Shown here piece after piece: positions 1-64,000 of a stretch of 64,000 bases of DNA. Position numbers and translations under genes: made by a program. The stretch's first letter is position 1; each line of letters begins with the position of its first letter. The notes beneath the pieces were generated by a model that saw nothing but the letters and a program-made list of their open reading frames with translations, had not been told where the DNA came from and did not search any database. Source of the DNA: Oribacterium sinus (GTDB lineage Bacteria; Bacillota; Clostridia; Lachnospirales; Lachnospiraceae); NCBI RefSeq assembly GCF_014202695.1, contig NZ_JACHHH010000014.1, positions 1 through 64,000 of the forward strand. The letters are read 5' to 3'.

Positions 1-20
1 CTAGAATTCAAAAAGAAAAC

Positions 21-62
21 AAGAGCTCATAAATGGCGTAATTACGCCGTTTATGGGCTCTT
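21..62. terminator. Long hairpin, probable terminator
   Basis: A 20-bp near-perfect inverted repeat (AAGAGCTCATAAATGGCGTA and its mirror, two mismatches). On the minus strand it is followed by a T-rich tract. It may end a transcript entering from outside the window, because the nearest minus gene (sufU) has its own terminator further right. Confidence 0.6.
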
Positions 63-139
63 GACTCTTTCGCAACTGTCAAAGACGGGATTATAACGTA
101 TCGTTTCGAAAAATACAGCAAAGTTCTAAAAAATAATGC

Positions 140-168
140 TTGATTTTCAAAAAAGCTAATGGTATACT
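140..168 (+). promoter_or_regulatory. Promoter of tRNA-Ser
   Basis: TTGATT (140-145), 17-bp spacer, TATACT (163-168): a near-consensus sigma-A promoter whose start would fall about 10 bp before the tRNA 5' end. Confidence 0.75.
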
Positions 169-183
169 GGCACAGTTGATTGA

Positions 184-267
184 GACGAGGTGTGATAATG
201 GTAGTCGGCCAGCCTGGAAAGTTGGTGCCCGTTCTGCGGGTTGTGGGTTCAAGTCCCATCCTCGTCG
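184..267 (+). tRNA. tRNA-Ser (anticodon GGA)
   Basis: A class II tRNA. The 7-bp acceptor stem GACGAGG/CCTCGTC (184-190 with 260-266) is perfect. The anticodon stem CCAGC/GTTGG closes loop CTGGAAA, giving anticodon GGA. A long variable arm (CCCG/CGGG) typical of serine tRNAs follows, then a T arm with TTCAAGT loop and discriminator G267. CCA is not encoded. The D stem is short and includes a wobble pair. It decodes UCC/UCU. Confidence 0.9.
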
Positions 268-274
268 CTAAGAT

Positions 275-320
275 AAAGAGCCTTGATTTATGTAAGAAAC
301 GACATAAATCAAGGCTCTTT
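275..320. terminator. Bidirectional terminator between tRNA-Ser and sufU
   Basis: A 19-bp perfect inverted repeat (AAAGAGCCTTGATTTATGT, mirrored at 302-320) around a short loop, followed on plus by TTTTCTT. It ends the tRNA transcript and, in the opposite sense, the suf operon. Confidence 0.85.
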
Positions 321-360
321 TCTTACCTTAATTCACCAAAAAAGGAGCTGTAAGCCCCTT

Positions 361-828
361 TTAATCAAACTTTCCGGAATACTTGTCAATCTTTCCTTCA
401 TCCGCATCCTTAAAGATTTCATCCATGGTTCTCCAACCAAGTACGGCACACTTTACTCTGGCAGGCATGTGGGAAATATCCTCCAGGATTCCGGCTTCTT
501 CCAGCTCTTCCTTTTCCTCCTCCGAAATCTTTCCCCGAATCATGCGCAGAAAGATTTCAGAAAGCCGAAGGGCTTCGTCCTTTGTTTTTCCTATGATTAA
601 ATCGCACATAATATCTGCACTGGCCTGAGAAATTGCACAGCCGTCTCCATCAAAGCTGGCTTCGGAAATAACATTATCCTTATCCAACTTTAAATACAAG
701 ACGATATCGTCTCCACAGCTGGGGTTCACTCCCTCTAAAGAAAAGCTGGCATCCTCCATCTTATATTTATTGTTCGGACGAATATTATGCTCTGTTAAAA
801 TCTCATTATAATAGGTATTACTCCCCAT
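361..828 (-). CDS. sufU: SufU-type Fe-S assembly sulfur acceptor
   Basis: A 155-residue zinc-dependent sulfurtransferase of the SufU/IscU fold. It accepts persulfide sulfur from SufS and passes it to the SufBCD scaffold in the cytoplasm. The ligand/acceptor positions are visible: Cys38 and Asp40 in NPSCGDD, Cys64 in DGDGCAISQAS, and Cys127 in ARVKCAVLGW. The spacing between the second and third Cys is the long one of SufU rather than IscU. Last gene of sufCBDSU; it overlaps the end of sufS by 11 bp, so translation is probably coupled. Confidence 0.93.
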   Translation of the reverse strand: MGSNTYYNEILTEHNIRPNNKYKMEDASFSLEGVNPSCGDDIVLYLKLDKDNVISEASFDGDGCAISQASADIMCDLIIGKTKDEALRLSEIFLRMIRGKISEEEKEELEEAGILEDISHMPARVKCAVLGWRTMDEIFKDADEGKIDKYSGKFD

Positions 829-2053
829 ATCCCATCACTCCTCGAATAGTTTTTAACGCCGCCAAAAAGGCATCCACATCTTCCTTAGTATTGTAAAGGC
901 CAAGACTGACTCTGGTGGTACTTGGTGTTCCCAGGAATTTCATCAAAGGCTGAGCACAGTGGTGTCCCGCCCGGACGCAAACCTGATTGGAATTGAAAAT
1001 GGCTGCAATATCATGGGGATGAACCCCGTCTATAGTAAAGGTTACAATGCCATGATGTCTTTTCGGATCTTTGGAACCTATGATGTGTACATGGGGGATT
1101 TTTTCCATTCCCTCCATGAGATAAGCACAGAGCTCCGCCTCTCTTTCCTCAATAAAGGAAAATCCGACTTTATCAAGATAAGAAATCGCCGCTGTAAGAC
1201 CAACCGCACCGCCAACATTTACCGTACCCGCCTCAAACTTATGAGGAAGCTCTGCCCAGGTGGCGCCTTCCTTGGTCACATATTCAATCATTTCTCCGCC
1301 GAAAAGGAAGGGAGGCATCTTTTCCAGAAGCTCCTTCTTTCCGTATACGGCGCCGATTCCCATGGGAGCATAGAGCTTATGGCCGGAAAATACCAAAAAG
1401 TCCACATCCAAATCCTGAACATCCACCTTGGTGTGGGGAACGGACTGGGCTCCGTCACAAACAAATACCGCTCCAATTTCATGCGTAAGCTTTGCAAACA
1501 GTTTAATGTCCTGAATATTTCCAAGAACATTGGAAACCTGCGCCATGGCCACCAGCTTTACCTTTGGATTTAATACTGCTCGGAAGCTTTCTTCCGTAAT
1601 AATGCCCTCTTCATTGGGCTCCAGAAAATGAAGCTTTAATCCCTTTTCCTTTGCCAGCTGCTGCCAGGGAATAAAATTACTGTGATGCTCCGAAATCGGG
1701 AGCATGATTTCATCTCCCTCCTGCAAAAAGGCTCTGCCATAGGTATAGGCGATAAGGTTCAATCCCTCGGTAGCATTTCTTACAAAGATGATTTCCGCAC
1801 TTTCCTTCGCATTCAGGAACTTCGCCACAGCTTCCCTCGCCTCTTCATAGGCTTCCGTAGCCTTTAAAGAAAGCTCGTAGAGCCCACGGAGAGGGTTGGC
1901 ATTTTCCGCATGATAATAATGCTCCATAGCTTCCAAAACCTGCTTTGGCTTTTGGGTAGTTGCCGCATTATCCAAGTAGGCAAAACTTCCTGTTTTGAAA
2001 ATAGGAAAATCTTCTTTTAATTTTTTCGCCAATTCCTCTCTTGCCAATTCCAT
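818..2053 (-). CDS. sufS: SufS cysteine desulfurase
   Basis: A 411-residue PLP-dependent group II cysteine desulfurase that removes sulfur from cysteine to form a persulfide for Fe-S assembly. The PLP lysine is Lys226 in SGHK, and the active-site cysteine is Cys366 in the RAGHHCAQP loop, typical of SufS. His123/His124 of SEHHSN stack on the cofactor. Length is normal for the family. Its ATG overlaps the sufD stop (TAATG), a sign of translational coupling. Confidence 0.95.
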   Translation of the reverse strand: MELAREELAKKLKEDFPIFKTGSFAYLDNAATTQKPKQVLEAMEHYYHAENANPLRGLYELSLKATEAYEEAREAVAKFLNAKESAEIIFVRNATEGLNLIAYTYGRAFLQEGDEIMLPISEHHSNFIPWQQLAKEKGLKLHFLEPNEEGIITEESFRAVLNPKVKLVAMAQVSNVLGNIQDIKLFAKLTHEIGAVFVCDGAQSVPHTKVDVQDLDVDFLVFSGHKLYAPMGIGAVYGKKELLEKMPPFLFGGEMIEYVTKEGATWAELPHKFEAGTVNVGGAVGLTAAISYLDKVGFSFIEEREAELCAYLMEGMEKIPHVHIIGSKDPKRHHGIVTFTIDGVHPHDIAAIFNSNQVCVRAGHHCAQPLMKFLGTPSTTRVSLGLYNTKEDVDAFLAALKTIRGVMGYGE

Positions 2054-3108
2054 TATTCCTCTTCCTTACCCTTTCCTCTGATAGTCTCCTCAATATATGC
2101 CTGAATACTCTTATCGGAAATGCTGTGAATAACATTTTCCATTCTGGCTTCCGCCATCAGCTCATAGGTGCTTTCCAAATCCATGCCCCTACTTTGCATA
2201 TAAAAGACACTGTCCTCGTCCAAACGACCGATGGTAGCACCGTGGTTTCCTTCCACATCATCCTCATCACAAAGAATGACCGGGATGGTCTGGTTTACCA
2301 CATTGTCATCCATCAAAAGCACATTTTCCTGTTCATTACCGCAGGCACCCTTTGCCCCATGCTTTAGGTCAATAGTGCCGCGGAAAATTTTGAAGGCTTC
2401 TCCTCTCAGAACGCCGTCACAGTAAATATGAGACTCGCTCTTCTTTCCGAAATGATTTACCAAAAGGTTGTAGTCCGCTCTCTCCTGCTTCTCCAAGAAG
2501 TAGCCAAGATGCATCTCCGCCTCACTGCGGTTTCCTAAAAGATCAGCCCGATAGCCTATATGGGCACTCTTTCCGCAAAGATGAATTGCGCTAAGCTTTA
2601 CCTTCGAAGATTCCTGAAGCTGCAAAGATAAATCATCATAGCTTTGGAATGCATCACCGAACTTACTCACCAAAATCAGATTCAGCTCTGCATTTTTTTC
2701 TAAAATAAACTTTTCCTGTAAATAAGCGGAACCTTCCGCCTTCTCCTCTGATTCTCTATGCAAGAAGAGAGTAAGCTTTGCCCCCTCCTCCAGATAGAAG
2801 CAGAAGGAAGAATGCTGGTTCTCTTTACTCTCATAAAGAAAATGCATAATCATGGGAGCCTTGGCTTCACCCTTTTTAATGCGATAGCCGGTGCTTTCAC
2901 AGCCGTCTTCCTTCGCAAGACCGGCTAATTCCTCTCCCAAACCGCTGACTACTCGAGAGAAGTCTCCCTCTCCTCTAGTGGCCTCTTCTTCTATTTCCGG
3001 TGTAAAGGATTGAAATGCTCCCTCAATCTTAATTTTACTTTCATTCATTTTCAGCCAGCGAAATGTAGGAACCGGCATTTTATTGATAATTAATTCTTCT
3101 GTACGCAC
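2053..3108 (-). CDS. sufD: SufD scaffold subunit
   Basis: A 351-residue member of the SufB/SufD family, which forms the SufBC2D scaffold with SufB and SufC. The C-terminal half keeps the family signature (NQTIPVILCDEDDVEGNHGA, then IGRLDEDSVFYMQSRG), matching the end of SufB. The start is GTG, supported by a strong ribosome site (AAGGAGG, 5-7 bp upstream). The N-terminal part is divergent, as usual for SufD. It lies between sufB and sufS with a 12-bp gap to sufB. Confidence 0.9.
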   Translation of the reverse strand: MRTEELIINKMPVPTFRWLKMNESKIKIEGAFQSFTPEIEEEATRGEGDFSRVVSGLGEELAGLAKEDGCESTGYRIKKGEAKAPMIMHFLYESKENQHSSFCFYLEEGAKLTLFLHRESEEKAEGSAYLQEKFILEKNAELNLILVSKFGDAFQSYDDLSLQLQESSKVKLSAIHLCGKSAHIGYRADLLGNRSEAEMHLGYFLEKQERADYNLLVNHFGKKSESHIYCDGVLRGEAFKIFRGTIDLKHGAKGACGNEQENVLLMDDNVVNQTIPVILCDEDDVEGNHGATIGRLDEDSVFYMQSRGMDLESTYELMAEARMENVIHSISDKSIQAYIEETIRGKGKEEE

Positions 3109-3120
3109 AATTCCTCCTTC

Positions 3121-4536
3121 CTAGCCGATGGCTCCCACCATCTCCAAACGAATCAGGTTATTCATCTCCACCGCATATTCCAAAGGTAACTCCTTGGAAA
3201 CGGAGTCCGCAAATCCGCTGACAATCAGAGATTTAGCCTCCTCCTCGGGAATGCCTCGGGACATCAGATAAAATACCGCTTCATCGGAGATTCTTCCAAT
3301 CTTTGCCTCATGTCCCACATCCGCCTGGTTAGTACGAACATCAATGGCAGGAACCGTATCGGAACGGGACTGATCATCCAGCATCAAAGATTGACAGGAT
3401 ACCGCAGACTTTGCATTTTTCGCCTGATTTTGAATTACCACCGCAGAACGATAGGTGGAAATACCGCCGCTCTTGGAAATAGAACGGGTATTGATATAGG
3501 AGCTGGTATCTTTTCCGATATGCACCATCTTGGCACCGGTATCCAGATTCTGCCCTGCTCCCGCAAAGGTTACTCCGGTAAATTCTGCCCTGGCATTATC
3601 TCCCTTTAAAATGGTCATAGGATACAGATAGGAAATATGGGAACCGAAGGAACCGGAAACCCATTCCATAATACCGTTTTCTTCCACTCTGGCTCTTTTG
3701 GTGTTTAAGTTATACATATTCTTGGACCAGTTCTCAATGGTGGAATAACGAAGCTTGGCATTTTTTCCAACGAAAAGCTCTACACATCCCGCATGGAGGT
3801 TTGCCACATTGTACTTCGGTGCGGAACAGCCTTCAATAAAGTGTAACTCCGCTCCCTCATCCACAATGATTAAGGTATGTTCAAACTGTCCTGCTCCCGG
3901 TGCATTCAGACGGAAATAGGACTGGAGGGGAATTTCAACATTTACCCCCTTGGGAACATACACGAAGGAACCACCGGACCATACCGCCCCGTGAAGAGCC
4001 GCAAACTTATGGTCTGTTGGGGGAACCAGCTTCATAAAATGCTTCTCAATCATTTCCCCGTAAGGACCGTGAAGGGCAGATTCGATATCGGAATAAACCA
4101 CACCCTTGGCAGCTACCTCCTCCTGCAGGTTATGGTATACAAGCTCAGAGTCATACTGAGCGCCCACACCTGCTAAGCTCTTTCTTTCCGCCTCAGGGAT
4201 ACCAAGCTTTTCAAAGGTATTCTTAATATCCTCGGGAACCTCTTCCCAGTCTGCGGACATCTTGGTTTTCGGCTTAACATAGGTCACAATATTATCCATG
4301 TTTAAGTCGGAGATATCCGGTCCCCAATTGGGGATATCTGTTTTATGATAAACTTCCAAGGCCTTTAGGCGAAAATCCCTCATCCACTGAGGATCATTTT
4401 TCTTATCCGAAATCTCCTCTACGATTTCCGCTGTTAAGCCCTCTTTGATTTTATAGAAGTCGCTGTCCTTTTCTTCATATCGAAAATCATATAAAGAACG
4501 ATCAATATCTTGAACTTCTGTTCTTTCCTTTGCCAT
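3121..4536 (-). CDS. sufB: SufB scaffold subunit
   Basis: A 471-residue SufB, the main scaffold of the SufBC2D complex on which nascent Fe-S clusters are built. Family motifs run through the protein, including AALHGAVWSGGSFVYVPKGV, the beta-helix stretch FIEGCSAPKYNVANLHAGCV, and the C-terminal GHEAKIGRISDEAVFYLMSR. Length matches other SufB proteins. Ribosome site AGAGGATAGT precedes ATG. It follows sufC by about 30 bp. Confidence 0.95.
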   Translation of the reverse strand: MAKERTEVQDIDRSLYDFRYEEKDSDFYKIKEGLTAEIVEEISDKKNDPQWMRDFRLKALEVYHKTDIPNWGPDISDLNMDNIVTYVKPKTKMSADWEEVPEDIKNTFEKLGIPEAERKSLAGVGAQYDSELVYHNLQEEVAAKGVVYSDIESALHGPYGEMIEKHFMKLVPPTDHKFAALHGAVWSGGSFVYVPKGVNVEIPLQSYFRLNAPGAGQFEHTLIIVDEGAELHFIEGCSAPKYNVANLHAGCVELFVGKNAKLRYSTIENWSKNMYNLNTKRARVEENGIMEWVSGSFGSHISYLYPMTILKGDNARAEFTGVTFAGAGQNLDTGAKMVHIGKDTSSYINTRSISKSGGISTYRSAVVIQNQAKNAKSAVSCQSLMLDDQSRSDTVPAIDVRTNQADVGHEAKIGRISDEAVFYLMSRGIPEEEAKSLIVSGFADSVSKELPLEYAVEMNNLIRLEMVGAIG

Positions 4537-4566
4537 ACTATCCTCTAGCTTTCCAAATAGAAGGAT

Positions 4567-5313
4567 TTATTCCTTCTCCAAAAAAGATTCAAAACCTTCG
4601 TTGTTGATTTTATCTACCAGACTTCCGTCTCCCTCAGCCTTCATCACACCGTTAATCACCACATGCGTCTTATCTACTGTCAAGGACTCTAAAATTCTTG
4701 TAGAGTGGGTGATAATTAAAAGGGAGCCTTCCATATTCTTCTGATACTCCTTGATCCCTTCGGAAACGGTTCTTACCGCATCCACATCCAGTCCGGAATC
4801 TGTCTCATCAAGAATGGCAAGACCGGGTTTTAACATCAGAAGCTGTAAAATCTCCGCCTTCTTTTTCTCTCCACCGGAGAAACCTACATTTAAATCACGC
4901 TCTGCATAGCTATGATCCATCCCCAGGATATCCATGGACTTCTTAAGCTCCTTACGAAAATCCCAAAGGCGGATTCTCTTTCCGAAACGCTGTTCCATAG
5001 CGGAACGAATGAAGTTTCCGAGGCTTACTCCCGGAACCTCCAAGGGGTTTTGGAAGGAAAGGAAAATTCCTCTCTTAGCTCTCTTATCCACCGCTTCATG
5101 GGTAATATCTTCCCCGTCAAAAAGAATCTGTCCGTTGGTAATGCTGTACCGGGGATTTCCCATAAGAGCATTTCCCAAGGTGGACTTTCCTGCTCCGTTA
5201 GGCCCCATCAGTACATGGGTTTCACCCTTATTGATGGACAGGTTCACATTCTTTAAAATTCCTTTTTCTTCTACTGAAACGGATAAATCTTTTATCTTTA
5301 GTAATTCCGCCAT
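4567..5313 (-). CDS. sufC: SufC ATPase
   Basis: A 248-residue ABC-type ATPase that powers SufBC2D. Walker A is GPNGAGKST (37-45), the signature is FSGGEKKK (145-152), and the Walker B ILDE with D-loop follows at 167-175. I placed the start at 5313 (ATG, MAELLKIKDL) because GGAGGG sits 4 bp upstream. The longer in-frame reading to 5406 would begin at a TTG without a good ribosome site. First gene of the suf operon, with a leader of roughly 150 nt. Confidence 0.95.
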   Translation of the reverse strand: MAELLKIKDLSVSVEEKGILKNVNLSINKGETHVLMGPNGAGKSTLGNALMGNPRYSITNGQILFDGEDITHEAVDKRAKRGIFLSFQNPLEVPGVSLGNFIRSAMEQRFGKRIRLWDFRKELKKSMDILGMDHSYAERDLNVGFSGGEKKKAEILQLLMLKPGLAILDETDSGLDVDAVRTVSEGIKEYQKNMEGSLLIITHSTRILESLTVDKTHVVINGVMKAEGDGSLVDKINNEGFESFLEKE

Positions 5314-5471
5314 ATTCCCTCCAAATATATAAAGACCTTTCTGTCTTATCATTAAGATGCTTGGACTTGCCACCGTAAACCAATCTGTACAAACGATACG
5401 GTTCAATTCCCTGATTCTTTAATTCTGAACCAATAACAGCAATTCATAACATCTTCTTGACTATGTTTGGG

Positions 5472-5500
5472 ATTATAAACGAGGCAAAATCATGTGACAA
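5472..5500 (-). promoter_or_regulatory. Promoter of the suf operon
   Basis: On the minus strand TTGTCA (5495-5500), 17-bp spacer, TATAAT (5472-5477). Transcription would start near 5465, leaving a ~150-nt leader before sufC. The leader holds a bulged GGTTCA/TGAACC hairpin (about 5399-5431). No known riboswitch was recognised and no iscR/sufR gene is adjacent. Confidence 0.75.
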
Positions 5501-5531
5501 TACTATTCCTAGTAATTTTATAGGATTATAA

Positions 5532-5590
5532 GAAAAAAAACAAAAGAAGAGAAAAAAGCCTGTAATAGCAAGCCTTTGTCTCTTCTTTTG
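5532..5590 (-). terminator. Terminator of the glpK-DUF1667 operon
   Basis: The 12-bp arms CAAAAGAAGAGA (5541-5552) and TCTCTTCTTTTG (5579-5590) enclose a second small stem. On minus they are followed by eight T residues. It separates the glycerol operon from the suf promoter just beyond. Confidence 0.85.
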
Positions 5591-5649
5591 GTTATACAAC
5601 ACTAACTATATTTTAGGAATCTATTCTCTTCAATACTTCCTGATTAATA

Positions 5650-6003
5650 TTAACGTATACTTTTCAAGGCTATCAAGCGAACTCCGGTTTGACAGAAGTC
5701 ATTTACCAAGACATCGCCTATTCGGATAGGAATAGGTACTCGGAAGCCCTTACAAAATGCCTCCGCCTCTGAAAATTTCTCCTTGGGAATGGCTTTCTCC
5801 GTCTTTACCGGAAGAAATTCCTTGGAACCTATCAAGCGAATCTCCGAGAGAAAGCTAGCCTTAGTCTCGGAAATCTCTCTTTCGGCAAAATCCTTCCCTC
5901 TTCCACATCCATTGCCTGTGACGGAAATCAATCTGTTTCCTTCGAAGCTTACTTCCAAGGTGCAGCCTTTTCTACAGTTCATACAAGTCATTTTTGTTTC
6001 CAA
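5650..6003 (-). CDS. DUF1667 protein, glycerol operon partner
   Basis: A 117-residue protein of the DUF1667 family. Cysteines are visible in CMNCRKGC near the N-terminus and GNGCGRGKDFA at about 30-40, followed by LPVKTEKAIPKEK and a C-terminal IGDVL...TGVRLIA. Family members are usually encoded beside glpK and an FAD-dependent glycerol-3-phosphate dehydrogenase, and the cysteines suggest a metal or Fe-S site. Here it follows glpK by about 70 bp but the dehydrogenase gene is absent. The start is probably TTG, because GAGGGA lies 6 bp upstream; the next ATG is too far from it. Confidence 0.8.
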   Translation of the reverse strand: METKMTCMNCRKGCTLEVSFEGNRLISVTGNGCGRGKDFAEREISETKASFLSEIRLIGSKEFLPVKTEKAIPKEKFSEAEAFCKGFRVPIPIRIGDVLVNDFCQTGVRLIALKSIR

Positions 6004-6071
6004 ATTGTTCCCTCTTTCCGTAAGTAAAAATCTATTGTCAAAACATTCTTTTCCTTTGATGCCCTTTTCCT

Positions 6072-7574
6072 TTAATCCTCTTTACCGAAACCGAAGCTTG
6101 CTTCCAATGCTTTTTTCCAGCCCCGGACTTTTTCTTCTCTTTTCTCCCGGGTCATCTTGGGGAAGAACTCCATTTCCACATGATGTCTCTCCTCCAGGCT
6201 GTCCATGGATTCATAGAGTCCAACAGAAAGTCCCGCAAGATAGGCTGCTCCCAAGGCGGTGGTTTCTATAGAACGGGGACGAATCACGGAGGCCTGCATT
6301 AAATCCGCTTGAAACTGCATGAGGAAATTATTACCGGAGGCTCCTCCATCCACCCGAAGACTTCTAAGGCGCTGGCCCATATCCTGCTCCATGGCCAAAA
6401 GCAGGTCTCTGCTTTGAAAGGCAATGGACTCCAAGGCGGCCCGGATAATGTGATTTTTATTCACACCTCTGGTAAGACCGGTAATACTTCCCCTGGCAAA
6501 GGGGTCCCAGTAGGGCGCGCCCAGTCCGGTAAATGCAGGCACAATATAACAACCGTTGCTGTCCTCCACCTTGGAAGCAAAATATTCCGAATCCTCCGCC
6601 TTATCCAACATGTGCAACTCATCTCTTAGCCACTGAATGACCGCTCCACCTACATAAACCGAGCCCTCTAAAGCGTACTGCACCTTCCCGTCAATGCCCC
6701 AGGCAATGGTACTCAGCAAGCCGTGTTTTGAAAGAATAGCCTGATTTCCTGTATTCATCAGCATAAAACAGCCTGTACCGTAGGTATTTTTCACATCTCC
6801 CTTTTGGAAGCAGCATTGTCCGAAAAGAGCCGCCTGCTGATCTCCAGCCACTCCACAGATAGGAACAGGCCTTCCCAAAAATTCCGAATCCACCTCACCG
6901 AAAAAGCCGGAGGAGGGATTCACCTTGGGAAGCATTGCCTTGGGAATTCCAAAGAAGGACAGAAGCTCCTCATCCCATTCCAAGCTGTGAATGTTAAACA
7001 GCAGCGTTCTTGAGGCATTAGTATAATCCGTCACAAAACAGTTTCCCTTACTCAGCTTATACATCAGCCAGGTATCCACGGTACCGAAACATAGTTCTCC
7101 TGCCTCCGCCCTTTCCTGAGCCCCCTCCACATGGTCTAAAATCCAACGAATTTTCGTGGCGGAAAAATAAGGATCAAAAACCAGACCGGTTTTTTCCCGA
7201 ATTTTTTCTGAAATCTCCGGATGGGCCTTTTGCGCTTCCTTAATCCATTCCGTAGTTCTTCTGCACTGCCAGACAATAGCTGGATAAATGGCCTGTCCCG
7301 TCTTTCTATCCCAAACAATGGTACTTTCCCTTTGATTTGTGATACCGATGGCCAATAAAGCCTCTGAGGGAATTCCGGACTTTTCCAGACATTCTCTTGC
7401 TACCGCCAACTGGCTTTGCCAGATTTCATTGGGATGATGCTCCACATAACCGGGTTTAGGGTAATACTGGGGAAACTCTTTTTGAGCCTTGAATATAGAC
7501 TCTCCCTCTTCGTCAAAAAGGATGGCTCTGGTACTGGTGGTACCCGCATCTAAGGCCATGATATATTTTTTCAT
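6072..7574 (-). CDS. glpK: Glycerol kinase
   Basis: A 500-residue FGGY-family kinase converting glycerol plus ATP to glycerol-3-phosphate in the cytoplasm. It shows the N-terminal [10 protein letters not shown] phosphate loop, the ITNQRE and DTWLMYKL motifs, [14 protein letters not shown], and the C-terminal [17 protein letters not shown] signature. Many Firmicutes enzymes are activated by HPr phosphorylation of a His in a YHFFG-like segment. Here the aligned stretch reads VDSEFLG (Glu231), so that His appears to be missing. Ribosome site AGAAAGGATATGAA precedes ATG. Confidence 0.95.
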
Positions 7575-7708
7575 TTCATATCCTTTCTATAATTGCCTGA
7601 TAATTTCTCTTTACTGCAAACTTTCTTTGCCTACCTGGATATTTATTACACTTTATGCTCTTTATTGTTTAACGTTTCCATTTATATACCACGCAAAACA
7701 TATCTTCT

Positions 7709-8773
7709 CTAAATTCTTTTTTCCGTAAATTCCGGAATAAAGCTTTCTTTGGCACTTTCTTCCTCTTGCATATAGGCGTTTTGAATTCCTAGCTCTTCAG
7801 CATAACGAATCCATTTTTCATACTCTTTTCCGTAGACTCGACGGTCAATCTCCGGGTAAGCCTCAAGATTTCCATAAGGAATGTATTGCCAAAGTAAACT
7901 GTATAAAATATTTTCTCCGTACTCTTCATAGGCATATTTTAACACTTTTTTTGCCTGATACACCTGATTCGGCAGGAGCAAATGTCGAAGAATCACACCT
8001 TTTTGTAAAAGCCCCTCCTTATATTCAAGTTCGGGACACTGGCGTATACACTCCGCCAGAGCTTCCTTTGCCCTCATCGGGTAGTCCTTTGCCTTGGAAT
8101 AGCGTAAAGCCGTGTCTTCCTTTATATATTTAAAATCAAAAAGATAAATATCGATAAGCCCTTCGCAGCTTGCCAATACCTCACTACTTTGATAACCGGA
8201 GCAGTTCCAGACAAAAGGCAAGCTAAAGCCTCTTTTCTTAGCCAAGCCAATCGCTTCTAAAATCCCCGGAAGATAATGCTCTCCCGTAACCAGATTAATA
8301 TTATGACAGCCCAGCTTTTCCAAGCTCAGAAAATGCTGATAAAGCTCTTCAACAGAAACCACCTCCCCGATTTCTCCCCGAGAAAGCCTTTGGTTTTGGC
8401 AAAAAACACAGGACAGACTGCAATAAGAAAAGAAAATGGTTCCGCTTCCCTTGCTTCCGGAAATACAGGGTTCCTCCCAAAAATGAGGAGCTGCTCTACC
8501 GATATGCATGACACTTCCCGCATGACAAAATCCCCGCTCACCTTTAAAGCGATTCACCTTACATTCCCTTGGGCAAAGTCTACAGGAAGCATAGGAAAGA
8601 ATACTTTGCTTCTCTCCGCCCTGAACCGTATTGGATTTTTCTTCCTGTACTATATTAGTTTTTTCTTCCCGTGCTATCTTAGGTTTTTCTTCCCGTACTA
8701 TCTGAGATTTCTCTCCTTGTATTATATTAGATTTCTCTTCCTGAATTTCATCTATTTCCTGTATTTGCGACAT
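7709..8773 (-). CDS. PflX-type radical SAM protein
   Basis: A 354-residue radical SAM protein related to pyruvate formate-lyase activating enzymes (COG1313, PflX-like). The SAM cluster motif is CSLSCVFC (Cys118, 122, 125). It is preceded by a Cys-rich segment (CRLCPRECKVN, GFCHAG) typical of this branch. Substrate unknown; no target glycyl-radical enzyme is adjacent. Residues about 10-57 are an unusual extension of six imperfect octapeptides (IQEEKSNI, VREEKPKI and so on) encoded by 24-bp repeats. The ribosome site for the annotated ATG is weak, so a later start is possible. Confidence 0.82.
   Translation of the reverse strand: MSQIQEIDEIQEEKSNIIQGEKSQIVREEKPKIAREEKTNIVQEEKSNTVQGGEKQSILSYASCRLCPRECKVNRFKGERGFCHAGSVMHIGRAAPHFWEEPCISGSKGSGTIFFSYCSLSCVFCQNQRLSRGEIGEVVSVEELYQHFLSLEKLGCHNINLVTGEHYLPGILEAIGLAKKRGFSLPFVWNCSGYQSSEVLASCEGLIDIYLFDFKYIKEDTALRYSKAKDYPMRAKEALAECIRQCPELEYKEGLLQKGVILRHLLLPNQVYQAKKVLKYAYEEYGENILYSLLWQYIPYGNLEAYPEIDRRVYGKEYEKWIRYAEELGIQNAYMQEEESAKESFIPEFTEKRI
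8603..8746 (-). repeat. 24-bp tandem repeats inside the radical SAM gene
   Basis: Six imperfect 24-bp units encode consensus octapeptides of the type VQEEKSNI. They are in frame, so copy-number change would lengthen or shorten the N-terminal extension without a frameshift. Confidence 0.75.
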
Positions 8774-8822
8774 TTTCGATACGTTATCCTCATTTTTCCC
8801 GCTTATTCTATTTAAGTCCGGC

Positions 8823-8851
8823 TTGTAAGCCCTCTAAAAAGCTGATACAAT
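8823..8851 (+). promoter_or_regulatory. Promoter of the cyclophilin gene
   Basis: TTGTAA (8823-8828), 17-bp spacer, TACAAT (8846-8851), about 40 bp before the ribosome site AAAGGAG of the gene. Confidence 0.6.
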
Positions 8852-8894
8852 TCCTTTGATTTCACAATAATTTATCAGAATAAAGGAGTGTATT

Positions 8895-9380
8895 ATGGCA
8901 AATCCTATTGTACGCATTACGATGGACAGTGGCAAGGTGATTCGTTTGGAACTGTATCCTGAAACTGCTCCCATTACCGTAGAGAACTTTTTAGACCTGG
9001 TAAAGAAGGGCTTTTATAACGGGCTGACCTTCCACCGCATCATTTCCGGCTTTATGATTCAGGGCGGGGATCCTGATGGAAACGGTATGGGCGGTCCCGG
9101 ACACAGCATTAAGGGGGAGTTTAAGAGCAACGGTGTAGACAATCCTTTAAAGCATGAAAAGGGAGTTATCTCTATGGCTCGTTCCATGGATCCAAACTCT
9201 GCTGGCTCCCAGTTCTTTATCATGCATGAAGCCGCTCCCCACCTGGATGGACAGTATGCCGCATTCGGAAAGGTAATCGAAGGCTTGGATGTAGTGGACG
9301 AAATTGCTTCTGTAGAAACCGGTTTTCAGGATGCTCCTGTAGAAAAGGTAATCATGGAAAAGGTAGAAGTAGAAGCCTAA
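8895..9380 (+). CDS. Cyclophilin-type peptidyl-prolyl isomerase
   Basis: A 161-residue single-domain cyclophilin catalysing cis-trans isomerisation of proline bonds. Core motifs are visible: YPETAPITVENFLDLV, FHRIISGFMIQGGDPDGNG, SMARSMDPNSAGSQFFI and LDGQYAAFGKV. There is no signal peptide, so it is probably cytoplasmic. Ribosome site AAGGAG is 8 bp from ATG. A monocistronic gene facing the rnpB terminator. Confidence 0.95.
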   Translation: MANPIVRITMDSGKVIRLELYPETAPITVENFLDLVKKGFYNGLTFHRIISGFMIQGGDPDGNGMGGPGHSIKGEFKSNGVDNPLKHEKGVISMARSMDPNSAGSQFFIMHEAAPHLDGQYAAFGKVIEGLDVVDEIASVETGFQDAPVEKVIMEKVEVEA

Positions 9381-9410
9381 AAAAAATCCCCCTCTCCTAA
9401 GAGAGGGGGG
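9379..9410 (-). terminator. Terminator of rnpB
   Basis: CCCCCTCTC and GAGAGGGGG form a GC-rich 9-bp stem with a 4-nt loop, followed on minus by eight T residues. It abuts the cyclophilin stop codon on the other strand. The terminator at 40.1 kb is almost the same sequence. Confidence 0.9.
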
Positions 9411-9416
9411 AACTAT

Positions 9417-9740
9417 GGCTATAAGCCGGGTTATGTTAAAAATGGTCATCTATCTAGGACTTATGTCGCCATAAGCCTCAAGCGGTTTACCCGAGGGCAG
9501 GCGAGCCACCTTATGCCCTCTGTTTAACCTTGCTTCGGATGGGGTTTACATAGCATTTCCTGTTACCAGGAAACCGGTGGTCTCTTACACCCCCTTTTCA
9601 CCCTTACCGGAAACCGGCGGTTCTTTTCTGTTGCACTTTCCTGTGAGTCACCTCAACCTGACGTTATCAGGCATCCTGCTCTATGAAGCCCGGACTTTCC
9701 TCTCCTGCACTTGGCAGCAGCGACCATTCACCTTAGTTCC
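9417..9740 (-). ncRNA. rnpB: RNase P RNA
   Basis: The minus strand carries the hallmarks of bacterial RNase P RNA: GAGGAAAGTCCGGGC near the 5' end, a central GGTAAGGGTGAAA segment, and the 3' ACATAACCCGGCTTATAG block that pairs back to the 5' region. The length of about 320 nt fits. The 5' end is inferred from the promoter (start near 9739-9740), the 3' end from the terminator. Confidence 0.93.
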
Positions 9741-9745
9741 GTTAA

Positions 9746-9775
9746 AGTCTAGCTTATGAAATTCTTTTTTGTCAA
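9746..9775 (-). promoter_or_regulatory. Promoter of rnpB
   Basis: On minus TTGACA (9770-9775), 18-bp spacer, TAGACT (9746-9751). It lies in the short gap after the araC-type gene, which shows no terminator of its own. Confidence 0.7.
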
Positions 9776-9804
9776 GAAAATCCATTTTCCTTAATACATT
9801 TTCC

Positions 9805-10740
9805 TCAATACAAATGTTGCAAATATTCCCCGGTTTCCCGGTTATACAGCATTTCTTCTTTCATGTTTCTATATTGCAAAGGACTTACTCCAATTTTCTG
9901 CCGAAAAATCTTGGAAAAGCTTAAAGGGTCGTGATAGCCCACCATATAGGCAATCTCCGCTATGGACTTTCCTGTTCTCCGAAGCATGGCTTTGGCATTT
10001 TGCATCCGGATATAAAGTAGATATTCCTTGGGAGAGTAGCCGGTATCCTTTTTAAAACTGTTAAAAAGATGGGCTCTATGTATTCCCATTTCCTTGGCTA
10101 AAGCAGTAATGGAGATATCTTCATGATAATGCTCATCCAGATAAGCTCTCACTCTGGCACTGTGACTGCCTAAATCCTTTAAAGGGCCTCCCCAATGCAT
10201 TTCTTCCTGCTTTCCCCTGAGAAGGTTGGCAAAAAACAAATGCATATAGGCACTTCTGGATAATTGCTCTTCAATGGTATAATCCTGTTTTTGCAGAATT
10301 TTATTAATATACAATAATAGATTATCCATCTGATGCACGATCCCCACCGGTTTTTCCTTGCTAAAACCGGCTTCGGTAAAAAAACTGTCCGCATCCACTC
10401 CCCTCACACCAATCCAAAAGTATGACCAGGGATCCGTTAAATCCGCCTCATACCAAGCTTCCATGTGGGGATATAAAAGAAACGCATTCCCCTTGGATAA
10501 ATGATAGTATTCTCCGTTAACGAATAATGTCCCTACACCGGAATAGACCACATGCAAAAGATACAAATTTCGCTTATTTGGTCCATAACGATGCCCCGGA
10601 ACACAACGTTCTTTTCCGCAATACATCAGCTGTAGGTCGGAAGCCTTATTTTCTGCATCCTGGAAATTGTAATAGCGTTGCTCTTCTCCCAAAAAACAAC
10701 CAAAGGGATCTTTCACAAAATCTATCGTTTGTTTTTCCAT
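9805..10740 (-). CDS. AraC-family activator of the raffinose locus
   Basis: A 311-residue regulator. The N-terminal half is a cupin-like AraC sensor domain (with the HVVYSGVGTLFVNGEYYHL stretch). The C-terminal ~100 residues hold two helix-turn-helix units (ISITALAKEMGIHRAHLF, then SIAEIAYMVGYHDPLSFSKI and RQKIGVSPLQYR). This layout matches RafR/MsmR-type sugar activators. It lies just downstream of the alpha-galactosidase gene. The ribosome site is poor. Paired direct repeats in the promoter at 18.14 kb are its likely target (inference). Confidence 0.88.
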   Translation of the reverse strand: MEKQTIDFVKDPFGCFLGEEQRYYNFQDAENKASDLQLMYCGKERCVPGHRYGPNKRNLYLLHVVYSGVGTLFVNGEYYHLSKGNAFLLYPHMEAWYEADLTDPWSYFWIGVRGVDADSFFTEAGFSKEKPVGIVHQMDNLLLYINKILQKQDYTIEEQLSRSAYMHLFFANLLRGKQEEMHWGGPLKDLGSHSARVRAYLDEHYHEDISITALAKEMGIHRAHLFNSFKKDTGYSPKEYLLYIRMQNAKAMLRRTGKSIAEIAYMVGYHDPLSFSKIFRQKIGVSPLQYRNMKEEMLYNRETGEYLQHLY

Positions 10741-10750
10741 CTCAGTAAAA

Positions 10751-10823
10751 AGAGAGGGAGACCGGAATGAAGAAAAGAAAAGGGTTCTTCTCTTTGCTAT
10801 TCTCCATAGACTCTCCTCTCTCT
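10751..10823 (-). terminator. Terminator of the raffinose transport operon
   Basis: On minus a long imperfect stem, AGAGAGGAGA with TCTCCCTCTCT plus an inner AAGAGAAGAA/TTTTCTTTTCTT stem, is followed by TTTTT. It lies between the alpha-galactosidase stop and the regulator start, and overlaps the region where the regulator's promoter should be. Confidence 0.55.
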
Positions 10824-10850
10824 ACCTCCTATATTAATTTTTCTTTCTAC

Positions 10851-13142
10851 CTAAGACTTGGCATCAATCTTGAAAAGGATGGAGGCAAAGTCTCCTCCCT
10901 TTCTGCTTAAATCATCTCTGGAAATAGGAATGCCCACTTCCATAAGCTCACTTCCGTATGCCAGATAATCCAAGCTCTTCTTTTCCAAATTAAAGGAAGC
11001 ATGTAAAACAGGATTTTCCAGTCTTTCCAAGCAAGGGCTTAAATCCGCCTGTACTCTATATAGACGATTCTCCTCCAAGCCCTTTAACTTAAAGCGAATC
11101 CAAGAAGCATTCACATGATTTAAGGTCTGGAAATACATAGCCAGAGCTTGATCCTTCTTAGGAGATACCACCATAAAGGCAGTTTCATTTCCCTTAAAGG
11201 GAGAAAGAAGGCGGTAAAAATCTCCGTCAATCTGAATCAGCTTTCGATACTCCTTCATAAACTGAATCTGCTTCTTTACCTCTTCAATTTCCTTCTCCGG
11301 AAGAAGATTTAAATCCAGCTCATAGCCAAAGGTTCCAAAGTAAGCCATATTGGCTCTGGTTTCCAATGGGGTATTTCTGTAAAGCTGCTGATTGGGCACT
11401 TGAGAAACATGGGAACCAATGCTGACAATAGGGTAGGCAATGGAGGTTCCGTACTGAATCTTTGCTCTCTCCGCCGCATCAGAGTCATCACTGCACCAGG
11501 TCTGGGGAGCATAATACATCAGTCCCGCATCATATCTGGCTCCCCCGCTGGCGCAGGATTCAAAAAGCACATCAGGGAACTCCGTAGTCAGGCGATGATA
11601 CAAATCATAGACTCCAAGAATATATCTATGCATCATCTCTCCCTGTCTCTCCGCATTCAATGCAGCGGAATAAGGCTCGGACATATAGCGGTTCATATCC
11701 CACTTAATATAGGAAATGGAGGATTCTCTTAGAATCTTTGCCATCTTTCCGTAAATATAGTCTACAACCTCTTTTCTGGAATAATCCAATACATGCTGGT
11801 GTCTGGCATGGCTTGGAAAACGTCCGGGAGTAGCAATCATCCAATCCGGATGAGCCCGGTACAAGTCAGAATCCATATTGACCATTTCCACTTCAAACCA
11901 AAGACCGAACTTTAGTCCCAAAGCCTCTACCTTCTTAGACAGACCCGCAATGCCCTGAGGAAGCTTTTCTAAGTTAGCATCCCAGTCTCCAAGGCCTCTG
12001 TAATCATCATTTCTCTTTCCAAACCATCCATCATCCAATACGAAAAGTTCCGCTCCCACTTCCTTTGCCTTCTTAGCAATGTGAAGAATCTTCTCCTCAT
12101 TAAAGTCAAAGAAGGTAGCTTCCCAGTTATTTAAAAGAATCGGACGTTCCTGATTCTTGTATTTTCCGTGCATAAGGCGGTTTTTAAAGAAACGGTGATA
12201 AACCTGACTTAAACCGTTCAAGCCATCCTCGGAATAGGCCATCACCACCTCCGGGCTTTGGAAGGACTCACCCTCTGAAAGGCAGTAGGAAAAGTTCTGG
12301 GGATTAATTCCCAGCATCACTCTGGTCATATCGAAGGTGGATACCTCTACTTGAGAAAGGAAGTTTCCACTATAAACCAGGTTAAAGCCGTAAACCTTTC
12401 CCTGATCCTCGTTGGCATCCGGGCGAAGCAGGGCAATAAAGGGGTTATGCTCCGCACCGGAACAGGTACCGTTTAAACTTTGAATACTTTGAATACCCAT
12501 TTCCAATTTTCTGCTTTTCACATAACGTTCTCTTCCCCAAGCTCCTGCCAGGTGAAGCATGGTAAAGTCCTTATCTAAGAACTCTACACTCATACTAAGA
12601 GCTGCCTCTAAGTGGATTTTTTCTGCTCCCATTTGGGTAAAACAAACATTTCGGCAAAGCACCGGATAATCTCTATAAAGGGTATATTCCAGACGAAGCT
12701 CTGTCTCACTGACAGCATCCACCAAGAAAATATCCAAGGTCAAAGCCTCATCATCCTCTTCCACATAAGACATAGGTAAGGGCAGGTAGCTTGGCTTTCC
12801 CTTCTTAATCTCATAGCCCCGGTAACGGAAGTCGGATACCCTACTACCATTTTCCTGCAAAATGGAAAAGGCGGGGCTACGATAATCTCCCGTTCCGTAG
12901 GAAGGATATTCCTGGGAGCTGTAATGCATAGAAAGTGAGCCCGGTTCCGGAATACAAATGCTCATCTGAGAACGCTGAGCCTCTTCATGGAGGGAGGAAA
13001 ACCCTTCTCTATCATGGATTCTCTTTCCATAATACAAATGCTCCAGCTGCTCATTTTCCATTACCCGCATAAGATAGGAAATCTTCTCGTTATATAAGTG
13101 AAAAACTCTTTCTTTTTCATGAAAAACTATATCAAAATGCAT
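10851..13142 (-). CDS. GH36 alpha-galactosidase
   Basis: A 763-residue cytoplasmic alpha-galactosidase of family GH36 that releases galactose from raffinose or melibiose. Catalytic features: LFVLDDGWFGKRNDD (about 366-380), nucleophile Asp482 in YIKWDMNR, the FESCASGGARYDAG substrate loop, and the acid/base aspartate in WCSDDSDA (about 549-556). There is no signal peptide, so the substrate must be imported. Ribosome site GGAGG is 6 bp from ATG. Last gene of the transport operon, 15 bp after the permease. Confidence 0.95.
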   Translation of the reverse strand: MHFDIVFHEKERVFHLYNEKISYLMRVMENEQLEHLYYGKRIHDREGFSSLHEEAQRSQMSICIPEPGSLSMHYSSQEYPSYGTGDYRSPAFSILQENGSRVSDFRYRGYEIKKGKPSYLPLPMSYVEEDDEALTLDIFLVDAVSETELRLEYTLYRDYPVLCRNVCFTQMGAEKIHLEAALSMSVEFLDKDFTMLHLAGAWGRERYVKSRKLEMGIQSIQSLNGTCSGAEHNPFIALLRPDANEDQGKVYGFNLVYSGNFLSQVEVSTFDMTRVMLGINPQNFSYCLSEGESFQSPEVVMAYSEDGLNGLSQVYHRFFKNRLMHGKYKNQERPILLNNWEATFFDFNEEKILHIAKKAKEVGAELFVLDDGWFGKRNDDYRGLGDWDANLEKLPQGIAGLSKKVEALGLKFGLWFEVEMVNMDSDLYRAHPDWMIATPGRFPSHARHQHVLDYSRKEVVDYIYGKMAKILRESSISYIKWDMNRYMSEPYSAALNAERQGEMMHRYILGVYDLYHRLTTEFPDVLFESCASGGARYDAGLMYYAPQTWCSDDSDAAERAKIQYGTSIAYPIVSIGSHVSQVPNQQLYRNTPLETRANMAYFGTFGYELDLNLLPEKEIEEVKKQIQFMKEYRKLIQIDGDFYRLLSPFKGNETAFMVVSPKKDQALAMYFQTLNHVNASWIRFKLKGLEENRLYRVQADLSPCLERLENPVLHASFNLEKKSLDYLAYGSELMEVGIPISRDDLSRKGGDFASILFKIDAKS

Positions 13143-13157
13143 TCTACGCCTCCATTC

Positions 13158-13997
13158 CTACAGCTTTCCGCCACTGGTAGCAATTCCTTCAATAAACTGC
13201 TTTTGGAACAAAATATACAAGATAATCATAGGAACACAGGCAATTAAAGAAGCCGCCATCAGTTCCGGGAATTTCACCACATACTGCCCCTGCATCTTTG
13301 CTAAAGCAGAGGATAAAACCAACATATCCTTATCCGTATTTACAATCATGGGCCACATCAAATCCTTATAGGCAAAGAGGGCTGTGAAAATTCCAAGTGC
13401 CACCATGGAAGAACGCATCAAAGGCATCATCACGAAAAGAAAGGTTTGTCCGATATTACAGCCATCCAGTCTGGCCGCCTCCTCCAGGTCCTTGGGCAGT
13501 CCCATAAAGCCCTGTCTTAAAAGGAAGGTTCCAAAGGCGGTAACCAGTCCCGGGAAAACCAGTGCAAAAATCGTATTTAACATTCCCATCTTGGAAACCA
13601 TCAAATACTGCGGAATCAAAAAGACCTGATTAGGCACCATCATTTGGAATAAAACCAGGGAAAATGCCAGGTCTCTTCCCGGAAAACGGAGTCTGGCAAA
13701 GGCATAGCCCGCCATAGTTGCCGTTACCACCGCACAAAGCACTCTAAAGAAAATCAAAAGCAGGGTATTTCTATAGAGCAGAAGAAAATTCATATTGGCA
13801 ATAACCGCCTTGAAGGCATCTGTTCGCCAAACCTTCGGGAAGATAATAAAAGGATTCACGGAGGTTGCCTCTGTAGTACTCTTAAAGGCTGTCAGTACCA
13901 TCCAGAAAAAGGGAACCAACATGGTAATGGAAATCAATACCAGGGCAAGATGCACGACAAAACTACTGATTTTTCTATTTCTCTCTAAGCTATCCAT
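13158..13997 (-). CDS. Sugar ABC transporter permease (MsmG type)
   Basis: A 279-residue membrane protein of the carbohydrate uptake-1 family with about six transmembrane segments. The EAA loop, which contacts the ATPase, reads EEAARLDGCNIGQTFLFVMMPLM. The ends of the protein match MalG/MsmG-like partners. It follows the other permease by 13 bp and precedes the alpha-galactosidase, so raffinose-type sugars are the likely cargo. No ATPase gene is present in the locus. Confidence 0.92.
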   Translation of the reverse strand: MDSLERNRKISSFVVHLALVLISITMLVPFFWMVLTAFKSTTEATSVNPFIIFPKVWRTDAFKAVIANMNFLLLYRNTLLLIFFRVLCAVVTATMAGYAFARLRFPGRDLAFSLVLFQMMVPNQVFLIPQYLMVSKMGMLNTIFALVFPGLVTAFGTFLLRQGFMGLPKDLEEAARLDGCNIGQTFLFVMMPLMRSSMVALGIFTALFAYKDLMWPMIVNTDKDMLVLSSALAKMQGQYVVKFPELMAASLIACVPMIILYILFQKQFIEGIATSGGKL

Positions 13998-14010
13998 AGG
14001 TACTCCTTTC

Positions 14011-14916
14011 TTAATTATAGTAAACCCACTTCTTCTGCCCGATCATCTGTAACACAGTAACCAGTAAAGTCAGAAGGAGGAGCACCACCACAATGGTTGA
14101 ACCATAACCGATGTTTTTGTTTACAAAAGAATACCTATAGAAAAGATATACCAAAGACTGGGTTTTTCCCAGTGCCGGGTTAGTGTTATCAATAACCATA
14201 TAAATCAAGTCAAATACCTGTAAGCTGGCAATGACTCTGGTTACCAAAACAAAGAAAATTGTGGGAGAAAGTAAAGGCAGGGTAATGTTAAAGAAGCTGG
14301 AAATACCGGTTGCCCCGTCAATCTCCGCCGCCTCATAATAATCTCCGGGAATTTCCTGTAATCCCGCAAGGAAAAGCACCATGTTATATCCCAAAATAGA
14401 CCAAATACCGATTACCGCAATACTGTAAACGGCAATACTTGGGCTGCTTACCCAGTTAATTTTGCTATGAAAAATATGATTTAACAAACCGAAGTCGGAA
14501 TTATAGAGCCAACGCCAAACCATGGCAATAGCAGCAGGAGCCGCCACCATGGGAAGGAAGATAATGGTTCTATACACCGATCTCCCTTTAATTTTCTTAT
14601 TTAACAGCACTGCCAAAACCAGGGAAATAGCTATGGAGAAGGGGACTTCCACAATCGCATAACGCACCGTATTCAACAGGGCCTGCCAGATTTCCTTATC
14701 TGCAAAAACCTTCTGGTAATTTTGCAAGCCAACAAAAATATTTCCTCTACCAAAGTCTCCCGTCTTAAAGAAGCTTTGATAAATGGTGTTGATAATCGGT
14801 ATAATATTTAAAACCACCAAGCCGATTATCGTTGGCAGGATAAATAACCAGCCCCAGATAAATTCGTTTTTCTCTCTACTGGTAAACGAAAATCCTTTCT
14901 TTTTCTCTTCCGCCAT
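14011..14916 (-). CDS. Sugar ABC transporter permease (MsmF type)
   Basis: A 301-residue permease of the MalF/MsmF group with about six transmembrane segments. The EAA-type loop is YYEAAEIDGATGISSFFNIT, and WRWLYNSDFGLLN is a family-typical stretch. It pairs with the downstream permease to form the membrane channel. Ribosome site AAAGGAGTAGCT precedes ATG. It is separated from the binding-protein gene by the 12-bp repeat region. Confidence 0.92.
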   Translation of the reverse strand: MAEEKKKGFSFTSREKNEFIWGWLFILPTIIGLVVLNIIPIINTIYQSFFKTGDFGRGNIFVGLQNYQKVFADKEIWQALLNTVRYAIVEVPFSIAISLVLAVLLNKKIKGRSVYRTIIFLPMVAAPAAIAMVWRWLYNSDFGLLNHIFHSKINWVSSPSIAVYSIAVIGIWSILGYNMVLFLAGLQEIPGDYYEAAEIDGATGISSFFNITLPLLSPTIFFVLVTRVIASLQVFDLIYMVIDNTNPALGKTQSLVYLFYRYSFVNKNIGYGSTIVVVLLLLTLLVTVLQMIGQKKWVYYN

Positions 14917-14969
14917 AGCTACTCCTTTTCTACTAAATACCGGACTTCAAAGTTTGTTTTTGCAACATT

Positions 14970-15110
14970 TTATTTCCTTGCCTTATTTAGCGTTTTGAAA
15001 GCTTTCAAAAGCGCCGTGATAAATGCCGTAATAAATGCTGTTGTGAATGCTATTAAGAACGCTTTTTGAAAAGTTTTGATAAATACTGTTTTAAATGCTG
15101 TTTCGCTCAT
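14970..15110 (-). CDS. Possible 46-residue peptide with Phe every fourth residue
   Basis: An uninterrupted ATG-to-TAA reading frame of 46 codons fills the gap between the binding-protein and permease genes, starting 8 bp after the former's stop. Phenylalanine falls at 6, 10, 14, 18, 22, 26, 30 and 38 (Leu at 34), in tetrads of the type T-A-F-I, with Lys/Arg near both ends. No acidic residue follows Glu3. The DNA is an imperfect 12-bp tandem repeat. There is no clear Shine-Dalgarno, so expression would need coupling to the upstream gene. It may instead be a non-coding repeat. I know of no family for it. Confidence 0.35.
   Translation of the reverse strand: MSETAFKTVFIKTFQKAFLIAFTTAFITAFITALLKAFKTLNKARK
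14985..15106 (-). repeat. 12-bp imperfect tandem repeat
   Basis: About ten 12-bp units on minus, best seen in ACAGCATTTATT, ACGGCATTTATC and ATAGCATTCACA. The period is a multiple of three and the frame stays open across every unit. Confidence 0.75.
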
Positions 15111-15118
15111 TTTTATAT

Positions 15119-16462
15119 TTACTTAGCATGCTCTTCAGCAAGCTTCTCATTCATCTGCGCCGCCATCTTTTTACAAGCTTCCTCCATCGTCAGCTCTCCG
15201 GTATATACCTTGGTAACCAACTCTGTATTGGCATCCTCCCAGCTTACTGTACTTCTGGAGAAAGGAAGAATCTCCATATCCTCCATCATATTAAGATATG
15301 CCTGTAAATTAAAGGGAGCACTTTTTGCCCATGCTTCGGAAGTTCCCTTGTAAGCGGACATGGTAATACCAAGCTCTGCCTGTTTTCTCTGGGCCTTTTC
15401 GGAACCCATGTATTCAATCAACTTCCAAGCCTCGTCCTTATGCTTTGTATTGGCTGCAGCAGCCCATCCTAAACCGTTATAAATGGATACTCTTCTTCCG
15501 GTCACTTTATCCTTGGGAAGCTCTACGCAATCCGCATTGGCCAAGCTGAAATCATTCTTCTTATGTGCCGCAATCATCCAGGAGCCCTGGGTAATCATGG
15601 CTACTTTTCCGGACTGGAACAAAACGTCTTCAGAGTTTTCGGACATGGTCTCAGCGGAAGGAATCAGATCTTCCTTAATCCAGGTCTCCAAAATCTGCAT
15701 GGCTTCAATACTCTTCGGATCATCATAACCGGATTTTGTCTTGTCATCATTCAGAATATATCCGCCTCTGTCCAAAATCATATTATAATAGCCTGCCTGA
15801 TCATTGTTTGGCCTTAAGCAAAAACCATACTGAGAACCATCCGGCTTCTTTAACTTTCTGGCAGCTTCCGTCAAGTCATCCCAGGTCCAGTCTGCTGTAG
15901 GATAAGCAAGGCCTGCCTCATCAAACATCTTCTTATTGTACCAAAGAGCAATGGTATCAATGTCCTTTGGCACCGCATAGTCCTTGCCCTCATAACCGTA
16001 AAGACTCCAGATGTCTGTTGGGTAATTCTCCTTTTTAATTACTTCAGAATTCTTAATGTAATCCGTCAAATCCAAAAGCATGCCGTTACTCATGTACCGC
16101 TCCGACTCATTGGAATGCATCCAGAAAACATCCGGTAAAGAGCCACCCTGCGCGGCAGCCTCCATAGCAGTCCAGTAATCCGCCCAGCGTACAACGGTAA
16201 TCTTCGTTTTAATTCCTGTTTCCTTCGTGAAATCTGCCATGATTTCTTCCAGTCCGGGCTCCTGATTGGTATCCCAGATGGATACGGAGAGAGTTACGTC
16301 CGAATTGTTTTCTCCCTCTGCTTTCGCAGTTTCCTTTGCGCTCTCCTGAGCTGTTGTTCCGGAGCCCTCCGAAGAATTCCCTCCGGAATTATCCGTCTTC
16401 TGTCCGCAGGCCATCAAGCCTAAAAGGCTTAAGCCCATTGTCAATGCGTACTTCCTTAACAT
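15119..16462 (-). CDS. Sugar-binding lipoprotein, copy 1
   Basis: A 447-residue extracellular solute-binding protein of the MalE/RafE group. It has an N-terminal lipoprotein signal with lipobox LMAC (Cys19), then a Gly/Ser/Thr-rich linker, then the binding fold (ADFTKETGIKTKITVVRWADYW, GGSLPDVFWMHSNESERYMS). It delivers oligosaccharide to the two permeases. It is a close paralogue of the next gene upstream, with long matching stretches throughout. Strong ribosome site AAAAGGAGGCAAGT. A terminator-like hairpin separates it from its paralogue. Confidence 0.9.
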   Translation of the reverse strand: MLRKYALTMGLSLLGLMACGQKTDNSGGNSSEGSGTTAQESAKETAKAEGENNSDVTLSVSIWDTNQEPGLEEIMADFTKETGIKTKITVVRWADYWTAMEAAAQGGSLPDVFWMHSNESERYMSNGMLLDLTDYIKNSEVIKKENYPTDIWSLYGYEGKDYAVPKDIDTIALWYNKKMFDEAGLAYPTADWTWDDLTEAARKLKKPDGSQYGFCLRPNNDQAGYYNMILDRGGYILNDDKTKSGYDDPKSIEAMQILETWIKEDLIPSAETMSENSEDVLFQSGKVAMITQGSWMIAAHKKNDFSLANADCVELPKDKVTGRRVSIYNGLGWAAAANTKHKDEAWKLIEYMGSEKAQRKQAELGITMSAYKGTSEAWAKSAPFNLQAYLNMMEDMEILPFSRSTVSWEDANTELVTKVYTGELTMEEACKKMAAQMNEKLAEEHAK

Positions 16463-16534
16463 ACTTGCCTCCTTTTAAAAAAATTGAAAGGTAAGCAAAC
16501 AGGCATTCCCGAGGATAGCTCTTGGAAATTTTAG

Positions 16535-16595
16535 AAAAAGAGGCTGTAAAAAAAGAATTCATCTTTCGTCCCTTCTTTTTTCACAACCCCTCTTC
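16535..16595 (-). terminator. Terminator-like hairpin between paralogous binding-protein genes
   Basis: On minus an imperfect ~22-bp stem (GAGGGGTTGTGAAAAAAGAA with its mirror) is followed by CTTTTTCT. Placed after the first gene of the operon, it probably lets the promoter-proximal binding protein be made in excess over the rest. Confidence 0.6.
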
Positions 16596-16627
16596 TATAC
16601 ACAATCGACCCTGGTACTTTTCTTTTA

Positions 16628-16662
16628 AACGAGTATCGCACACTACGCGTGCGATACTCGTT
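16628..16662. repeat. AACGAG palindrome, copy 1
   Basis: Perfect 14-bp arms (AACGAGTATCGCAC) around a 7-nt loop, 10 bp after the stop of the binding-protein gene. The same family recurs at 24443-24478 and 61301-61335. The stem is not followed by a T-run, so it is not a plain terminator. Confidence 0.75.
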
Positions 16663-16672
16663 AAGAATCAAA

Positions 16673-17980
16673 TTACTTCTGCTCTTCTGCAAGCTTTTCA
16701 TTCATTTGTTCTGCCATCTGCTTACATGCTTCTTCCATGGTAAGCTCTCCGGTATAAACCTTGGTGATGATTTCATTATCTGCATTTTCCCAGCTTACAG
16801 TACTTCTGGAATAAGGACGAATTACCATGTCATCCATCATGTTCAGATAAGCCTGCAGGTTAAAGTTTGCACTCTTTACCCATGCATCGGAGGTTCCCTT
16901 GTAAGCGGACATGGTTACTCCAAGTTCAGCCTGCTTCTTCTGTGCCGGCTCAGATCCCAAATACTCAATCAGCTTCCATGCTTCTTCTGTGTGCTTACCG
17001 TTCTTTGCGGCAGCCCATCCTAAACCGTTGTATAAGGAAACTCTCTTACCTGTTTTAGCGTCCTTGGGAAGCTCTACAATATCGGCATTCTGCGCTGTGT
17101 ACTCATTAGCCTTATAGCTGGCAATCATCCAAGAGCCCTGAGGAACCATAGCTACCTTTCCGGACTGGAATAATACTTCCTCTCCGTTCTCGGACATAGT
17201 CTCAGCGGATGGCATCAAGCCTTCTTTAATCCAAGTATCTAAAATATTCATTCCTTCGATGGTCTTTGGATCATCCCATCCGGACTTCTTCTTATCATCA
17301 CTGATAACATATCCGCCCTTATCATAAATCAGGTTATAATATCCTGCCTGATTGTTATCCATCTTCACTGCCAAACCGTACTGAGATCCGTCAGACTTTG
17401 TCAGCTTTCTTGCGGTTTCTGTTAAATCATCCCAAGTCCAGTCGGAAGTAGGATAAGGAACCCCTGCCTCGTCGAAAAGCTTTTTATTGTACCAAATGGC
17501 AATAGTATCAACGTCCTTAGGAACTGCATAATAATGGTCATTATAGGTATAAAGTCCCCAGATATCCCCCGGATAGTTCTCTACTTTAATCTTATCGGAA
17601 GCCTTAATCTTATCTGTCAAATCCAAGAGCATATCATTACTCATATAACGCTCTGATTCATTAGAGTGCATCCAGAAAACATCCGGTAAAGATCCTCCCT
17701 GTGCTCCTGCCTCCAACATAGTCCAGTACTCATTCCACTTTACAACGGAAATCTTGGTCTTGATTCCGGTCTCCTTAGTGAAATCATCTAAAATCTCCTT
17801 AAGTCCCGGTTCCTGGTTGGTATCCCAAATTGCAACGGAAAGCTCGTCAGAGGAAGCTCCCTGCTCACCGCTTCCGCTTGCTGTACTCTCGGAAGAAGAG
17901 CTCTTGCTTCCGCCGCAAGCAACCAATCCCAGAGCCATAAGCCCCATCACTACTGATACCGCTAAACTTCTTTTTTTCAT
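16673..17980 (-). CDS. Sugar-binding lipoprotein, copy 2
   Basis: A 435-residue solute-binding lipoprotein with lipobox LVAC (Cys22) and a Ser-rich linker. From the DTNQEPGL segment to the end it closely parallels copy 1, including MHSNESERYMSN and VSWENAD/VSWEDAN near the C-terminus. It is the promoter-proximal gene of the operon. The pair looks like a tandem duplication that has diverged, possibly for different alpha-galactosides (inference). Ribosome site TTTAGGAGGAAAAG. Confidence 0.9.
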   Translation of the reverse strand: MKKRSLAVSVVMGLMALGLVACGGSKSSSSESTASGSGEQGASSDELSVAIWDTNQEPGLKEILDDFTKETGIKTKISVVKWNEYWTMLEAGAQGGSLPDVFWMHSNESERYMSNDMLLDLTDKIKASDKIKVENYPGDIWGLYTYNDHYYAVPKDVDTIAIWYNKKLFDEAGVPYPTSDWTWDDLTETARKLTKSDGSQYGLAVKMDNNQAGYYNLIYDKGGYVISDDKKKSGWDDPKTIEGMNILDTWIKEGLMPSAETMSENGEEVLFQSGKVAMVPQGSWMIASYKANEYTAQNADIVELPKDAKTGKRVSLYNGLGWAAAKNGKHTEEAWKLIEYLGSEPAQKKQAELGVTMSAYKGTSDAWVKSANFNLQAYLNMMDDMVIRPYSRSTVSWENADNEIITKVYTGELTMEEACKQMAEQMNEKLAEEQK

Positions 17981-18109
17981 CTTTTCCTCCTAAAGCGCAA
18001 GAGCCTCCGCACAAAAACCTTCCCGGAATCAGCTTCAAAAAAGCATACCCAAATCGGTTTCGAAAAAATCTTTCTTCTCCAGCTTCGCTCTTGAAAACAA
18101 TATTCTACC

Positions 18110-18144
18110 CCATATTATACTTCCGGCAGGAAAATATAATATGG
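18110..18144 (-). promoter_or_regulatory. Promoter with overlapping inverted repeat, raffinose operon
   Basis: TATAAT (minus, 18114-18119) has no recognisable -35 at the right distance, as expected for an activator-dependent promoter. A 15-bp inverted repeat (CCATATTATACTTCC and its near mirror) spans the -35 to -10 region. Confidence 0.6.
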
Positions 18145-18177
18145 AAAAATGTTGTGATAATACAGAAAAATGTTATG
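18144..18177 (-). promoter_or_regulatory. Probable AraC-type activator half-sites
   Basis: Two direct repeats GAAAAATGTTGTG (18144-18156) and GAAAAATGTTATG (18165-18177), exactly 21 bp apart, lie directly upstream of the -35 position of the operon promoter. Direct repeats with two-helical-turn spacing next to -35 are the classic arrangement for AraC-family activators. The distal repeat overlaps the last codon of ptsI. Confidence 0.6.
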
Positions 18178-19810
18178 GGATTCTGTCATATTCTTTGCTA
18201 CTGTCACAGCAAAGAATTTTCTTCTTTATCGGCAAGATGGAAGGCCCGTTCATGGACAATTTATCCACTCCCAGATGAAGAAAGAAAGCGGTGAAATCCG
18301 GGTCAGCAGCAAATTCTCCGCAGACTCCCACCGATATTCCCGCCTGCTTTCCCTTTTCCGCCACTTCTTTGATGGCTCTCAGAATAGCAGGATGCTTTTT
18401 ATGATAAAAACTGTGTACCATGGCATTTTGTCTGTCTATCGCCAAAAGATACTGGGATAAGTCATTGGTACCGATAGAGAAAAAATCAAGCTCTTTGGCC
18501 AAGTCTTCTGCTATAAAGACTGCAGCAGGAGTTTCAATCATCACCCCTAAGGGTATTCTTTCCGCCATAGGAACCCCTTGTTTTTCAAGTTCTGTCCTGC
18601 ATTTGTGAAATAAGGCTTTGCTTTCTCTGACTTCTTCCAAACTACTGATCATCGGAAGCATTACCGAAAGCTTACCGTAGGCAGAAGCCCGCAATAAGGC
18701 TCTGATTTGTGTACAGAACATTTCCTTTTCCGTAAGGCAAAATCGAATCCCCCGAAGACCTAGAGCAGGATTTTCCTCCTTTGCACCGGCATGATAGGAA
18801 AGAATCTTATCCGCTCCCAAATCACAGGTTCGAATAATGACTTCTCTTCCTTTCATTTCCTCCAAGATTTCCCGATAGCTTTGAAACTGTGTTTCCTCGG
18901 AAGGAAGCTTGCCTTCCTCTAAAAATAAAAATTCCGTACGATACAGACCGATTCCTTCAGCACCGGATTTTAGCAGCTTTTTGGCATCTACCGGAGACGA
19001 CATATTGCCATATAATTTTATGTGCTTTCCGTCCAAACTAACACATTCCTCATCTCTCAGTTTTTCAAGCTCTTGCCGTTCTTCTTTCTTTTTTTCCATA
19101 AGCTCCCGGTAATAAGCCAGCACTTCCTCCGTAGGAGAAAAATAAGCCACCGCTTTTTCACCATCAATAATACAGTATTCTCCGTCTTCTATTCCCCTCA
19201 GCCCTTTACATTGTACCAAAGCCGGGATTCCCAAGGATGCCGCCAGAATCGCCGTATGACTTTGTAAGGATCCCTTCTCCGTAATAAATCCCAACAGCTT
19301 ATCTTTCGGAAAACGAATGGTGTCCGATGGCCCAAGGTCCTCTGCCAATAAAACACAAGGCTCTTCCTTGGTTGCGACTTCCTTTCCGCTTAAAATAGAA
19401 AGCATCAAGTTCAGAATATCCTGCATATCCTCCGCACGTTCCCGAAAATATGGATCCTCCATACGCCGAAAAAGCTTTTCCTGTTTAGTAAAGGCTTTTT
19501 TCACCGCATATTCCATGGTATGACCCTTTTGTACCAAGCTAAATACACTGTTTTGCAGAATTTCATCGGAAAGCATCAACGCATGAACCGAAAATATCTT
19601 TGCATCCTCATTCTGCATTTCCAAAAGAGCCTTTTGATAAAATTCCTCTTCCTTCGCTATTGACTTTAAAAAGGCTTCTTTTCCCCTCCTTTTTTCCTCC
19701 TCTATACCTTCTCCGGATTTTTTCAGGTAGGAAAATTGAAGCTTCCTTTTAAAATGTACCGGTCCCATGGCAATGCCTGAAAAGGCGGAAAGTCCTTCCA
19801 GTATCTTCAT
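18173..19810 (-). CDS. ptsI: PTS enzyme I
   Basis: A 545-residue phosphoenolpyruvate-protein phosphotransferase that starts the PTS cascade by phosphorylating HPr. The active histidine is His185 in GSLQSHTAILA. PEP-binding motifs follow (YRTEFLFLE, IRTCDLGADK, GVMIETPAA, GTNDLSQYLLAIDR) and the catalytic Cys sits in GVCGEFA near the C-terminus. It is 12 bp downstream of the amylosucrase-type gene and has no HPr gene beside it. EI inside a sucrose/raffinose cluster is uncommon; ptsI usually sits with ptsH. Confidence 0.93.
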   Translation of the reverse strand: MKILEGLSAFSGIAMGPVHFKRKLQFSYLKKSGEGIEEEKRRGKEAFLKSIAKEEEFYQKALLEMQNEDAKIFSVHALMLSDEILQNSVFSLVQKGHTMEYAVKKAFTKQEKLFRRMEDPYFRERAEDMQDILNLMLSILSGKEVATKEEPCVLLAEDLGPSDTIRFPKDKLLGFITEKGSLQSHTAILAASLGIPALVQCKGLRGIEDGEYCIIDGEKAVAYFSPTEEVLAYYRELMEKKKEERQELEKLRDEECVSLDGKHIKLYGNMSSPVDAKKLLKSGAEGIGLYRTEFLFLEEGKLPSEETQFQSYREILEEMKGREVIIRTCDLGADKILSYHAGAKEENPALGLRGIRFCLTEKEMFCTQIRALLRASAYGKLSVMLPMISSLEEVRESKALFHKCRTELEKQGVPMAERIPLGVMIETPAAVFIAEDLAKELDFFSIGTNDLSQYLLAIDRQNAMVHSFYHKKHPAILRAIKEVAEKGKQAGISVGVCGEFAADPDFTAFFLHLGVDKLSMNGPSILPIKKKILCCDSSKEYDRIP

Positions 19811-19822
19811 AAACTTTCCTCT

Positions 19823-21805
19823 TTAGACAAAGGAGGTTTTCAACCACAAAAATCCATGGGCAGGAAGAACAAGGTCTCTTGCTTTACAGGACTTTCCGGA
19901 AAGTAGATCCACATAATCCTCCACTTCGGACACATAGGCCACCTGCTCGGATCTGGCAAAGTTGTAGAAGCAAAGAATCTTTTCTCCTTCATAATATCTT
20001 CCAAAGGCAAGGACATGGATGTTCTTTGTATCAATTATCCAAGTATCCGCCATGGTTGAAAATGCTTTATGCTTTCTTCTTAAATCCTCTAGCTCCTTCA
20101 AACCGGTGAAAATCTTTTCTTCTATACTGCCCTTTTTCTTTCTCTTCTCCGCCTTTTCCCATGGGAAATTTCCACGATGAAGATAACGGGAATCCACTTT
20201 TTTAATATCATCCTCATGATAGCTGTAGTCATTTTCCTGTCCAATCTCATCTCCGGAATAAAGTACCGGTATACCGGACTGACTCAGCAAAAAGGCATGG
20301 AGCATTAAGTCAAGCTGCAAAGCCTCTTTGATTTTATGCTCATCCTTTTCATAGGCAGCCGCTTCCAATCCGCAAAGAGATGCGGTGGTACCGCAGAGTC
20401 TGGCATCTCCCCGTACCGGATCATCATTATACAGCTCTCCTCTTGCATCGGAATCCTCCGTAAAGCCTCTGAAATAAGCATTTAAAAAGGCTTTATGCGG
20501 AATCTCCGTAATGGAAAACTGCTCCAGGAAAGCGTAGTCCAGTCCCCAACCGATATCATCATGACAACGAAGGTAATTCAGAAATACCATGTCCTTCGGA
20601 AGGGCAAAGACCTGTCCCAGCTGATGCTGCATCAAACGGGTATCCTGGGTAGCTACGGTATGCCAGGTAGATGCCATAGTGGTAACATTATACAGCATGT
20701 GACACTGGGGCTTCTCCAGACTTCCAAAGTAAGGAACTACCTTTTGAGGCTCCATTACCACTTCTCCCAAAAGCAATACACCGGGAGCCACTATTTCCAT
20801 CGCCATACGGAAGATGCGAACTAATGTATGTACCTCCGGAAGGTTTCGACAGTTTGTACCCAGCTTTTTCCAAATATAAGGAACCGCATCCAGGCGGAAA
20901 ACATCCGCTCCCTGATTACACAGGAAGAGCATATTTTCCAACATATCATTTAAAACCGTAGGATTCCCATAGTTCAAATCCCACTGATACGGATAAAAGG
21001 TAGTCATAACAACCTTTTTCGCTTCTTCACAATAGGTGAAATTACCGGGAGCGGACTCCGGAAAAACCTGAGGAACTGTACGTTCAAATTCATTGGGAAG
21101 CCCCCAGTCATTAAACATAAAGAAACGATCCTGAAATTCTTGTTCGCCGTTCTTGGCACGTTTTACCCACTCATGTTCCTCGGAGCAATGGTTCATGACA
21201 AAATCCAAACAAACACTGATTCCTTCTTCATGGCAGACAGAACATAAACTCTTAAGATCATCCATAGTTCCCAATTCCGGTTGAACCTTGTGGAAATTGG
21301 ATACCGCATACCCCCCGTCAGACTTTTCCTTTGGACTCTCCAGAATAGGCATCAAATGCATATAATTAAAGCCACATTCCTTAAGGTAAGGAATCCTTTT
21401 TTCCACGCCCTTTAAGTCTTTTCCGAAGCAATTGGTATATAAAAGAACTCCGATAAGGTTGTTTCCTTTAAACCACTGGGGCTTTCTCATTCTTTCTTGG
21501 TCTAATGCTCTAAGCTCAGGAGACCGTTCTCTGGCATATTTATCCAAAAGAGAAAGAAAATATTGAAAGGATTGTTCATTGCTTCTATACAGCTCATAAT
21601 ATAGCCATTTCAACTCATCCATATGGGTAGCCAGACGGTTCTGATAAGCCGTAATATAGTCATCCTGAACTTCCTCTACCGTATTCGTTACCTTCGTTTT
21701 CACTGCATTGGGCTCCAATGCTCTCAGCCTCTTTTCGGTGCATTCTTCTATCTTCATCTTATCTGTTTTATGCTCTTTGCTACCCGTTTCCTTTTTCTTC
21801 CCCAT
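19823..21805 (-). CDS. Amylosucrase-family GH13 enzyme
   Basis: A 660-residue GH13 subfamily 4 protein that acts on sucrose, either polymerising its glucose into alpha-glucan (amylosucrase) or hydrolysing it. Catalytic residues: nucleophile Asp306 in FRLDAVPYIWK, acid/base Glu348 in LLLGEVV, and the stabiliser Asp416 in RCHDDIGWG. The segments DFVMNHCSEEHEW and TTFYPYQWDLNYGNP are characteristic of amylosucrases. A charged 45-residue N-terminal leader precedes the domain. No signal peptide, so it is intracellular. With fructokinase opposite, it completes raffinose breakdown. Confidence 0.88.
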   Translation of the reverse strand: MGKKKETGSKEHKTDKMKIEECTEKRLRALEPNAVKTKVTNTVEEVQDDYITAYQNRLATHMDELKWLYYELYRSNEQSFQYFLSLLDKYARERSPELRALDQERMRKPQWFKGNNLIGVLLYTNCFGKDLKGVEKRIPYLKECGFNYMHLMPILESPKEKSDGGYAVSNFHKVQPELGTMDDLKSLCSVCHEEGISVCLDFVMNHCSEEHEWVKRAKNGEQEFQDRFFMFNDWGLPNEFERTVPQVFPESAPGNFTYCEEAKKVVMTTFYPYQWDLNYGNPTVLNDMLENMLFLCNQGADVFRLDAVPYIWKKLGTNCRNLPEVHTLVRIFRMAMEIVAPGVLLLGEVVMEPQKVVPYFGSLEKPQCHMLYNVTTMASTWHTVATQDTRLMQHQLGQVFALPKDMVFLNYLRCHDDIGWGLDYAFLEQFSITEIPHKAFLNAYFRGFTEDSDARGELYNDDPVRGDARLCGTTASLCGLEAAAYEKDEHKIKEALQLDLMLHAFLLSQSGIPVLYSGDEIGQENDYSYHEDDIKKVDSRYLHRGNFPWEKAEKRKKKGSIEEKIFTGLKELEDLRRKHKAFSTMADTWIIDTKNIHVLAFGRYYEGEKILCFYNFARSEQVAYVSEVEDYVDLLSGKSCKARDLVLPAHGFLWLKTSFV

Positions 21806-21921
21806 ACTGATATCCCTTTCTATTATAGCTTTTCTAGAAGGTAAAGACTTGACCTCTCCAAGCGCTCATCTTCCAAGATGCCTGAAAAACTAACTCTTTT
21901 CTTCTTTGGAACATTTTCCTC

Positions 21922-21950
21922 ATTATACCCTAAAGCAAAATAAGCAACAA
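21922..21950 (-). promoter_or_regulatory. Promoter of the amylosucrase-ptsI operon
   Basis: On minus TTGTTG (21945-21950), 17-bp spacer, TATAAT (21922-21927), with a ~110-nt leader. The region 21806-22180 is the divergent control region with the fructokinase gene. On plus a weaker ATTGCA-16-TATACA pair ends near 22078. No operator was recognised. Confidence 0.65.
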
Positions 21951-22180
21951 GGAAAAGTGAAACAGAGGATACACTTTGTTTCTATTTAATAAAATAAAAT
22001 ATTCAACTTATACAAAAAGCATGGATAATCAAAAGAAAAAGGGAATAGACATTGCATTTTTGTCAAGCATTCTATACACTGAAGGGAAAAGAAATTGTAG
22101 AGTTTTCTGCATTCCATCATAAGCAAGGAAGCCGAAATTATATTCGGGTTTCTTGTTCAGAATTAAAGCGAGGTAAATAT

Positions 22181-23071
22181 ATGTATTACGGATCCCTAGA
22201 AGCCGGTGGAACTAAGATGATTTGTGCCGTTTGCGAGGAGAACGGAAAGATTATTGAGCAGGTTTCCATTCCCACCTTAAGCCCGGAGGAGACCATTCCT
22301 AAAATTATCGATTATTTTAAGGATAAAGACATTGTCGCCCTGGGTGTAGCCTGCTTCGGTCCCATCGATTTGCATAAAGATTCCAAAACCTATGGCTATA
22401 TTACCAGTACCCCAAAGCTCAAGTGGCAGAACTATCCTCTGATTCCTACTTTACAAAAGGCTTTATCCATTCCCATGGGCTTTGATACGGATGTAAACGG
22501 TTCTCTTCTGGGAGAGATTTCCTTCGGTTCCAGTAAGGGGCTGGAAAATGCCATTTACATTACCATCGGTACCGGAATCGGCGGCGGCGTTATCAGTAAT
22601 GGAAAATTACTGCACGGTATGTTACACCCGGAGCTCGGACATATGCTCTTGGTTCCCCATCCGAAGGATTCCTTTGCGGGAAACTGCCCCTTCCACAAGA
22701 ATTGTTTTGAAGGTATGGCCTCAGGCCCTGCTCTTGAAAAAAGATACGGAAAGAAAGGCATTGAACTGGTAAATCAAAAAGAAGTATGGGAAATTGAGGC
22801 ATACTACATCGGTCAGGCTCTATGTAATCTGATCTTAACCCTCAGTCCGGAGAGAATTATTCTGGGAGGCGGCGTAATGCATCAGGAACAGCTCTTTCCT
22901 TTAATTCGTAAAGAAGTAGCCGCCCAGTTAAATGACTATCTGAAAACCAAAGAATTAGCAGATTTAGACCATTATATCGTCCCTGCCAGCTTAAACGACA
23001 ATCAGGGTATACTGGGTTGTTTACAGCTTGCCATCGATGCAAAGAAAGAAAGTAGCTTGAATTTAAAATAA
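22181..23071 (+). CDS. ROK-family fructokinase
   Basis: A 296-residue ROK sugar kinase, most like ScrK/GmuE fructokinases. Features: N-terminal SLEAGGTKMICAV phosphate loop, FGPIDL, the GTGIGGGVISNGKLLHG signature, and the zinc site HPELGH...CPFHKNCFEG. It would phosphorylate fructose released from sucrose. Start chosen at 22181, where GCGAGGT precedes ATG and the ROK fold begins; the frame is open further upstream to 22052 without homology. It leads a plus-strand pair with the CLC gene. Confidence 0.9.
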   Translation: MYYGSLEAGGTKMICAVCEENGKIIEQVSIPTLSPEETIPKIIDYFKDKDIVALGVACFGPIDLHKDSKTYGYITSTPKLKWQNYPLIPTLQKALSIPMGFDTDVNGSLLGEISFGSSKGLENAIYITIGTGIGGGVISNGKLLHGMLHPELGHMLLVPHPKDSFAGNCPFHKNCFEGMASGPALEKRYGKKGIELVNQKEVWEIEAYYIGQALCNLILTLSPERIILGGGVMHQEQLFPLIRKEVAAQLNDYLKTKELADLDHYIVPASLNDNQGILGCLQLAIDAKKESSLNLK

Positions 23072-23093
23072 CAACATAGGGAAGTTTAGAACA

Positions 23094-24422
23094 ATGAATG
23101 CGCAAAATGAAGCAATACCAGAAAGCAAAAAAAACAACAGCAGGAAAGAGAAAAATCAAAGCAGATTAGCAAAGCTTGAAAAAGTAAAGGAGACCTATAA
23201 AAACGGTTTAAAATGGATTCTGCTGGGTATTCTTACCGGTGCTGTTGTAGGCAGTATTTCCGCCTTCTTTGCCCATGGTATCGTACTGGCTTCCGCATTC
23301 CGGGTAAAGCACCCCCAGCTTCTTTTTGCCCTCCCCTTTGCCGGACTTCTTTTGGTCTTCGCATACAGCATTCTGTCTGACAAAAACAAAAAGGGTACCA
23401 ATCTGGTGATTGAGTCGGTGCGAAGAGGAGAAAAGTTGCCGGTGGAAATGGCTCCTCTGATTATTTTCAGCACTGTGCTTTCCCATCTCTTCGGCGCTTC
23501 CGTAGGTCGGGAAGGTGCCGCTTTACAAGTAGGGGGCTCTCTAGGCTCCAGTATCGGCAGAGTTTTACATCTTTCTGAGAAAGAGCAAAGAAGAATTATG
23601 ATGTGCGGAATGAGTGCAGCTTTTTCCGGGCTCTTCGGTACCCCGATAGCGGCCGCTATCTTTGCCATAGAGCTCTGCACCGTAGGCAGTATTTACTATA
23701 CCGCCTTACTCCCCTGTACCGTTTCAGCCTTAACAGCCCATTTTTTTGCGGAAAAGGTCATTCATGCGGAGGAACCGAATCTTGCCCTTTCTCTGATGGC
23801 GGAAATGGATTGGTCCTCCGCCCTATATACTCTTCTGCTGGCTATTGCCGCCGCTTTGGTAAGTATAGTATTTGTCTCCTGCGCCCATAAAGCAAAGGAT
23901 TTATTTAGCAAATACTTTCCAAATCCTTATCTACGTATTTTTGTAAGCGGAGCCATCGTTCTCCTTGCCACTTTGGCGCTAAACACCAATATCTATAACG
24001 GAACCGGTATTCAGCTGATTACGCAAACGATTCATGAACCCGGAACAAAGATTTTTCTCTTTGCCTTTTTCTTGAAAATTCTCTTTACTTCCGTTTCTCT
24101 TGGGGGCGGATTTCAGGGTGGAGAGATTGTTCCTTCCTTGTTTATAGGAGCAACGCTGGGCAATGCATTAAGCCGATTTTTGCCATTGGACCCTTCTCTA
24201 TGTGCGGCACTGGGAATGACTGCCCTCTTCTGCGGCGTCACCAACTGTCCTCTGACCGCCTTACTCATCAGCTTTGAGCTATTCGGCTTCCAGGCCTCTT
24301 CCTACTTCCTTTTAGCCATAGCCATCAGTTATCTTTTCTCAGGGAATTACGGACTTTATCACAGCCAAAAAATACTCTTTTCCAAAACAGAGGAAGAAGA
24401 AATAAATGAGCATACCCATTAG
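23094..24422 (+). CDS. CLC-F type fluoride/proton antiporter
   Basis: A 442-residue CLC-family membrane protein. The gating glutamate is Glu140 in GREGAALQVGGS. Instead of the chloride motif GSGIP it has GTNLVIESVRRGEKLPVEMAP. It also has GGGFQGGEIVP and GVTNCPLTALLISFELFG. These replacements are those of the fluoride-exporting CLC-F branch. It begins 22 bp after the fructokinase gene, so the two are probably cotranscribed. I found no fluoride riboswitch in front. A charged ~35-residue N-terminal tail precedes the first helix. Confidence 0.82.
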   Translation: MNAQNEAIPESKKNNSRKEKNQSRLAKLEKVKETYKNGLKWILLGILTGAVVGSISAFFAHGIVLASAFRVKHPQLLFALPFAGLLLVFAYSILSDKNKKGTNLVIESVRRGEKLPVEMAPLIIFSTVLSHLFGASVGREGAALQVGGSLGSSIGRVLHLSEKEQRRIMMCGMSAAFSGLFGTPIAAAIFAIELCTVGSIYYTALLPCTVSALTAHFFAEKVIHAEEPNLALSLMAEMDWSSALYTLLLAIAAALVSIVFVSCAHKAKDLFSKYFPNPYLRIFVSGAIVLLATLALNTNIYNGTGIQLITQTIHEPGTKIFLFAFFLKILFTSVSLGGGFQGGEIVPSLFIGATLGNALSRFLPLDPSLCAALGMTALFCGVTNCPLTALLISFELFGFQASSYFLLAIAISYLFSGNYGLYHSQKILFSKTEEEEINEHTH

Positions 24423-24442
24423 GTATGCTCATTTATTTTCTT
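24394..24442 (+). terminator. Terminator overlapping the CLC stop codon
   Basis: A 23/21-nt near-perfect inverted repeat. The left arm is the last eight codons of the CLC gene (ending GAGCATACC) and the right arm (GGTATGCTC onwards) lies just after the stop, followed by a T-rich tract. Confidence 0.75.
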
Positions 24443-24478
24443 AACGAGTTTCCTTCGCAGTGCGCGAGGTATCTCATT
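24443..24478. repeat. AACGAG palindrome, copy 2 (diverged)
   Basis: Begins AACGAG and ends CTCATT around a GC-rich centre, aligning with the copies at 16.6 and 61.3 kb but with several mismatches. It ends exactly at the stop codon of the minus-strand small ORF. Confidence 0.6.
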
Positions 24479-24699
24479 TAGCCTTTTTTAAAACGGTTTG
24501 CCAAGCCCTTATCCTCCGGCTTAACCCGCAGATTAGTAACTTTCTCTTCTTCCCCCGGCCTTTGAATCTTTAATTCCAGAATGGTTCCTTCCGGTAAGCC
24601 CTTACCAAATTCTATTTGTAGGAACTTAGCTACCTTGGGGTGGTTTGCCTGAAAATCATCCAAATCTCTACTAAACTGCATTAACTCCATGGGATTCAT
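24478..24699 (-). CDS. Small conserved-looking protein, unknown
   Basis: A 73-residue soluble protein, rich in charged residues, with no transmembrane segment or known motif (MNPMELMQFSRDLDDFQ... NRFKKG). A good ribosome site (AAAAGGAG, 7 bp before ATG) supports it as a real gene. It stands alone between the CLC gene (convergent) and the ttcA-like gene (divergent). No function can be assigned. Confidence 0.65.
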   Translation of the reverse strand: MNPMELMQFSRDLDDFQANHPKVAKFLQIEFGKGLPEGTILELKIQRPGEEEKVTNLRVKPEDKGLANRFKKG

Positions 24700-24985
24700 G
24701 TCATTTCTCCTTTTCTTGATAATTCAAATTACTTCTCCACTACTCGATAAGCATCCAACATGACAAGCACTCTTCTTTGCATAATGCTTTCAATGCTATC
24801 ATTACTTTATGCTGTTTTGATTTATGTTAGCCTAGGCTAATATTTTCTAAAAGAGCATAGCCTAAGTTCCTTTTTCTGACAAGTATTATTTTGCCTCTCT
24901 TAGCTTTATTGTCCCCTTGATCGTCTTTCCTTTCCCTTTCCGACTATTCTATACCTTAGGCTATATCTTCATAATATGCTTTATT
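24700..24985. other. Non-coding region with three TAGCCTA-core sites
   Basis: No credible gene here. It holds a perfect 14-bp palindrome TTAGCCTAGGCTAA (24827-24840) and a pair of perfect 10-bp inverted repeats, ATAGCCTAAG (24857-24866) and CTTAGGCTAT (24955-24964). The shared core suggests binding sites for one regulator or a folded leader. Confidence 0.45.
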
Positions 24986-25014
24986 TTGCTTCCATAGTCT
25001 CTTTATGCTATACT
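24986..25014 (+). promoter_or_regulatory. Promoter of the rhodanese-TtcA gene
   Basis: TTGCTT (24986-24991), 17-bp spacer, TATACT (25009-25014); predicted start about 25021. Confidence 0.65.
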
Positions 25015-25022
25015 GCTTCGGT

Positions 25023-25064
25023 GTATTTTAAAAAGAATACTGTGATTATTTTAAAAAGAATACT
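25023..25064 (+). promoter_or_regulatory. Twin 18-bp operator-like repeats
   Basis: TATTTTAAAAAGAATACT occurs twice, identical, 23 bp apart (25024-25041 and 25047-25064). Each has partial dyad symmetry (GTATT...AATAC in the first copy). They sit at and just after the predicted transcription start, the usual place for repressor sites. Confidence 0.55.
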
Positions 25065-25093
25065 TCTATTACATTATTGAGAAGGACTGAAAC

Positions 25094-26284
25094 ATGAGTA
25101 AAATCAAAGAAATCTCCCCGGAAGCCTGGGAGAAGGAAGAATATAAACACTATACCCCCATTGACCTAAGGGAAGCAGAGGAATATGAAATCGGACACAT
25201 GGACAAGGCCCTCTCCTATCCTATAGAGACTTTACTGGGGGAGGAAATTCCCCTGTCCATAGAAGGACAGTATCTCCTTTACTGTAAATACGGAACCCTT
25301 TCCAGAGAGTTAGGAGAGCGGCTTTCCGACAGGGGCTATCAGGTGGCAAACCTGGAGGGGGGATATGGGAAATATGTTTTACAGCAAATAAAAAAAGCTG
25401 CAAAACAGGAAGAACGACAGAAGGAAATTGAATTAAGCCTTAGAAAAAAATTCAAAAAGTCTATCTTTACCCCCTTTGCCAAGGCCATCAATGATTATGA
25501 GTTGATTAAAGAGGGCGATTCCATCTGCGTCTGCATTTCCGGCGGTAAGGATTCCATGATTATGGCAAAGCTTTTCCAAGAGTTAAAACGGCACAACAAA
25601 TTCCCCTTTACCCTGCATTTTCTCTGTATGGATCCGGGCTATAATGCCTACAATCGACAGATTATCGAGGAAAATGCATCCCTTCTGGGGATTCCCTTGG
25701 CGTTTTTCCAAAGCGATATTTTTGAATCGGTTTTCACCATAGACTCCTCTCCCTGCTATGTTTGTGCCAGAATGCGAAGGGGACACCTGTATTCCAAGGC
25801 AAAGGAGCTGGGCTGCAATAAAATTGCCCTGGGGCACCACTTTGATGACGTGATTGAAACCGTCTTAATGGGAATGCTCTACAGTGGACAATTCCAGGCC
25901 ATGATGCCCAAACTCCATTCCACAAACTTTGAAGGAATGGAGTTGATTCGTCCCCTCTACTATGTTCGGGAGGAAGACATTATCCATTGGCGAAATTATA
26001 ACCAGCTGAACTTTATCCAGTGTGCCTGCAAGTTCACCGAAACCTGCAGCACCTGCCATGTGGACGGCACCACCAGTTCTAAGCGCTTGGAGATTAAGAA
26101 ATTGATTGCATCCCTAAAGGATGTTAATCCCTTTATCGAGAAAAATATCTTCCGCTCCACGGAAAATGTGTCCATCAATACCATCTTGGGTCTAAAAACC
26201 GATGGAGAGAAGCACTCCTTCTTAGAATGGTATGATAAGGGCTTTGAATTTTCGAATCCCGATAAAGGGGATGTAAAAAACTAA
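25094..26284 (+). CDS. Rhodanese-TtcA fusion (tRNA thiolation-like)
   Basis: A 396-residue two-domain protein. Residues 1-100 form a rhodanese domain whose active loop is CKYGTLSR (Cys64). Residues 120-390 form an N-type ATP pyrophosphatase of the TtcA group: PP-loop SGGKDS (149-154), Cys221/Cys224 in PCYVCARMRRG and a downstream Cys cluster (CACKFTETCSTC, 310-321) that could hold the Fe-S cluster. TtcA makes 2-thiocytidine at tRNA position 32; the attached rhodanese may supply persulfide. Some relatives act on other substrates. Ribosome site AAGGAC is weak-moderate. Confidence 0.85.
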   Translation: MSKIKEISPEAWEKEEYKHYTPIDLREAEEYEIGHMDKALSYPIETLLGEEIPLSIEGQYLLYCKYGTLSRELGERLSDRGYQVANLEGGYGKYVLQQIKKAAKQEERQKEIELSLRKKFKKSIFTPFAKAINDYELIKEGDSICVCISGGKDSMIMAKLFQELKRHNKFPFTLHFLCMDPGYNAYNRQIIEENASLLGIPLAFFQSDIFESVFTIDSSPCYVCARMRRGHLYSKAKELGCNKIALGHHFDDVIETVLMGMLYSGQFQAMMPKLHSTNFEGMELIRPLYYVREEDIIHWRNYNQLNFIQCACKFTETCSTCHVDGTTSSKRLEIKKLIASLKDVNPFIEKNIFRSTENVSINTILGLKTDGEKHSFLEWYDKGFEFSNPDKGDVKN

Positions 26285-26310
26285 ATCCAATCTATTTTTA
26301 AAGCAACTTA

Positions 26311-26346
26311 GACCTGAAAAAGGGGTAATGTACCTCATTTCAGGTC
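26311..26346. terminator. Hairpin between convergent genes
   Basis: GACCTGAAA and TTTCAGGTC (9-bp arms) plus an inner ACCCC/GAGGT stem. One arm is the last codons of the minus-strand TOPRIM-like gene. There is no strong T-run on either side. Confidence 0.5.
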
Positions 26347-26877
26347 TATCAAATCCGCTAAATACAGCTCCTCTTTTTTATGAGAAGATTTTATCCTTTT
26401 GTATTCAAGAATAGCCTGTACCAAAATATCCACTCTATCACCAAAATAATCTTTATAAAATTTCGTACTGTTATCGTACTTTTTCCTGCCTAAGCTTATA
26501 TGCATTTTAGCAAAATCTTTAGGTTTTACTGTGGATTTATTCTTCTCAAACTCAGCGACTTTATCTTCTGCAATTAGAAACAACATTTCCAATTCCGGTT
26601 TAGTACAATACTTCTCAATTCCTATAATCTTGCCTTTGTAGTCTTCCGGTATCTTTAGCCTTTCCTTTTGTGCATCTCCTATCCGCATAATTAATACATC
26701 ATTGCCGGGATAAATGTTTAGTTCTGTCCGAACCTGCCCATTACCGGTAATTTGTCTTGCATGATAGGGAGTCAAGCCCAATAATTCATCCTCTCCAAAG
26801 ATTAATCGATTATTTGCCAAGAGGATACGAACAATTTCCAGTTCATTTGCCCCTTCGCACATGATTAATCTTTTCAT
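26335..26877 (-). CDS. Small TOPRIM-like protein of a two-gene ATPase cassette
   Basis: A 180-residue protein. The N-terminus LIMCEGANELEIVRILL resembles the first TOPRIM strand with its catalytic glutamate (Glu8). LIMRIGDAQ at 62-70 could be the acidic second motif, though a full DxD is not obvious. TKPELEMLFL at 92-101 resembles the helix following TOPRIM acidic residues in RloB/AbiL-type nucleases. Its ATG overlaps the stop of the upstream ATPase gene (ATGA). This pairing resembles OLD/AbiL/PARIS-like defence modules, but the protein is shorter. Function is inference. Confidence 0.55.
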   Translation of the reverse strand: MKRLIMCEGANELEIVRILLANNRLIFGEDELLGLTPYHARQITGNGQVRTELNIYPGNDVLIMRIGDAQKERLKIPEDYKGKIIGIEKYCTKPELEMLFLIAEDKVAEFEKNKSTVKPKDFAKMHISLGRKKYDNSTKFYKDYFGDRVDILVQAILEYKRIKSSHKKEELYLADLIDLK

Positions 26878-27992
26878 TCCTTTAGCTTCCTCTTTAGGCT
26901 CATCAGCTCTTCATAATTTACAGCAGTTTGAAAAGCATTGTTATAATACTGCTTGCTTTTCAGAAGTTCAGTCCTGATTTGATAGTCTTCATACATATTA
27001 GAGAGGGATACATGCTTTCCTGACTTACAAATCCATATGTTATCCTGCCGTCCCATCTGATCCAAAACCTCACAATAGTGAGTAGTAAAGATTAAAGAAG
27101 CATTCTTCTTATTGACCGATTTATCCTTATACAAACTGATCATATTTTCCACAAGAGTTTTATGAAAATGATTTTCTACCTCATCAACCAAAAGATCAAA
27201 ACCTTCTTTTAAAGAAGCAACCATTAAGGTATACAGTAGTAATCCCTTTGTTGTACCGCTAGACAAGATATAAATCAACTGGCTATCAGAAAGATACTTC
27301 TCTTCCCCGTTAAAAACCAATCTGTAATTATGTTCGTCCAAGCTTTGTAAATGTTCAATATTGTCATCAAAAATACGCATAATATTTTCCAAAACCAAAG
27401 TATCTATGCTGTAATTTTTTAAGGCTTTGAAAATCATACGATAAGTCTCTGCTCCATTTCCAAAACTTTCGAAATAAATAGCTCTTGTACTTTTTTTCTC
27501 TAAGACAAAAAATACTTTGGATATATCCTCCGGCAATGTTCCATACTCATCCATTTTCTCGAAAGAACTATCTTCATACAGTTCATGAATACGACTTTTA
27601 TAATATTTTTTTCTATACAGCTTTTCCTCTTTAAAAATTGCCTGATTACTGAGAGATATGTCCGTAGACAATAAACACTCATACTTATAAATAAAGCCTG
27701 CATGATAAAAGACTATCTCCAATTCAACACCGTCATAGTCATAGTGTTTATCTTCTAAGCGAAAGTCTCCCAAAATAGAATAGCAAGCATCCAAAAGCTC
27801 CAATGCAGAGGTTTTTCCGGAAGCATTTTTTCCAATAAATGCCATCGTATTATAAACATATAAATCAGGCGCAATCTCCTGCAGTTCATACTCTTTATCT
27901 TCTGCAGTCTTCCTCGATTTAGCCACCAAATCAATAGTATATCCTTCTATACAGTTTTTAAAATTTTTGGCTTTTACATAAAGTAATTTCAT
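26874..27992 (-). CDS. AAA15-type ATPase of a two-gene cassette
   Basis: A 372-residue SMC/ABC-like ATPase (COG1106 type). Walker A is GKNASGKT (54-61), an ABC-type signature is LSSGTTKG (243-250), Walker B is DLLVDEVE (266-273), and FTTHYCEVLD is the switch histidine region. The insertion between Walker A and the signature has no identifiable domain. Start placed at 27992, 8 bp after AAGGAGG. Both cassette genes are visibly AT-richer than their neighbours and have their own upstream region, suggesting acquisition. Such ATPases often gate an effector nuclease in phage defence. Confidence 0.7.
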   Translation of the reverse strand: MKLLYVKAKNFKNCIEGYTIDLVAKSRKTAEDKEYELQEIAPDLYVYNTMAFIGKNASGKTSALELLDACYSILGDFRLEDKHYDYDGVELEIVFYHAGFIYKYECLLSTDISLSNQAIFKEEKLYRKKYYKSRIHELYEDSSFEKMDEYGTLPEDISKVFFVLEKKSTRAIYFESFGNGAETYRMIFKALKNYSIDTLVLENIMRIFDDNIEHLQSLDEHNYRLVFNGEEKYLSDSQLIYILSSGTTKGLLLYTLMVASLKEGFDLLVDEVENHFHKTLVENMISLYKDKSVNKKNASLIFTTHYCEVLDQMGRQDNIWICKSGKHVSLSNMYEDYQIRTELLKSKQYYNNAFQTAVNYEELMSLKRKLKE

Positions 27993-28148
27993 TCTGCACA
28001 CCTCCTTTTCCTGCTTTTATAGTATATCAGTGAAACGTGATTTAAACAATATTTTTGTTTTAATCTTTATTTATTCTGCAAAAATTCATGATTTGTACTA
28101 ATATGTTGATAATTATATGATTTTTTCTATATTTTAGTTCTTCTAATA

Positions 28149-28195
28149 AAAAAACTTTAGCTAATTTCGGTTTGAAAAATCAGCTAAAGTTTTTT
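28149..28195 (-). terminator. Terminator of the nucleoside kinase operon
   Basis: Perfect 14-bp arms (AAAAAACTTTAGCT / AGCTAAAGTTTTTT) with T-runs on both sides. The AT-rich stretch 28002-28148 beyond it must contain the promoter of the ATPase cassette, but no clear -35/-10 pair was found. Confidence 0.8.
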
Positions 28196-28248
28196 GAAAT
28201 TTTTTATGCTATAGATTTCAATTTTAAATCTACATTCCAATCAAGGCT

Positions 28249-29910
28249 TTACCCCACATGCAAGCAGGAACCGCCAATAAACTCACGAATTATGGAGTTC
28301 TTCGGAATGGACTCCGGGCTTACGGGAAGCACATAGTCCAGGAACTTTAGGAGACGCTTAGCCTCCTGGTAGGCAGGACTGTCATTTTCAATCTGGAACA
28401 ACAGAGGCTGGGCAAAAATCTTCAAAACTGCAAGCTCATAAATCAACGCAGAGTTTACCATCACATCCGCCCTCTCCTGGAAGGGGAAAATGTAATTGTC
28501 TTCGCCCCGTCTTACATTTTTCCAGATAGAAATGGTATCTTCCGCAGAATAACCTCTGGTTCTGTTATCTCTTACCATTCTTCTAAGCAGGCGAACATCC
28601 GTTGTAGGAATACGGTTATGCTCATCAATGTTTAAGGGTGTTAATGCTGAAATGTAAATGCGGAACTTGCTTTCCTCCGGTAAGGAGGTGGACATTAAGT
28701 CATTCAAGCAGTGAATACCCTCGATAACCAAGACATCCTCTGCCTCCATTTTCAGATAATCTCCCTTATACTCTCTTTCCCCTGTGAAGAAATTGTAACG
28801 GGGAAGCTCTACCTTTTCTCCGGAAAGAAGAGAGAGCATATCCTTGTTAAACAGCTCCAAATCCACGCACTGAATGGACTCAAAGTCGTAATTACCTTCC
28901 TCATCTTTGGGCGCCTCCACTCTGGCTCTGAAATAATTATCTACAGAAATAGCATGGGGCTTTAGTCCAAGTGCTGAAAGCTGAATGCTTAAACGCTTGG
29001 AAAAGCTGGTTTTTCCTGAGGAAGAAGGTCCTGCAATCAGTACCACCCTCTTCTTCTCCTTAAAGATAGACATGGCGATATTACCGATTTGCTTCTCAAA
29101 ATAAGCTTCCTGCATCAGAATAAGAGAATCCGTATCCCCTTGAACAATCTGCTTATTCAATGCACCGATATCCCCGATTCCCACCTTTCTGGCCCAAAGG
29201 GAGGATTCCTTTTGCACCTGATAAAGCTTATCCATTGGACAGAACTCCGGAAGCTCATTGGGCTTCTCCGGAGTAGGCAAAAGCAGGATAAAACCGTCTC
29301 CATAGGGAAGCAAATCAAACAAAGTCACATAGGAAGTATTTTGCAACATATAGCCGTAGAAATAATCCTGGAAATTCCCCAAGGAATAGATATTGACACG
29401 GCTGGTCATACGATAACGGAAAAGCTCCTCCTTGGAATGCATACCCACCTCACGGAAGATCGCTCTGGCATCCTCGGTGGAAACGGAACGCTTCATAATC
29501 GGCATCTTCTTCTCCGCATACTCCAACATAGAAGCCTTCACCTTCTCCAAGAGCTCCTTTGTAATCTTCACATCTCCGGAAAGGTAGCCATAAAAACCGC
29601 CTCCCAGAGTATAATCCATATTTACCCGAAATCCCGGTACATCCTTACAATGATGGTAAAAAGCCTTTAAAAGCATAAATACGGCAGAGCGGTGATAACT
29701 CTTCATACCGATACTATCTTTCAAGGTTAAAAAGCTGCATTCCTGATCCACATTGGGGATTCTCTTATGCAACTCATAAATACGCTTTCCAAAGCGCACC
29801 AAAACAATGGGATACTCCTCCGTATCCTGAAACAAGGGAACCAAGTCTTGAAACTTACTTCCCTCCTCTAACTCTACCACTCTTCCTTTTGCTGTAATCT
29901 TCATGGACAT
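28249..29910 (-). CDS. TGS-domain nucleoside (uridine) kinase
   Basis: A 553-residue protein with an N-terminal TGS/ThrRS-like editing-related region (about 1-220) joined to a uridine-kinase-like P-loop domain. The phosphate loop is IAGPSSSGKTSFSKRL (about 285-300), followed by ISVDNYFRAR and IEGIHCLND. This architecture is common in Clostridia and annotated as nucleoside kinase or phosphoribulokinase-like; its exact substrate is not established. Last gene of the dgt-dnaG-trmK-nif3 group, 21 bp after nif3. Confidence 0.88.
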   Translation of the reverse strand: MSMKITAKGRVVELEEGSKFQDLVPLFQDTEEYPIVLVRFGKRIYELHKRIPNVDQECSFLTLKDSIGMKSYHRSAVFMLLKAFYHHCKDVPGFRVNMDYTLGGGFYGYLSGDVKITKELLEKVKASMLEYAEKKMPIMKRSVSTEDARAIFREVGMHSKEELFRYRMTSRVNIYSLGNFQDYFYGYMLQNTSYVTLFDLLPYGDGFILLLPTPEKPNELPEFCPMDKLYQVQKESSLWARKVGIGDIGALNKQIVQGDTDSLILMQEAYFEKQIGNIAMSIFKEKKRVVLIAGPSSSGKTSFSKRLSIQLSALGLKPHAISVDNYFRARVEAPKDEEGNYDFESIQCVDLELFNKDMLSLLSGEKVELPRYNFFTGEREYKGDYLKMEAEDVLVIEGIHCLNDLMSTSLPEESKFRIYISALTPLNIDEHNRIPTTDVRLLRRMVRDNRTRGYSAEDTISIWKNVRRGEDNYIFPFQERADVMVNSALIYELAVLKIFAQPLLFQIENDSPAYQEAKRLLKFLDYVLPVSPESIPKNSIIREFIGGSCLHVG

Positions 29911-29931
29911 CCCTGACCTTTCTATTTTGTT

Positions 29932-30720
29932 TTACAGAATTTTTCCTAAGAAAACTTCCTCTTCCTCGACGCAATCTATCTTAGGAAAATGTCGGCGAAT
30001 CTGCTCCCCCATATAAGGCACGAAGAAGCGCTCCAAGCCGTAGTGCCCTGCATTAAGGAGACTAAGCCCCTCTCCCAATGCATCCACCGCATCGTGGTGT
30101 CCCAGGTCCCCTGTGATATAAGCGTCTGCACCTAAAGCAATCACATCCTTAATAAAGCTCTTTCCGGAACCGGGACAAACCGCAATTTTTTGGATAGGCT
30201 TTCCGCTGTCAAAGTACTCAATATAGGGAAGCTTGGCCTTTTCTTTCACATAGGCCGCCAGTTCCTCGCAGGAAAATGCCTTATCCACCCTGGTATAAAA
30301 TCCTATCCCCTGAACGGCTCCCTCTAAAGATGGAGAAACTTCCTGCAGTACCCCCTCCTTTTTCCAGGAAAGCTTAGAGCAAATCAAATCTCCCATCCCT
30401 TCCTTCACACTGTCGAAGTTGGTATGCATGCTAAAGACGGAAATCTTATGTTCCGCCAAAGTAAGAAGTAATCTTCCCTGTTCATTGTCTCCGGTAACTG
30501 ATTTCATCCCCTGAAAGATAAAGGGGTGGTGGCTCAAAATGAAATTACAGGACCGGGCAATCGCCTCTTCCACCGACCTTCTCTGCACATCCAGACAGAT
30601 GTAGACCTTGCTAAGCTCTTCTTCCTTCTTTCCCAACAAAAAACCCACATTGTCCCAGTGCTCCGCATATTGCTTCGGCGCAAATTCCTCCAAAAAGGAA
30701 ATCAGCTCTTGTTTTTTCAT
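29932..30720 (-). CDS. Nif3-like dinuclear metal protein
   Basis: A 262-residue NIF3/YqfO family protein, a hexameric ring with a two-metal site per subunit. Metal-binding motifs: SHHPFIFQG, HTNFDSVKEGMGD and the C-terminal GHYGLERFFVP. Start at 30720 because AGGAGAAATAAT precedes this ATG; an upstream in-frame ATG overlaps trmK. Role is debated (GTP cyclohydrolase- or hydrolase-like). Its link with trmK is conserved in Firmicutes. Confidence 0.92.
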   Translation of the reverse strand: MKKQELISFLEEFAPKQYAEHWDNVGFLLGKKEEELSKVYICLDVQRRSVEEAIARSCNFILSHHPFIFQGMKSVTGDNEQGRLLLTLAEHKISVFSMHTNFDSVKEGMGDLICSKLSWKKEGVLQEVSPSLEGAVQGIGFYTRVDKAFSCEELAAYVKEKAKLPYIEYFDSGKPIQKIAVCPGSGKSFIKDVIALGADAYITGDLGHHDAVDALGEGLSLLNAGHYGLERFFVPYMGEQIRRHFPKIDCVEEEEVFLGKIL

Positions 30721-30730
30721 ATTATTTCTC

Positions 30731-31519
30731 CTATCCAAAGTACCCAAGCCCTTCTTTCACCCGTTCCAGCTTCTCTGCTATCACTTTTTGGGGATTTTTC
30801 AAAAGCATTTCTTCCAAATGTCTTTCCTCATCCTCTAAAAGCTCCTTTAAAACAGGATCCTTTTTTGCCAGAGGAAGCCAGCCAAACTCCCATTCCACTT
30901 TGGATATTTCGAAAGAGTCCAAAGTTGTTCTCTCGATCTCCGATTCTTTTCCCCCAATATTCATACTGATTCTCTCGGCATCCGAATTTGTCGCCTTAAG
31001 CTCCAGGACTTTCGCCCCGGTATCCAAAGTATTTTTTTCCCTATCTGAATTTCTACGCTTTTTCGCCAGCAGGATACGATAGAACTTATTTTTCTCCTTC
31101 ACATAGCAGTCTTCCACAAGCTCCATATAGGGATATAGAAAACGTCGCAGCTTCTCATAGTCTGACTGGGGAGAAAGCAAAATCGTTTCAAACTCCTCTA
31201 TTCGCTTTTCCAAAATCTGTATCATCAGCATTCCCCCCATACCGGAGAGAAGAAGGTGCTTACATTCCCCTTTTTCCAAGGCTTCCAGACCATTTCCCAG
31301 ACGACAGCTGATTTTATCCTCCAGCCCCCTGAAACGCACATTTTTCTTCGCCATTTCCAAGGGCTCTTTTCCGATATCACAGGCAAAAAGCTTCTCCGCC
31401 TTTCCTGCCTCAAACAAGGCAATGGCGGTATAGCCATGGTCGCAGCCGATATCCGCAATACTGTCCACCACCGGATACAAGTCCACCATGGTCTGTATTC
31501 TTGCCCCAAGTCCCTTCAT
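30731..31519 (-). CDS. trmK: TrmK tRNA (adenine-22-N1)-methyltransferase
   Basis: A 262-residue SAM-dependent enzyme methylating A22 of tRNA. The SAM-binding motif is SIADIGCDHGYTAIAL (20-35), followed by LLLSGMGG (89-96) and SPQSD (116-120). Residues about 155-205 are a low-complexity charged insertion with two ~21-residue imperfect repeats (each starting NSD) before the C-terminal coiled coil resumes at KVEWEFGWLPL. It sits between dnaG and nif3, where rpoD is often found on the dnaG side. Confidence 0.9.
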   Translation of the reverse strand: MKGLGARIQTMVDLYPVVDSIADIGCDHGYTAIALFEAGKAEKLFACDIGKEPLEMAKKNVRFRGLEDKISCRLGNGLEALEKGECKHLLLSGMGGMLMIQILEKRIEEFETILLSPQSDYEKLRRFLYPYMELVEDCYVKEKNKFYRILLAKKRRNSDREKNTLDTGAKVLELKATNSDAERISMNIGGKESEIERTTLDSFEISKVEWEFGWLPLAKKDPVLKELLEDEERHLEEMLLKNPQKVIAEKLERVKEGLGYFG

Positions 31520-31662
31520 CTACACACTCCTTTAGGAGGAAAATAATTTTCCCCAAAACTTTTTCGCCTCTATACACCGTAAAGACTATATTTCGTAAAA
31601 AATCCAATCTCTATATCCAAACTGTAATCTCTACGAAACCAAATATAGCTTATTTAAGCTCT

Positions 31663-33408
31663 TTAGCCGGAAAATCCGGAGAAATGCTCCCACTTATCCT
31701 TCTCCCGAAACAGTCGGGAAAGCTCCTCTCCGTCCATAGCTTCTGCAATGGCCTTTTCAATTCCCCGCAGTTTCATCTGGCGAATAAAGTCCAGAAGCAT
31801 TCTTTCCTCCTCCTGTCTTTCCAGATCCAAATGATACAGATCTCCATGATAGAGCGCCATACACTTTTGATATTTTTCTTCCTCTCCCCGAAAACTATCC
31901 ATGATTTCCTGTACGGATTTCCCACTCTTTAGAGATAGAAATACCTGCCGGCAAAGCTCCTCCCTAAGATCCTCTGCCTTGATATATTGAGAAACCGGTC
32001 CGATCCACTCCTCCTTTTGCAGGAGGAGGGAAAGAAACTGTTCCTCCAAATTGTCTGTTAAAGCCTTTTCCCGCTTATTTTCCTCCCGTCTTCCTTGCTT
32101 GGAAAGAGCGAAGGAAAGCTGGGATTTTTCCTCTCCCTTTTGTACCAGGTACAAGAGATTCTCCGCAGATAAAAGCTGTTCTCTGGCCACTGCCTTGCAA
32201 TAATTTTCCAGCTCCACAGGGTCGGAGAAGCAATCCCTTAAGAGGGAAGCAATCGCTTCCATATAGCCCTGCATCTCTCCCGGATCTTGCAGGTTAAAGC
32301 CGGACTTTAATTCCTCAACCTCCCACAAGAAGGCATTTTTGGCATTATGAATCCGCTCCATAAGAGCATCCTTCCCCTCCGCCTTTAAAAACTCATCCGG
32401 ATCCTTATAGGGCTTTAGGGAAATGACCTTTGCCTGAATTTCCTTTTCCCGTAAGATAGGAATGGCTCTCTTACAAGCCTTTCTTCCCGCATTGTCACTG
32501 TCAAAGCAAAGGAGCACTGTAGAGGTAAAACGCTTTAAAAGAGCCGCCTGTTGCTCCGTAAAGGCGGTTCCCAATGCCGCCACCGCCTCAATACAGCCTG
32601 CCTGATGCATGGAAATCACATCCATATAGCCTTCGCAAAGAATCAGATAGGATTCCCGGCTTCTTCTGGCAAAGTTCAAGGCAAAAAGATTTCTGGATTT
32701 GTCAAAAAGCTTGGTTTCCGGAGAGTTTAGGTACTTGGGCTCCCCATCCCCCATCACTCTTCCCCCAAAACCGATTACCCGATGATGAAGATCCATAATA
32801 GGAAAAATCACTCGATTAAAAAATTTATCTCGAACACCGTTTTCTTTAAAGGTAAATAAGCCGGACTCCTGCAAAATAGCATCCTCATAGCCTAAAGCTT
32901 TACAATGCTGATACAAAGCATCCTTTTCCTGCACCGCATAGCCAAGGCCGAAGTGGGTAATGCTTTCCCCGCTTAAGGCTCTTTTAGCCAAATACTGTAA
33001 GCCCAGCTTTCCCTTGGGACTGCGAAGCTGTTTTACGAAGAAAAGGGCGGCATTTTTGTTGATTTCCAAAAGCTTATACCGAAGGTCCTCTTCCCCCTTA
33101 TTGACTCCGCTGCTTTTTTCGGGAAGAGTGACATTTGCCCGCTCTGCCAGCTGCTCTATCGCCTCCACAAAGCTTAAGTTCTCGTACTCCATCATAAAGC
33201 GGATACTGTCTCCCGCCTTGCCACAACCAAAGCAATAAAAAATCTGCTTCCCGGGGGAAACAGAAAAAGAGGGAGTTTTCTCCCCATGAAAAGGACAGAG
33301 CCCAAAGTAGCTGGAGCCCTTCTTTTTCAAATGTACATATTGTCCTATTAAATCCACGATATCCGTTCTTTGCCGGATTTCCTCTACAATCTCTTCTCCA
33401 TAGTACAT
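31663..33408 (-). CDS. dnaG: DNA primase
   Basis: A 581-residue DnaG. N-terminal zinc finger CPFHGEKTPSFSV...FYCFGCGKAGD (about 38-66), RNA polymerase core with VIGFGGRVMG and LCEGYMDVISMHQAG (TOPRIM Glu), then LLCFDSDNAGRKACKRA and the C-terminal helicase-interaction region. Start at 33408 (MYYGEEIV), two bases after the dgt stop, with GAGAAGG upstream. The in-frame extension to 33471 overlaps dgt and is rejected. The 143-bp gap after it is where an rpoD gene would be expected; none is present. Confidence 0.95.
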   Translation of the reverse strand: MYYGEEIVEEIRQRTDIVDLIGQYVHLKKKGSSYFGLCPFHGEKTPSFSVSPGKQIFYCFGCGKAGDSIRFMMEYENLSFVEAIEQLAERANVTLPEKSSGVNKGEEDLRYKLLEINKNAALFFVKQLRSPKGKLGLQYLAKRALSGESITHFGLGYAVQEKDALYQHCKALGYEDAILQESGLFTFKENGVRDKFFNRVIFPIMDLHHRVIGFGGRVMGDGEPKYLNSPETKLFDKSRNLFALNFARRSRESYLILCEGYMDVISMHQAGCIEAVAALGTAFTEQQAALLKRFTSTVLLCFDSDNAGRKACKRAIPILREKEIQAKVISLKPYKDPDEFLKAEGKDALMERIHNAKNAFLWEVEELKSGFNLQDPGEMQGYMEAIASLLRDCFSDPVELENYCKAVAREQLLSAENLLYLVQKGEEKSQLSFALSKQGRREENKREKALTDNLEEQFLSLLLQKEEWIGPVSQYIKAEDLREELCRQVFLSLKSGKSVQEIMDSFRGEEEKYQKCMALYHGDLYHLDLERQEEERMLLDFIRQMKLRGIEKAIAEAMDGEELSRLFREKDKWEHFSGFSG

Positions 33409-33409
33409 A

Positions 33410-34444
33410 TCAGTCCTTCTCCCAGGCCTTCGGAACAAAATACTCCATGAACTTGTGGCTGCAATATTCATCCGTCATGCCGGAAATGTAATCCGCAACA
33501 ATACGGTCTAAAAGGAATTTGGGATCTTCCTTTCCTTCCTCTTCCCCCTTTTTTAGCAGAAAACGATATTCCTCCGCCATTTCCAGAGGGTGCTCCTGAT
33601 AAAAGGAAAATAAGAGTTTCAGCATGCCGTCTACCTTCCACTCCTCTTCCTTGGCCTTACTGCTGGTATAAACATTTTGAAACATCCACTTCCTTAAGCC
33701 CTGCATATTTTCTTCCATCATAGGCTCCATGGAAAGCTTATCCTTCCCCCTGGAGGTAAAGATGACGGAGCGAATCAAAGTGTTTAGTCTCTCTCTTGCG
33801 GTAAAGCCCAGCACCTTCCGATATTCCGCCGGAAGCTCCTCCTCCCGGAAAAGTCCGGCACGGATGCCGTCATCCACATCATGGTTCAGATAGGCAATCT
33901 TATCTGCAAAACGAACAGCCTGCCCCTCTAAAGTCTTGGGTTTTCCTGAGCTTCTATGATTTTGTATTCCGTCCCGAACCTCTTTGCTCAGATTCAGACC
34001 TCTACCATTTTTCTCTAAAATCTCCACAATCCGGATACTTTGGTCCACATGAGAAAAGCCTCCGGAGCATAGCTTGTTTAAGGCCCTCTCTCCGGCATGG
34101 CCAAAGGGAGTATGGCCTAAATCATGGCCTAAGGCAATGGCCTCGGTAAGGTCTTCATTTAAGCGAAGAGCCTTGGCAATGCTTCTGGCAATCTGACTCA
34201 CCTCCAAGGTATGGGTCAGTCTTGTACGATAATGGTCCCCCTCCGGCTGAATAAAGACCTGGGTCTTATGCTTTAGCCGGCGAAAGGCCTTGGAATGTAA
34301 AATCCTGTCTCTATCTCTTTGGAAAATGGTTCGGATATCGTCCTCTTCCTCCGGTAGATCTCTTCCCAAAGAGTCCACGCTACAACAAGCAAAGGGAGAG
34401 AGAATCTCCTTTTCCATTTTCTCCATTTCTTCTCGAATATTCAT
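33410..34444 (-). CDS. dGTPase-like HD hydrolase
   Basis: A 344-residue HD-domain deoxynucleoside triphosphate triphosphohydrolase (Dgt family), degrading dNTPs to nucleoside and tripolyphosphate. Motifs: RRLKHKTQV, RTRLTHTLEVSQIARSIA, ALGHDLGHTPFGHAGE (metal HD), and ADKIAYLNHDVDDGIRAG. Start at 34444 (MNIREEM), supported by GGAGG and AGGAG just upstream. Its position in front of dnaG is conserved in Clostridia. Confidence 0.93.
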   Translation of the reverse strand: MNIREEMEKMEKEILSPFACCSVDSLGRDLPEEEDDIRTIFQRDRDRILHSKAFRRLKHKTQVFIQPEGDHYRTRLTHTLEVSQIARSIAKALRLNEDLTEAIALGHDLGHTPFGHAGERALNKLCSGGFSHVDQSIRIVEILEKNGRGLNLSKEVRDGIQNHRSSGKPKTLEGQAVRFADKIAYLNHDVDDGIRAGLFREEELPAEYRKVLGFTARERLNTLIRSVIFTSRGKDKLSMEPMMEENMQGLRKWMFQNVYTSSKAKEEEWKVDGMLKLLFSFYQEHPLEMAEEYRFLLKKGEEEGKEDPKFLLDRIVADYISGMTDEYCSHKFMEYFVPKAWEKD

Positions 34445-34486
34445 CCTGCTCCTACCTCCCGGATCAAAGCAAAACAACAGTTCCTT

Positions 34487-35839
34487 TTATAATAAGCCCT
34501 GAAACAGGAGAAGTAAAATGAAAATTGGCAAAACAAAACGGAAATAGTTTAAGAGGAAGGCCGGCATTTTCACGCCCTCTCCCTTATTACATTCCTCCAA
34601 ATATCTGGGGAAACCCATGCCCCACTTACTTACACAGAACAGAAGGTAAACTAAAGAACCGATGGGAAGAATCAAATTACTGACAATAAAGTCCTCGGAA
34701 TCCAATACATCTCTACCGCCTATCAGTTTTAAATCCTTCCAAAGGTTATAGCCAAGAATACAGGGAATACTCAAAAGCAGAATCAGAATGCAGTTCACGA
34801 TAACCGCCTTCTTTCTATCCCAGTGGAAATTGTCAATACTGGTGGAAATGAGGTTTTCAAACACCGCAATAACGGTGGAAAAGCTGGCAAAGGTCATAAA
34901 AACAAAGAAGAGGGTTCCCCAGATTCTTCCTCCCGCCATGTGCATAAATACTCTGGGCAGAGTAAAGAAAATGAGGGGAGGACCTGCATTGGGCTCCACA
35001 TGAAAGCTAAAGCAGGCCGGGAAGATAATTAAACCGGAAAGGATAGCCACAAAGGTGTCCAAAGCACAGATTCTGATTCCCTCTCCTGTTAAGGAATAGT
35101 CCTCAGACATATAGGAGCCGAAAATCTCCATGGCCGCAACCCCTAAAGAAAGGGTGAAAAAGGCCTGATTCATAGCCTGAGAAATCACGTGAAAGAGGCC
35201 AATTTCCTTCACCTTTTCCGGATTGGGGAAGATGTAGAACTTCGCTCCCTCCAGAGCCCCCGGCAGCATCAGGCTATGTACCGCCAAGACAATAATTAAC
35301 AGTAAAAGGCAGGCCATCATAATGGTAGTAATCTTTTCCAGCCCTTTTTGCAATCCTAAAGAGCAAACCAAAAATCCCCCAATAACCGTAATCGCCATAC
35401 ATAGAGTCATTTCCTCTGGACGACTGAGCATGGTTCCAAAAACATTTTCCACCTGAGAGGAATCAATTTTAGAAAAGGTTCCGAAGGCAAATTTAAAGAA
35501 ATAAGAAAGCATCCAACCGGAAACGGTGGTGTAGTACATCATCAAAAGATAACAGCCCAAAATACAAACCCAGCCGTGCAAATGCCACTTGGTACCCTTG
35601 GGCTCCAAAACCTCATAGGCCTTTACCACGGACTTCTTACTGGCTCTCCCCACCGCAAGCTCCATAGTAAGAATGGGAAGACCGATTAAAAGCAAGAAGC
35701 AGAGGTAGAATAGAACAAAGATTCCTCCGCCGTTTTGTCCTACCAGATAGGGAAACTTCCAAACGTTACCGATTCCGATGGCACAGCCCGCACTCACCAA
35801 AATAAAGCCGATTCGTGACTTAAAACTTTCTCTTTTCAT
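34487..35839 (-). CDS. NSS-family sodium-dependent transporter
   Basis: A 450-residue neurotransmitter:sodium symporter homologue (LeuT fold) that imports amino acids or related compounds with sodium. The first helix carries the sodium-binding signature GNVWKFPYLVGQNGGG. About 11-12 hydrophobic segments follow, as in bacterial NSS proteins. Substrate cannot be told from sequence. Ribosome site AGGAAGGG precedes ATG; the gene ends 42 bp before dgt and may lead that operon. Confidence 0.92.
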   Translation of the reverse strand: MKRESFKSRIGFILVSAGCAIGIGNVWKFPYLVGQNGGGIFVLFYLCFLLLIGLPILTMELAVGRASKKSVVKAYEVLEPKGTKWHLHGWVCILGCYLLMMYYTTVSGWMLSYFFKFAFGTFSKIDSSQVENVFGTMLSRPEEMTLCMAITVIGGFLVCSLGLQKGLEKITTIMMACLLLLIIVLAVHSLMLPGALEGAKFYIFPNPEKVKEIGLFHVISQAMNQAFFTLSLGVAAMEIFGSYMSEDYSLTGEGIRICALDTFVAILSGLIIFPACFSFHVEPNAGPPLIFFTLPRVFMHMAGGRIWGTLFFVFMTFASFSTVIAVFENLISTSIDNFHWDRKKAVIVNCILILLLSIPCILGYNLWKDLKLIGGRDVLDSEDFIVSNLILPIGSLVYLLFCVSKWGMGFPRYLEECNKGEGVKMPAFLLNYFRFVLPIFILLLLFQGLL

Positions 35840-35866
35840 TTTTACCCTTCCTACATAAGAACAGGA

Positions 35867-35884
35867 GATGCCTAGGCATCTCCC
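35867..35884 (-). terminator. Short hairpin downstream of tRNA-Pro
   Basis: GGAGATGCC and GGCATCTCC form a near-loopless palindrome (centre TA at most) between tRNA-Pro and the NSS gene. It could process or terminate the tRNA transcript. Confidence 0.45.
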
Positions 35885-35899
35885 ACTCGTTGCTTACAG

Positions 35900-35973
35900 T
35901 CGATGCGACTGGATTCGAACCAGCGACCTCTGCGTCCCGAACGCAGCGCTCTACCAAGCTGAGCCACGCATCG
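35900..35973 (-). tRNA. tRNA-Pro (anticodon CGG)
   Basis: 74 nt. Acceptor stem CGATGCG/CGCATCG is perfect with discriminator A. D arm GCTC/GAGC, anticodon stem CTGCG/CGCAG with loop TTCGGGA (anticodon CGG), T arm with loop TTCGAAT. It starts with C, usual for tRNA-Pro. CCA is not encoded. Confidence 0.95.
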
Positions 35974-35997
35974 CTCTAAATATATAGAACAAAGGAG

Positions 35998-36027
35998 ATT
36001 ATACGCTTTTCTCCTTTGTTCTGTCAA
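35998..36027 (-). promoter_or_regulatory. Promoter of tRNA-Pro with embedded palindrome
   Basis: On minus TTGACA (36022-36027), 18-bp spacer, TATAAT (35998-36003). The perfect 13-bp inverted repeat AGAACAAAGGAGA (35986-35998) with its mirror (36010-36022) brackets the -10 box. Confidence 0.8.
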
Positions 36028-36181
36028 TTATTTTCTGTCTATAAAGCTAAAAATTTCTGTCATGAAAGTCAAAATTTGCAAATTCTAATTATAATTAGAG
36101 TGAGATCGGAAGTTAACTCTTTAATATCATTCAAGACTTGATGCAAGTATAAACTTTCCAGATTTTCCATCTTAACATATA

Positions 36182-36769
36182 TTATGAGTATTTACGTACA
36201 TCTCGAATCGAGTTTAATTCTATATTTTTCTTCATAGCCAGTCTTTCTCCATTGTGAAATACTGCATAATACGAATCTATGATAGTTGAACCATTAGCTT
36301 CCAAACAGGTGACCTCAACTATGTAATAATCATCAAATTTAGTTACTTGGATATCAATTTTGCCATCAACACTAAGTTCCATTTTTTTTATTTGCTCAGT
36401 TAAAATATCTGTATCATAAAAACCATCGTTAAACTCAGATATTTCATACTCCCAATCCGACGGATCTTTCGATCTGGCGTTAACCTCAAAGTTGTAATAT
36501 TTTTCCCATACAAAGCTATAATGATTGTCTTCAGCGTATATTAAATTCTTATACCTTATTTCCGGGATTTTTTTTACACCATCATCATCAATTGCAAAAT
36601 ATGTAGTATCAAACGCCAGTATACCGCCAGACCCTGCATTTTCTAATAAGTATTTAGGTGGATGTTTATAATCACCATACATGTTTAGCAGTATGGAAAA
36701 ACTATTAATTAATGAAATAATAAAAAATAGCAAAAAAACAAAAAATACAATCCTTCGAATTAATCTCAT
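36182..36769 (-). CDS. Membrane-anchored hypothetical protein
   Basis: A 195-residue protein. Residues about 5-28 are one hydrophobic segment after basic residues (MRLIRRIVFF), so it is an N-terminally anchored or exported protein. The rest is a charged, Tyr-rich extracytoplasmic domain with no motif I recognise. Ribosome site GGAGGATG precedes ATG by 9 bp. It is strongly AT-rich compared with the housekeeping genes and lies alone, consistent with an accessory region. No function assigned. Confidence 0.7.
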   Translation of the reverse strand: MRLIRRIVFFVFLLFFIISLINSFSILLNMYGDYKHPPKYLLENAGSGGILAFDTTYFAIDDDGVKKIPEIRYKNLIYAEDNHYSFVWEKYYNFEVNARSKDPSDWEYEISEFNDGFYDTDILTEQIKKMELSVDGKIDIQVTKFDDYYIVEVTCLEANGSTIIDSYYAVFHNGERLAMKKNIELNSIRDVRKYS

Positions 36770-36914
36770 GCAGATACATCCTCCTCACTGACTTTATCAT
36801 GCTTGTTCCAGCGTAAAAATGCACCGGCTATATCCTTGTCGTGATACGCCTATACATCCACCAGAAACAACAAAGTATTCCCATACATTTTAAGAGAGGA
36901 AATATTTCATACTG

Positions 36915-38789
36915 CTACTTCTTTTGTACTGCTCCATTCACTATCCATCTTCCTTCCAAATCCACTGTAAAGCCGTCAGGAGTGGTGCTGTTTCTATAAA
37001 GAGCTCCTTCATTCTGTCCTTGCGGGTCTAAGTAGTAGCAGTTTCCGTCAATCCACTGCCAACCGGTGAGCATTCTACCCTTCCAGCCGTCAGAGTTTGG
37101 GAAGAGGTAGTATTTACTGCCGTTCACCTCTACCCAGCCTGTAGCCATATAGCCGGAATCCAAGAAATAGTACCAGTAGGACTTTCCGTTATAGGCTTCA
37201 TAGCCCCAGCTGTTCTTCGGATAGCTTCCGTCCGGTCTTTTGTACCACCAGCCCTTTTCATCCTGCATCCACTGTCCTCCGGATAAAGAACGATCTACGC
37301 CAAGTACCTGTCCGGTAAAGCTAGTGCTGACCTTAAAGCTTCCGGAACCACCACCGGAACTTCCCCCTGAGCCGCCGGAGCCGGAGGAACTGCCCCCTGA
37401 GCCGCCTGAGCTTCCGGAATTTCCGGAGCTATTATTGGAATATTTGGTTTTTTCTTTTACATCAAATTTTGGAGAAGTAAGTTTCGTCGAAGGAGTCAGA
37501 GCATACTCTGGAACCACAGGAGTATTGGTATATAGCTCATTATTCACATAGAACTCAGTTCCATTGCCATAGTCATCATCTGTTCCCATAGTCAAAAATC
37601 TATAGTTTTCGACTTTATAGTTTGGTCTAAATAAATATTTAATCTGATATCTGCCTACCGTAAATGCTTTACTCTCAGATATATCGGAAATGTCTCCTAA
37701 CGTTCCATCTTCCATTTTATGGCTGATTAAAAACATCTGAAATTGATTTAAGTTATTTGGAAATTCTTTATACGCGTTCATAGCATACGGCTCAATCCCA
37801 GGTCTTTGCTCCGTTCCATCTGGCAGTACAATTTTATCTAATGTGAGTGTTACTCTCTTCATTAAATCCCCTACATGAACATTATGAATATCAAAGCTGG
37901 ACTTTAGATAGACCTTACTAATTACCTTTTGTGCCTCTACAGTAAATTCTCTACTTTTGAAAAGATATTTTCTTCCTCTGCTACTATCTCCTTCCAAAAC
38001 ACTATCAAATTCAAGAAATCTTGATTGATTATCTACATTATATGCAAAGCTTGAATTTATAAAAACTGATGATACCTGCATAGTTTCACCATAATTTTTA
38101 TCTCCTGTCATAAGATATAAAGGAGAATTTTTCTCTATCTCTAAAATATACTTATAACGATATACACCGGGAGTATAGTAATCCAAGCTATATACATCCC
38201 ATTGACCATTTCTTTTTTTCTCCACGATTCTATTTGGCTGTATGCTTAAGGGTTGGGGATTTTCCCCCTTATCAGATAAGCTTAATGAAATAGCCTTGAC
38301 CTTTAAAGCTCTATCTCTAATAACTTTCATGTGGTCTCTAGCCGCTATATCCGGAATTTCAAATGCTGTAGTTACAGATAAAATTCTGTTTCTTCTGTCT
38401 TCCTTTTCTTCCTCCTCACTAGCATAGCGGGGGGTATCTGCTAAGGCTCTTCTGCTTCTGCTTAATGTAGTGAGAGTCTCTTCTGCCGCTCTGTCCGTTC
38501 CACCTAAGTCTTCTGTAGCAAAGGAGGAGCCCTCTTCTGCCTCTTCCTTTTCCTTATCAGAGGCTTCCATTTCCTCTACAGCTGAAGATTCTTTCTTGCT
38601 GTCTTTCTTTGCATCTTCCTCTGTGACGGTCTCAGTATTGGAAGCTGTTTCTTCTACATTTTTCTCTTCTAAAGTGCCTGTCTGAAGGCTTTCTTCCTGC
38701 TCTAAAGGAAGAGCATAGGCGAGGGTGCTACTCGCCCCCACTCCCAATACAAAGCTAAGCCCTAAAGCCAGCATATTTTTTCTTCTCAT
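36915..38789 (-). CDS. Secreted protein with C-terminal wall-binding repeats
   Basis: A 624-residue exported protein. A signal peptide (residues 1-26, ending AYA) is followed by an acidic Glu/Ser/Thr-rich region (about 30-135), a ~300-residue ectodomain without known motif, a Gly/Ser linker, and choline-binding-type repeats. The repeats include GWWYKRPDGSYPKNSW, YWYYFLDSGYMATGWVEV, KYYLFPNSDG and GWQWIDGNCYYLDPQG. These anchor proteins to wall polymers. It is probably a surface adhesin or wall-modifying protein; no catalytic motif was seen. Confidence 0.82.
   Translation of the reverse strand: MRRKNMLALGLSFVLGVGASSTLAYALPLEQEESLQTGTLEEKNVEETASNTETVTEEDAKKDSKKESSAVEEMEASDKEKEEAEEGSSFATEDLGGTDRAAEETLTTLSRSRRALADTPRYASEEEEKEDRRNRILSVTTAFEIPDIAARDHMKVIRDRALKVKAISLSLSDKGENPQPLSIQPNRIVEKKRNGQWDVYSLDYYTPGVYRYKYILEIEKNSPLYLMTGDKNYGETMQVSSVFINSSFAYNVDNQSRFLEFDSVLEGDSSRGRKYLFKSREFTVEAQKVISKVYLKSSFDIHNVHVGDLMKRVTLTLDKIVLPDGTEQRPGIEPYAMNAYKEFPNNLNQFQMFLISHKMEDGTLGDISDISESKAFTVGRYQIKYLFRPNYKVENYRFLTMGTDDDYGNGTEFYVNNELYTNTPVVPEYALTPSTKLTSPKFDVKEKTKYSNNSSGNSGSSGGSGGSSSGSGGSGGSSGGGSGSFKVSTSFTGQVLGVDRSLSGGQWMQDEKGWWYKRPDGSYPKNSWGYEAYNGKSYWYYFLDSGYMATGWVEVNGSKYYLFPNSDGWKGRMLTGWQWIDGNCYYLDPQGQNEGALYRNSTTPDGFTVDLEGRWIVNGAVQKK
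37353..37437 (-). repeat. Gly/Ser-coding linker repeat
   Basis: About 25 consecutive Gly/Ser codons of low complexity separate the ectodomain from the wall-binding repeats. Such tracts are prone to length change. Confidence 0.7.
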
Positions 38790-38940
38790 CTCTATCGTCC
38801 TTTCTTATTTCTTGCCATTTCACGATATAAAATTATACTATATTTTAGATTTTTTTCTAATTATTTTCCGCAAATTAAAATGTTTTTTTAAGCTCCCATA
38901 CCTTATCTATTTTTCTATTCCATTTTTTGCGCAAAAAAAA

Positions 38941-38971
38941 TAATGCCTAAGATCTTTTCATTAAAGCATTA
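38941..38971 (-). terminator. Second hairpin after the small membrane gene
   Basis: TAATGC and GCATTA arms around a 19-nt loop, followed on minus by eight T residues, directly after the stronger hairpin at 38975-39023. A tandem terminator. Confidence 0.55.
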
Positions 38972-38974
38972 CAT

Positions 38975-39023
38975 AAAAAAATGGATTTCCAATTATACTT
39001 CGTTAAAATTAGAAATCCATTTT
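38975..39023 (-). terminator. Terminator of the 39 kb membrane gene
   Basis: AAAAATGGATTTCCAATT pairs with AATTAGAAATCCATTTT (one mismatch), with a T-run on minus. Confidence 0.8.
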
Positions 39024-39042
39024 AGTATTATACTGTGAAAGC

Positions 39043-39420
39043 TTACTCTGATTTGTTCAAAAGATAAGCAAAAAATATCCCCCCAACAGTTCCAATAAAT
39101 TGTTGAAAGAAATAATACAGAATCCAAAAATGAGATAGTTGATTGATCCATTTTTGCCCTATAAAATAAACAATACTAATCATGCCTATGGTAAAAACAT
39201 AAATTGCCACTTTCTGTTTTCCGGATATCTTTTGATGAGATAGACTCTCATAAAAGGATAAAGAAAGCACCGAAGAAAAAGAGATAAGCCATAAGCTATA
39301 ATTAAATTCACTTAAAAGGAGCATAAGTAATAGAGAAAGTAAAGCATTGAGTACAAAGTAATTTACTTGCCCTATTGTAAAACGATTTCTTAAACCCATG
39401 AATCTTTTGTTATTCTGCAT
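39043..39420 (-). CDS. Small four-helix membrane protein
   Basis: About 125 residues with roughly four hydrophobic segments (about 20-40, 45-60, 70-90, 100-120) and a basic N-terminus. No motif recognised. The ATG at 39420 has GAGGTG 12 bp upstream; an in-frame GTG at 39435 is the alternative. It resembles, in size and topology only, the next gene upstream. AT-rich accessory region. Confidence 0.55.
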   Translation of the reverse strand: MQNNKRFMGLRNRFTIGQVNYFVLNALLSLLLMLLLSEFNYSLWLISFSSVLSLSFYESLSHQKISGKQKVAIYVFTIGMISIVYFIGQKWINQLSHFWILYYFFQQFIGTVGGIFFAYLLNKSE

Positions 39421-39523
39421 AATTATTATTTTCACCTCTATAAATACAAGTTAGAAAAATAGATTTCAAGACTATTAACAGACACTTTTTTAGCGTTTTC
39501 ATTTTGTTGTTGTAAACAGAAGA

Positions 39524-39913
39524 CTAAACTATTGCCACATTTTTTAAACGTCTATATCCTCTGATCATTAGTTTACTTGCTAAAATGGACGATACCCATA
39601 TCAATATAAAGCAAAAAATGTCTCCAAAAAAGGCCATAGTATTATCTTTCCAAGTATTGGGAGTATAAGACATGAATAAATGCTCAACACTCATGGAAAG
39701 AAATACCACCAGTAAAAGGTAGAGAAAAATATTAAATTTCTTTTTGCTAGTACCACTTGTAATCATAGCAAAAAAAACATATAGCCACGAATAAATAACA
39801 ACGCTGAATATCATGCGCATATCCTGTGCGTCTGTAAATAAAAGTCTCCGCATGAGGAGATAAAGACTCCCAAAACATAACCATAAAGAAATTAAGCGCA
39901 AATAAATTTTCAT
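39524..39913 (-). CDS. Small four-helix membrane protein
   Basis: About 129 residues with four predicted membrane helices; short loops such as MSYTPNTWKD between helices 3 and 4 and a basic C-terminus (RGYRRLKN). The size and topology recall DUF3021-like proteins but I cannot confirm this. Start at 39913 (MKIYLRL), with AGAGAGG about 12 bp before; a TTG lies further upstream. AT-rich, about 100 bp from its neighbour. Confidence 0.5.
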   Translation of the reverse strand: MKIYLRLISLWLCFGSLYLLMRRLLFTDAQDMRMIFSVVIYSWLYVFFAMITSGTSKKKFNIFLYLLLVVFLSMSVEHLFMSYTPNTWKDNTMAFFGDIFCFILIWVSSILASKLMIRGYRRLKNVAIV

Positions 39914-40118
39914 TTTTCTACATGCCTCTCTCTTCAATACCTTATTGCATATAATTAAATTTTAATTCTTATATCACGGTGTTTTATTACCGTCAAGCCT
40001 TATTAGATAATTTTTTTATATAAAATGTAGGATGATTTTTTTGTATACTTTAACAATTATTCCTTTTCTATTTTCGTAAAAGATCACAGCTAAGGACTTT
40101 TATTTCAAGCATTGCATT

Positions 40119-40150
40119 AAAAAAAATCCCCCTCTCCAAGGGAGAAGGGG
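40119..40150 (-). terminator. Terminator of the rsmD-coaD operon
   Basis: CCCCCTCTCC and GGAGAAGGGG with a 3-nt loop and eight T residues on minus. Nearly the same sequence as the rnpB terminator. Confidence 0.85.
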
Positions 40151-40189
40151 AACTTTCTATAAATCTTCTTATTCGTTTTTAAACTATTT

Positions 40190-40747
40190 TTAGCCCTGCT
40201 TCTGCTCCGGAATGGCCTTTGCCAGAGCAAAACGGTTGGACTGCACGATGGAACGGGAATCCTGTAAGGAGGACTTTAAGCCGCTCAGATGCTCCTCTGC
40301 GGTGTCCAGAGAACGGGTAATAATGGTTTCCAGGCTTGCCAGCATCTCATCTGTGTAGCGAATGGCATTGCTGCGAATCTGGTCAGCATCCGCCACCGCA
40401 TTGTTTACAATACCGTCTGCCTGCTTCTGAGCGTCCTGCAAAAGAGCATTAGCCTTCTCATAAGCCTTCTGCATGATTTCATTGTCGGAAACCATCTCCT
40501 CGGTCTGGGTTCTAGCATCATTTAACATCATATCTGCCTGAGCCTTCGCATCAGCCAGAATAGCATCCTGCTGGGAAATAATCTTCTGATACTTCTTAAT
40601 CTCCTCAGGAACCCGAAGGCGAAGCTCCACTAAAAGCTCCTCCATCTCTTCCTTATTCACTAAAATCTTCGTATTGGACAAAGGCTGATACTTACAACTA
40701 TCAATGTACTCCTCAATTTCTCCAATCAACTGCTCAATTCTGCTCAT
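40190..40747 (-). CDS. Coiled-coil protein, DivIVA/ATP-synthase-b-like repeats
   Basis: A 185-residue soluble protein, almost all helical. The core (about 55-135) is an alanine-rich coiled coil with an 11-residue-like pattern ([41 protein letters not shown]). Such proteins in Firmicutes are often annotated as DivIVA-like or ATPase. Its start overlaps the coaD stop, so it belongs to the rsmD-coaD operon. Function unknown; a cell-division or envelope role is possible but not shown. Confidence 0.7.
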
Positions 40748-41244
40748 ATCCCCCTCCGCCTCTCTTGTTCATCAAATTTTTTCTTCATAGCCTCTTCCAC
40801 ATCTTTCGGAACAAAGGCTGATATATCACCATGAAAGGATGCAATCTCCTTAACAGTACTGGAACTTAAATACGAATATTTCAAGCTGGTGGCAAGGAAA
40901 ATGGTGTCCACTTCCTCCGCAATCACCTTATTGGTCTGGGCCAGCTGCAACTCAAACTCGAAGTCCGTTACCGCCCGCAGACCTCGAACAATGATATTGG
41001 CATGGACTTTTTTTGCATAATCCACTGTTAAACCGGTGAAGCTATGCACTTCCACATTGTCCCATTTCTTCGTATGTTCAGAAATCATTCTAACACGTTC
41101 TTCCATGGAAAACAACGGCGTCTTCTGCCTGTTTTGCAGCACACCCACAATTAATTTATCCACCATTTTTCGGCTTCGTTCAATCACGTCCAAATGCCCG
41201 AAGGTCACGGGATCAAAGGAGCCGGGATACAATCCTATCTTCAT
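40744..41244 (-). CDS. coaD: Phosphopantetheine adenylyltransferase
   Basis: A 166-residue CoaD catalysing the fourth step of coenzyme A synthesis (4'-phosphopantetheine plus ATP to dephospho-CoA). Nucleotide motif [17 protein letters not shown] at the N-terminus, then [19 protein letters not shown] and the C-terminal [16 protein letters not shown]. Length is typical. It overlaps rsmD by 4 bp (ATGA). Confidence 0.96.
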
Positions 41245-41804
41245 ACAGCCTCCTGTAAACGAAGAAAGATATGCTTATTGGTCTTGTACAGCTTCTCCCG
41301 AAGAATTCGATAGCCTTCCTCTTCCAATTCGGAGAAATCCTCTTCCAGAGCAGTTTCCACCACAAAAACCGTATCCTTCCCTACCATGGAGGACTTTGCC
41401 AGTCTCTGAAGGGCTTCCTTTGCCAAATCCTCGCCGTAGGGGGGATCCAAAAAGACGATACCGAAGTGGTAATCCTTTCCCTCCAGACTTCTTAAAGCGC
41501 TATGGAAATCTCCTCCATACACCAGAGCCTGTTCCTGAAAATGACAACGGGCAATATTTTGCTCTATACAAGCCAAAGCCTTCTTTCCGCTGTCGCAAAA
41601 AACTGCTCTTTTCGCTCCTCTGGACAGGGCTTCAATTCCCAGAGCACCGCTTCCCGCAAAAAGATCCAGAACGTCCTGGTCCACTAAGTCAAATTGTAAA
41701 ATATTAAATAAGGTCTCCTTGATTCGATCCGTGGTGGGACGGGTATCCTTCCCCTCCGGCACCGAAAGCAAAAGCCTTCTGGCTGTACCTGCAATAACTC
41801 TCAT
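41241..41804 (-). CDS. rsmD: 16S rRNA m2G966 methyltransferase
   Basis: A 187-residue RsmD that methylates G966 of 16S rRNA. SAM motif [20 protein letters not shown], catalytic [10 protein letters not shown], and the N-terminal [13 protein letters not shown]. Start at 41804, where AAGGAGAG is 6 bp before ATG. The rsmD-coaD pair is a conserved Firmicutes arrangement. Confidence 0.95.
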
Positions 41805-41924
41805 ACCACTCTCCTTTTCCCTCATATTAAAGCGAAAATGCAGTTCGTTGTAAAGGGATAAAGATTAATTTTTTTCTACAACTTCCGATTTTTATAGCAA
41901 GCTTTCTATTCGAATATTCTTATT

Positions 41925-43964
41925 TTAAGCACTTTCTGTAAGGAGGCTTTGGAAAATCTCTTTCATCCCCTGATGTTCCGGTCTTTCCAAAAGTGCATCC
42001 TCCTCTAAAAGAGTCTTTGCCGCCTCTCTTGCCTTGAAAAATAACTCTTCATCCCTTAGAGGATCCGCAAAACGAAATTGCAGGGGGCCGGACTGTCTTT
42101 CTCCAAAGAACAAATCCCCCGGTCCTCGCAGAGCCAGGTCTTCCTTGGCAATGGCAAAGCCGTCATTACTGTCCCGAATAATGGAAAGTCTTTTTTGGGA
42201 TTTCTCATCTTCCTTATGGTCCATAAAGATGCAATAGCTTTGCAGCTCCGACCTTCCCACCCTGCCTCGTAGCTGGTGGAGCTGGGCCAGACCAAAACGC
42301 TCCGCATTTTCAATCAGCATCACCGTGGCATTGGCCACATCCACCCCCACCTCCACAACGGTGGTGGACAGAAGTATCCTTGTCTTTCCGGAAGAGAAGT
42401 CCTGCATCACCTGCTCCTTCTCCCCTGCCTTCATTTTCCCATGCAAAACCGCGAAGGAATAGTCCTTCCCAAAGTACTGCTTAAGATTTTTTTGGTAGGC
42501 GGTAACACTTTCCACGGAAAGATTCTCATTTTCCTCCACCAAGGGACAGATAATATAGGCCTGCCGCCCTTTATCCAGCTCCTTTTTGATAAAGGAAAAG
42601 GCCTTCTCCCGATCCGCAGGGGAAAGCAGGGCATTCTTAATCGGCAGACGATTGGCCGGTTTTTCCGAAAGCAGGAGGTAGGGCACCGCACCATAGAGGA
42701 GCTTTACCAAAGAACGGGGAATGGGGGTTGCGGAAAGGTAGATACAGTGGGGATTTTCCCCCTTCTTTTCCAAACGGTTTCTTTCCTGAATCCCGAATCG
42801 GTGCTGTTCATCAATCACCAACATTTTCAGATGAGAAAAAGCTAAGCCTTCCTGAATCAAAGCCTGGGTACCGATTACCCCTAAAATACTGCCCTCTTTT
42901 AGTCCCTGATATATTCTTTCCTTCTCCTTCTTACTGCTGCTGCCAATCAGTAAGGCTATGGGAATCTCCCATTGATTCTCTTCCAGCAGTTTTTGCAGTT
43001 TTTGAAAATGCTGTTGAGCCAAAATTTCTGTAGGCACCATAATGGCGGTTTGGAAGCCCCGGGAAGCCATAAGGTACAAGGCATAGAAGGCCAAAATGGT
43101 TTTTCCCGATCCCACATCTCCCTGCACAAAGCGAAGAAGTCTCTCTCCTTGGGAAAATACCCTATCCATCTCCTCTAAAGCCTCTGATTGGGCTTTCGTC
43201 AAAGAAAAAGGCAGTCCCTTTTGAAACTCTTCCCTCTTTCCCTGAATTTTTTCCTCATTACCCGAAAGAGAGAGAAAATCCCTCTCCTCCTTTTCCAGAA
43301 ACAGGCTGTAGTAAAACAATTCTTCAAAGGCCAGACGCTTTAATCCCTCCTGCCTCTCCTCTTCCCTCTTCGGCAAATGCAGATACTCCATAGCCTGTCT
43401 TTTATTACACAGCCCTTCTTTTTCCAAAAAATCCTGAGGAAAACTTTCTAAAATCTTGGGCTCTTCCTTGAAAATCTCCTGAATACACTTTCTTCTTAGG
43501 GCATTGCCAAGCCCCTTTCGAAGGGAATAGATTGGCTCTAAGCTCTTTCTTTTTTCCTCGTATTCCTCCAAAGAAAAAATCTTAGGCTGTTGCAGGATAA
43601 GATGCCCTCGAAAGCTTTTGACCTGCCCGAAAAACACCAGTTTTCTTCCCTTTTTTAAAGTTTTTAAAAGGTAAGTTGCATGAAAGTATTGAATCAGTAG
43701 CTTTCCGCTCTCATCCCCGGCGGAGCACTGCAGCATGGAAAGCTTGGTATTTCGTAAAACCCTGGCATCCTCTAAAAGTACAAGAGAAAAAGCCATCCAC
43801 TCCTTCTCCCTGGCTTCCGAGATAAGACAAAGCTTGGGATATTGCAGATAGGAAATAGGAAAATCCTCTAAAAGATCTTCCTTTGTGTAAATATTCATCT
43901 TATGAAAAAGAGCGGCGGTTTTCTCTCCCACCCCCTTAATCCTTTCCACAGCATCCTGAAGCAT
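41925..43964 (-). CDS. recG: RecG branch-migration helicase
   Basis: A 679-residue ATP-dependent DNA helicase that remodels stalled forks and Holliday junctions. N-terminal wedge domain, Walker A GDVGSGKT, DEQH box (VIDEQHRFG), SATPIPR motif III, and the C-terminal QLRGRVGRS and RGPGDLFFGERQSG motifs. Start set to 43964 (MLQDAVERI), with AAGGAGAT 4-5 bp upstream. The frame stays open to 44108, but that part translates the intergenic repeat and is unlike RecG. Confidence 0.95.
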   Translation of the reverse strand: MLQDAVERIKGVGEKTAALFHKMNIYTKEDLLEDFPISYLQYPKLCLISEAREKEWMAFSLVLLEDARVLRNTKLSMLQCSAGDESGKLLIQYFHATYLLKTLKKGRKLVFFGQVKSFRGHLILQQPKIFSLEEYEEKRKSLEPIYSLRKGLGNALRRKCIQEIFKEEPKILESFPQDFLEKEGLCNKRQAMEYLHLPKREEERQEGLKRLAFEELFYYSLFLEKEERDFLSLSGNEEKIQGKREEFQKGLPFSLTKAQSEALEEMDRVFSQGERLLRFVQGDVGSGKTILAFYALYLMASRGFQTAIMVPTEILAQQHFQKLQKLLEENQWEIPIALLIGSSSKKEKERIYQGLKEGSILGVIGTQALIQEGLAFSHLKMLVIDEQHRFGIQERNRLEKKGENPHCIYLSATPIPRSLVKLLYGAVPYLLLSEKPANRLPIKNALLSPADREKAFSFIKKELDKGRQAYIICPLVEENENLSVESVTAYQKNLKQYFGKDYSFAVLHGKMKAGEKEQVMQDFSSGKTRILLSTTVVEVGVDVANATVMLIENAERFGLAQLHQLRGRVGRSELQSYCIFMDHKEDEKSQKRLSIIRDSNDGFAIAKEDLALRGPGDLFFGERQSGPLQFRFADPLRDEELFFKAREAAKTLLEEDALLERPEHQGMKEIFQSLLTESA

Positions 43965-43980
43965 ACATCTCCTTTTAAAC

Positions 43981-44097
43981 TCACAAAAAAACAAGCTTAT
44001 CAATTCCTCCGGGTAGCTTTTAGCTTTCTGCGTTATAGCTTTGAAACGGTGGGCAATCTGAGCCCGCCAGTACTTACAGAAATATCTTTTCAGCTTA
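43981..44097 (+). repeat. Half copy of the 98-nt core element
   Basis: TATAGCTTTGAA, then GGGCAATCTGAGCCCG and CCAGTACTT, match the left half of the complete element 115 bp to the right, as does the flanking ACAAAAAAACAAG. The right half is missing, so the structure cannot form. Confidence 0.7.
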
Positions 44098-44100
44098 CAA

Positions 44101-44300
44101 AAAAACAAGGCTTTATAGAACAGCGAACTTTCGCATTATAGCTTTGAAGCCAGGGGGCAATCTGAGCCCGTCAGTACTTGCTAAAAGCGAGCATCGCGAA
44201 GCTTTTAGCTTAGTACTGCTACGAGGCGAAGTTAGCGAAAGCGTGCCCCCGATTCAAAGCTATGATGTCGAAAGTGTATCAATTCTATGTACCTTGTTTA
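44101..44300 (+). repeat. Structured intergenic element, copy A
   Basis: A 200-bp quasi-palindrome with ~50-bp imperfect arms (from AAACAAGG to CCTTGTTT) and a 98-nt central core (44153-44250) bounded by GGGGGCA and TGCCCCC. Inside, CAGTACT/AGTACTG and CTAAAAGC/GCTTTTAG stems form the apex. The core's flanks are almost identical to copy C at 56.6 kb, while the apical stem differs in sequence but still pairs. Confidence 0.75.
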
Positions 44301-44331
44301 AATAGTGACTACATTTCTGTAAAAACGACTC

Positions 44332-46035
44332 TTACTCTAGGGAAAGAAGATAATAGTACACTGCCTGTCCGCCGGCATGAACCTCCACCTCCAGATTCGG
44401 CATATACTCCAAAATCTCCTTCTCCAAGGCCTTAGCCTCTTCTTCCGTAACGCCCTCTCCATAGTAAAGACTCAGGATTTCTCCCTCTCCCATCTTCTCC
44501 AAGCCTTCCTTCATAGCCAAGGAAATGCTTTTTTCAGCGGAAAGTAATCCCTGATCGCCTAAGAAAAGGATATCTCCCTTATGGATTTCTCTTCCGTCAA
44601 TGCTGGTGTCTCGAACCGCATAGGTAATTTCTCCGGAAGAAACCATGGATAGGCTGTCTTCCATCCCCTCCTGATTCTCCTCCACCGTTCCCTCCGGCTG
44701 GAAGGAAATCATTGCGGAAATTCCCTGGGGAATGGTCTTACTGGGCACTACGGATACGGAACGATCCTCCAGGATATCCTTTACCTGCTGGGCAGCCAGT
44801 AAAATGTTCTTGTTATTGGGTAAAATAAAGACATGCTTAGCATGAATCTTCTCTACCGCAGCACACAAATCTTCGGTGGAGGGGTTCATGCTCTGTCCTC
44901 CGGAAACCACCTGGTCTACCCCAAGGTCTAAGAAAATATCTCTAAGTCCGTCACCGGAACATACGGCCACAAATCCGAAGTCCTTTTTTTCCACCGGCTC
45001 AGACTCTCCAGGAGCTTCTGCACCCTTAGGCTGTTCTTCCAGCTTTTCCATAGCCGCAATGCGGGAAGCATCCTCAATCAATACCTCGTGGTGCTCAAGG
45101 CGCATATTATCTACCTTCATTTTGGAAAGGAAGCCCAGGGTAAGACCCTTCTCAAAGGCATCTCCCGGATGATTGGTATGTACATGAACCTTAATCAAAT
45201 CCTCATCGGAGAAGCAAACGATGGAATCTCCAATACCGGAAAGATAATCTCTAAGCTTCTCTACCTCTTCGTCAGAGAAAGGATGATCACCATTTACCAT
45301 AAATTCCGTACAATAACCGAAACGAATGTCCGCTGTAGAAATCTCTCCACGGCTCTTTCTCTCTCCGGTTAATGCGGAAACGCCGGAATCTTCCTTAAAT
45401 TCCAAATCCAGTTCAATCTTCTCTCCCTTTAAGGAACGTAAAGCTCCTTCCAGAACGCACATTAAACCGGCTCCACCGGAATCCACCACTCCCGCCTCTT
45501 TCAAAACAGGAAGCATTTCCGGAGTTTTCTTTAAAACCTCATCGCCGTAGGCCACCACCTTCTCCAAAAGAGGCAAAATCTCCTCTTCTGTTAAGGACAG
45601 CTCCATAATCTTATCCGCCATCCCCTTGGCTACGGTTAAGATGGTTCCTTCCTTAGGCTTCATTACCGCCTTATAGGCTGTTTCCACAGCTCTTTGGAAG
45701 GCCTTCGCCAGAACAATGCTGTCAGCTTCTTTTACTTCCAATAATTCCTTCGTAAATCCACGAATCAGCTGAGAAAGGATAACGCCGGAGTTTCCTCTGG
45801 CTCCGCGAAGAGATCCGCCGGACATCGCCTTACAAATCTCTTTCAAACTTCCTCCCTCAATCTTTGACACTTCCTTTGCTGCGGAAAGGATCGTCATGGT
45901 CATATTGGTTCCTGTATCTCCGTCCGGAACCGGGAAGACATTTAACTCATTAATCAAATCCTTTTTTGCATTCAGCTGATTTGCCCCGGCTAAGAAAGCC
46001 TTCTGCAAATCCCTTGCACTTAGTACTTTACCCAC
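44332..46035 (-). CDS. FakA/YloV-like DAK phosphatase-kinase domain protein
   Basis: A 567-residue protein of the YloV family (fatty acid kinase FakA homologues). An N-terminal DAK2-type nucleotide domain shows PVPDGDTGTNMTMTI and GSLRGARGNSGVILSQ, then a central SGGAGLMCVLEG and a C-terminal DegV-interacting half (KVHVHTNHPGDAFEKG, LPNNKNILLAAQQ). FakA phosphorylates fatty acids carried by FakB. The start is GTG with AGGAGG about 9 bp upstream. It follows the Asp23 gene by 28 bp, the classic yloU-yloV pair. Confidence 0.92.
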   Translation of the reverse strand: MGKVLSARDLQKAFLAGANQLNAKKDLINELNVFPVPDGDTGTNMTMTILSAAKEVSKIEGGSLKEICKAMSGGSLRGARGNSGVILSQLIRGFTKELLEVKEADSIVLAKAFQRAVETAYKAVMKPKEGTILTVAKGMADKIMELSLTEEEILPLLEKVVAYGDEVLKKTPEMLPVLKEAGVVDSGGAGLMCVLEGALRSLKGEKIELDLEFKEDSGVSALTGERKSRGEISTADIRFGYCTEFMVNGDHPFSDEEVEKLRDYLSGIGDSIVCFSDEDLIKVHVHTNHPGDAFEKGLTLGFLSKMKVDNMRLEHHEVLIEDASRIAAMEKLEEQPKGAEAPGESEPVEKKDFGFVAVCSGDGLRDIFLDLGVDQVVSGGQSMNPSTEDLCAAVEKIHAKHVFILPNNKNILLAAQQVKDILEDRSVSVVPSKTIPQGISAMISFQPEGTVEENQEGMEDSLSMVSSGEITYAVRDTSIDGREIHKGDILFLGDQGLLSAEKSISLAMKEGLEKMGEGEILSLYYGEGVTEEEAKALEKEILEYMPNLEVEVHAGGQAVYYYLLSLE

Positions 46036-46063
46036 AGGTAAATTCCTCCTATTTCTTTGAAAC

Positions 46064-46423
46064 TTAATCGATTACCCGAACCCCTTCTACATACACATTG
46101 ATTCGTTTAACTTTCATTCCTGTAAACTGTGAAATTCTGTATCTTACACTTTCCATAAGGTTCTCAGCCACAGCCTGAATGCTCACACCATAAGCTACAA
46201 TCACATGGAAGTCCAAACTGATTTCATTGCCCTGGATTTCCACGGAAATACCCTTGTGATAGCTTTCCTGCTTCAAAAGCTTTGCCAGTCCCTTTCCGGA
46301 AATGGGAACCGCAGCCATTCCAACAATACCAAAGCAAGAAACTGCTGCATTTCCTGCGTAGCTTGCAACGACTTCTTCGGAGATTTGTACCTCACCGTAA
46401 TGAGAGGAGATTTTTCCTTTCAT
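46064..46423 (-). CDS. Asp23/Gls24 (YloU) family protein
   Basis: A 119-residue member of the alkaline-shock protein 23 family. Family features: ISEEVVASYAGNAAVSCFGIVGMA near the N-terminus and AYGVSIQAVAENLMESVRYRI ... VNVYVEGVR-like end. The start at 46423 has TTGGAGGAAAG upstream. Members are small cytoplasmic or membrane-associated envelope-stress proteins; in Firmicutes yloU is linked to yloV, as here. Confidence 0.92.
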   Translation of the reverse strand: MKGKISSHYGEVQISEEVVASYAGNAAVSCFGIVGMAAVPISGKGLAKLLKQESYHKGISVEIQGNEISLDFHVIVAYGVSIQAVAENLMESVRYRISQFTGMKVKRINVYVEGVRVID

Positions 46424-46642
46424 TGTCTTTCCTCCAATCCCTATCTTCTGTCCATTCTTAGTCATTATGTTTTTCCCGTAAGCAAATGCTCCTATGCCCT
46501 AAGGGCAGAGCCTGCTATGATGAGAATTTCGTATAGTATACCCCATTTTCCCTGTTCTGAAAAGGAAATCTATTGTTGTTCAGGATGAATGAACTGTCTC
46601 TTTTCTTTTTGATCTACTTAAAGAATCTTCCCTCTTCGCCTT

Positions 46643-47383
46643 TTAAAAATTTCTTTGCTTCTCTAAAAGATAGGATGAAAGTGCAAAGAAGCCGACAGAT
46701 AATACTAGGATCATTCCATAAAAAATTGGATCTTTGTACTCCCAGGATATGTTAGCGGCCAGCTCCGGCAAGGCACTGAACAAATATAAAAAGAGGCAAA
46801 AGAAAGCAATTATGCTGACTACTAAGGCTAATGCCTTTCCTTTAAATATGCTGGCCTGTACTGTCACACAAAGAATCGCCATGGTGGAAAGGAAAATCCA
46901 GAAAGCCGCCGCAGTGGCAAGAAAACGAATCATATATAAACTAAGTGTCCCAAAGCCTTTTCCGCTCATCACAAGATTCCAAAACATTTCCAAAAGATCT
47001 TTATATGCCTCTGTATCAATAGCAAAGTAGCTGATATTAAAAAAGAAAATCAGGACAATCACCAGGCCCGCCAAAAAGGTACTTACTAAGCTTTCAACAA
47101 TCTTTGCCAATAAGAAATAGGCACTGTGTTTCGGCAGCATAAAGAGCATATAGCCCTGGGTTGTATTTAAATCCTTGCTTAGACTGGCCATACTGGATAA
47201 TCCCAGAATAAAAATCACCAGAAAACTGAAGAAAATCAGTAAACCTGCACCAAGACCGGCTACCACATAATTATCCGTTGCTGTTCCCAGCATCACAAAG
47301 GCCTGGGAAATAAAAAGGGCAAAGCCGCAGAGAATCTTCATAAAGGCGGTTTTTTTCATTTCATATTGTAGTAATGTCAGCAT
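46643..47383 (-). CDS. ABC-2 type permease
   Basis: A 246-residue membrane protein with about six hydrophobic segments and a short cytoplasmic N-terminus (MLTLLQYEMKKT), typical of ABC-2 exporter permeases. It follows its ATPase directly (stop and start adjacent, GGAGGGC ribosome site). Cargo unknown; such pairs in Firmicutes often concern peptide antibiotics or envelope stress. Confidence 0.85.
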   Translation of the reverse strand: MLTLLQYEMKKTAFMKILCGFALFISQAFVMLGTATDNYVVAGLGAGLLIFFSFLVIFILGLSSMASLSKDLNTTQGYMLFMLPKHSAYFLLAKIVESLVSTFLAGLVIVLIFFFNISYFAIDTEAYKDLLEMFWNLVMSGKGFGTLSLYMIRFLATAAAFWIFLSTMAILCVTVQASIFKGKALALVVSIIAFFCLFLYLFSALPELAANISWEYKDPIFYGMILVLSVGFFALSSYLLEKQRNF

Positions 47384-48085
47384 TTAGCCCTCCTTCTTTT
47401 TTCCCAAAAGACTTCTGTAACGTTCTGTAAGATTCTGCCCCTTATTTTCCTGCATCCTCTCAAGCTGTTCCACGGAAAGTACCTTTCCCTGATGGAAGAA
47501 AATAGCAAACTGAACATAATCCTCCACCTCTTCCACCAAATGGCTGGAAAGAAGGATGGTACTGTTCTCTTGTTTCTTTTCCAAAATCATTTTTTCAATT
47601 TCTTCTCTGGCCAGAAGGTCTACTCCGTTAAAGGGCTCATCCAAAAGCACCAGCTTTGCATTTCGGGCAAGGGTTGCCGCAATTCTTGCCTTCTTGTCCA
47701 TACCGGTGGATAAGGCCTTGAAGGGAAGCTTTAGAGAAATATCCATCTCTTCCAGCATTCTCTTGTACTCTTCCTCCTGAAATTCCGGAAAGAAGCTTTT
47801 ATGATACTTTCCATAGTCTCCCACTGTCATAAAGGGATAGGCCTGACTTTCTGTAGGCAGATAGGCAATGTCTTTTCTACTTTGAATGCTTAAGGGCTTT
47901 CCCTCAAATAATACTTCTCCACTGCTCTGCTTGGTTAAGTCTCCGAGAATCTTCATGAAAGTGGTTTTTCCGGAACCGTTTGGCCCCAAAAGAGCATAGA
48001 TATTTCCCGGATAAATATGTAAGGTGGCATCCCTAAGAGCAACCTTGGATCCGTATTTTTTTGTTAAATTTTTGCATTGAACCAT
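47384..48085 (-). CDS. ABC transporter ATPase
   Basis: A 233-residue ATPase. Walker A GPNGSGKTT (about 34-42), Walker B VLLDEPFNGVD (about 150-160), H-loop SSHLVEEVEDY. The signature motif is degenerate (LSTGM), as in YtrB/GntR-linked exporters. It energises the permease downstream. No regulator gene lies next to it. Confidence 0.9.
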   Translation of the reverse strand: MVQCKNLTKKYGSKVALRDATLHIYPGNIYALLGPNGSGKTTFMKILGDLTKQSSGEVLFEGKPLSIQSRKDIAYLPTESQAYPFMTVGDYGKYHKSFFPEFQEEEYKRMLEEMDISLKLPFKALSTGMDKKARIAATLARNAKLVLLDEPFNGVDLLAREEIEKMILEKKQENSTILLSSHLVEEVEDYVQFAIFFHQGKVLSVEQLERMQENKGQNLTERYRSLLGKKKEG

Positions 48086-48125
48086 AGCTTTCTCCTTTAA
48101 AGTATTTCGATTCTCTTTCTTTTTA

Positions 48126-48142
48126 CCCTAGAAATACTAGGG
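48126..48142 (-). promoter_or_regulatory. CCCTAG palindrome upstream of the ABC exporter
   Basis: CCCTAG-5-CTAGGG, followed by a second TTAGGGAT-like half site, 40 bp before the ATPase start. A candidate operator for an unlinked repressor. Confidence 0.4.
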
Positions 48143-48292
48143 ATTCTTAGGGATAAATCATAATTCTTTCTTAAGTATTTAAAAAATATTGAGCTTTAAG
48201 GAAAGCTATCAAAAGCTATTGCTACTTTTCCTTTATAATATTCCATGCATTAGGCCTCCCTTATGAAATAGAACTCCTTATACTCTTTAGGC

Positions 48293-48325
48293 AAAAAAAA
48301 AGATATTGCTCACACAATATCTTTT
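48293..48325 (-). terminator. Terminator of rpmB
   Basis: AAAAGATATTG and CAATATCTTTT (11-bp arms, 6-nt loop) with nine T residues on minus. Confidence 0.9.
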
Positions 48326-48333
48326 CTAACATC

Positions 48334-48537
48334 TTATTCAGCTACACCGGATACGGCACGTTCTACTTTTCCGGAACGTAGGCAGGAAGTACATACGTAC
48401 ATCTTCTTTGTACCGCCATCTACCTTAACTCTAACCGATTTCACATTTGCTTTCCACATCTTATTAGATCTTCTATGTGAATGGCTTACCTGATTGCCGA
48501 AATGCACTGCCTTCTCACAAATAGCACACTTAGCCAT
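48334..48537 (-). CDS. rpmB: Ribosomal protein L28
   Basis: A 67-residue L28 of the 50S subunit. It is the zinc-binding (C+) form with CAIC near the N-terminus and CTSC at the C-terminal side; SHSHRRSNKMWKANVK is diagnostic. Start at 48537, where GGGAGG lies 7-8 bp upstream; the upstream in-frame extension is not L28-like. Confidence 0.97.
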   Translation of the reverse strand: MAKCAICEKAVHFGNQVSHSHRRSNKMWKANVKSVRVKVDGGTKKMYVCTSCLRSGKVERAVSGVAE

Positions 48538-48587
48538 GATTGCACCTCCCTCTTTTAAAAGTTCCACCGCAAAACAGCGACTAAAAT

Positions 48588-48616
48588 ATAATAGCAAAAA
48601 GAATAGTTTCTTGCAA
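48588..48616 (-). promoter_or_regulatory. Promoter of rpmB
   Basis: On minus TTGCAA (48611-48616), 17-bp spacer, TATTAT (48588-48593). Confidence 0.65.
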
Positions 48617-48711
48617 GGGCTTTCTTGCTTTTTTCCTAAAACTCCTTATTTCCGATTTTTTTCTTCCTATACATTCCCGGAAATAAACAAAATCCCACAG
48701 GAAACCGATCC

Positions 48712-49230
48712 TTAGTCTGTTAAATCAATATCCACTAAGTCGATTTCCTCGATGTCTTCCTCCTCCGGCAGATCAATCACCGGAGCGACATATTCTTCTT
48801 CAACTTTATCCTTTTTCTTCGTATTGTTCTTCTGCTTTAAGCTTTCCAGATTCTCTTCCGCCAAATCTTCTGCAGACTTTGTTACCCGACTTCCTCCTGT
48901 AATCTTGTCAATGGCTTCGGGAATCATATCAATAATCTTGGAAAAAGCATCTTCATTCTTCACACGAATGAGCTTTGTTCTTCCCTCCTGGATAATCAGC
49001 ATGGCGGCAGGAGTGATTTTGGAACTCATGGCTCCCGCTCCTCCATCCCCCTTTTTCTGATTCTCCTTCATAAAGGCTCCACTGGCCATTCCACAGCTTA
49101 CTTCCATCAGAGGAATCAGGGTGGTGTTTCCCACGACAATGGGCTCTCCCACCACGGTTTTCGACTGGACAAAACCATCTAAGCCTTGAAACAGGGCGTT
49201 CAGTAATTCTTGTGTATTATGATTTGCCAT
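48712..49230 (-). CDS. ytfJ: GerW/YtfJ family protein
   Basis: About 172 residues. The conserved core (TVVGEPIVVGNTTLIPLMEVSCGMASG ... MSSKITPAAMLIIQEG) identifies the YtfJ/GerW family, first known from spore germination in Bacillus but present in non-sporing Clostridia. The C-terminal ~40 residues are very acidic (LPEEEDIEEIDLVDIDLTD). The second of two ATGs is better spaced from GGGAGG. It ends an operon with the DUF2953 parts and cinA. Confidence 0.88.
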   Translation of the reverse strand: MANHNTQELLNALFQGLDGFVQSKTVVGEPIVVGNTTLIPLMEVSCGMASGAFMKENQKKGDGGAGAMSSKITPAAMLIIQEGRTKLIRVKNEDAFSKIIDMIPEAIDKITGGSRVTKSAEDLAEENLESLKQKNNTKKKDKVEEEYVAPVIDLPEEEDIEEIDLVDIDLTD

Positions 49231-49639
49231 CATTTCCTCCCTTAAAAAGCAATTCTCGGAACTTCCTGTTCCGAAGAAGACGAACAGCCACGATAACGAT
49301 ATGGATCAAACGAAACTTTCCCTTTGCCTTAAGCTCTCCGTAGTAATAGGAGTCATCAAATTCCGGATAAACATGCAGGGAATCTCCGAGGAATGGGGAT
49401 AAAAGTGCTATTCCCTGCAAAACCTGTCCCAAGGTGTAGGGATCCTCCATGGAAAGATAAAGCTCCCCCTTCCAGTTCCTGACCCTAGAATGATGAAGAA
49501 GATAGAGAATCTGGCGAAAAACAAGGACAAGCATCTCCTTTGTTTCTTCTTGGGTAAGCATCCGGATTTTCTTTTTTATTTCCTTCCCTTTCCGTATGGT
49601 CTTCTTAGGGATGGAAAGGATTTTCTCCATAGCCTTCAT
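49217..49639 (-). CDS. DUF2953-like protein, C-terminal half
   Basis: About 140 residues ending with the segment typical of DUF2953/YtfI (YLSMEDPYTLGQVLQGIALLSPF, then PEFDDSYYYGELKAKGKFRLIHIV). The N-terminal beta-rich half of that family is missing here but matches the gene just upstream. The ATG overlaps that gene's stop by one base (TGATG), in a different reading frame, so the two look like a split gene. In Firmicutes ytfI and ytfJ are neighbours, as here. Confidence 0.7.
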   Translation of the reverse strand: MKAMEKILSIPKKTIRKGKEIKKKIRMLTQEETKEMLVLVFRQILYLLHHSRVRNWKGELYLSMEDPYTLGQVLQGIALLSPFLGDSLHVYPEFDDSYYYGELKAKGKFRLIHIVIVAVRLLRNRKFRELLFKGGNDGKS

Positions 49640-49986
49640 CAATTTTCTTCCTCTTCGAGTTCTGCTTCTTGTCCCGAACCTTCTACATTTCGAGAAGCGT
49701 CTTCGTTCTTTTCAGAATTCTCTTCCTTGCCGCTCTCAAAAAGAGTAAAAAACAAAAACTTTCCCTTATATTCTAATTTTCCCTCTTGAAAGCTTCCGGA
49801 AATTTTTAAACCGGGATAAGTAATTTTCCCTCTTCCCCTTGGTAATTTCTCCTCTCTCTCCTTCTCCCCGAAGATTTCATAACGAAAGGGAAGAAGCAAG
49901 AGCAGAAGAAGCAAGAAAAGAAGGAGCAAAAATAGGATAAGAATAATCAGCAATATCCATTTTAGAATCCCTAAGACAAGGAGCAT
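49639..49986 (-). CDS. DUF2953-like protein, N-terminal half
   Basis: A 115-residue protein: one membrane helix made largely of Leu/Ile (about 3-32), then the short beta-rich LPFRYEIFGEKEREEK...GKITYPGLKISG, then an acidic tail (SEKNEDASRNVEGSGQEAEL). This is how YtfI-type proteins begin. It joins the next frame by a TGATG overlap. Either a natural two-gene form or a frameshifted ytfI in which the linker later diverged. Confidence 0.6.
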   Translation of the reverse strand: MLLVLGILKWILLIILILFLLLLFLLLLLLLLPFRYEIFGEKEREEKLPRGRGKITYPGLKISGSFQEGKLEYKGKFLFFTLFESGKEENSEKNEDASRNVEGSGQEAELEEEEN

Positions 49987-50261
49987 TTCCTTTCTTCCTC
50001 CAATGCTTGCCGGGTCATCCCGGACACCAGCAACAGGGCATCTTTATAGCCATAAGCCACCCCAAGGATTTCTTCCTCTTTCCTGGGAAATGTGGGTAAA
50101 GACCAATGGGGAGCCCCATAAAATTCATATAGGTTATTTCCCAAGCCGGAGTAGATTAAATAACACATGGGGATCGTATGTCCCTCTCTTAAATTCTCCA
50201 TCAAATAGGGAATGTAGTTCTTGGCCCTTTCGCCAAACTGTAAAGATTTTGAAAAACGCAT
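49971..50261 (-). CDS. Small hypothetical protein
   Basis: A 96-residue soluble protein with no motif recognised; aromatic-rich (YIPYLMENLREGHTIPMCYLIYSGLGNNLYEFYG). It overlaps the following gene by 16 bp and starts 2 bp after cinA, so it is probably translated in the operon, although its ribosome site is weak. Confidence 0.55.
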   Translation of the reverse strand: MRFSKSLQFGERAKNYIPYLMENLREGHTIPMCYLIYSGLGNNLYEFYGAPHWSLPTFPRKEEEILGVAYGYKDALLLVSGMTRQALEEERKCSLS

Positions 50262-50262
50262 A

Positions 50263-50784
50263 CTAAGTCATTTTTTCCAAAAGATAGTTTCTTACCATCA
50301 CCAATGCGGTGTTACAGCATTGTTCCCGGATTTCTTTTCGAGTTCCCGTAAAATGATACTCTTCTACCTTTGTCTTTCCTCCGGCGCAAACCGCAATGTA
50401 AACCAGACCAATTTCTTTATCTTCCAAGGCAGTAGGACCTGCATTACCGGTTACGGCAACCGCCAAATCCGCCTCGGATTCCATCATGGCTCCAATAGCC
50501 ATTTCCTTTGCCACAGAGGAGGAAACTGCTCCTTCCTTTCGTAATAACTCCTTCTTAACGGAAAGCAACTTCCTTTTTGCTTTGTTGGAATAACTGACAT
50601 AACCCACCTTAAAACATTCGGAAGCTCCTTCCACAGAAGTAATCGCGGCAGAAATCATGCCGCCTGTTATACTTTCGGCGGTAGTAATGGTTTTCTTTAA
50701 ACCTTTCAGTAAAGAAACCACCTGTTCTTCAATGGGTGCCTCACTATTATACACCAAAACCTTCTTTTCTTTTTTATCTCCCAT
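50263..50784 (-). CDS. CinA C-terminal domain protein (NMN amidase-like)
   Basis: A 173-residue stand-alone CinA C-terminal domain, homologous to PncC nicotinamide-nucleotide amidase. Motifs: TTAESITGGMISAAIT, GYVSYSNKAKRKLL, and VAVTGNAGPTALEDKEIGLVYIAV. The N-terminal molybdopterin-like domain of full CinA is absent. Ribosome site GAGGGAGG. It starts one base inside the pgsA stop. Confidence 0.9.
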   Translation of the reverse strand: MGDKKEKKVLVYNSEAPIEEQVVSLLKGLKKTITTAESITGGMISAAITSVEGASECFKVGYVSYSNKAKRKLLSVKKELLRKEGAVSSSVAKEMAIGAMMESEADLAVAVTGNAGPTALEDKEIGLVYIAVCAGGKTKVEEYHFTGTRKEIREQCCNTALVMVRNYLLEKMT

Positions 50785-51326
50785 TAGAAGCCTCCCTCTG
50801 AAATCACCCTGTGATTTTTATATACATAGTCCACCAAAGAAAGAATGGTGAGCACTAAAGATAAAACAATAAAAATCTGATTCACAAAAGCCAAAGCGGG
50901 AATCTGTAAAAGAAGCAAAATAATCATAAGCATTTGACTGGCTGTTTTCGCTTTTCCAAAGATTGATGCGGCAATAACGATATTATGATCTGCCGCAACC
51001 AATCGAAAACCGGAAATCACAAACTCTCTTCCGATTAAAATGACCACATACCAAGCCGGCAGCTCACCCAGGGGAATCAAGCATATTAATGCAGAGCACA
51101 CCAGAAGCTTGTCCGCCAAAGGATCCATGAATTTTCCGAAATTGGTCACCAAATGATTCTTTCTGGCCAGATAACCATCTAAAAAATCCGTAAAGGAAGC
51201 AAAACAGAAAATTCCCAAAGCGATATAGCGGTAAAGAAGATTGTTTCCACCCTCTAAAAGGATAAAAAACACAAAGAAAGGAACAAGAATTCCTCGTAAC
51301 AGCGTTAATTTATTCGGCAGATTCAC
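50784..51326 (-). CDS. pgsA: Phosphatidylglycerophosphate synthase
   Basis: A 180-residue CDP-alcohol phosphatidyltransferase making phosphatidylglycerophosphate from CDP-diacylglycerol and glycerol-3-phosphate at the membrane. The catalytic motif is complete: DFLDGYLARKNHLVTNFGKF then MDPLADK. Four to five hydrophobic segments. The start is GTG after AGGAGAATG; it overlaps rimO by 17 bp. Confidence 0.94.
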   Translation of the reverse strand: MNLPNKLTLLRGILVPFFVFFILLEGGNNLLYRYIALGIFCFASFTDFLDGYLARKNHLVTNFGKFMDPLADKLLVCSALICLIPLGELPAWYVVILIGREFVISGFRLVAADHNIVIAASIFGKAKTASQMLMIILLLLQIPALAFVNQIFIVLSLVLTILSLVDYVYKNHRVISEGGF

Positions 51327-52581
51327 ACCATTCTCCTATCAAATCATAGCCTTCCGTATCTATTACCTTAGCATATAGGAAGCTACCCACTTCCTTTTTC
51401 TCTCCGAAAACATAGAGATAGCTGTCCACATCCGGAGCATCCATATAGGAACGGCAAAGCACTCTCTGTTCCTCCTCGTCATAGCCGCAAACCAAAACCT
51501 TCAGCTTTCTTCCTATCTGCTCCTCCGCCTTTCGGAAAGCAATATTTTGCTGCAGCTCCATAATCTGAGAAAGTCTTTGATTTTTCAGCTTTTCGGGAAT
51601 CTGATCTTCCATCTCCGCAGCCTTGGTTCCCTCTTCCTGAGAATAGGGAAAGGCTCCCAGGCGATCAAAGCGCATTTCCGAAATAAAGTCCAAAACCTCT
51701 TGAAAATCCTCTTCCGTCTCTCCCGGGAAGCCGGTAATAATCGTGGTGCGCAAGGCAATATCCGGCATTTCCTTTCTTAAAAGAGCAATCTTTTCCTTCA
51801 GCTCTTCCTTTCTGGTTCTCCGATTCATCCTCTTTAAAATCCTGTCAGAGGCATGCTGTATAGGAAGATCCAGATAGTGACATACCTTCGGATTCCTCTT
51901 CATTTCCCGAATCAGCTCCGGTTCTATTTCCTCCGGGTAGCAATACAAAATCCGAATCCACTGAAGATTCGGAATCTCGGAAAGCTCTGCCAAAAGCTCT
52001 GCCAAAGCCTTCTTTTTATAAAGATCCGTACCGTAAAGAGTGGTTTCCTGGGCAACCAAAATCAGCTCCCCGGCCCCTTCCGAAACCAAAGCTCTTGCCT
52101 CTTCCAAGACCAGCTCTTTGGGAATGGAACGATAATGGCCGCGAAGCCTTGGAATAATGCAGTAGCTGCAATATTTATCGCAGCCCTCTGCAATCTTTAA
52201 GTAGCGACTGTACTTCTCTCCGCTTTCTACCCTGGCCATCTGATGGTCCAGTCTCTTCACATAATCCTTTACGGAAGTAATTTCATCAATCTCCGGAAGC
52301 TCTTTCCGAATCTCATCCTTGTAGCGCTCCACGAGACAACCTGCTACAATAAGCTTCTCCAGCTTTCCCGTTTCCTTGTATTGCGCCAAATCCAGAATAC
52401 ACTGAATACTTTCTTCCTTGGCAGGACCAATAAAAGAGCAAGTATTTACAATGGCAATCTCCGCTTCACTTGGCTCATCGGTAACGGAGGAACCGGGATA
52501 TTTCTCTAACAACTCAAAAAGCAGCTTCTCCGCGTCTACTCTATTTTTATCACAGCCTAAGCTCTCCAGATAAAGCTTCAT
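51310..52581 (-). CDS. rimO: RimO ribosomal protein S12 methylthiotransferase
   Basis: A 423-residue radical SAM methylthiotransferase that modifies Asp of ribosomal protein S12. N-terminal UPF0004 domain with Cys10 (SLGCDKN), Cys48 (NTCSF) and Cys82 (AGCL), radical SAM motif CDKYCSYC, and a C-terminal TRAM domain. The rimO-pgsA-cinA order is common in Firmicutes. Its ATG overlaps the rpoZ stop (TAATG). Confidence 0.95.
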   Translation of the reverse strand: MKLYLESLGCDKNRVDAEKLLFELLEKYPGSSVTDEPSEAEIAIVNTCSFIGPAKEESIQCILDLAQYKETGKLEKLIVAGCLVERYKDEIRKELPEIDEITSVKDYVKRLDHQMARVESGEKYSRYLKIAEGCDKYCSYCIIPRLRGHYRSIPKELVLEEARALVSEGAGELILVAQETTLYGTDLYKKKALAELLAELSEIPNLQWIRILYCYPEEIEPELIREMKRNPKVCHYLDLPIQHASDRILKRMNRRTRKEELKEKIALLRKEMPDIALRTTIITGFPGETEEDFQEVLDFISEMRFDRLGAFPYSQEEGTKAAEMEDQIPEKLKNQRLSQIMELQQNIAFRKAEEQIGRKLKVLVCGYDEEEQRVLCRSYMDAPDVDSYLYVFGEKKEVGSFLYAKVIDTEGYDLIGEWCESAE

Positions 52582-53003
52582 TAGGCCTCACTATCAGACT
52601 GATAATCGTCTTCTCCGAAGTCTTCCTCTTCCTCATCCCTTTCGGAAAAGTCTTCCTCTTCGTCCTTTTCTTCCGAATCTTCTTCTACATCCTCGTCCTC
52701 ATCCAAATCTTCATCAATGGCATAACGAGAATACTCTTCTTTCTCCGGAAGGATAATCGGCTCATCCTCATAATCCAAGCCCTTTTCTACGTTGACAAGG
52801 TTACGGGAAATCTCTTCAATCGCCATGGAAAGAGGCTTCTTACCCTCTTCTCCCTTTATCAAAGGTTCCTCTCCGTCAATCAGCTGTCTGGCTCTCTTAG
52901 CACTGGCAATTACTACGGAATAGCGAGACTGTACTTCCAATTCCCCCTCTTCTCTATTGCGGTTCATAGATTCTATTAAATCATTATACGTTGGACGTAG
53001 CAT
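52581..53003 (-). CDS. rpoZ: RNA polymerase omega subunit with long acidic tail
   Basis: A 140-residue protein. The first ~75 residues are omega (MLRPTYNDLIESMN, SRYSVVIASAKRARQLI, KPLSMAIEEISRNLV). The last ~55 residues are an extension composed mainly of Asp and Glu (DEDVEEDSEEKDEEEDF type), twice the usual length of the subunit. Ribosome site AAGGAGG. It overlaps gmk by 20 bp, the usual gmk-rpoZ pairing. Confidence 0.9.
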   Translation of the reverse strand: MLRPTYNDLIESMNRNREEGELEVQSRYSVVIASAKRARQLIDGEEPLIKGEEGKKPLSMAIEEISRNLVNVEKGLDYEDEPIILPEKEEYSRYAIDEDLDEDEDVEEDSEEKDEEEDFSERDEEEEDFGEDDYQSDSEA

Positions 53004-53634
53004 CTTCTATCCTCCTTAAGTCCTTTCTGATTTCTTCAATCAGATCCAAATGTACCTCTGCCCGATCATGAGAGGCACGGATTAAATTATGCAGTTTTTC
53101 CGTGCATGTGTCAATATCTGCATTGACAAGAATATAGTCATAGGCCTCCACACCTTCCGCCTCTACAATGGCACGACTTAAGCGTTTATTAACTGTCGCT
53201 TCATCCTCGGTGTTTCTGCCGATTAGTCTGGCTCTAAGCTCCTCAGCGGAGGGTGGTGCCATAAAAATCAAAAGGCTGTCGGGAAATTTTTTCTTAATTT
53301 TCAAGGCTCCCTGAATCTCTATCTCCAGAATGACATCCTTTCCTTCGTTAAGACAATCCTCCACAAACTTTCGGGGCGTTCCATAATAATTGTCCACATA
53401 CTTGGCGTACTCCACCAGTTCATCCCGATCAATCATCTCTTCAAAGCGATCCTTGCTGACGAAGAAATAGGACTTTCCTTCCTCCTCTCCCGGTCTTGCT
53501 GCTCTTGTTGTTGCGGAAATGGACAGGGCATAGTTATCATATTTTCGGGTCAGATTCTTCATAATCGTTCCCTTCCCTGCCCCGGAAAACCCGGACACCA
53601 CCACCAAAATTCCCTTTTCTTTATGCTTTTCCAT
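52984..53634 (-). CDS. gmk: Guanylate kinase
   Basis: A 216-residue guanylate kinase (GMP plus ATP to GDP). P-loop SGFSGAGKGT, GMP-binding SISATTRAARPGEEEGKSYFF, YYGTPRKFVE and the lid IGRNTEDEATVNKRLSRA. Length is normal. It lies between yicC and rpoZ; the small remA/DUF370 gene that often sits here is absent. Confidence 0.95.
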   Translation of the reverse strand: MEKHKEKGILVVVSGFSGAGKGTIMKNLTRKYDNYALSISATTRAARPGEEEGKSYFFVSKDRFEEMIDRDELVEYAKYVDNYYGTPRKFVEDCLNEGKDVILEIEIQGALKIKKKFPDSLLIFMAPPSAEELRARLIGRNTEDEATVNKRLSRAIVEAEGVEAYDYILVNADIDTCTEKLHNLIRASHDRAEVHLDLIEEIRKDLRRIEDATSNV

Positions 53635-53652
53635 TCTTCTTTCCTGCTTCCC

Positions 53653-54528
53653 TTATTCTATATTCTGTACCTGCTCTCGAATCTTTTCGATATGATTTTT
53701 CAATTTTAAAGCCTTCTCGGATACAGATAAATCATTAGCCTTAGATAATATGGTATTGCTTTCCCGATTCATTTCCTGCAAAAGAAAATCCAAATCTCTT
53801 CCTATAGGAATCTCTTCCTCTAAAAGCTTTGCCATTCTTTGGATATGGCTTTGCAACCTTGTGATTTCCTCATCCGTACTCACCTTATCAGCAAAAATTG
53901 CCACTTCCTGAAGAACTCTGCCTTCCTCTACCTCTCTTCCGGAAAGCATCTCCTCCATCTTCTTCCGAAGACGCTCAGCATAAGCCCTTTGAATATCCCC
54001 TTCTTTTCCCTTAATGAAATCAATGCCTTCCTGCATTTCCGAAAGTTTTAAAAGAATATCTCTTTTTAAATTGCTTCCTTCCTTCTCTCTGGCCTTTTGA
54101 AATTCTGTCATAGCCAGCTCCATAGCCAAGAAAAGAGCTTCCTCCCGATCTTCTTCCTCCCCTTCCACAATCTGAGCCACTTCCGGAAAGAATACCAGCT
54201 CCTTGGCATCCAGATTATAGGGAAGAGAATATTTTTCGGCTACTTTTTTAATGCTTTCCACATAGGCATCCAGTAAATCCTCCCGAAGCAAAAGCTTCTT
54301 CTTTTTTTCCGTGCTGTCCTCCAGAGAAACAAAGATTTCCACCTTTCCCCTGGAAATTCTTTCCTTCACCCATTCTCTACACTTCATTTCCAGATGCTGC
54401 ATAGTCCGGGGCAGGCGTATAGACAGGTCTAAAAAACGGGAATTAACCGACTTGATTTCCACCGTGATACCGGAGCAATCCTTCTCTCCCACACAGCGGC
54501 CGAATCCTGTCATACTTTTGATACTCAT
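53653..54528 (-). CDS. YicC-family endoribonuclease-like protein
   Basis: A 291-residue YicC protein. Conserved ends: MSIKSMTGFGR at the N-terminus, KSVNSRFLDLSIRLPR, and the C-terminal GRDLDFLLQEMNRESNTILSKA. Family members act in RNA turnover or stationary-phase fitness. It leads the yicC-gmk-rpoZ-rimO operon. Ribosome site GAGGGGG. Confidence 0.92.
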   Translation of the reverse strand: MSIKSMTGFGRCVGEKDCSGITVEIKSVNSRFLDLSIRLPRTMQHLEMKCREWVKERISRGKVEIFVSLEDSTEKKKKLLLREDLLDAYVESIKKVAEKYSLPYNLDAKELVFFPEVAQIVEGEEEDREEALFLAMELAMTEFQKAREKEGSNLKRDILLKLSEMQEGIDFIKGKEGDIQRAYAERLRKKMEEMLSGREVEEGRVLQEVAIFADKVSTDEEITRLQSHIQRMAKLLEEEIPIGRDLDFLLQEMNRESNTILSKANDLSVSEKALKLKNHIEKIREQVQNIE

Positions 54529-54578
54529 AAAGCCCCCTCTCTTGCATTTTTCATGCCTTTACTTTATCCTCTTTGTAG

Positions 54579-54604
54579 CTTTTCCTACGAAAATATAGGA
54601 AAAG
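54579..54604. promoter_or_regulatory. Palindrome in the yicC/rqcH divergent region
   Basis: CTTTTCCTA and TAGGAAAAG (9-bp arms, 8-nt centre) lie between two divergent genes, so it may be a shared operator. Confidence 0.4.
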
Positions 54605-54736
54605 TCATAGCCGGAAAGGATAAAGAACTTTCCTGTCGGCAATTTCATTTACGTATAAACCACCAAACTTACAGGCCGGTATTCCAGTATGATAGCAAGG
54701 TGGATTTACTATTTCAAGTGGAAAAGGACGGTTTTC

Positions 54737-56530
54737 ATGGCATTTGACGGATTGTATCTTGCAGCGTGCATCGCGGAATTTCAAGAACGAATTTTAGGCG
54801 GAAAGATTTCCAAAATCATCCAAAGTGAAAAAGATGAGTTACAGCTTTTTATAAAGAAGGAAAAAAACACGGAGATTCTCCACCTCTCCGCCAATCCCTC
54901 CTTCCCTCTTCTATATCTGGCAAATGAAGGGAAAACCGCCCCCATTACCGCCCCCAGCTTTTGTATGTCCCTTCGAAAGCATATCGGAAACGGCATTATC
55001 CAAAGCATTCGGCAGGCTTCTCTAAAGCTTACGGAGGCAGGGCTGGAGCGAGTGCTCTTTTTGGATATATCCCATAGAGATGAGCTGGGGGATGTAGGTA
55101 TCAAGCATTTGGCTGTGGAGATTATGGGTAAGTATTCCAACATCATTTTGCTGAAGGAAGATTATACAATTTTAGACGCCATAAAGAGAATTTCCCTGAG
55201 CCAGTCCTCCGTAAGAGAGGTGCTTCCCGGGAGGGAATATTTCATTCCGGATGCCTTCCATAAGGAAAATATTTTATCCTTCCCTATGGATAAGCTGGAT
55301 GCTCTCTTGGAAAAAGATGCCCTCCCCTTATGGGAATGCCTCTTCCAAAGCTTTTCCGGACTAAGCCCCTTGCTGGCCAGAGAACTTTGCCTTAGCGCTT
55401 CTCTCCCCATCGATAAACTCTCCAATACCTTATCTTCGGAGGAAGGGATGCGGGTGCAGGAAGCCATTTTGGCCTTTCGGAGAACGATTCAAGAAAGGGA
55501 TTTTCATCCGGTCATTTTGTATGAGGGTGAAAAAGCCTTTGACTTTTCTGCACTCTCCGTCCAACAATACAAGGGCAATCCGGCATTTTCCGAAGAATAC
55601 ATTGCTTCCCCCTCCGCCCTCCTCCTTCAATACTATGGAAATAAGGAGAGGGACGACAGGGTACGGCAAAAATCCACCGACCTAAAGAAGCAGTGCCATA
55701 CCCTTCTGGAGCGTTGTAATAAAAAGCTGGCATTGCAGGAAAAGCAGTTAAAGGATACGGAGAAAAAAGATAAATTCAGAATCTACGGAGAACTCTTAAC
55801 CACCTATGGCTACAGCCTTTCCGGAGGAGAGAAAGAACTGGTATGCGAAAATTACTATACAGGAAAAGAAGAAAAAATTCCTTTGGATCCTACCCTTTCT
55901 CCTATGGATAACGCCAAGAAATATTTTGAAAAATATGATAAGGCCAAGAGGACGGAACAAAACCTTTTAGAGCAGGTAGCAGAAAGCAAAAAAACGCTCT
56001 ACCACCTCCAATCCATTATGAACAGTATACAGCTTGCGGAAAGCGCAGGAGATCTGGATGCCATAAGGGCGGAAATGGGAGACTTCGGCTATATCAAAAA
56101 AGTAAGCGGAAAGAAGAAAAAACAGCGAAAGGAAGACCAGTCCAAGCCAAGACTTTTCCGTTCTTCAGACGGCTATCTTCTCTATGTGGGAAAAAATAAC
56201 CAGCAAAATGAAATCCTCAGCTTCCAGATTGCAGAAGGAAAGGATTTTTGGTTCCATGGAAAAAATATTCCCGGCTCCCATGTGATAGCCAAAACAGAGG
56301 GAAAGGATTTGGAAGAACTTCCCGATCGTCTCTTTGAAGAGGCTGCAGAGCTGGCCGCCTACTTCTCTTCGGAAGGCAGCAGCCAAAAGGTAGAGGTGGA
56401 TTATACCCAGAAGAAGAACCTGAAAAAGGTCCCTGGAGCCGCCCCTGGCTTTGTGATTTATCACCAGAATTACTCTATACTGGTAAGCCCAAAGCTTAAG
56501 CTGGAAGAAATCAAAGACTTCCCCTGGTAA
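54737..56530 (+). CDS. rqcH: RqcH/NFACT ribosome quality-control protein
   Basis: A 597-residue NFACT protein (also annotated fibronectin-binding A). RqcH adds alanine tails to stalled nascent chains on 50S subunits. N-terminal NFACT-N (MAFDGLYLAACIAEFQ, HIGNGIIQSIRQ), a long central coiled coil, and a C-terminal NFACT-R domain with DFWFHGKNIPGSHVI. Start at 54737 where the family N-terminus begins; the ribosome site AAAGGACG is moderate. Its last codons form one arm of the palindrome that follows. Confidence 0.93.
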   Translation: MAFDGLYLAACIAEFQERILGGKISKIIQSEKDELQLFIKKEKNTEILHLSANPSFPLLYLANEGKTAPITAPSFCMSLRKHIGNGIIQSIRQASLKLTEAGLERVLFLDISHRDELGDVGIKHLAVEIMGKYSNIILLKEDYTILDAIKRISLSQSSVREVLPGREYFIPDAFHKENILSFPMDKLDALLEKDALPLWECLFQSFSGLSPLLARELCLSASLPIDKLSNTLSSEEGMRVQEAILAFRRTIQERDFHPVILYEGEKAFDFSALSVQQYKGNPAFSEEYIASPSALLLQYYGNKERDDRVRQKSTDLKKQCHTLLERCNKKLALQEKQLKDTEKKDKFRIYGELLTTYGYSLSGGEKELVCENYYTGKEEKIPLDPTLSPMDNAKKYFEKYDKAKRTEQNLLEQVAESKKTLYHLQSIMNSIQLAESAGDLDAIRAEMGDFGYIKKVSGKKKKQRKEDQSKPRLFRSSDGYLLYVGKNNQQNEILSFQIAEGKDFWFHGKNIPGSHVIAKTEGKDLEELPDRLFEEAAELAAYFSSEGSSQKVEVDYTQKKNLKKVPGAAPGFVIYHQNYSILVSPKLKLEEIKDFPW

Positions 56531-56767
56531 AGTTTCAGAGAAGAAAAAGAGAAGATGAATTTTAAGCATTTCATAACAGTATAGGTCTGGAATTGGGGCA
56601 CGCTCCCGCTAACCTCGCCCTGCAACGGATACTAAGCGAAAAACTGCAGTTCCTTCGTTTTTCGCAAGTACCGGCGGGCTCAGATTGCCCCCATTCCAGA
56701 CCTATACTGTATGAAATAGAAAATTGTTTCCAGCTCTATATTCTCTTTTTCTTCTGCCCTTTACCAG
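56524..56767 (-). repeat. Structured intergenic element, copy C, in a 244-bp quasi-palindrome
   Basis: Arms begin CTGGTAAAG at the rqcH stop codon (56524) and end CTTTACCAG at 56759-56767. They match again at AGAAGAAAAAGAGAA, ATTTCATA and CAGTATAGGTCTGGAAT. The ~98-nt centre (56594-56692, minus orientation) has the same GGGGGCAATCTGAGCCCG start, TACTTGC, GCTTAGTA and GTTAGCG blocks as copy A. The apical stem GCGAAAAAC/GTTTTTCGC has a different sequence. Confidence 0.75.
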
Positions 56768-56777
56768 AAAGTCAGAC

Positions 56778-57518
56778 CTATTCCTCTTCCCAATTCGTGT
56801 AAACATTCTGCACATCATCGGATGCGTCCAAAAGGTCCAGAGTCTTTCTTAAATTCTTTACCGCTTCTTCATCGGTTACGGAAATGGTATTTCCCGGAAT
56901 CATAACCACATCGGCTTCCGCCATAGGCAGGTTCTCCTGCTCCAGCTTTTCTCGCACAGAGGAAAACTCGCCGGGATCCGTGAGAATCTCATAGTAATCA
57001 TCTCTTTCCAGTAAATCCTCGGCACCTGCCATAATCGCCATATCCATCAAGGCTTCCGCATCGTGACCTAAGTCTTCCATTTCTTCCTTATCCAGAATAA
57101 TCTGTCCCTTTTCCTCAAAAAGGAAAGATACGGATCCCTGACTTCCCAGACTTCCCTTTCCCTTAGTGAAAGCGGAACGAACATCCGCTGCGGAACGGTT
57201 CTTATTATCAGTCAACACCTTAACGATAATAGCTACCCCGTTTACTCCGTAGCCCTCGTACTGCAGCTCTTCAAAGTTTACCGTATCCAAAGCACCTGCT
57301 GCACGCTTAATACCGTTCTGAATGGTATCGTTGGGCATATTGTTAGCCTTCGCTTTGGCAATGACATCCTTTAATTTGGAGTTGCTGGCAGGATCTGCTC
57401 CTCCCTGCTTTACGGCTAAGGCGATTTCATGACCGATAATGGTAAAAATCTTTCCCTTTGCGGCATCATTTTTCTCTTTCTTTGCTTTAATGTTTGAGTA
57501 TTTTGAATGTCCTGACAT
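56778..57518 (-). CDS. YebC/PmpR family protein
   Basis: A 246-residue YebC-family protein, a transcription or translation (polyproline rescue) factor. Starts with MSGHSKYSNIKAKKEKNDAAKGK and carries GVAIIVKVLTDNKNRSAADVR and GSLGSQGSVSFLF, both diagnostic. Convergent with rqcH. Confidence 0.94.
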   Translation of the reverse strand: MSGHSKYSNIKAKKEKNDAAKGKIFTIIGHEIALAVKQGGADPASNSKLKDVIAKAKANNMPNDTIQNGIKRAAGALDTVNFEELQYEGYGVNGVAIIVKVLTDNKNRSAADVRSAFTKGKGSLGSQGSVSFLFEEKGQIILDKEEMEDLGHDAEALMDMAIMAGAEDLLERDDYYEILTDPGEFSSVREKLEQENLPMAEADVVMIPGNTISVTDEEAVKNLRKTLDLLDASDDVQNVYTNWEEE

Positions 57519-57696
57519 GCTTATCTCCTACTTTCTATAATATTTTTCTATATTAGCCAGTCTTCCCCTTCTATGCAAGTTTTTTTCCAAAAAACAGGCC
57601 ATTCCCTTGCACTGGAGAGCTGAATTGATTTTTTAACAGATTTTGTTCAGCTTATGTTTCCATCCGAATAATAGGTAAAGAGGCTTCTTCCGCTGT

Positions 57697-58899
57697 TTAA
57701 CTTTCTTCCTCCTGATACTCCTCGATATGCAAGGAAGACAAGGGATCATAAGTTCCCACCCATTTTCCCTTCATTTTGTATACTCTGGGTACTCGATTTC
57801 CCAGGTTGCAGAGGAATTCATAGGAAAAAACGCCCCATTCTTCCCAATCATAAAGGGAAATCTCTTCCTCTCCCTCCTGTCCAAGAAGAGTAACTTCCTG
57901 AAAGATTTCCGCCTCTGTATGGCTCACATCAATCATAAACTGATCCATGCAAACTCTGCCAAGAATGGGACAAGGCTTTCCTCCCACTAAGACCTTCGCC
58001 TTATTGGAAAGGACTCTGGGATACCCGTCTCCATAGCCCACCGGAACAGTTGCCACCAGTATGGGTTCTTTGGCAATAAAGCTTGCACCGTAGGAAATGG
58101 CTTCCCCCGTCGGAACTTCTTTAATATGACTGATTTTAGCCTTCCAGGAGAGAACCTGTTTCAAGGGTAGCTTTCTTTCCATGTCCTTGGAAGGATAAAG
58201 CCCATACATTGCAATGCCGTCCCGCACCATATCGTACTGTACTCCCCGTCCCTCTAAAATTCCCGAAGAGTTGGAAAGGTGACAGAGGGGAAGCTTGACT
58301 CCCCTCTCCTCTAAAGCCTTAAGATAGTCTGCAAAACGCCTTTCCTGCATCTCCGTATAAGACTTATCCCTATCGTCACAGCAGGCAAAATGAGAAAAAA
58401 TACCGCAGATTTCAATTCCGGTCAGGGAGAAAAGTTCCAGTCCCAGCTCTACAGCGCCCTCTTTCTCTACCTGAATGCCGATTCTTCCCATTCCGGTGTC
58501 CAAAGCCAAATGACAGGGCAGACTCTTTCCCTCCTTTTTGGAAATAGCGGAGAGAGCTTCTCCCTGCTCTCTGGTAAACAGAGAGGGCATAATATCATAG
58601 TGCCAAAGACTTCTGTACTGCCCCTTGGGAACCACTCCTAAAATTAATATGGGGGTTGTAATTCCTCCCTTTCGTAATATAATTCCTTCTTCAATGGTAG
58701 CTACCCCAAAGAGAGCACATTCTTCCTCTACTGCTCTGGCTACCTCCACGATTCCATGGCCATAGGCATCCATTTTCACTACAGCACAAAACTGCATTCC
58801 CTTCCGAAGATGGGATTTCACTGCCTTGATATTATCCTGTAAATAACTTAACTCCACTACCGCATAGGTTCTGCCATAGCTTTCTCTTCCCAAACACAT
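57697..58899 (-). CDS. alr: Alanine racemase
   Basis: A 400-residue PLP enzyme interconverting L- and D-alanine for peptidoglycan. PLP lysine in VVKMDAYGHG (about 41-50), the second catalytic base Tyr in GEAISYGASF, and the C-terminal GRVCMDQFMIDVS. Length is normal. Upstream lies a 14-bp tandem repeat, then nnrD. Confidence 0.95.
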   Translation of the reverse strand: MCLGRESYGRTYAVVELSYLQDNIKAVKSHLRKGMQFCAVVKMDAYGHGIVEVARAVEEECALFGVATIEEGIILRKGGITTPILILGVVPKGQYRSLWHYDIMPSLFTREQGEALSAISKKEGKSLPCHLALDTGMGRIGIQVEKEGAVELGLELFSLTGIEICGIFSHFACCDDRDKSYTEMQERRFADYLKALEERGVKLPLCHLSNSSGILEGRGVQYDMVRDGIAMYGLYPSKDMERKLPLKQVLSWKAKISHIKEVPTGEAISYGASFIAKEPILVATVPVGYGDGYPRVLSNKAKVLVGGKPCPILGRVCMDQFMIDVSHTEAEIFQEVTLLGQEGEEEISLYDWEEWGVFSYEFLCNLGNRVPRVYKMKGKWVGTYDPLSSLHIEEYQEEES

Positions 58900-58920
58900 T
58901 TCTTCGCTTACCTTCTTTTA

Positions 58921-58990
58921 CCGTCTTCTTTGATCTGTCTTCTTCAATCTGTCTTTTATAATCTGACTTTTATAATCTGTCTTCTTTAAT
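58921..58990. repeat. 14-bp tandem repeat, five units
   Basis: Five consecutive 14-bp units (CTGTCTTCTTCAAT type) lie between nnrD and alr, each differing by 0-4 bases. Not a multiple of three, so non-coding. It occupies the operon spacer just before the alr ribosome site. Confidence 0.8.
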
Positions 58991-59051
58991 TCGTTTTAGC
59001 TTGACAGATTCCCTGATTCGCCCTTTGGCAAAAATCTTCCCTTTTTGAGCC

Positions 59052-60035
59052 TTAGTCTATCGAACATCCCTGCTCTTCCAAACGATCCAGAGCCTTACCC
59101 ATGGCATTAGCAATGTTTTCAGCCAGGACTCCATGTTCTCCCCATTCCCTGGCAGCCAGCTCTCCGGCTAAAATCTGCGCCTCACAGGACAAAATCGCCG
59201 CTTTACAGCCTTGCCCTATTGGCATTACAGAACTATCTTCTTTTACCACATCAGAATTTTTCTCATTAGAGCCTTCTAAAGGAAATGCAGTCTGAGATAA
59301 ATCAGCCTTTGCTTTTCGCTTAGATTCTTCCTCTAAAATCAGGTAAATTCCGGCTATGCTTCCGGCAAATACATCCCCGGAGCCTCCCTTACTTAGGGCG
59401 GCACAGCTTTTCTTCCTTTGATAGACAAGCTCTCCATCAGGAGAAATCACCATGGTATCGTGAGACTTTAACAACAAGATACAATGGTACTCTTTTCCAA
59501 AGGATTTTGCAATTTCTCCTCCGCAATTTTCGATTTCTGTAAGGCTTTTCCCGGAAAGTCTGGAAAACTCCATAAGATGAGGAGTTAAGAATAAAAGAGA
59601 TTTCCTTCCATAGGATTTTGCCAAAGCTTGCAAATCAGAATTCCGAGAAAGAAGATTGAGTCCGTCCGCATCAATCAATAAAGGAGCCTTTCCCTTATCC
59701 AAAACCAAGCGCAATAGCTCTTCTGCCTCTTCCCCTGTGCCCATTCCCGGACCAAGCAGCAGAAAATCAGCCCACTCTATCGCCTTTTCCAATTCTTGGA
59801 AATTCTCCTTTCCCTTCGGAAAAGACAGAATAATGGCTTCCGGAATTAAGCTTTGTAAAATACCGCAATTTTTCTTTGCACTGCACAGCTTCACCAGCCC
59901 GGTACCGGTACGATAGGCGGACAGAGCCGCAAAATAAGCTGCCCCGGCCATTCCCTCCGCTCCCGCAATAATCAGACATTTTCCATAGGAACCCTTATGG
60001 GAAGCCGGATTTCGTTTAGGAATAAAAAATTTCAT
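59052..60035 (-). CDS. nnrD: ADP-dependent NAD(P)H-hydrate dehydratase
   Basis: About 327 residues of the NnrD/CARKD fold, repairing hydrated NAD(P)H. KGSYGKCLIIAGAEGMAGAA, LLLGPGMGTGEE, LTPHLMEFSRL and the nucleotide motif KGGSGDVFAGSIAG are visible. The usual NnrE epimerase half is absent. Residues about 230-275 are a charged insertion (EESKRKAKADLSQTAF...) before the last helix. Start taken as the MKFF ATG at 60035; an ATG at 60065 is the alternative. Confidence 0.88.
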   Translation of the reverse strand: MKFFIPKRNPASHKGSYGKCLIIAGAEGMAGAAYFAALSAYRTGTGLVKLCSAKKNCGILQSLIPEAIILSFPKGKENFQELEKAIEWADFLLLGPGMGTGEEAEELLRLVLDKGKAPLLIDADGLNLLSRNSDLQALAKSYGRKSLLFLTPHLMEFSRLSGKSLTEIENCGGEIAKSFGKEYHCILLLKSHDTMVISPDGELVYQRKKSCAALSKGGSGDVFAGSIAGIYLILEEESKRKAKADLSQTAFPLEGSNEKNSDVVKEDSSVMPIGQGCKAAILSCEAQILAGELAAREWGEHGVLAENIANAMGKALDRLEEQGCSID

Positions 60036-60100
60036 TTTGAAGCCATCCTGTTCCTCTTTTGTCATATTTTTACCACAGTTTTAGAATTCATCAGAATCTC

Positions 60101-60216
60101 AACATATCTTTTCGATTTTATCAGAATTCCATCATATCTTTTCGATTGTATATCTCATCATATCTTTTGGAAGTTATCAAAATCTCATTCTATCTTTTAG
60201 CATGTATCAAACTCTC
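60101..60216. repeat. 30-bp tandem repeat, four units
   Basis: Four units starting ATCATATCTTTTCGAT or close variants (30, 26, 30, 30 bp) fill the spacer between acpS and nnrD. There is no spacer sequence between units, so it is not a CRISPR array. The open plus-strand frame across it is antisense to acpS and is not a gene. Confidence 0.75.
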
Positions 60217-60226
60217 GTTGCATTAT

Positions 60227-60592
60227 CTAAAAGCCTTCTCCTTCCATAAGCGCATAAGCCATTACCAGATCTCCGGTATTACTGATACTGACATGAAGGG
60301 CCTTTCCGCCCATTTCCAGAAAAATCTTTTCCGCGCCGCCATAGAGCTTCACATAGGGTTTCCCCAGACTGTCTCTAAGCACTTCAATATCCAAAAGAGA
60401 AAAGCTTCTGACACCGGTACCGAAGCATTTGGATACCGCTTCTTTTACACTAAAATCACCGGCTAAGCGAGAGAGTTTTCCCTCACTTTGCCGGCGTTCT
60501 TCTTCTGTGAATACCCTATGGGTATAATTGTTTTTTACTAATTTTTCTAAACGGGCAATTTCCAATATATCGCAGCCGATTCCCAAAATCAT
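60227..60592 (-). CDS. acpS: Holo-acyl carrier protein synthase
   Basis: A 121-residue AcpS moving phosphopantetheine from CoA to acyl carrier protein. Metal/CoA motifs GIGCDILEIARLEKL and AGDFSVKEAVSKCFGTG. Length is typical. Its ATG overlaps the rex stop (ATGA). Confidence 0.94.
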   Translation of the reverse strand: MILGIGCDILEIARLEKLVKNNYTHRVFTEEERRQSEGKLSRLAGDFSVKEAVSKCFGTGVRSFSLLDIEVLRDSLGKPYVKLYGGAEKIFLEMGGKALHVSISNTGDLVMAYALMEGEGF

Positions 60593-61221
60593 GAACGCTC
60601 CTCGAAGACACGGTAGGACAGGCGCATAAGACTTTCTGACAAATGAACATTTTCCGTCACCACATGGTCCGGTACTTCCAAATCCACATGGGCAAAATTC
60701 CAGAGACCGTCAATGCCGTAAGAAATTAATTTCTCCGCCACCGGTACTGCCACATCCTTAGGGATACATATGGCAGCCAAGCGGATGTGGTATTGCTTTA
60801 CCACCGACTCAATCTCCTCCATAGGAGCAATCTTTAAATCTCCTACCTTCTCTCCCCAAAGCTTGGGGTTAGAGTCGAAAATTCCTCGAAGGACAAAGCC
60901 CCGTTTACGAAAATTCGTATAATTGGCCAAGGCAATGCCCAAATGTCCGGCCCCTACGATAATCATAGGATGCTCTCGATCGATATTTAGAATCTTCCCG
61001 ATTTCCTCATGAAGATTCTTCACATTATAACCGTAGCCCTGCTGTCCAAATCCGCCAAAATTATTCAGATCCTGTCGAATCTGGGAAGCAGTCAAATGCA
61101 TTCTTTTGGATAGTTCCGAAGAAGAGATGCGATCAATTTTTTGATCCATTAAATCCTCTAGATATCGATAATATCTTGGTAAGCGCTGTATTACCGCCTG
61201 GGATATTCCTTTTTTTTCCAT
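60589..61221 (-). CDS. rex: Redox-sensing repressor Rex
   Basis: A 210-residue Rex repressor that senses NADH/NAD. N-terminal winged helix (IDRISSSELSKRMHLTASQIRQDLNNFG) and C-terminal Rossmann domain (MIIVGAGHLGIALANY). Start placed at 61221 (MEKKG), because GAGGG lies 4-5 bp upstream; an in-frame ATG at 61242 lacks one. Its own promoter carries an inverted repeat, suggesting autoregulation. Confidence 0.93.
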   Translation of the reverse strand: MEKKGISQAVIQRLPRYYRYLEDLMDQKIDRISSSELSKRMHLTASQIRQDLNNFGGFGQQGYGYNVKNLHEEIGKILNIDREHPMIIVGAGHLGIALANYTNFRKRGFVLRGIFDSNPKLWGEKVGDLKIAPMEEIESVVKQYHIRLAAICIPKDVAVPVAEKLISYGIDGLWNFAHVDLEVPDHVVTENVHLSESLMRLSYRVFEERS

Positions 61222-61243
61222 AGTACCCTCATAAATTGTCATC

Positions 61244-61288
61244 TTTCACAGCATTTTTTACTATACTGTGCTGTGAAAAAGATGTCAA
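61244..61288 (-). promoter_or_regulatory. Promoter of rex with inverted repeat
   Basis: On minus TTGACA (61283-61288), 17-bp spacer, TATAGT (61260-61265). A perfect 10-bp inverted repeat, TTTCACAGCA (61244-61253) and TGCTGTGAAA (61269-61278), brackets the -10. The TTCACA/TGTGAA halves resemble Rex half-sites but with wide, reversed spacing. Confidence 0.7.
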
Positions 61289-61292
61289 TTCT

Positions 61293-61985
61293 TTATTTAT
61301 AACGAGTGTCGCTCGCAAGCGTGCGATATCTCGTTGGAAATGCCTTCGCATAATCTGCCTTAAATTTTTCAATGCCTTGTTCTGTAAGAGGATGAGAAAT
61401 CATTTGCAGTAAAACCTTAAAGGGCACGGTAGCGATATCCGCCCCGGTCTTTGCACATTCCAAAACATGAATCGGGTGTCTTACGGAAGCGCAAATCACT
61501 TCTGTTTCCAGCTCCGGGTACTGGCTGAAAACATCCATAATATCCTGAATCAGAATAAGACCGTCGGAGGAAATATCATCCAATCTTCCCAAGAAAGGAG
61601 AAACATAGCTTGCTCCCGCCCTGGCTGCCAAAAGGGCCTGGTTTGCAGAGAAAATCAGGGTAACATTGGTCTTGATTCCCTCCTTGGACAGCACCTTTAC
61701 CGCTTTCAGACCTTCCGCCGTCATAGGAATCTTCACCACCATATTTTTGGACAAAGCGGCAATCTCCCGTCCCTCCGCAATCATCTTCTCCGCAGTATCG
61801 CTGTCCGCCCGTACTTCTCCGGAGATGGGGCCATCCATAAAGGAAGCAATTTCCTTCAAGGTTTCCTGATAGTCCCGACCTTCCTTAGCAATGAGAGAAG
61901 GATTAGTGGTTACACCGGCAATGATTCCCATATCATAGGCTTCTCGAATTTCCGCTACATTCGCTGTATCAATATAAAATTTCAT
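61293..61985 (-). CDS. Transaldolase (FSA/TalC type)
   Basis: A 230-residue transaldolase of the small subfamily. Schiff-base lysine in [26 protein letters not shown] at the start, [13 protein letters not shown] and the C-terminal [14 protein letters not shown]. Small transaldolases normally end soon after this motif; here ~12 extra residues ([12 protein letters not shown]) come from an AACGAG palindrome at the 3' end. Start at 61985, with AAGGAGGG upstream. It pairs with transketolase 25 bp upstream for the pentose phosphate pathway. Confidence 0.92.
61301..61335. repeat. AACGAG palindrome, copy 3, inside the transaldolase gene
   Basis: AACGAG...CTCGTT with GC-rich arms and a short loop, matching the copies at 16.6 and 24.4 kb. 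Here it is inside the reading frame and encodes the C-terminal tail. Confidence 0.7.
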
Positions 61986-62010
61986 CTCTTTCCCTCCTTG
62001 AACAGAAAAT

Positions 62011-63993
62011 TTATAAGCTCTTTGCCTCTTCCACAACTCTTTCTACCGTGAAACCAAATTCCTTGAAAAGGGACTTGGCAGGGCCGGAGGCGCCGAAGCG
62101 ATCCAGACCGATACTCTTTCCTTCAAAGCCTACATATTTGCCCCAACCAAAGGTGGAAAGAGCCTCGATGGAAATACGCTTTCTACAAGACTTGGGTAAT
62201 ACCTTCTCCTGATATTCCGGACTTTGCAGAGCAAATACTTCTAAGGAAGGCATGGAAACTACGCGAACCGCTCTTCCTTCTCCGCGAAGTACCTTAGCTG
62301 CCTCTTCTGCCAGCTCTACTTCAGAACCGGTGGCCATAAGGATTAACTCGGGCTCCTCTTCTCCTCCGGAAAGAATATAGGCGCCCTTCAAAGCATCTCT
62401 TCCATCCTTACAATACTGGGGAAGATTCTGTCTGCTTAGAACAATAGCTGTAGGACAATCCGTGCTGGACAATGCGGAGAACCAAGCCGCCGCAGTCTCC
62501 TGTCTGTCACAGGGACGAAACACCCGGAAATTCGGAGTGGAACGCAGCATAGCCAGCTGTTCAATTGGCTCATGGGTAGGTCCATCCTCTCCTACACCGA
62601 TGCTGTCATGGGTTAATACATAAATCTGGGGTAATCCCATAAGGGCTGCCAGTCTTGCCATAGGCTTGACATAATCACTGAAGACGAAGAAGGTCGCTAC
62701 ATAGGAACGAAGTCCTCCATGCAGAAGAATTCCGTTGGCAATGCCTGCCATAGCCAGCTCTCTTACACCGAAATGGATATTTTTTCCAAGAGGATTTTCC
62801 GGAGAATAAAATCCCTCTCCCTTCATTTCTGTCTTTGTGGAAGGGGCAAGGTCTGCAGAACCGCCGAAAAGATTCGGCACCAAATCCTTTAAAATCTGAA
62901 TCACTTCTCCGGAGGAAGAACGGGTTGCTTCCGGCTTCTCCACTGCTGTCCAAAGCTTTTCCTCCTGTAAAAGAGCGGCTGCACTTCCCGGATTATGATA
63001 AGCACAATACTTGGCATAGCACTCCGGGTAGGCCTTCTCATACTTTGCTCTTAACTCCTCCCAGGCACTGTAGGAAGTCTTCTTTTCCTCTACCAAAGCA
63101 TCATAGTGGGCATAAACCTCCTTTGGTACAAGGAAGGGCTCTTCCTCTTCCCAGTTTAGAAACTTCCGCATCTCCTTAATATTTTCCTCTCCCAAGGGTT
63201 CTCCATGGGCGGAAGCACTTCCCATCTTCTTAGGAACGCCATAACCGATTTGGGTTTTAATGGTAATAAAATAGGGGGCAGAACAGTCTTCCTTGGCTGT
63301 TTCAATAGCCTTGGAAATAGCCTCGATATCATTACCATCCTCAACCGTTAAGGTCTTAAAGCCGAAGGCCTGCATACGCTGTTCCACATTTTCCGTAAAA
63401 GCAATATCCGTATTGCCCTCAATGGAAATCTTGTTGGAATCATACAAGATGGTCAATTTATCCAGCTTCAAGGTTCCGGCAAGGGAAAGGGCCTCGGAGG
63501 AAATTCCCTCCATCAGACAACCGTCTCCGCAGAGAGCATAGGTTCTGTGGTCTACCAACTTTAAATCTTCTTTATTAAACTCTGCCGCCAAATGACTTTC
63601 CGCCATAGCCATACCTACCGCCATAGCAAGACCTGCCCCCAAGGGACCGGTGGTGGCATCAATTCCCTTGGTATGACCATACTCCGGATGTCCGGGGGTA
63701 AGAGAACCTAATTGACGGAACTGCATTAAATCGTCCTTTGTAAGACCGAAGGAAAAAAGATGCAACAAAGAATAAAGCATCATGGAACCATGCCCTGCAG
63801 ATAAAACGAAGCGATCTCTGTTATCCCAGTCCGGATGCTCAGGATGAAAATGAAGGTGTTTCGCCCAAAGGGTATACGCCATGGGAGCCGCTCCCAAGGG
63901 TAATCCCGGATGTCCTGAATTCGCCTTTTGGATTCCATCTGCAGAAAGAATACGGATACTGTTTATTGCCTTCGTTTCAATCTCTTTATTCAT
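62011..63993 (-). CDS. tkt: Transketolase
   Basis: A 660-residue thiamine-diphosphate enzyme moving two-carbon units in the pentose phosphate pathway. TPP motif [22 protein letters not shown]...YDSN (about 155-185), the catalytic [13 protein letters not shown] histidine region, [15 protein letters not shown], and the C-terminal [13 protein letters not shown]. Complete, with the start 7 bp inside the window edge and GGAAAAA before it; the upstream region lies outside the window. Confidence 0.95.
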
Positions 63994-64000
63994 TTTTTCC

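Follow-up and report, generated by a model that had tools for sequence, protein, structure and literature searches.

The window (the whole 64,000-nt stretch of Oribacterium sinus DNA analyzed here) contains two copies, A and B, of a roughly 98-nt sequence that sits at the center of a long, imperfect inverted repeat. The locus raises the question of what this sequence is and what maintains it. An earlier note, made from the letters of the window, had proposed either selection on a folded structure or a mobile structured element. The genus Oribacterium belongs to Lachnospiraceae, and we followed the sequence through the home genome, the genus, and samples of the family and phylum. The core is repeated at more than 100 genomic places, is missing from the corresponding place in congeners at the two sites examined, is nested in older copies, and is kept as a covarying fold. 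We hypothesize, and consider reasonably probable, that it is the conserved part, a folded RNA of ~98 nt, of a non-coding mobile element that is dispersed in the genome, has arms derived from local fold-back copying, and is moved in trans.

Two copies in the window

The sequence blocks that had been described for the two copies were all found where they had been reported. In copy A, the core is bounded by GGGGGCA (44153-44159) and TGCCCCC (44244-44250); CAGTACT (44172-44178) pairs with AGTACTG (44212-44218), and CTAAAAGC (44181-44188) pairs with GCTTTTAG (44201-44208). The blocks CAATCTGAGCCCG, TACTTGC, GCTTAGTA, and GTTAGCG are all present in copy B, whose core is 99 nt long vs. 98 nt in copy A. 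The features of both sites are as follows.

44024..44077, + strand: left half-unit without a right partner, consisting of an arm, GGGCAATCTGAGCCCG (44051-44066), and then CCAGTACTTAC
44074..44152, + strand: left arm of copy A, imperfect; 62 positions match in a local alignment to the reverse-complemented right flank
44153..44250, + strand: core of copy A, GGGGGCA...TGCCCCC, 98 nt; match to model R1 of 107.6 bits (G000:C14)
44172..44218, + strand: P3 and apical stem of copy A, CAGTACT/AGTACTG around CTAAAAGC/GCTTTTAG, from the fold; P3 pairs covary
44235..44242, + strand: P4 mini-hairpin of copy A, GCGAAAGC, with a GNRA loop (GNRA in 98/98 complete copies)
44251..44322, + strand: right arm of copy A, imperfect; from the same local alignment of left and right flanks
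56524..56593, - strand: 3' arm of copy B (element strand); begins with CTGGTAA (56524-56530), the last codon and stop of the ORF at 54689-56530
56594..56692, - strand: core of copy B, 99 nt; match to model R1 of 105.7 bits
56693..56767, - strand: 5' arm of copy B (element strand); inverted match to 56524-56593

On the element strand, both copies folded far more stably than shuffled sequences (z = -9.0 for A and -9.1 for B; 0/200 shuffles as stable in each case). The opposite strand of copy B gave a z score (-9.9) larger than that of its element strand, and the folding energies of element vs. opposite strand were -73.0 vs. -62.4 for A and -73.5 vs. -69.2 for B. The window contains the block CAATCTGAGCCCG exactly three times. 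Its third occurrence, which had gone unmentioned, belongs to the left-half copy at 44024-44077 just upstream of copy A, so that site A represents a truncated array, in which two left units are matched by a single right one. This site is flanked by two minus-strand ORFs, and site B sits between the ends of two convergent ORFs.

Copy number and distribution

The earlier note knew of no family with this signature, and our searches agree. Rfam 15 gave no match at the element at the gathering score; at copy A, a search up to E 10 returned a single chance match, which scored 15.3 bits where the cut-off is 100. No such family in Oribacterium or Lachnospiraceae was among the matches listed from the open-access literature. 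Further genomic copies, whose presence had been named as a check on the proposal, turned out to be numerous, and two-sided pair changes are plentiful in their cores. Allowing up to 2 mismatches, GGGCAATCTGAGCCCG occurs at 152 sites (74 forward, 78 reverse) in the 2.73-Mb genome, compared with 0 for a backward-read control, and 48 of the 100 sites listed are exact. A script recovered 82 complete copies from the stretches fetched around the listed sites and from the window; adding the O. parvum/G009 loci brought the total to 98 complete-copy matches, 92 of them distinct. Alignment A3 comprises the 76 sufficiently different copies, and 51 of those 76 make up the core alignment A4 and model R1.

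Within the genus, R1 detected cores (E ≤ 0.01) in the source genome G000 (at least 135, a lower bound with up to 150 candidates scored per genome), G009 (65), G007 (8), G005 (2), and G001 (2), and no match at this threshold in the other 12/17 genomes. Density reaches ~1 copy per 20 kb. A scan of named genomes matched only ten stretches of Oribacterium parvum. In a sample of the family, 90/299 genomes had an R1 match at E ≤ 0.001; 13 candidates were scored per genome, which makes the per-genome copy numbers lower bounds. A phylum-wide sample yielded matches at E ≤ 1e-4 in 5/398 genomes, four of the same family and one (G727) of another. The five matches in G727 are weak, and one alignment keeps GGTACTT, TTAGTACC, and the capped mini-hairpin. 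At two loci of G114 (L226 and L227), the contigs stop just beyond the element, as if palindromes break assemblies; counts in draft genomes may be too low.

Several variants accompany the typical copies. A divergent core relative (50.6 bits) lies just past a left-half copy in G009 (L087, 1338-1435), and in G007 (L141, 1352-1741) three distant relatives follow one another head to tail every 149 bp, an arrangement that differs from the half-unit arrays found in the home genome. At seven O. parvum/G009 loci (L077, L080, L084, L085, L098, L099, and L100), the core is interrupted between CTACG and GGCGAGG by a second module of ~108 nt containing several hairpins, and a stretch similar to this module occurs at L014 in the home genome. 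An exact two-block signature of the element was not found in the viral contigs scanned, a narrow test of viral carriage since the pattern matches just 39/316 element loci.

Fold of the core

RNAalifold applied to the 76 copies of A3 returned 41 pairs, of which 31 carried at least one two-sided change, arm pairs included. In the core alignment A4, using a structure hand-drawn from the RNAalifold result and thus tested on the same kind of copies, 93.4% of cells pair vs. 83.5% in shuffles, two-sided changes occur at 18/31 pairs, and the covariation score was reached by 0/500 shuffles. Across 63 distinct relatives, in an alignment fitted to R1, pairing was 91.1% vs. 69.3% in shuffles, with two-sided changes at 27/31 pairs and again 0/500 shuffles reaching the score.

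The family-wide core runs approximately from CGGTACTTA through the apical stem and TTAGTACCGCTRCG to a hairpin of two pairs capped by a GNRA loop. This loop is GAGA, GGGA, or GAAA in 98/98 complete Oribacterium copies, GAGA, GAAA, GGGA, GCGA, GGAA, or GCAA in 73/73 rows of relatives (63 distinct), and GNRA in 51/51 rows of A4. Selection of rows by the model could favor the first G and the last A of the loop, but hardly the purine at its third place. Among the right-half units of the home genome, decayed outer units included, 8/114 are non-GNRA.

Within stems, G-T pairs outnumber A-C mismatches by 107 to 24 among the relatives and by 54 to 23 in A4. Because an A-C mismatch is the wobble pair of the opposite strand, the G-T excess, together with the GNRA loop, suggests that a single strand is under selection as RNA. 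This would be the simplest reading of the core, judged from these alignments, and both structured-RNA features considered, covariation and strand-specific pairing, are present in it.

Mobility and nesting

Corresponding loci in other genomes revealed sites without the element. In G321, a copy lies between two tightly spaced genes, which we take to be V-type ATPase genes, and 17/17 readable congener loci (19 fetched) show a short spacer instead. At the G081 site, 4/6 congeners are empty, G363 carries the element flipped, and G361 holds another insert (L272), a different long palindromic sequence at the place of the element. For both G321 and G081, the divergence of the congeners prevented the element ends from being fixed in a search for direct target-site duplication; the G250 site falls, in the close genome G370, on separate contigs.

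Copies A and B are themselves missing from the matching places in G009. Between positions 5323 and 6106, the window has no element where G009 has a copy. The best matches between the home genome and G009 at these empty sites (67-86% identity) are too diverged for fixing the ends of the element. Beside the G009 copy, a ~50-nt block, TGTGACAATA.TATTCCTAGTAATTTTATAGGATTATAAGAAAAAAAACA (window ~5493-5542, L078), is nearly identical in both genomes and is perhaps a regulatory site.

Copies are also found inside one another. In arrays, left units lie ~98 bp apart and right units ~88 bp apart, and 20 arrays have at least two left and at least two right units. Those with two left units all pair by level (9/9), inner with inner and outer with outer better than crossed; the remaining 11 have unequal unit numbers and are less clear. 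TTTTCGGCAATATAGG, an arm type found on solitary copies (close variants at L044 and L050), forms the outer left arm at L024, L033, and L054, which suggests that a newer element inserted into the apical stem of an older copy. At L032, a perfect 19-nt partner lies 472 nt away from one of the middle left units, and other units are without a partner.

Origin of the outer arms

At the 52 solitary copies (arrays were left out of this count), complementarity between the flanks extends outward by a median of 75 nt, compared with 21 nt for flanks of different copies, and exceeds the 99th percentile of the control at 43/52. The arm match overlaps a flanking ORF by 15 nt or more at 17/52 solitary copies vs. 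101/2000 mismatched pairs, where flanking ORFs are ORF calls of at least 100 aa rather than annotated genes. Identical positions in such ORF-reaching arms number 17/17 at L009, 55/74 at L022, and 71/104 at L029. The same-direction cases among them number five; in these, the arm reaches the 3' end of the upstream gene, which places its partner across the element, before the next gene.

Arms in G321, G230, and G250 match their own partner only (own-partner scores of 8 to 48 vs. a mismatched maximum of 8), those in G309 are mostly copy-specific, and those in G171 and G121 are common to copies. In six other genomes pooled, 14/39 copies exceed the 95th percentile of mismatched pairs; this comparison covered 39/45 rows, omitting two L197, one L213, and three G114 copies. 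The common arms in G171 and G121, together with only 14/39 copies above the percentile, indicate that arms partly travel with the element. In G321, the end of the upstream gene recurs inverted across the element, in a match that is short, diverged, and suggestive only. The outer arms have a weak wobble asymmetry (119 vs. 74), weaker than that of the core, as local inverted copying predicts.

Arms that differ between copies A and B but still pair had been read as compensatory, that is, as arms that travel with the element and mutate under selection for pairing. Although two-sided changes occur at 31/41 pairs with arms included, and the G171 and G121 arms are family-like, we regard this explanation as very unlikely, because arms reach into neighboring ORFs, match no other copies in G321, G230, and G250, and show a weaker wobble bias than the core. 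The earlier proposal of selection on a fold or a mobile element thus holds on both counts for the core (covariation, GNRA loop, G-T excess, empty sites, and nesting), but the compensatory reading fits the outer arms less well, which are copy-specific in G321, G250, and G230 and extend into ORFs at 17/52 loci. Inverted copies of local DNA, partly carried to daughter copies, would fit the arm sequences better than compensatory mutation. According to two reports, template switching during replication can give rise to inverted copies and to hairpin stems that pair perfectly, homogenizes the arms of inverted repeats, and inverts the spacer (PMC8794818, PMC8604942), effects that fit both the arms and the flipped core in G363.

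A separate short palindrome, AACGAG(T/A)ATCGC...CTCGTT, turns up repeatedly, either next to the element or in its place (L112, ~16648-16683; flanks of L006 and L061).

Genomic position

The 52 solitary copies lie between convergent ORFs in 30 cases, same-direction ORFs in 19, and divergent ORFs in 2, with 1 case undetermined. Since convergent and divergent pairs are equal in number on a circular chromosome, 30 vs. 2 represents a strong 3'-end bias. In the 3-kb loci from other genera, same-direction neighbors are common and a convergent bias is not evident. Runs of T5 occur 35-110 nt to the right of 28/52 solitary copies vs. 15/52 further out, and A-runs to the left of 31 vs. 11 further out. 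A putative terminator role is plausible; a simple scan found no terminator at site A.

The same features bear on an unlikely alternative, in which the element enters the loop of an existing terminator hairpin and the arms are the old terminator stem of the host. The element-free counterparts of sites A, B, and L078 in the other genome do carry short hairpins, the 3'-end bias and A/T-rich base speak for this route, and copies also enter other copies, which are themselves hairpins. However, arms reach 15 to 104 aligned nt into ORFs at 17/52 loci, beyond the length of a terminator stem, and the empty congeners of G321 and G081 have short intergenic spacers that, by eye, lack an arm-like stem.

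A family of host-serving RNAs or terminators, spread long ago and now retained for regulating or ending transcripts, would account for a core kept in many genera, for sites past stop codons, and for the T-runs. We consider it quite unlikely in view of the empty congener sites, the 12/17 genus genomes without any element at E 0.01, the nesting of copies, and the insertion between two tightly spaced genes in G321.

Search for a mobilizing enzyme

A linked REP-associated transposase had been suggested as a further check, and none was found. The home genome has two Y1_Tnp ORFs (164 aa), but G007 and G005, which carry distant relatives of the element, have none. PF01797 was matched in 9/17 genus genomes (2 ORFs in G000 and 4 in G009), and PF00078 (RVT_1) in 11/17, with element relatives but no RVT_1 in G005 and G001. 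Across the genus, the presence of PF01797 fails to track the element, as does that of PF00078, and a REP-type transposase and a reverse transcriptase were each set aside as the engine on this ground. G005 has two distant relatives and neither domain; these relatives are few and could be relics, which keeps both types of engine in play. The reverse transcriptase ORF of the home genome (464 aa) lies inside a group II intron (L153 979-2801, G000 C15), and a similar group II intron is present in G009 (L154). An all-against-all blastp of 155 ORFs from 39 loci revealed no recurrent linked family: one group spans three loci, with ORFs that overlap the element, and seven span two.

Recognition of the hairpin by an IS200/REP-type tyrosine transposase, which would move the element as single-strand DNA, appears highly improbable to us. 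The element is a gene-free hairpin, and PF01797 ORFs occur in G000 and G009, as this route would have it; yet G007 and G005 have relatives without PF01797, other genus genomes show the reverse, one home PF01797 copy read through by eye bears no trace of the element, and the wobble bias and GNRA loop point to RNA.

Proposed mechanism and implications

Under our preferred explanation, a mobile folded RNA moved in trans, new copies would be made from the element transcript, or from that strand, by machinery acting in trans. The landing place, in this genome mostly just past a stop codon, would be where the flanks would turn into a long inverted repeat of local DNA. Fold-back copying, a form of template switching in DNA replication, may generate the arms during insertion or later, and the same process could keep the arms matched, stretch them outward into gene ends, and flip the core. 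Once transcribed, the large hairpin with its A-rich 5' and U-rich 3' base would probably serve as a two-way terminator or a 3'-end shield, so that insertions past stop codons would do little harm.

If this explanation is right, an undescribed mobile RNA-like element resides in ~30% (90/299) of the sampled genomes of a large family of gut and mouth bacteria. Two signals that are often merged would be separated, covarying stems produced by selection in the core and paired arms produced by inverted local copying, and the element would offer a natural test of how far template switching mimics compensatory evolution. It would also pose a concrete question, namely which enzyme moves a gene-free RNA hairpin. 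As the arms reach gene ends, caution is advisable for annotators.

Comparison with known elements

Like REP/BIME sequences with their RAYT, the element is gene-free, hairpin-forming, and intergenic, occurs in more than 100 copies, and can cluster. REPs are 20-40 bp long and end in GTAG or CGTC, according to one report (PMC3733652). The element differs from them in its ~98-nt branched core, in arms of tens of nt (median 75 at solitary copies), and in having no enzyme that tracks it. MITEs, ERIC, Correia, and BOX elements are small and non-autonomous with inverted repeats at their ends, BOX having repeated modules, and MITE ends are common to all copies and to an autonomous partner. The element is likewise small and non-autonomous with terminal inverted repeats. 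Unlike the ends of MITEs, its arms are copy-specific in G321, G230, and G250 (those of G171 and G121 are common to copies), and the ORFs around 39 loci revealed no partner. It behaves as small non-autonomous repeats such as REPs and MITEs do, yet fails the size of REPs and, in several genomes, the shared ends of MITEs.

Group II introns, one class of which inserts past terminators, are also mobile structured RNAs, and G000 and G009 have one each. In contrast to them, the element has no internal ORF and no Rfam group II match, such matches being found in L153 and L154. With template-switch hairpins it has in common inverted local copies, arm matching, and spacer inversion (PMC8794818, PMC8604942). 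Those reports concern mutations of RNA and protein genes, whereas the spacer of the element is a dispersed, conserved RNA core.

Eukaryotic SINE-like retroposons are short, structured, gene-less RNAs dispersed by an enzyme acting in trans. The element would share all of these properties, dispersal in trans being part of the proposed mechanism; it differs in being bacterial, tail-less, and without a demonstrated link to a reverse transcriptase. We tentatively suggest, as a possibility to which we give rather low odds, that it is a bacterial counterpart of SINEs: a gene-less folded RNA of ~98 nt, widespread in Lachnospiraceae and self-nesting, which would be copied via RNA in trans and whose insertion would write an inverted copy of the target, leaving each copy as the tip of a hairpin made from its landing site.
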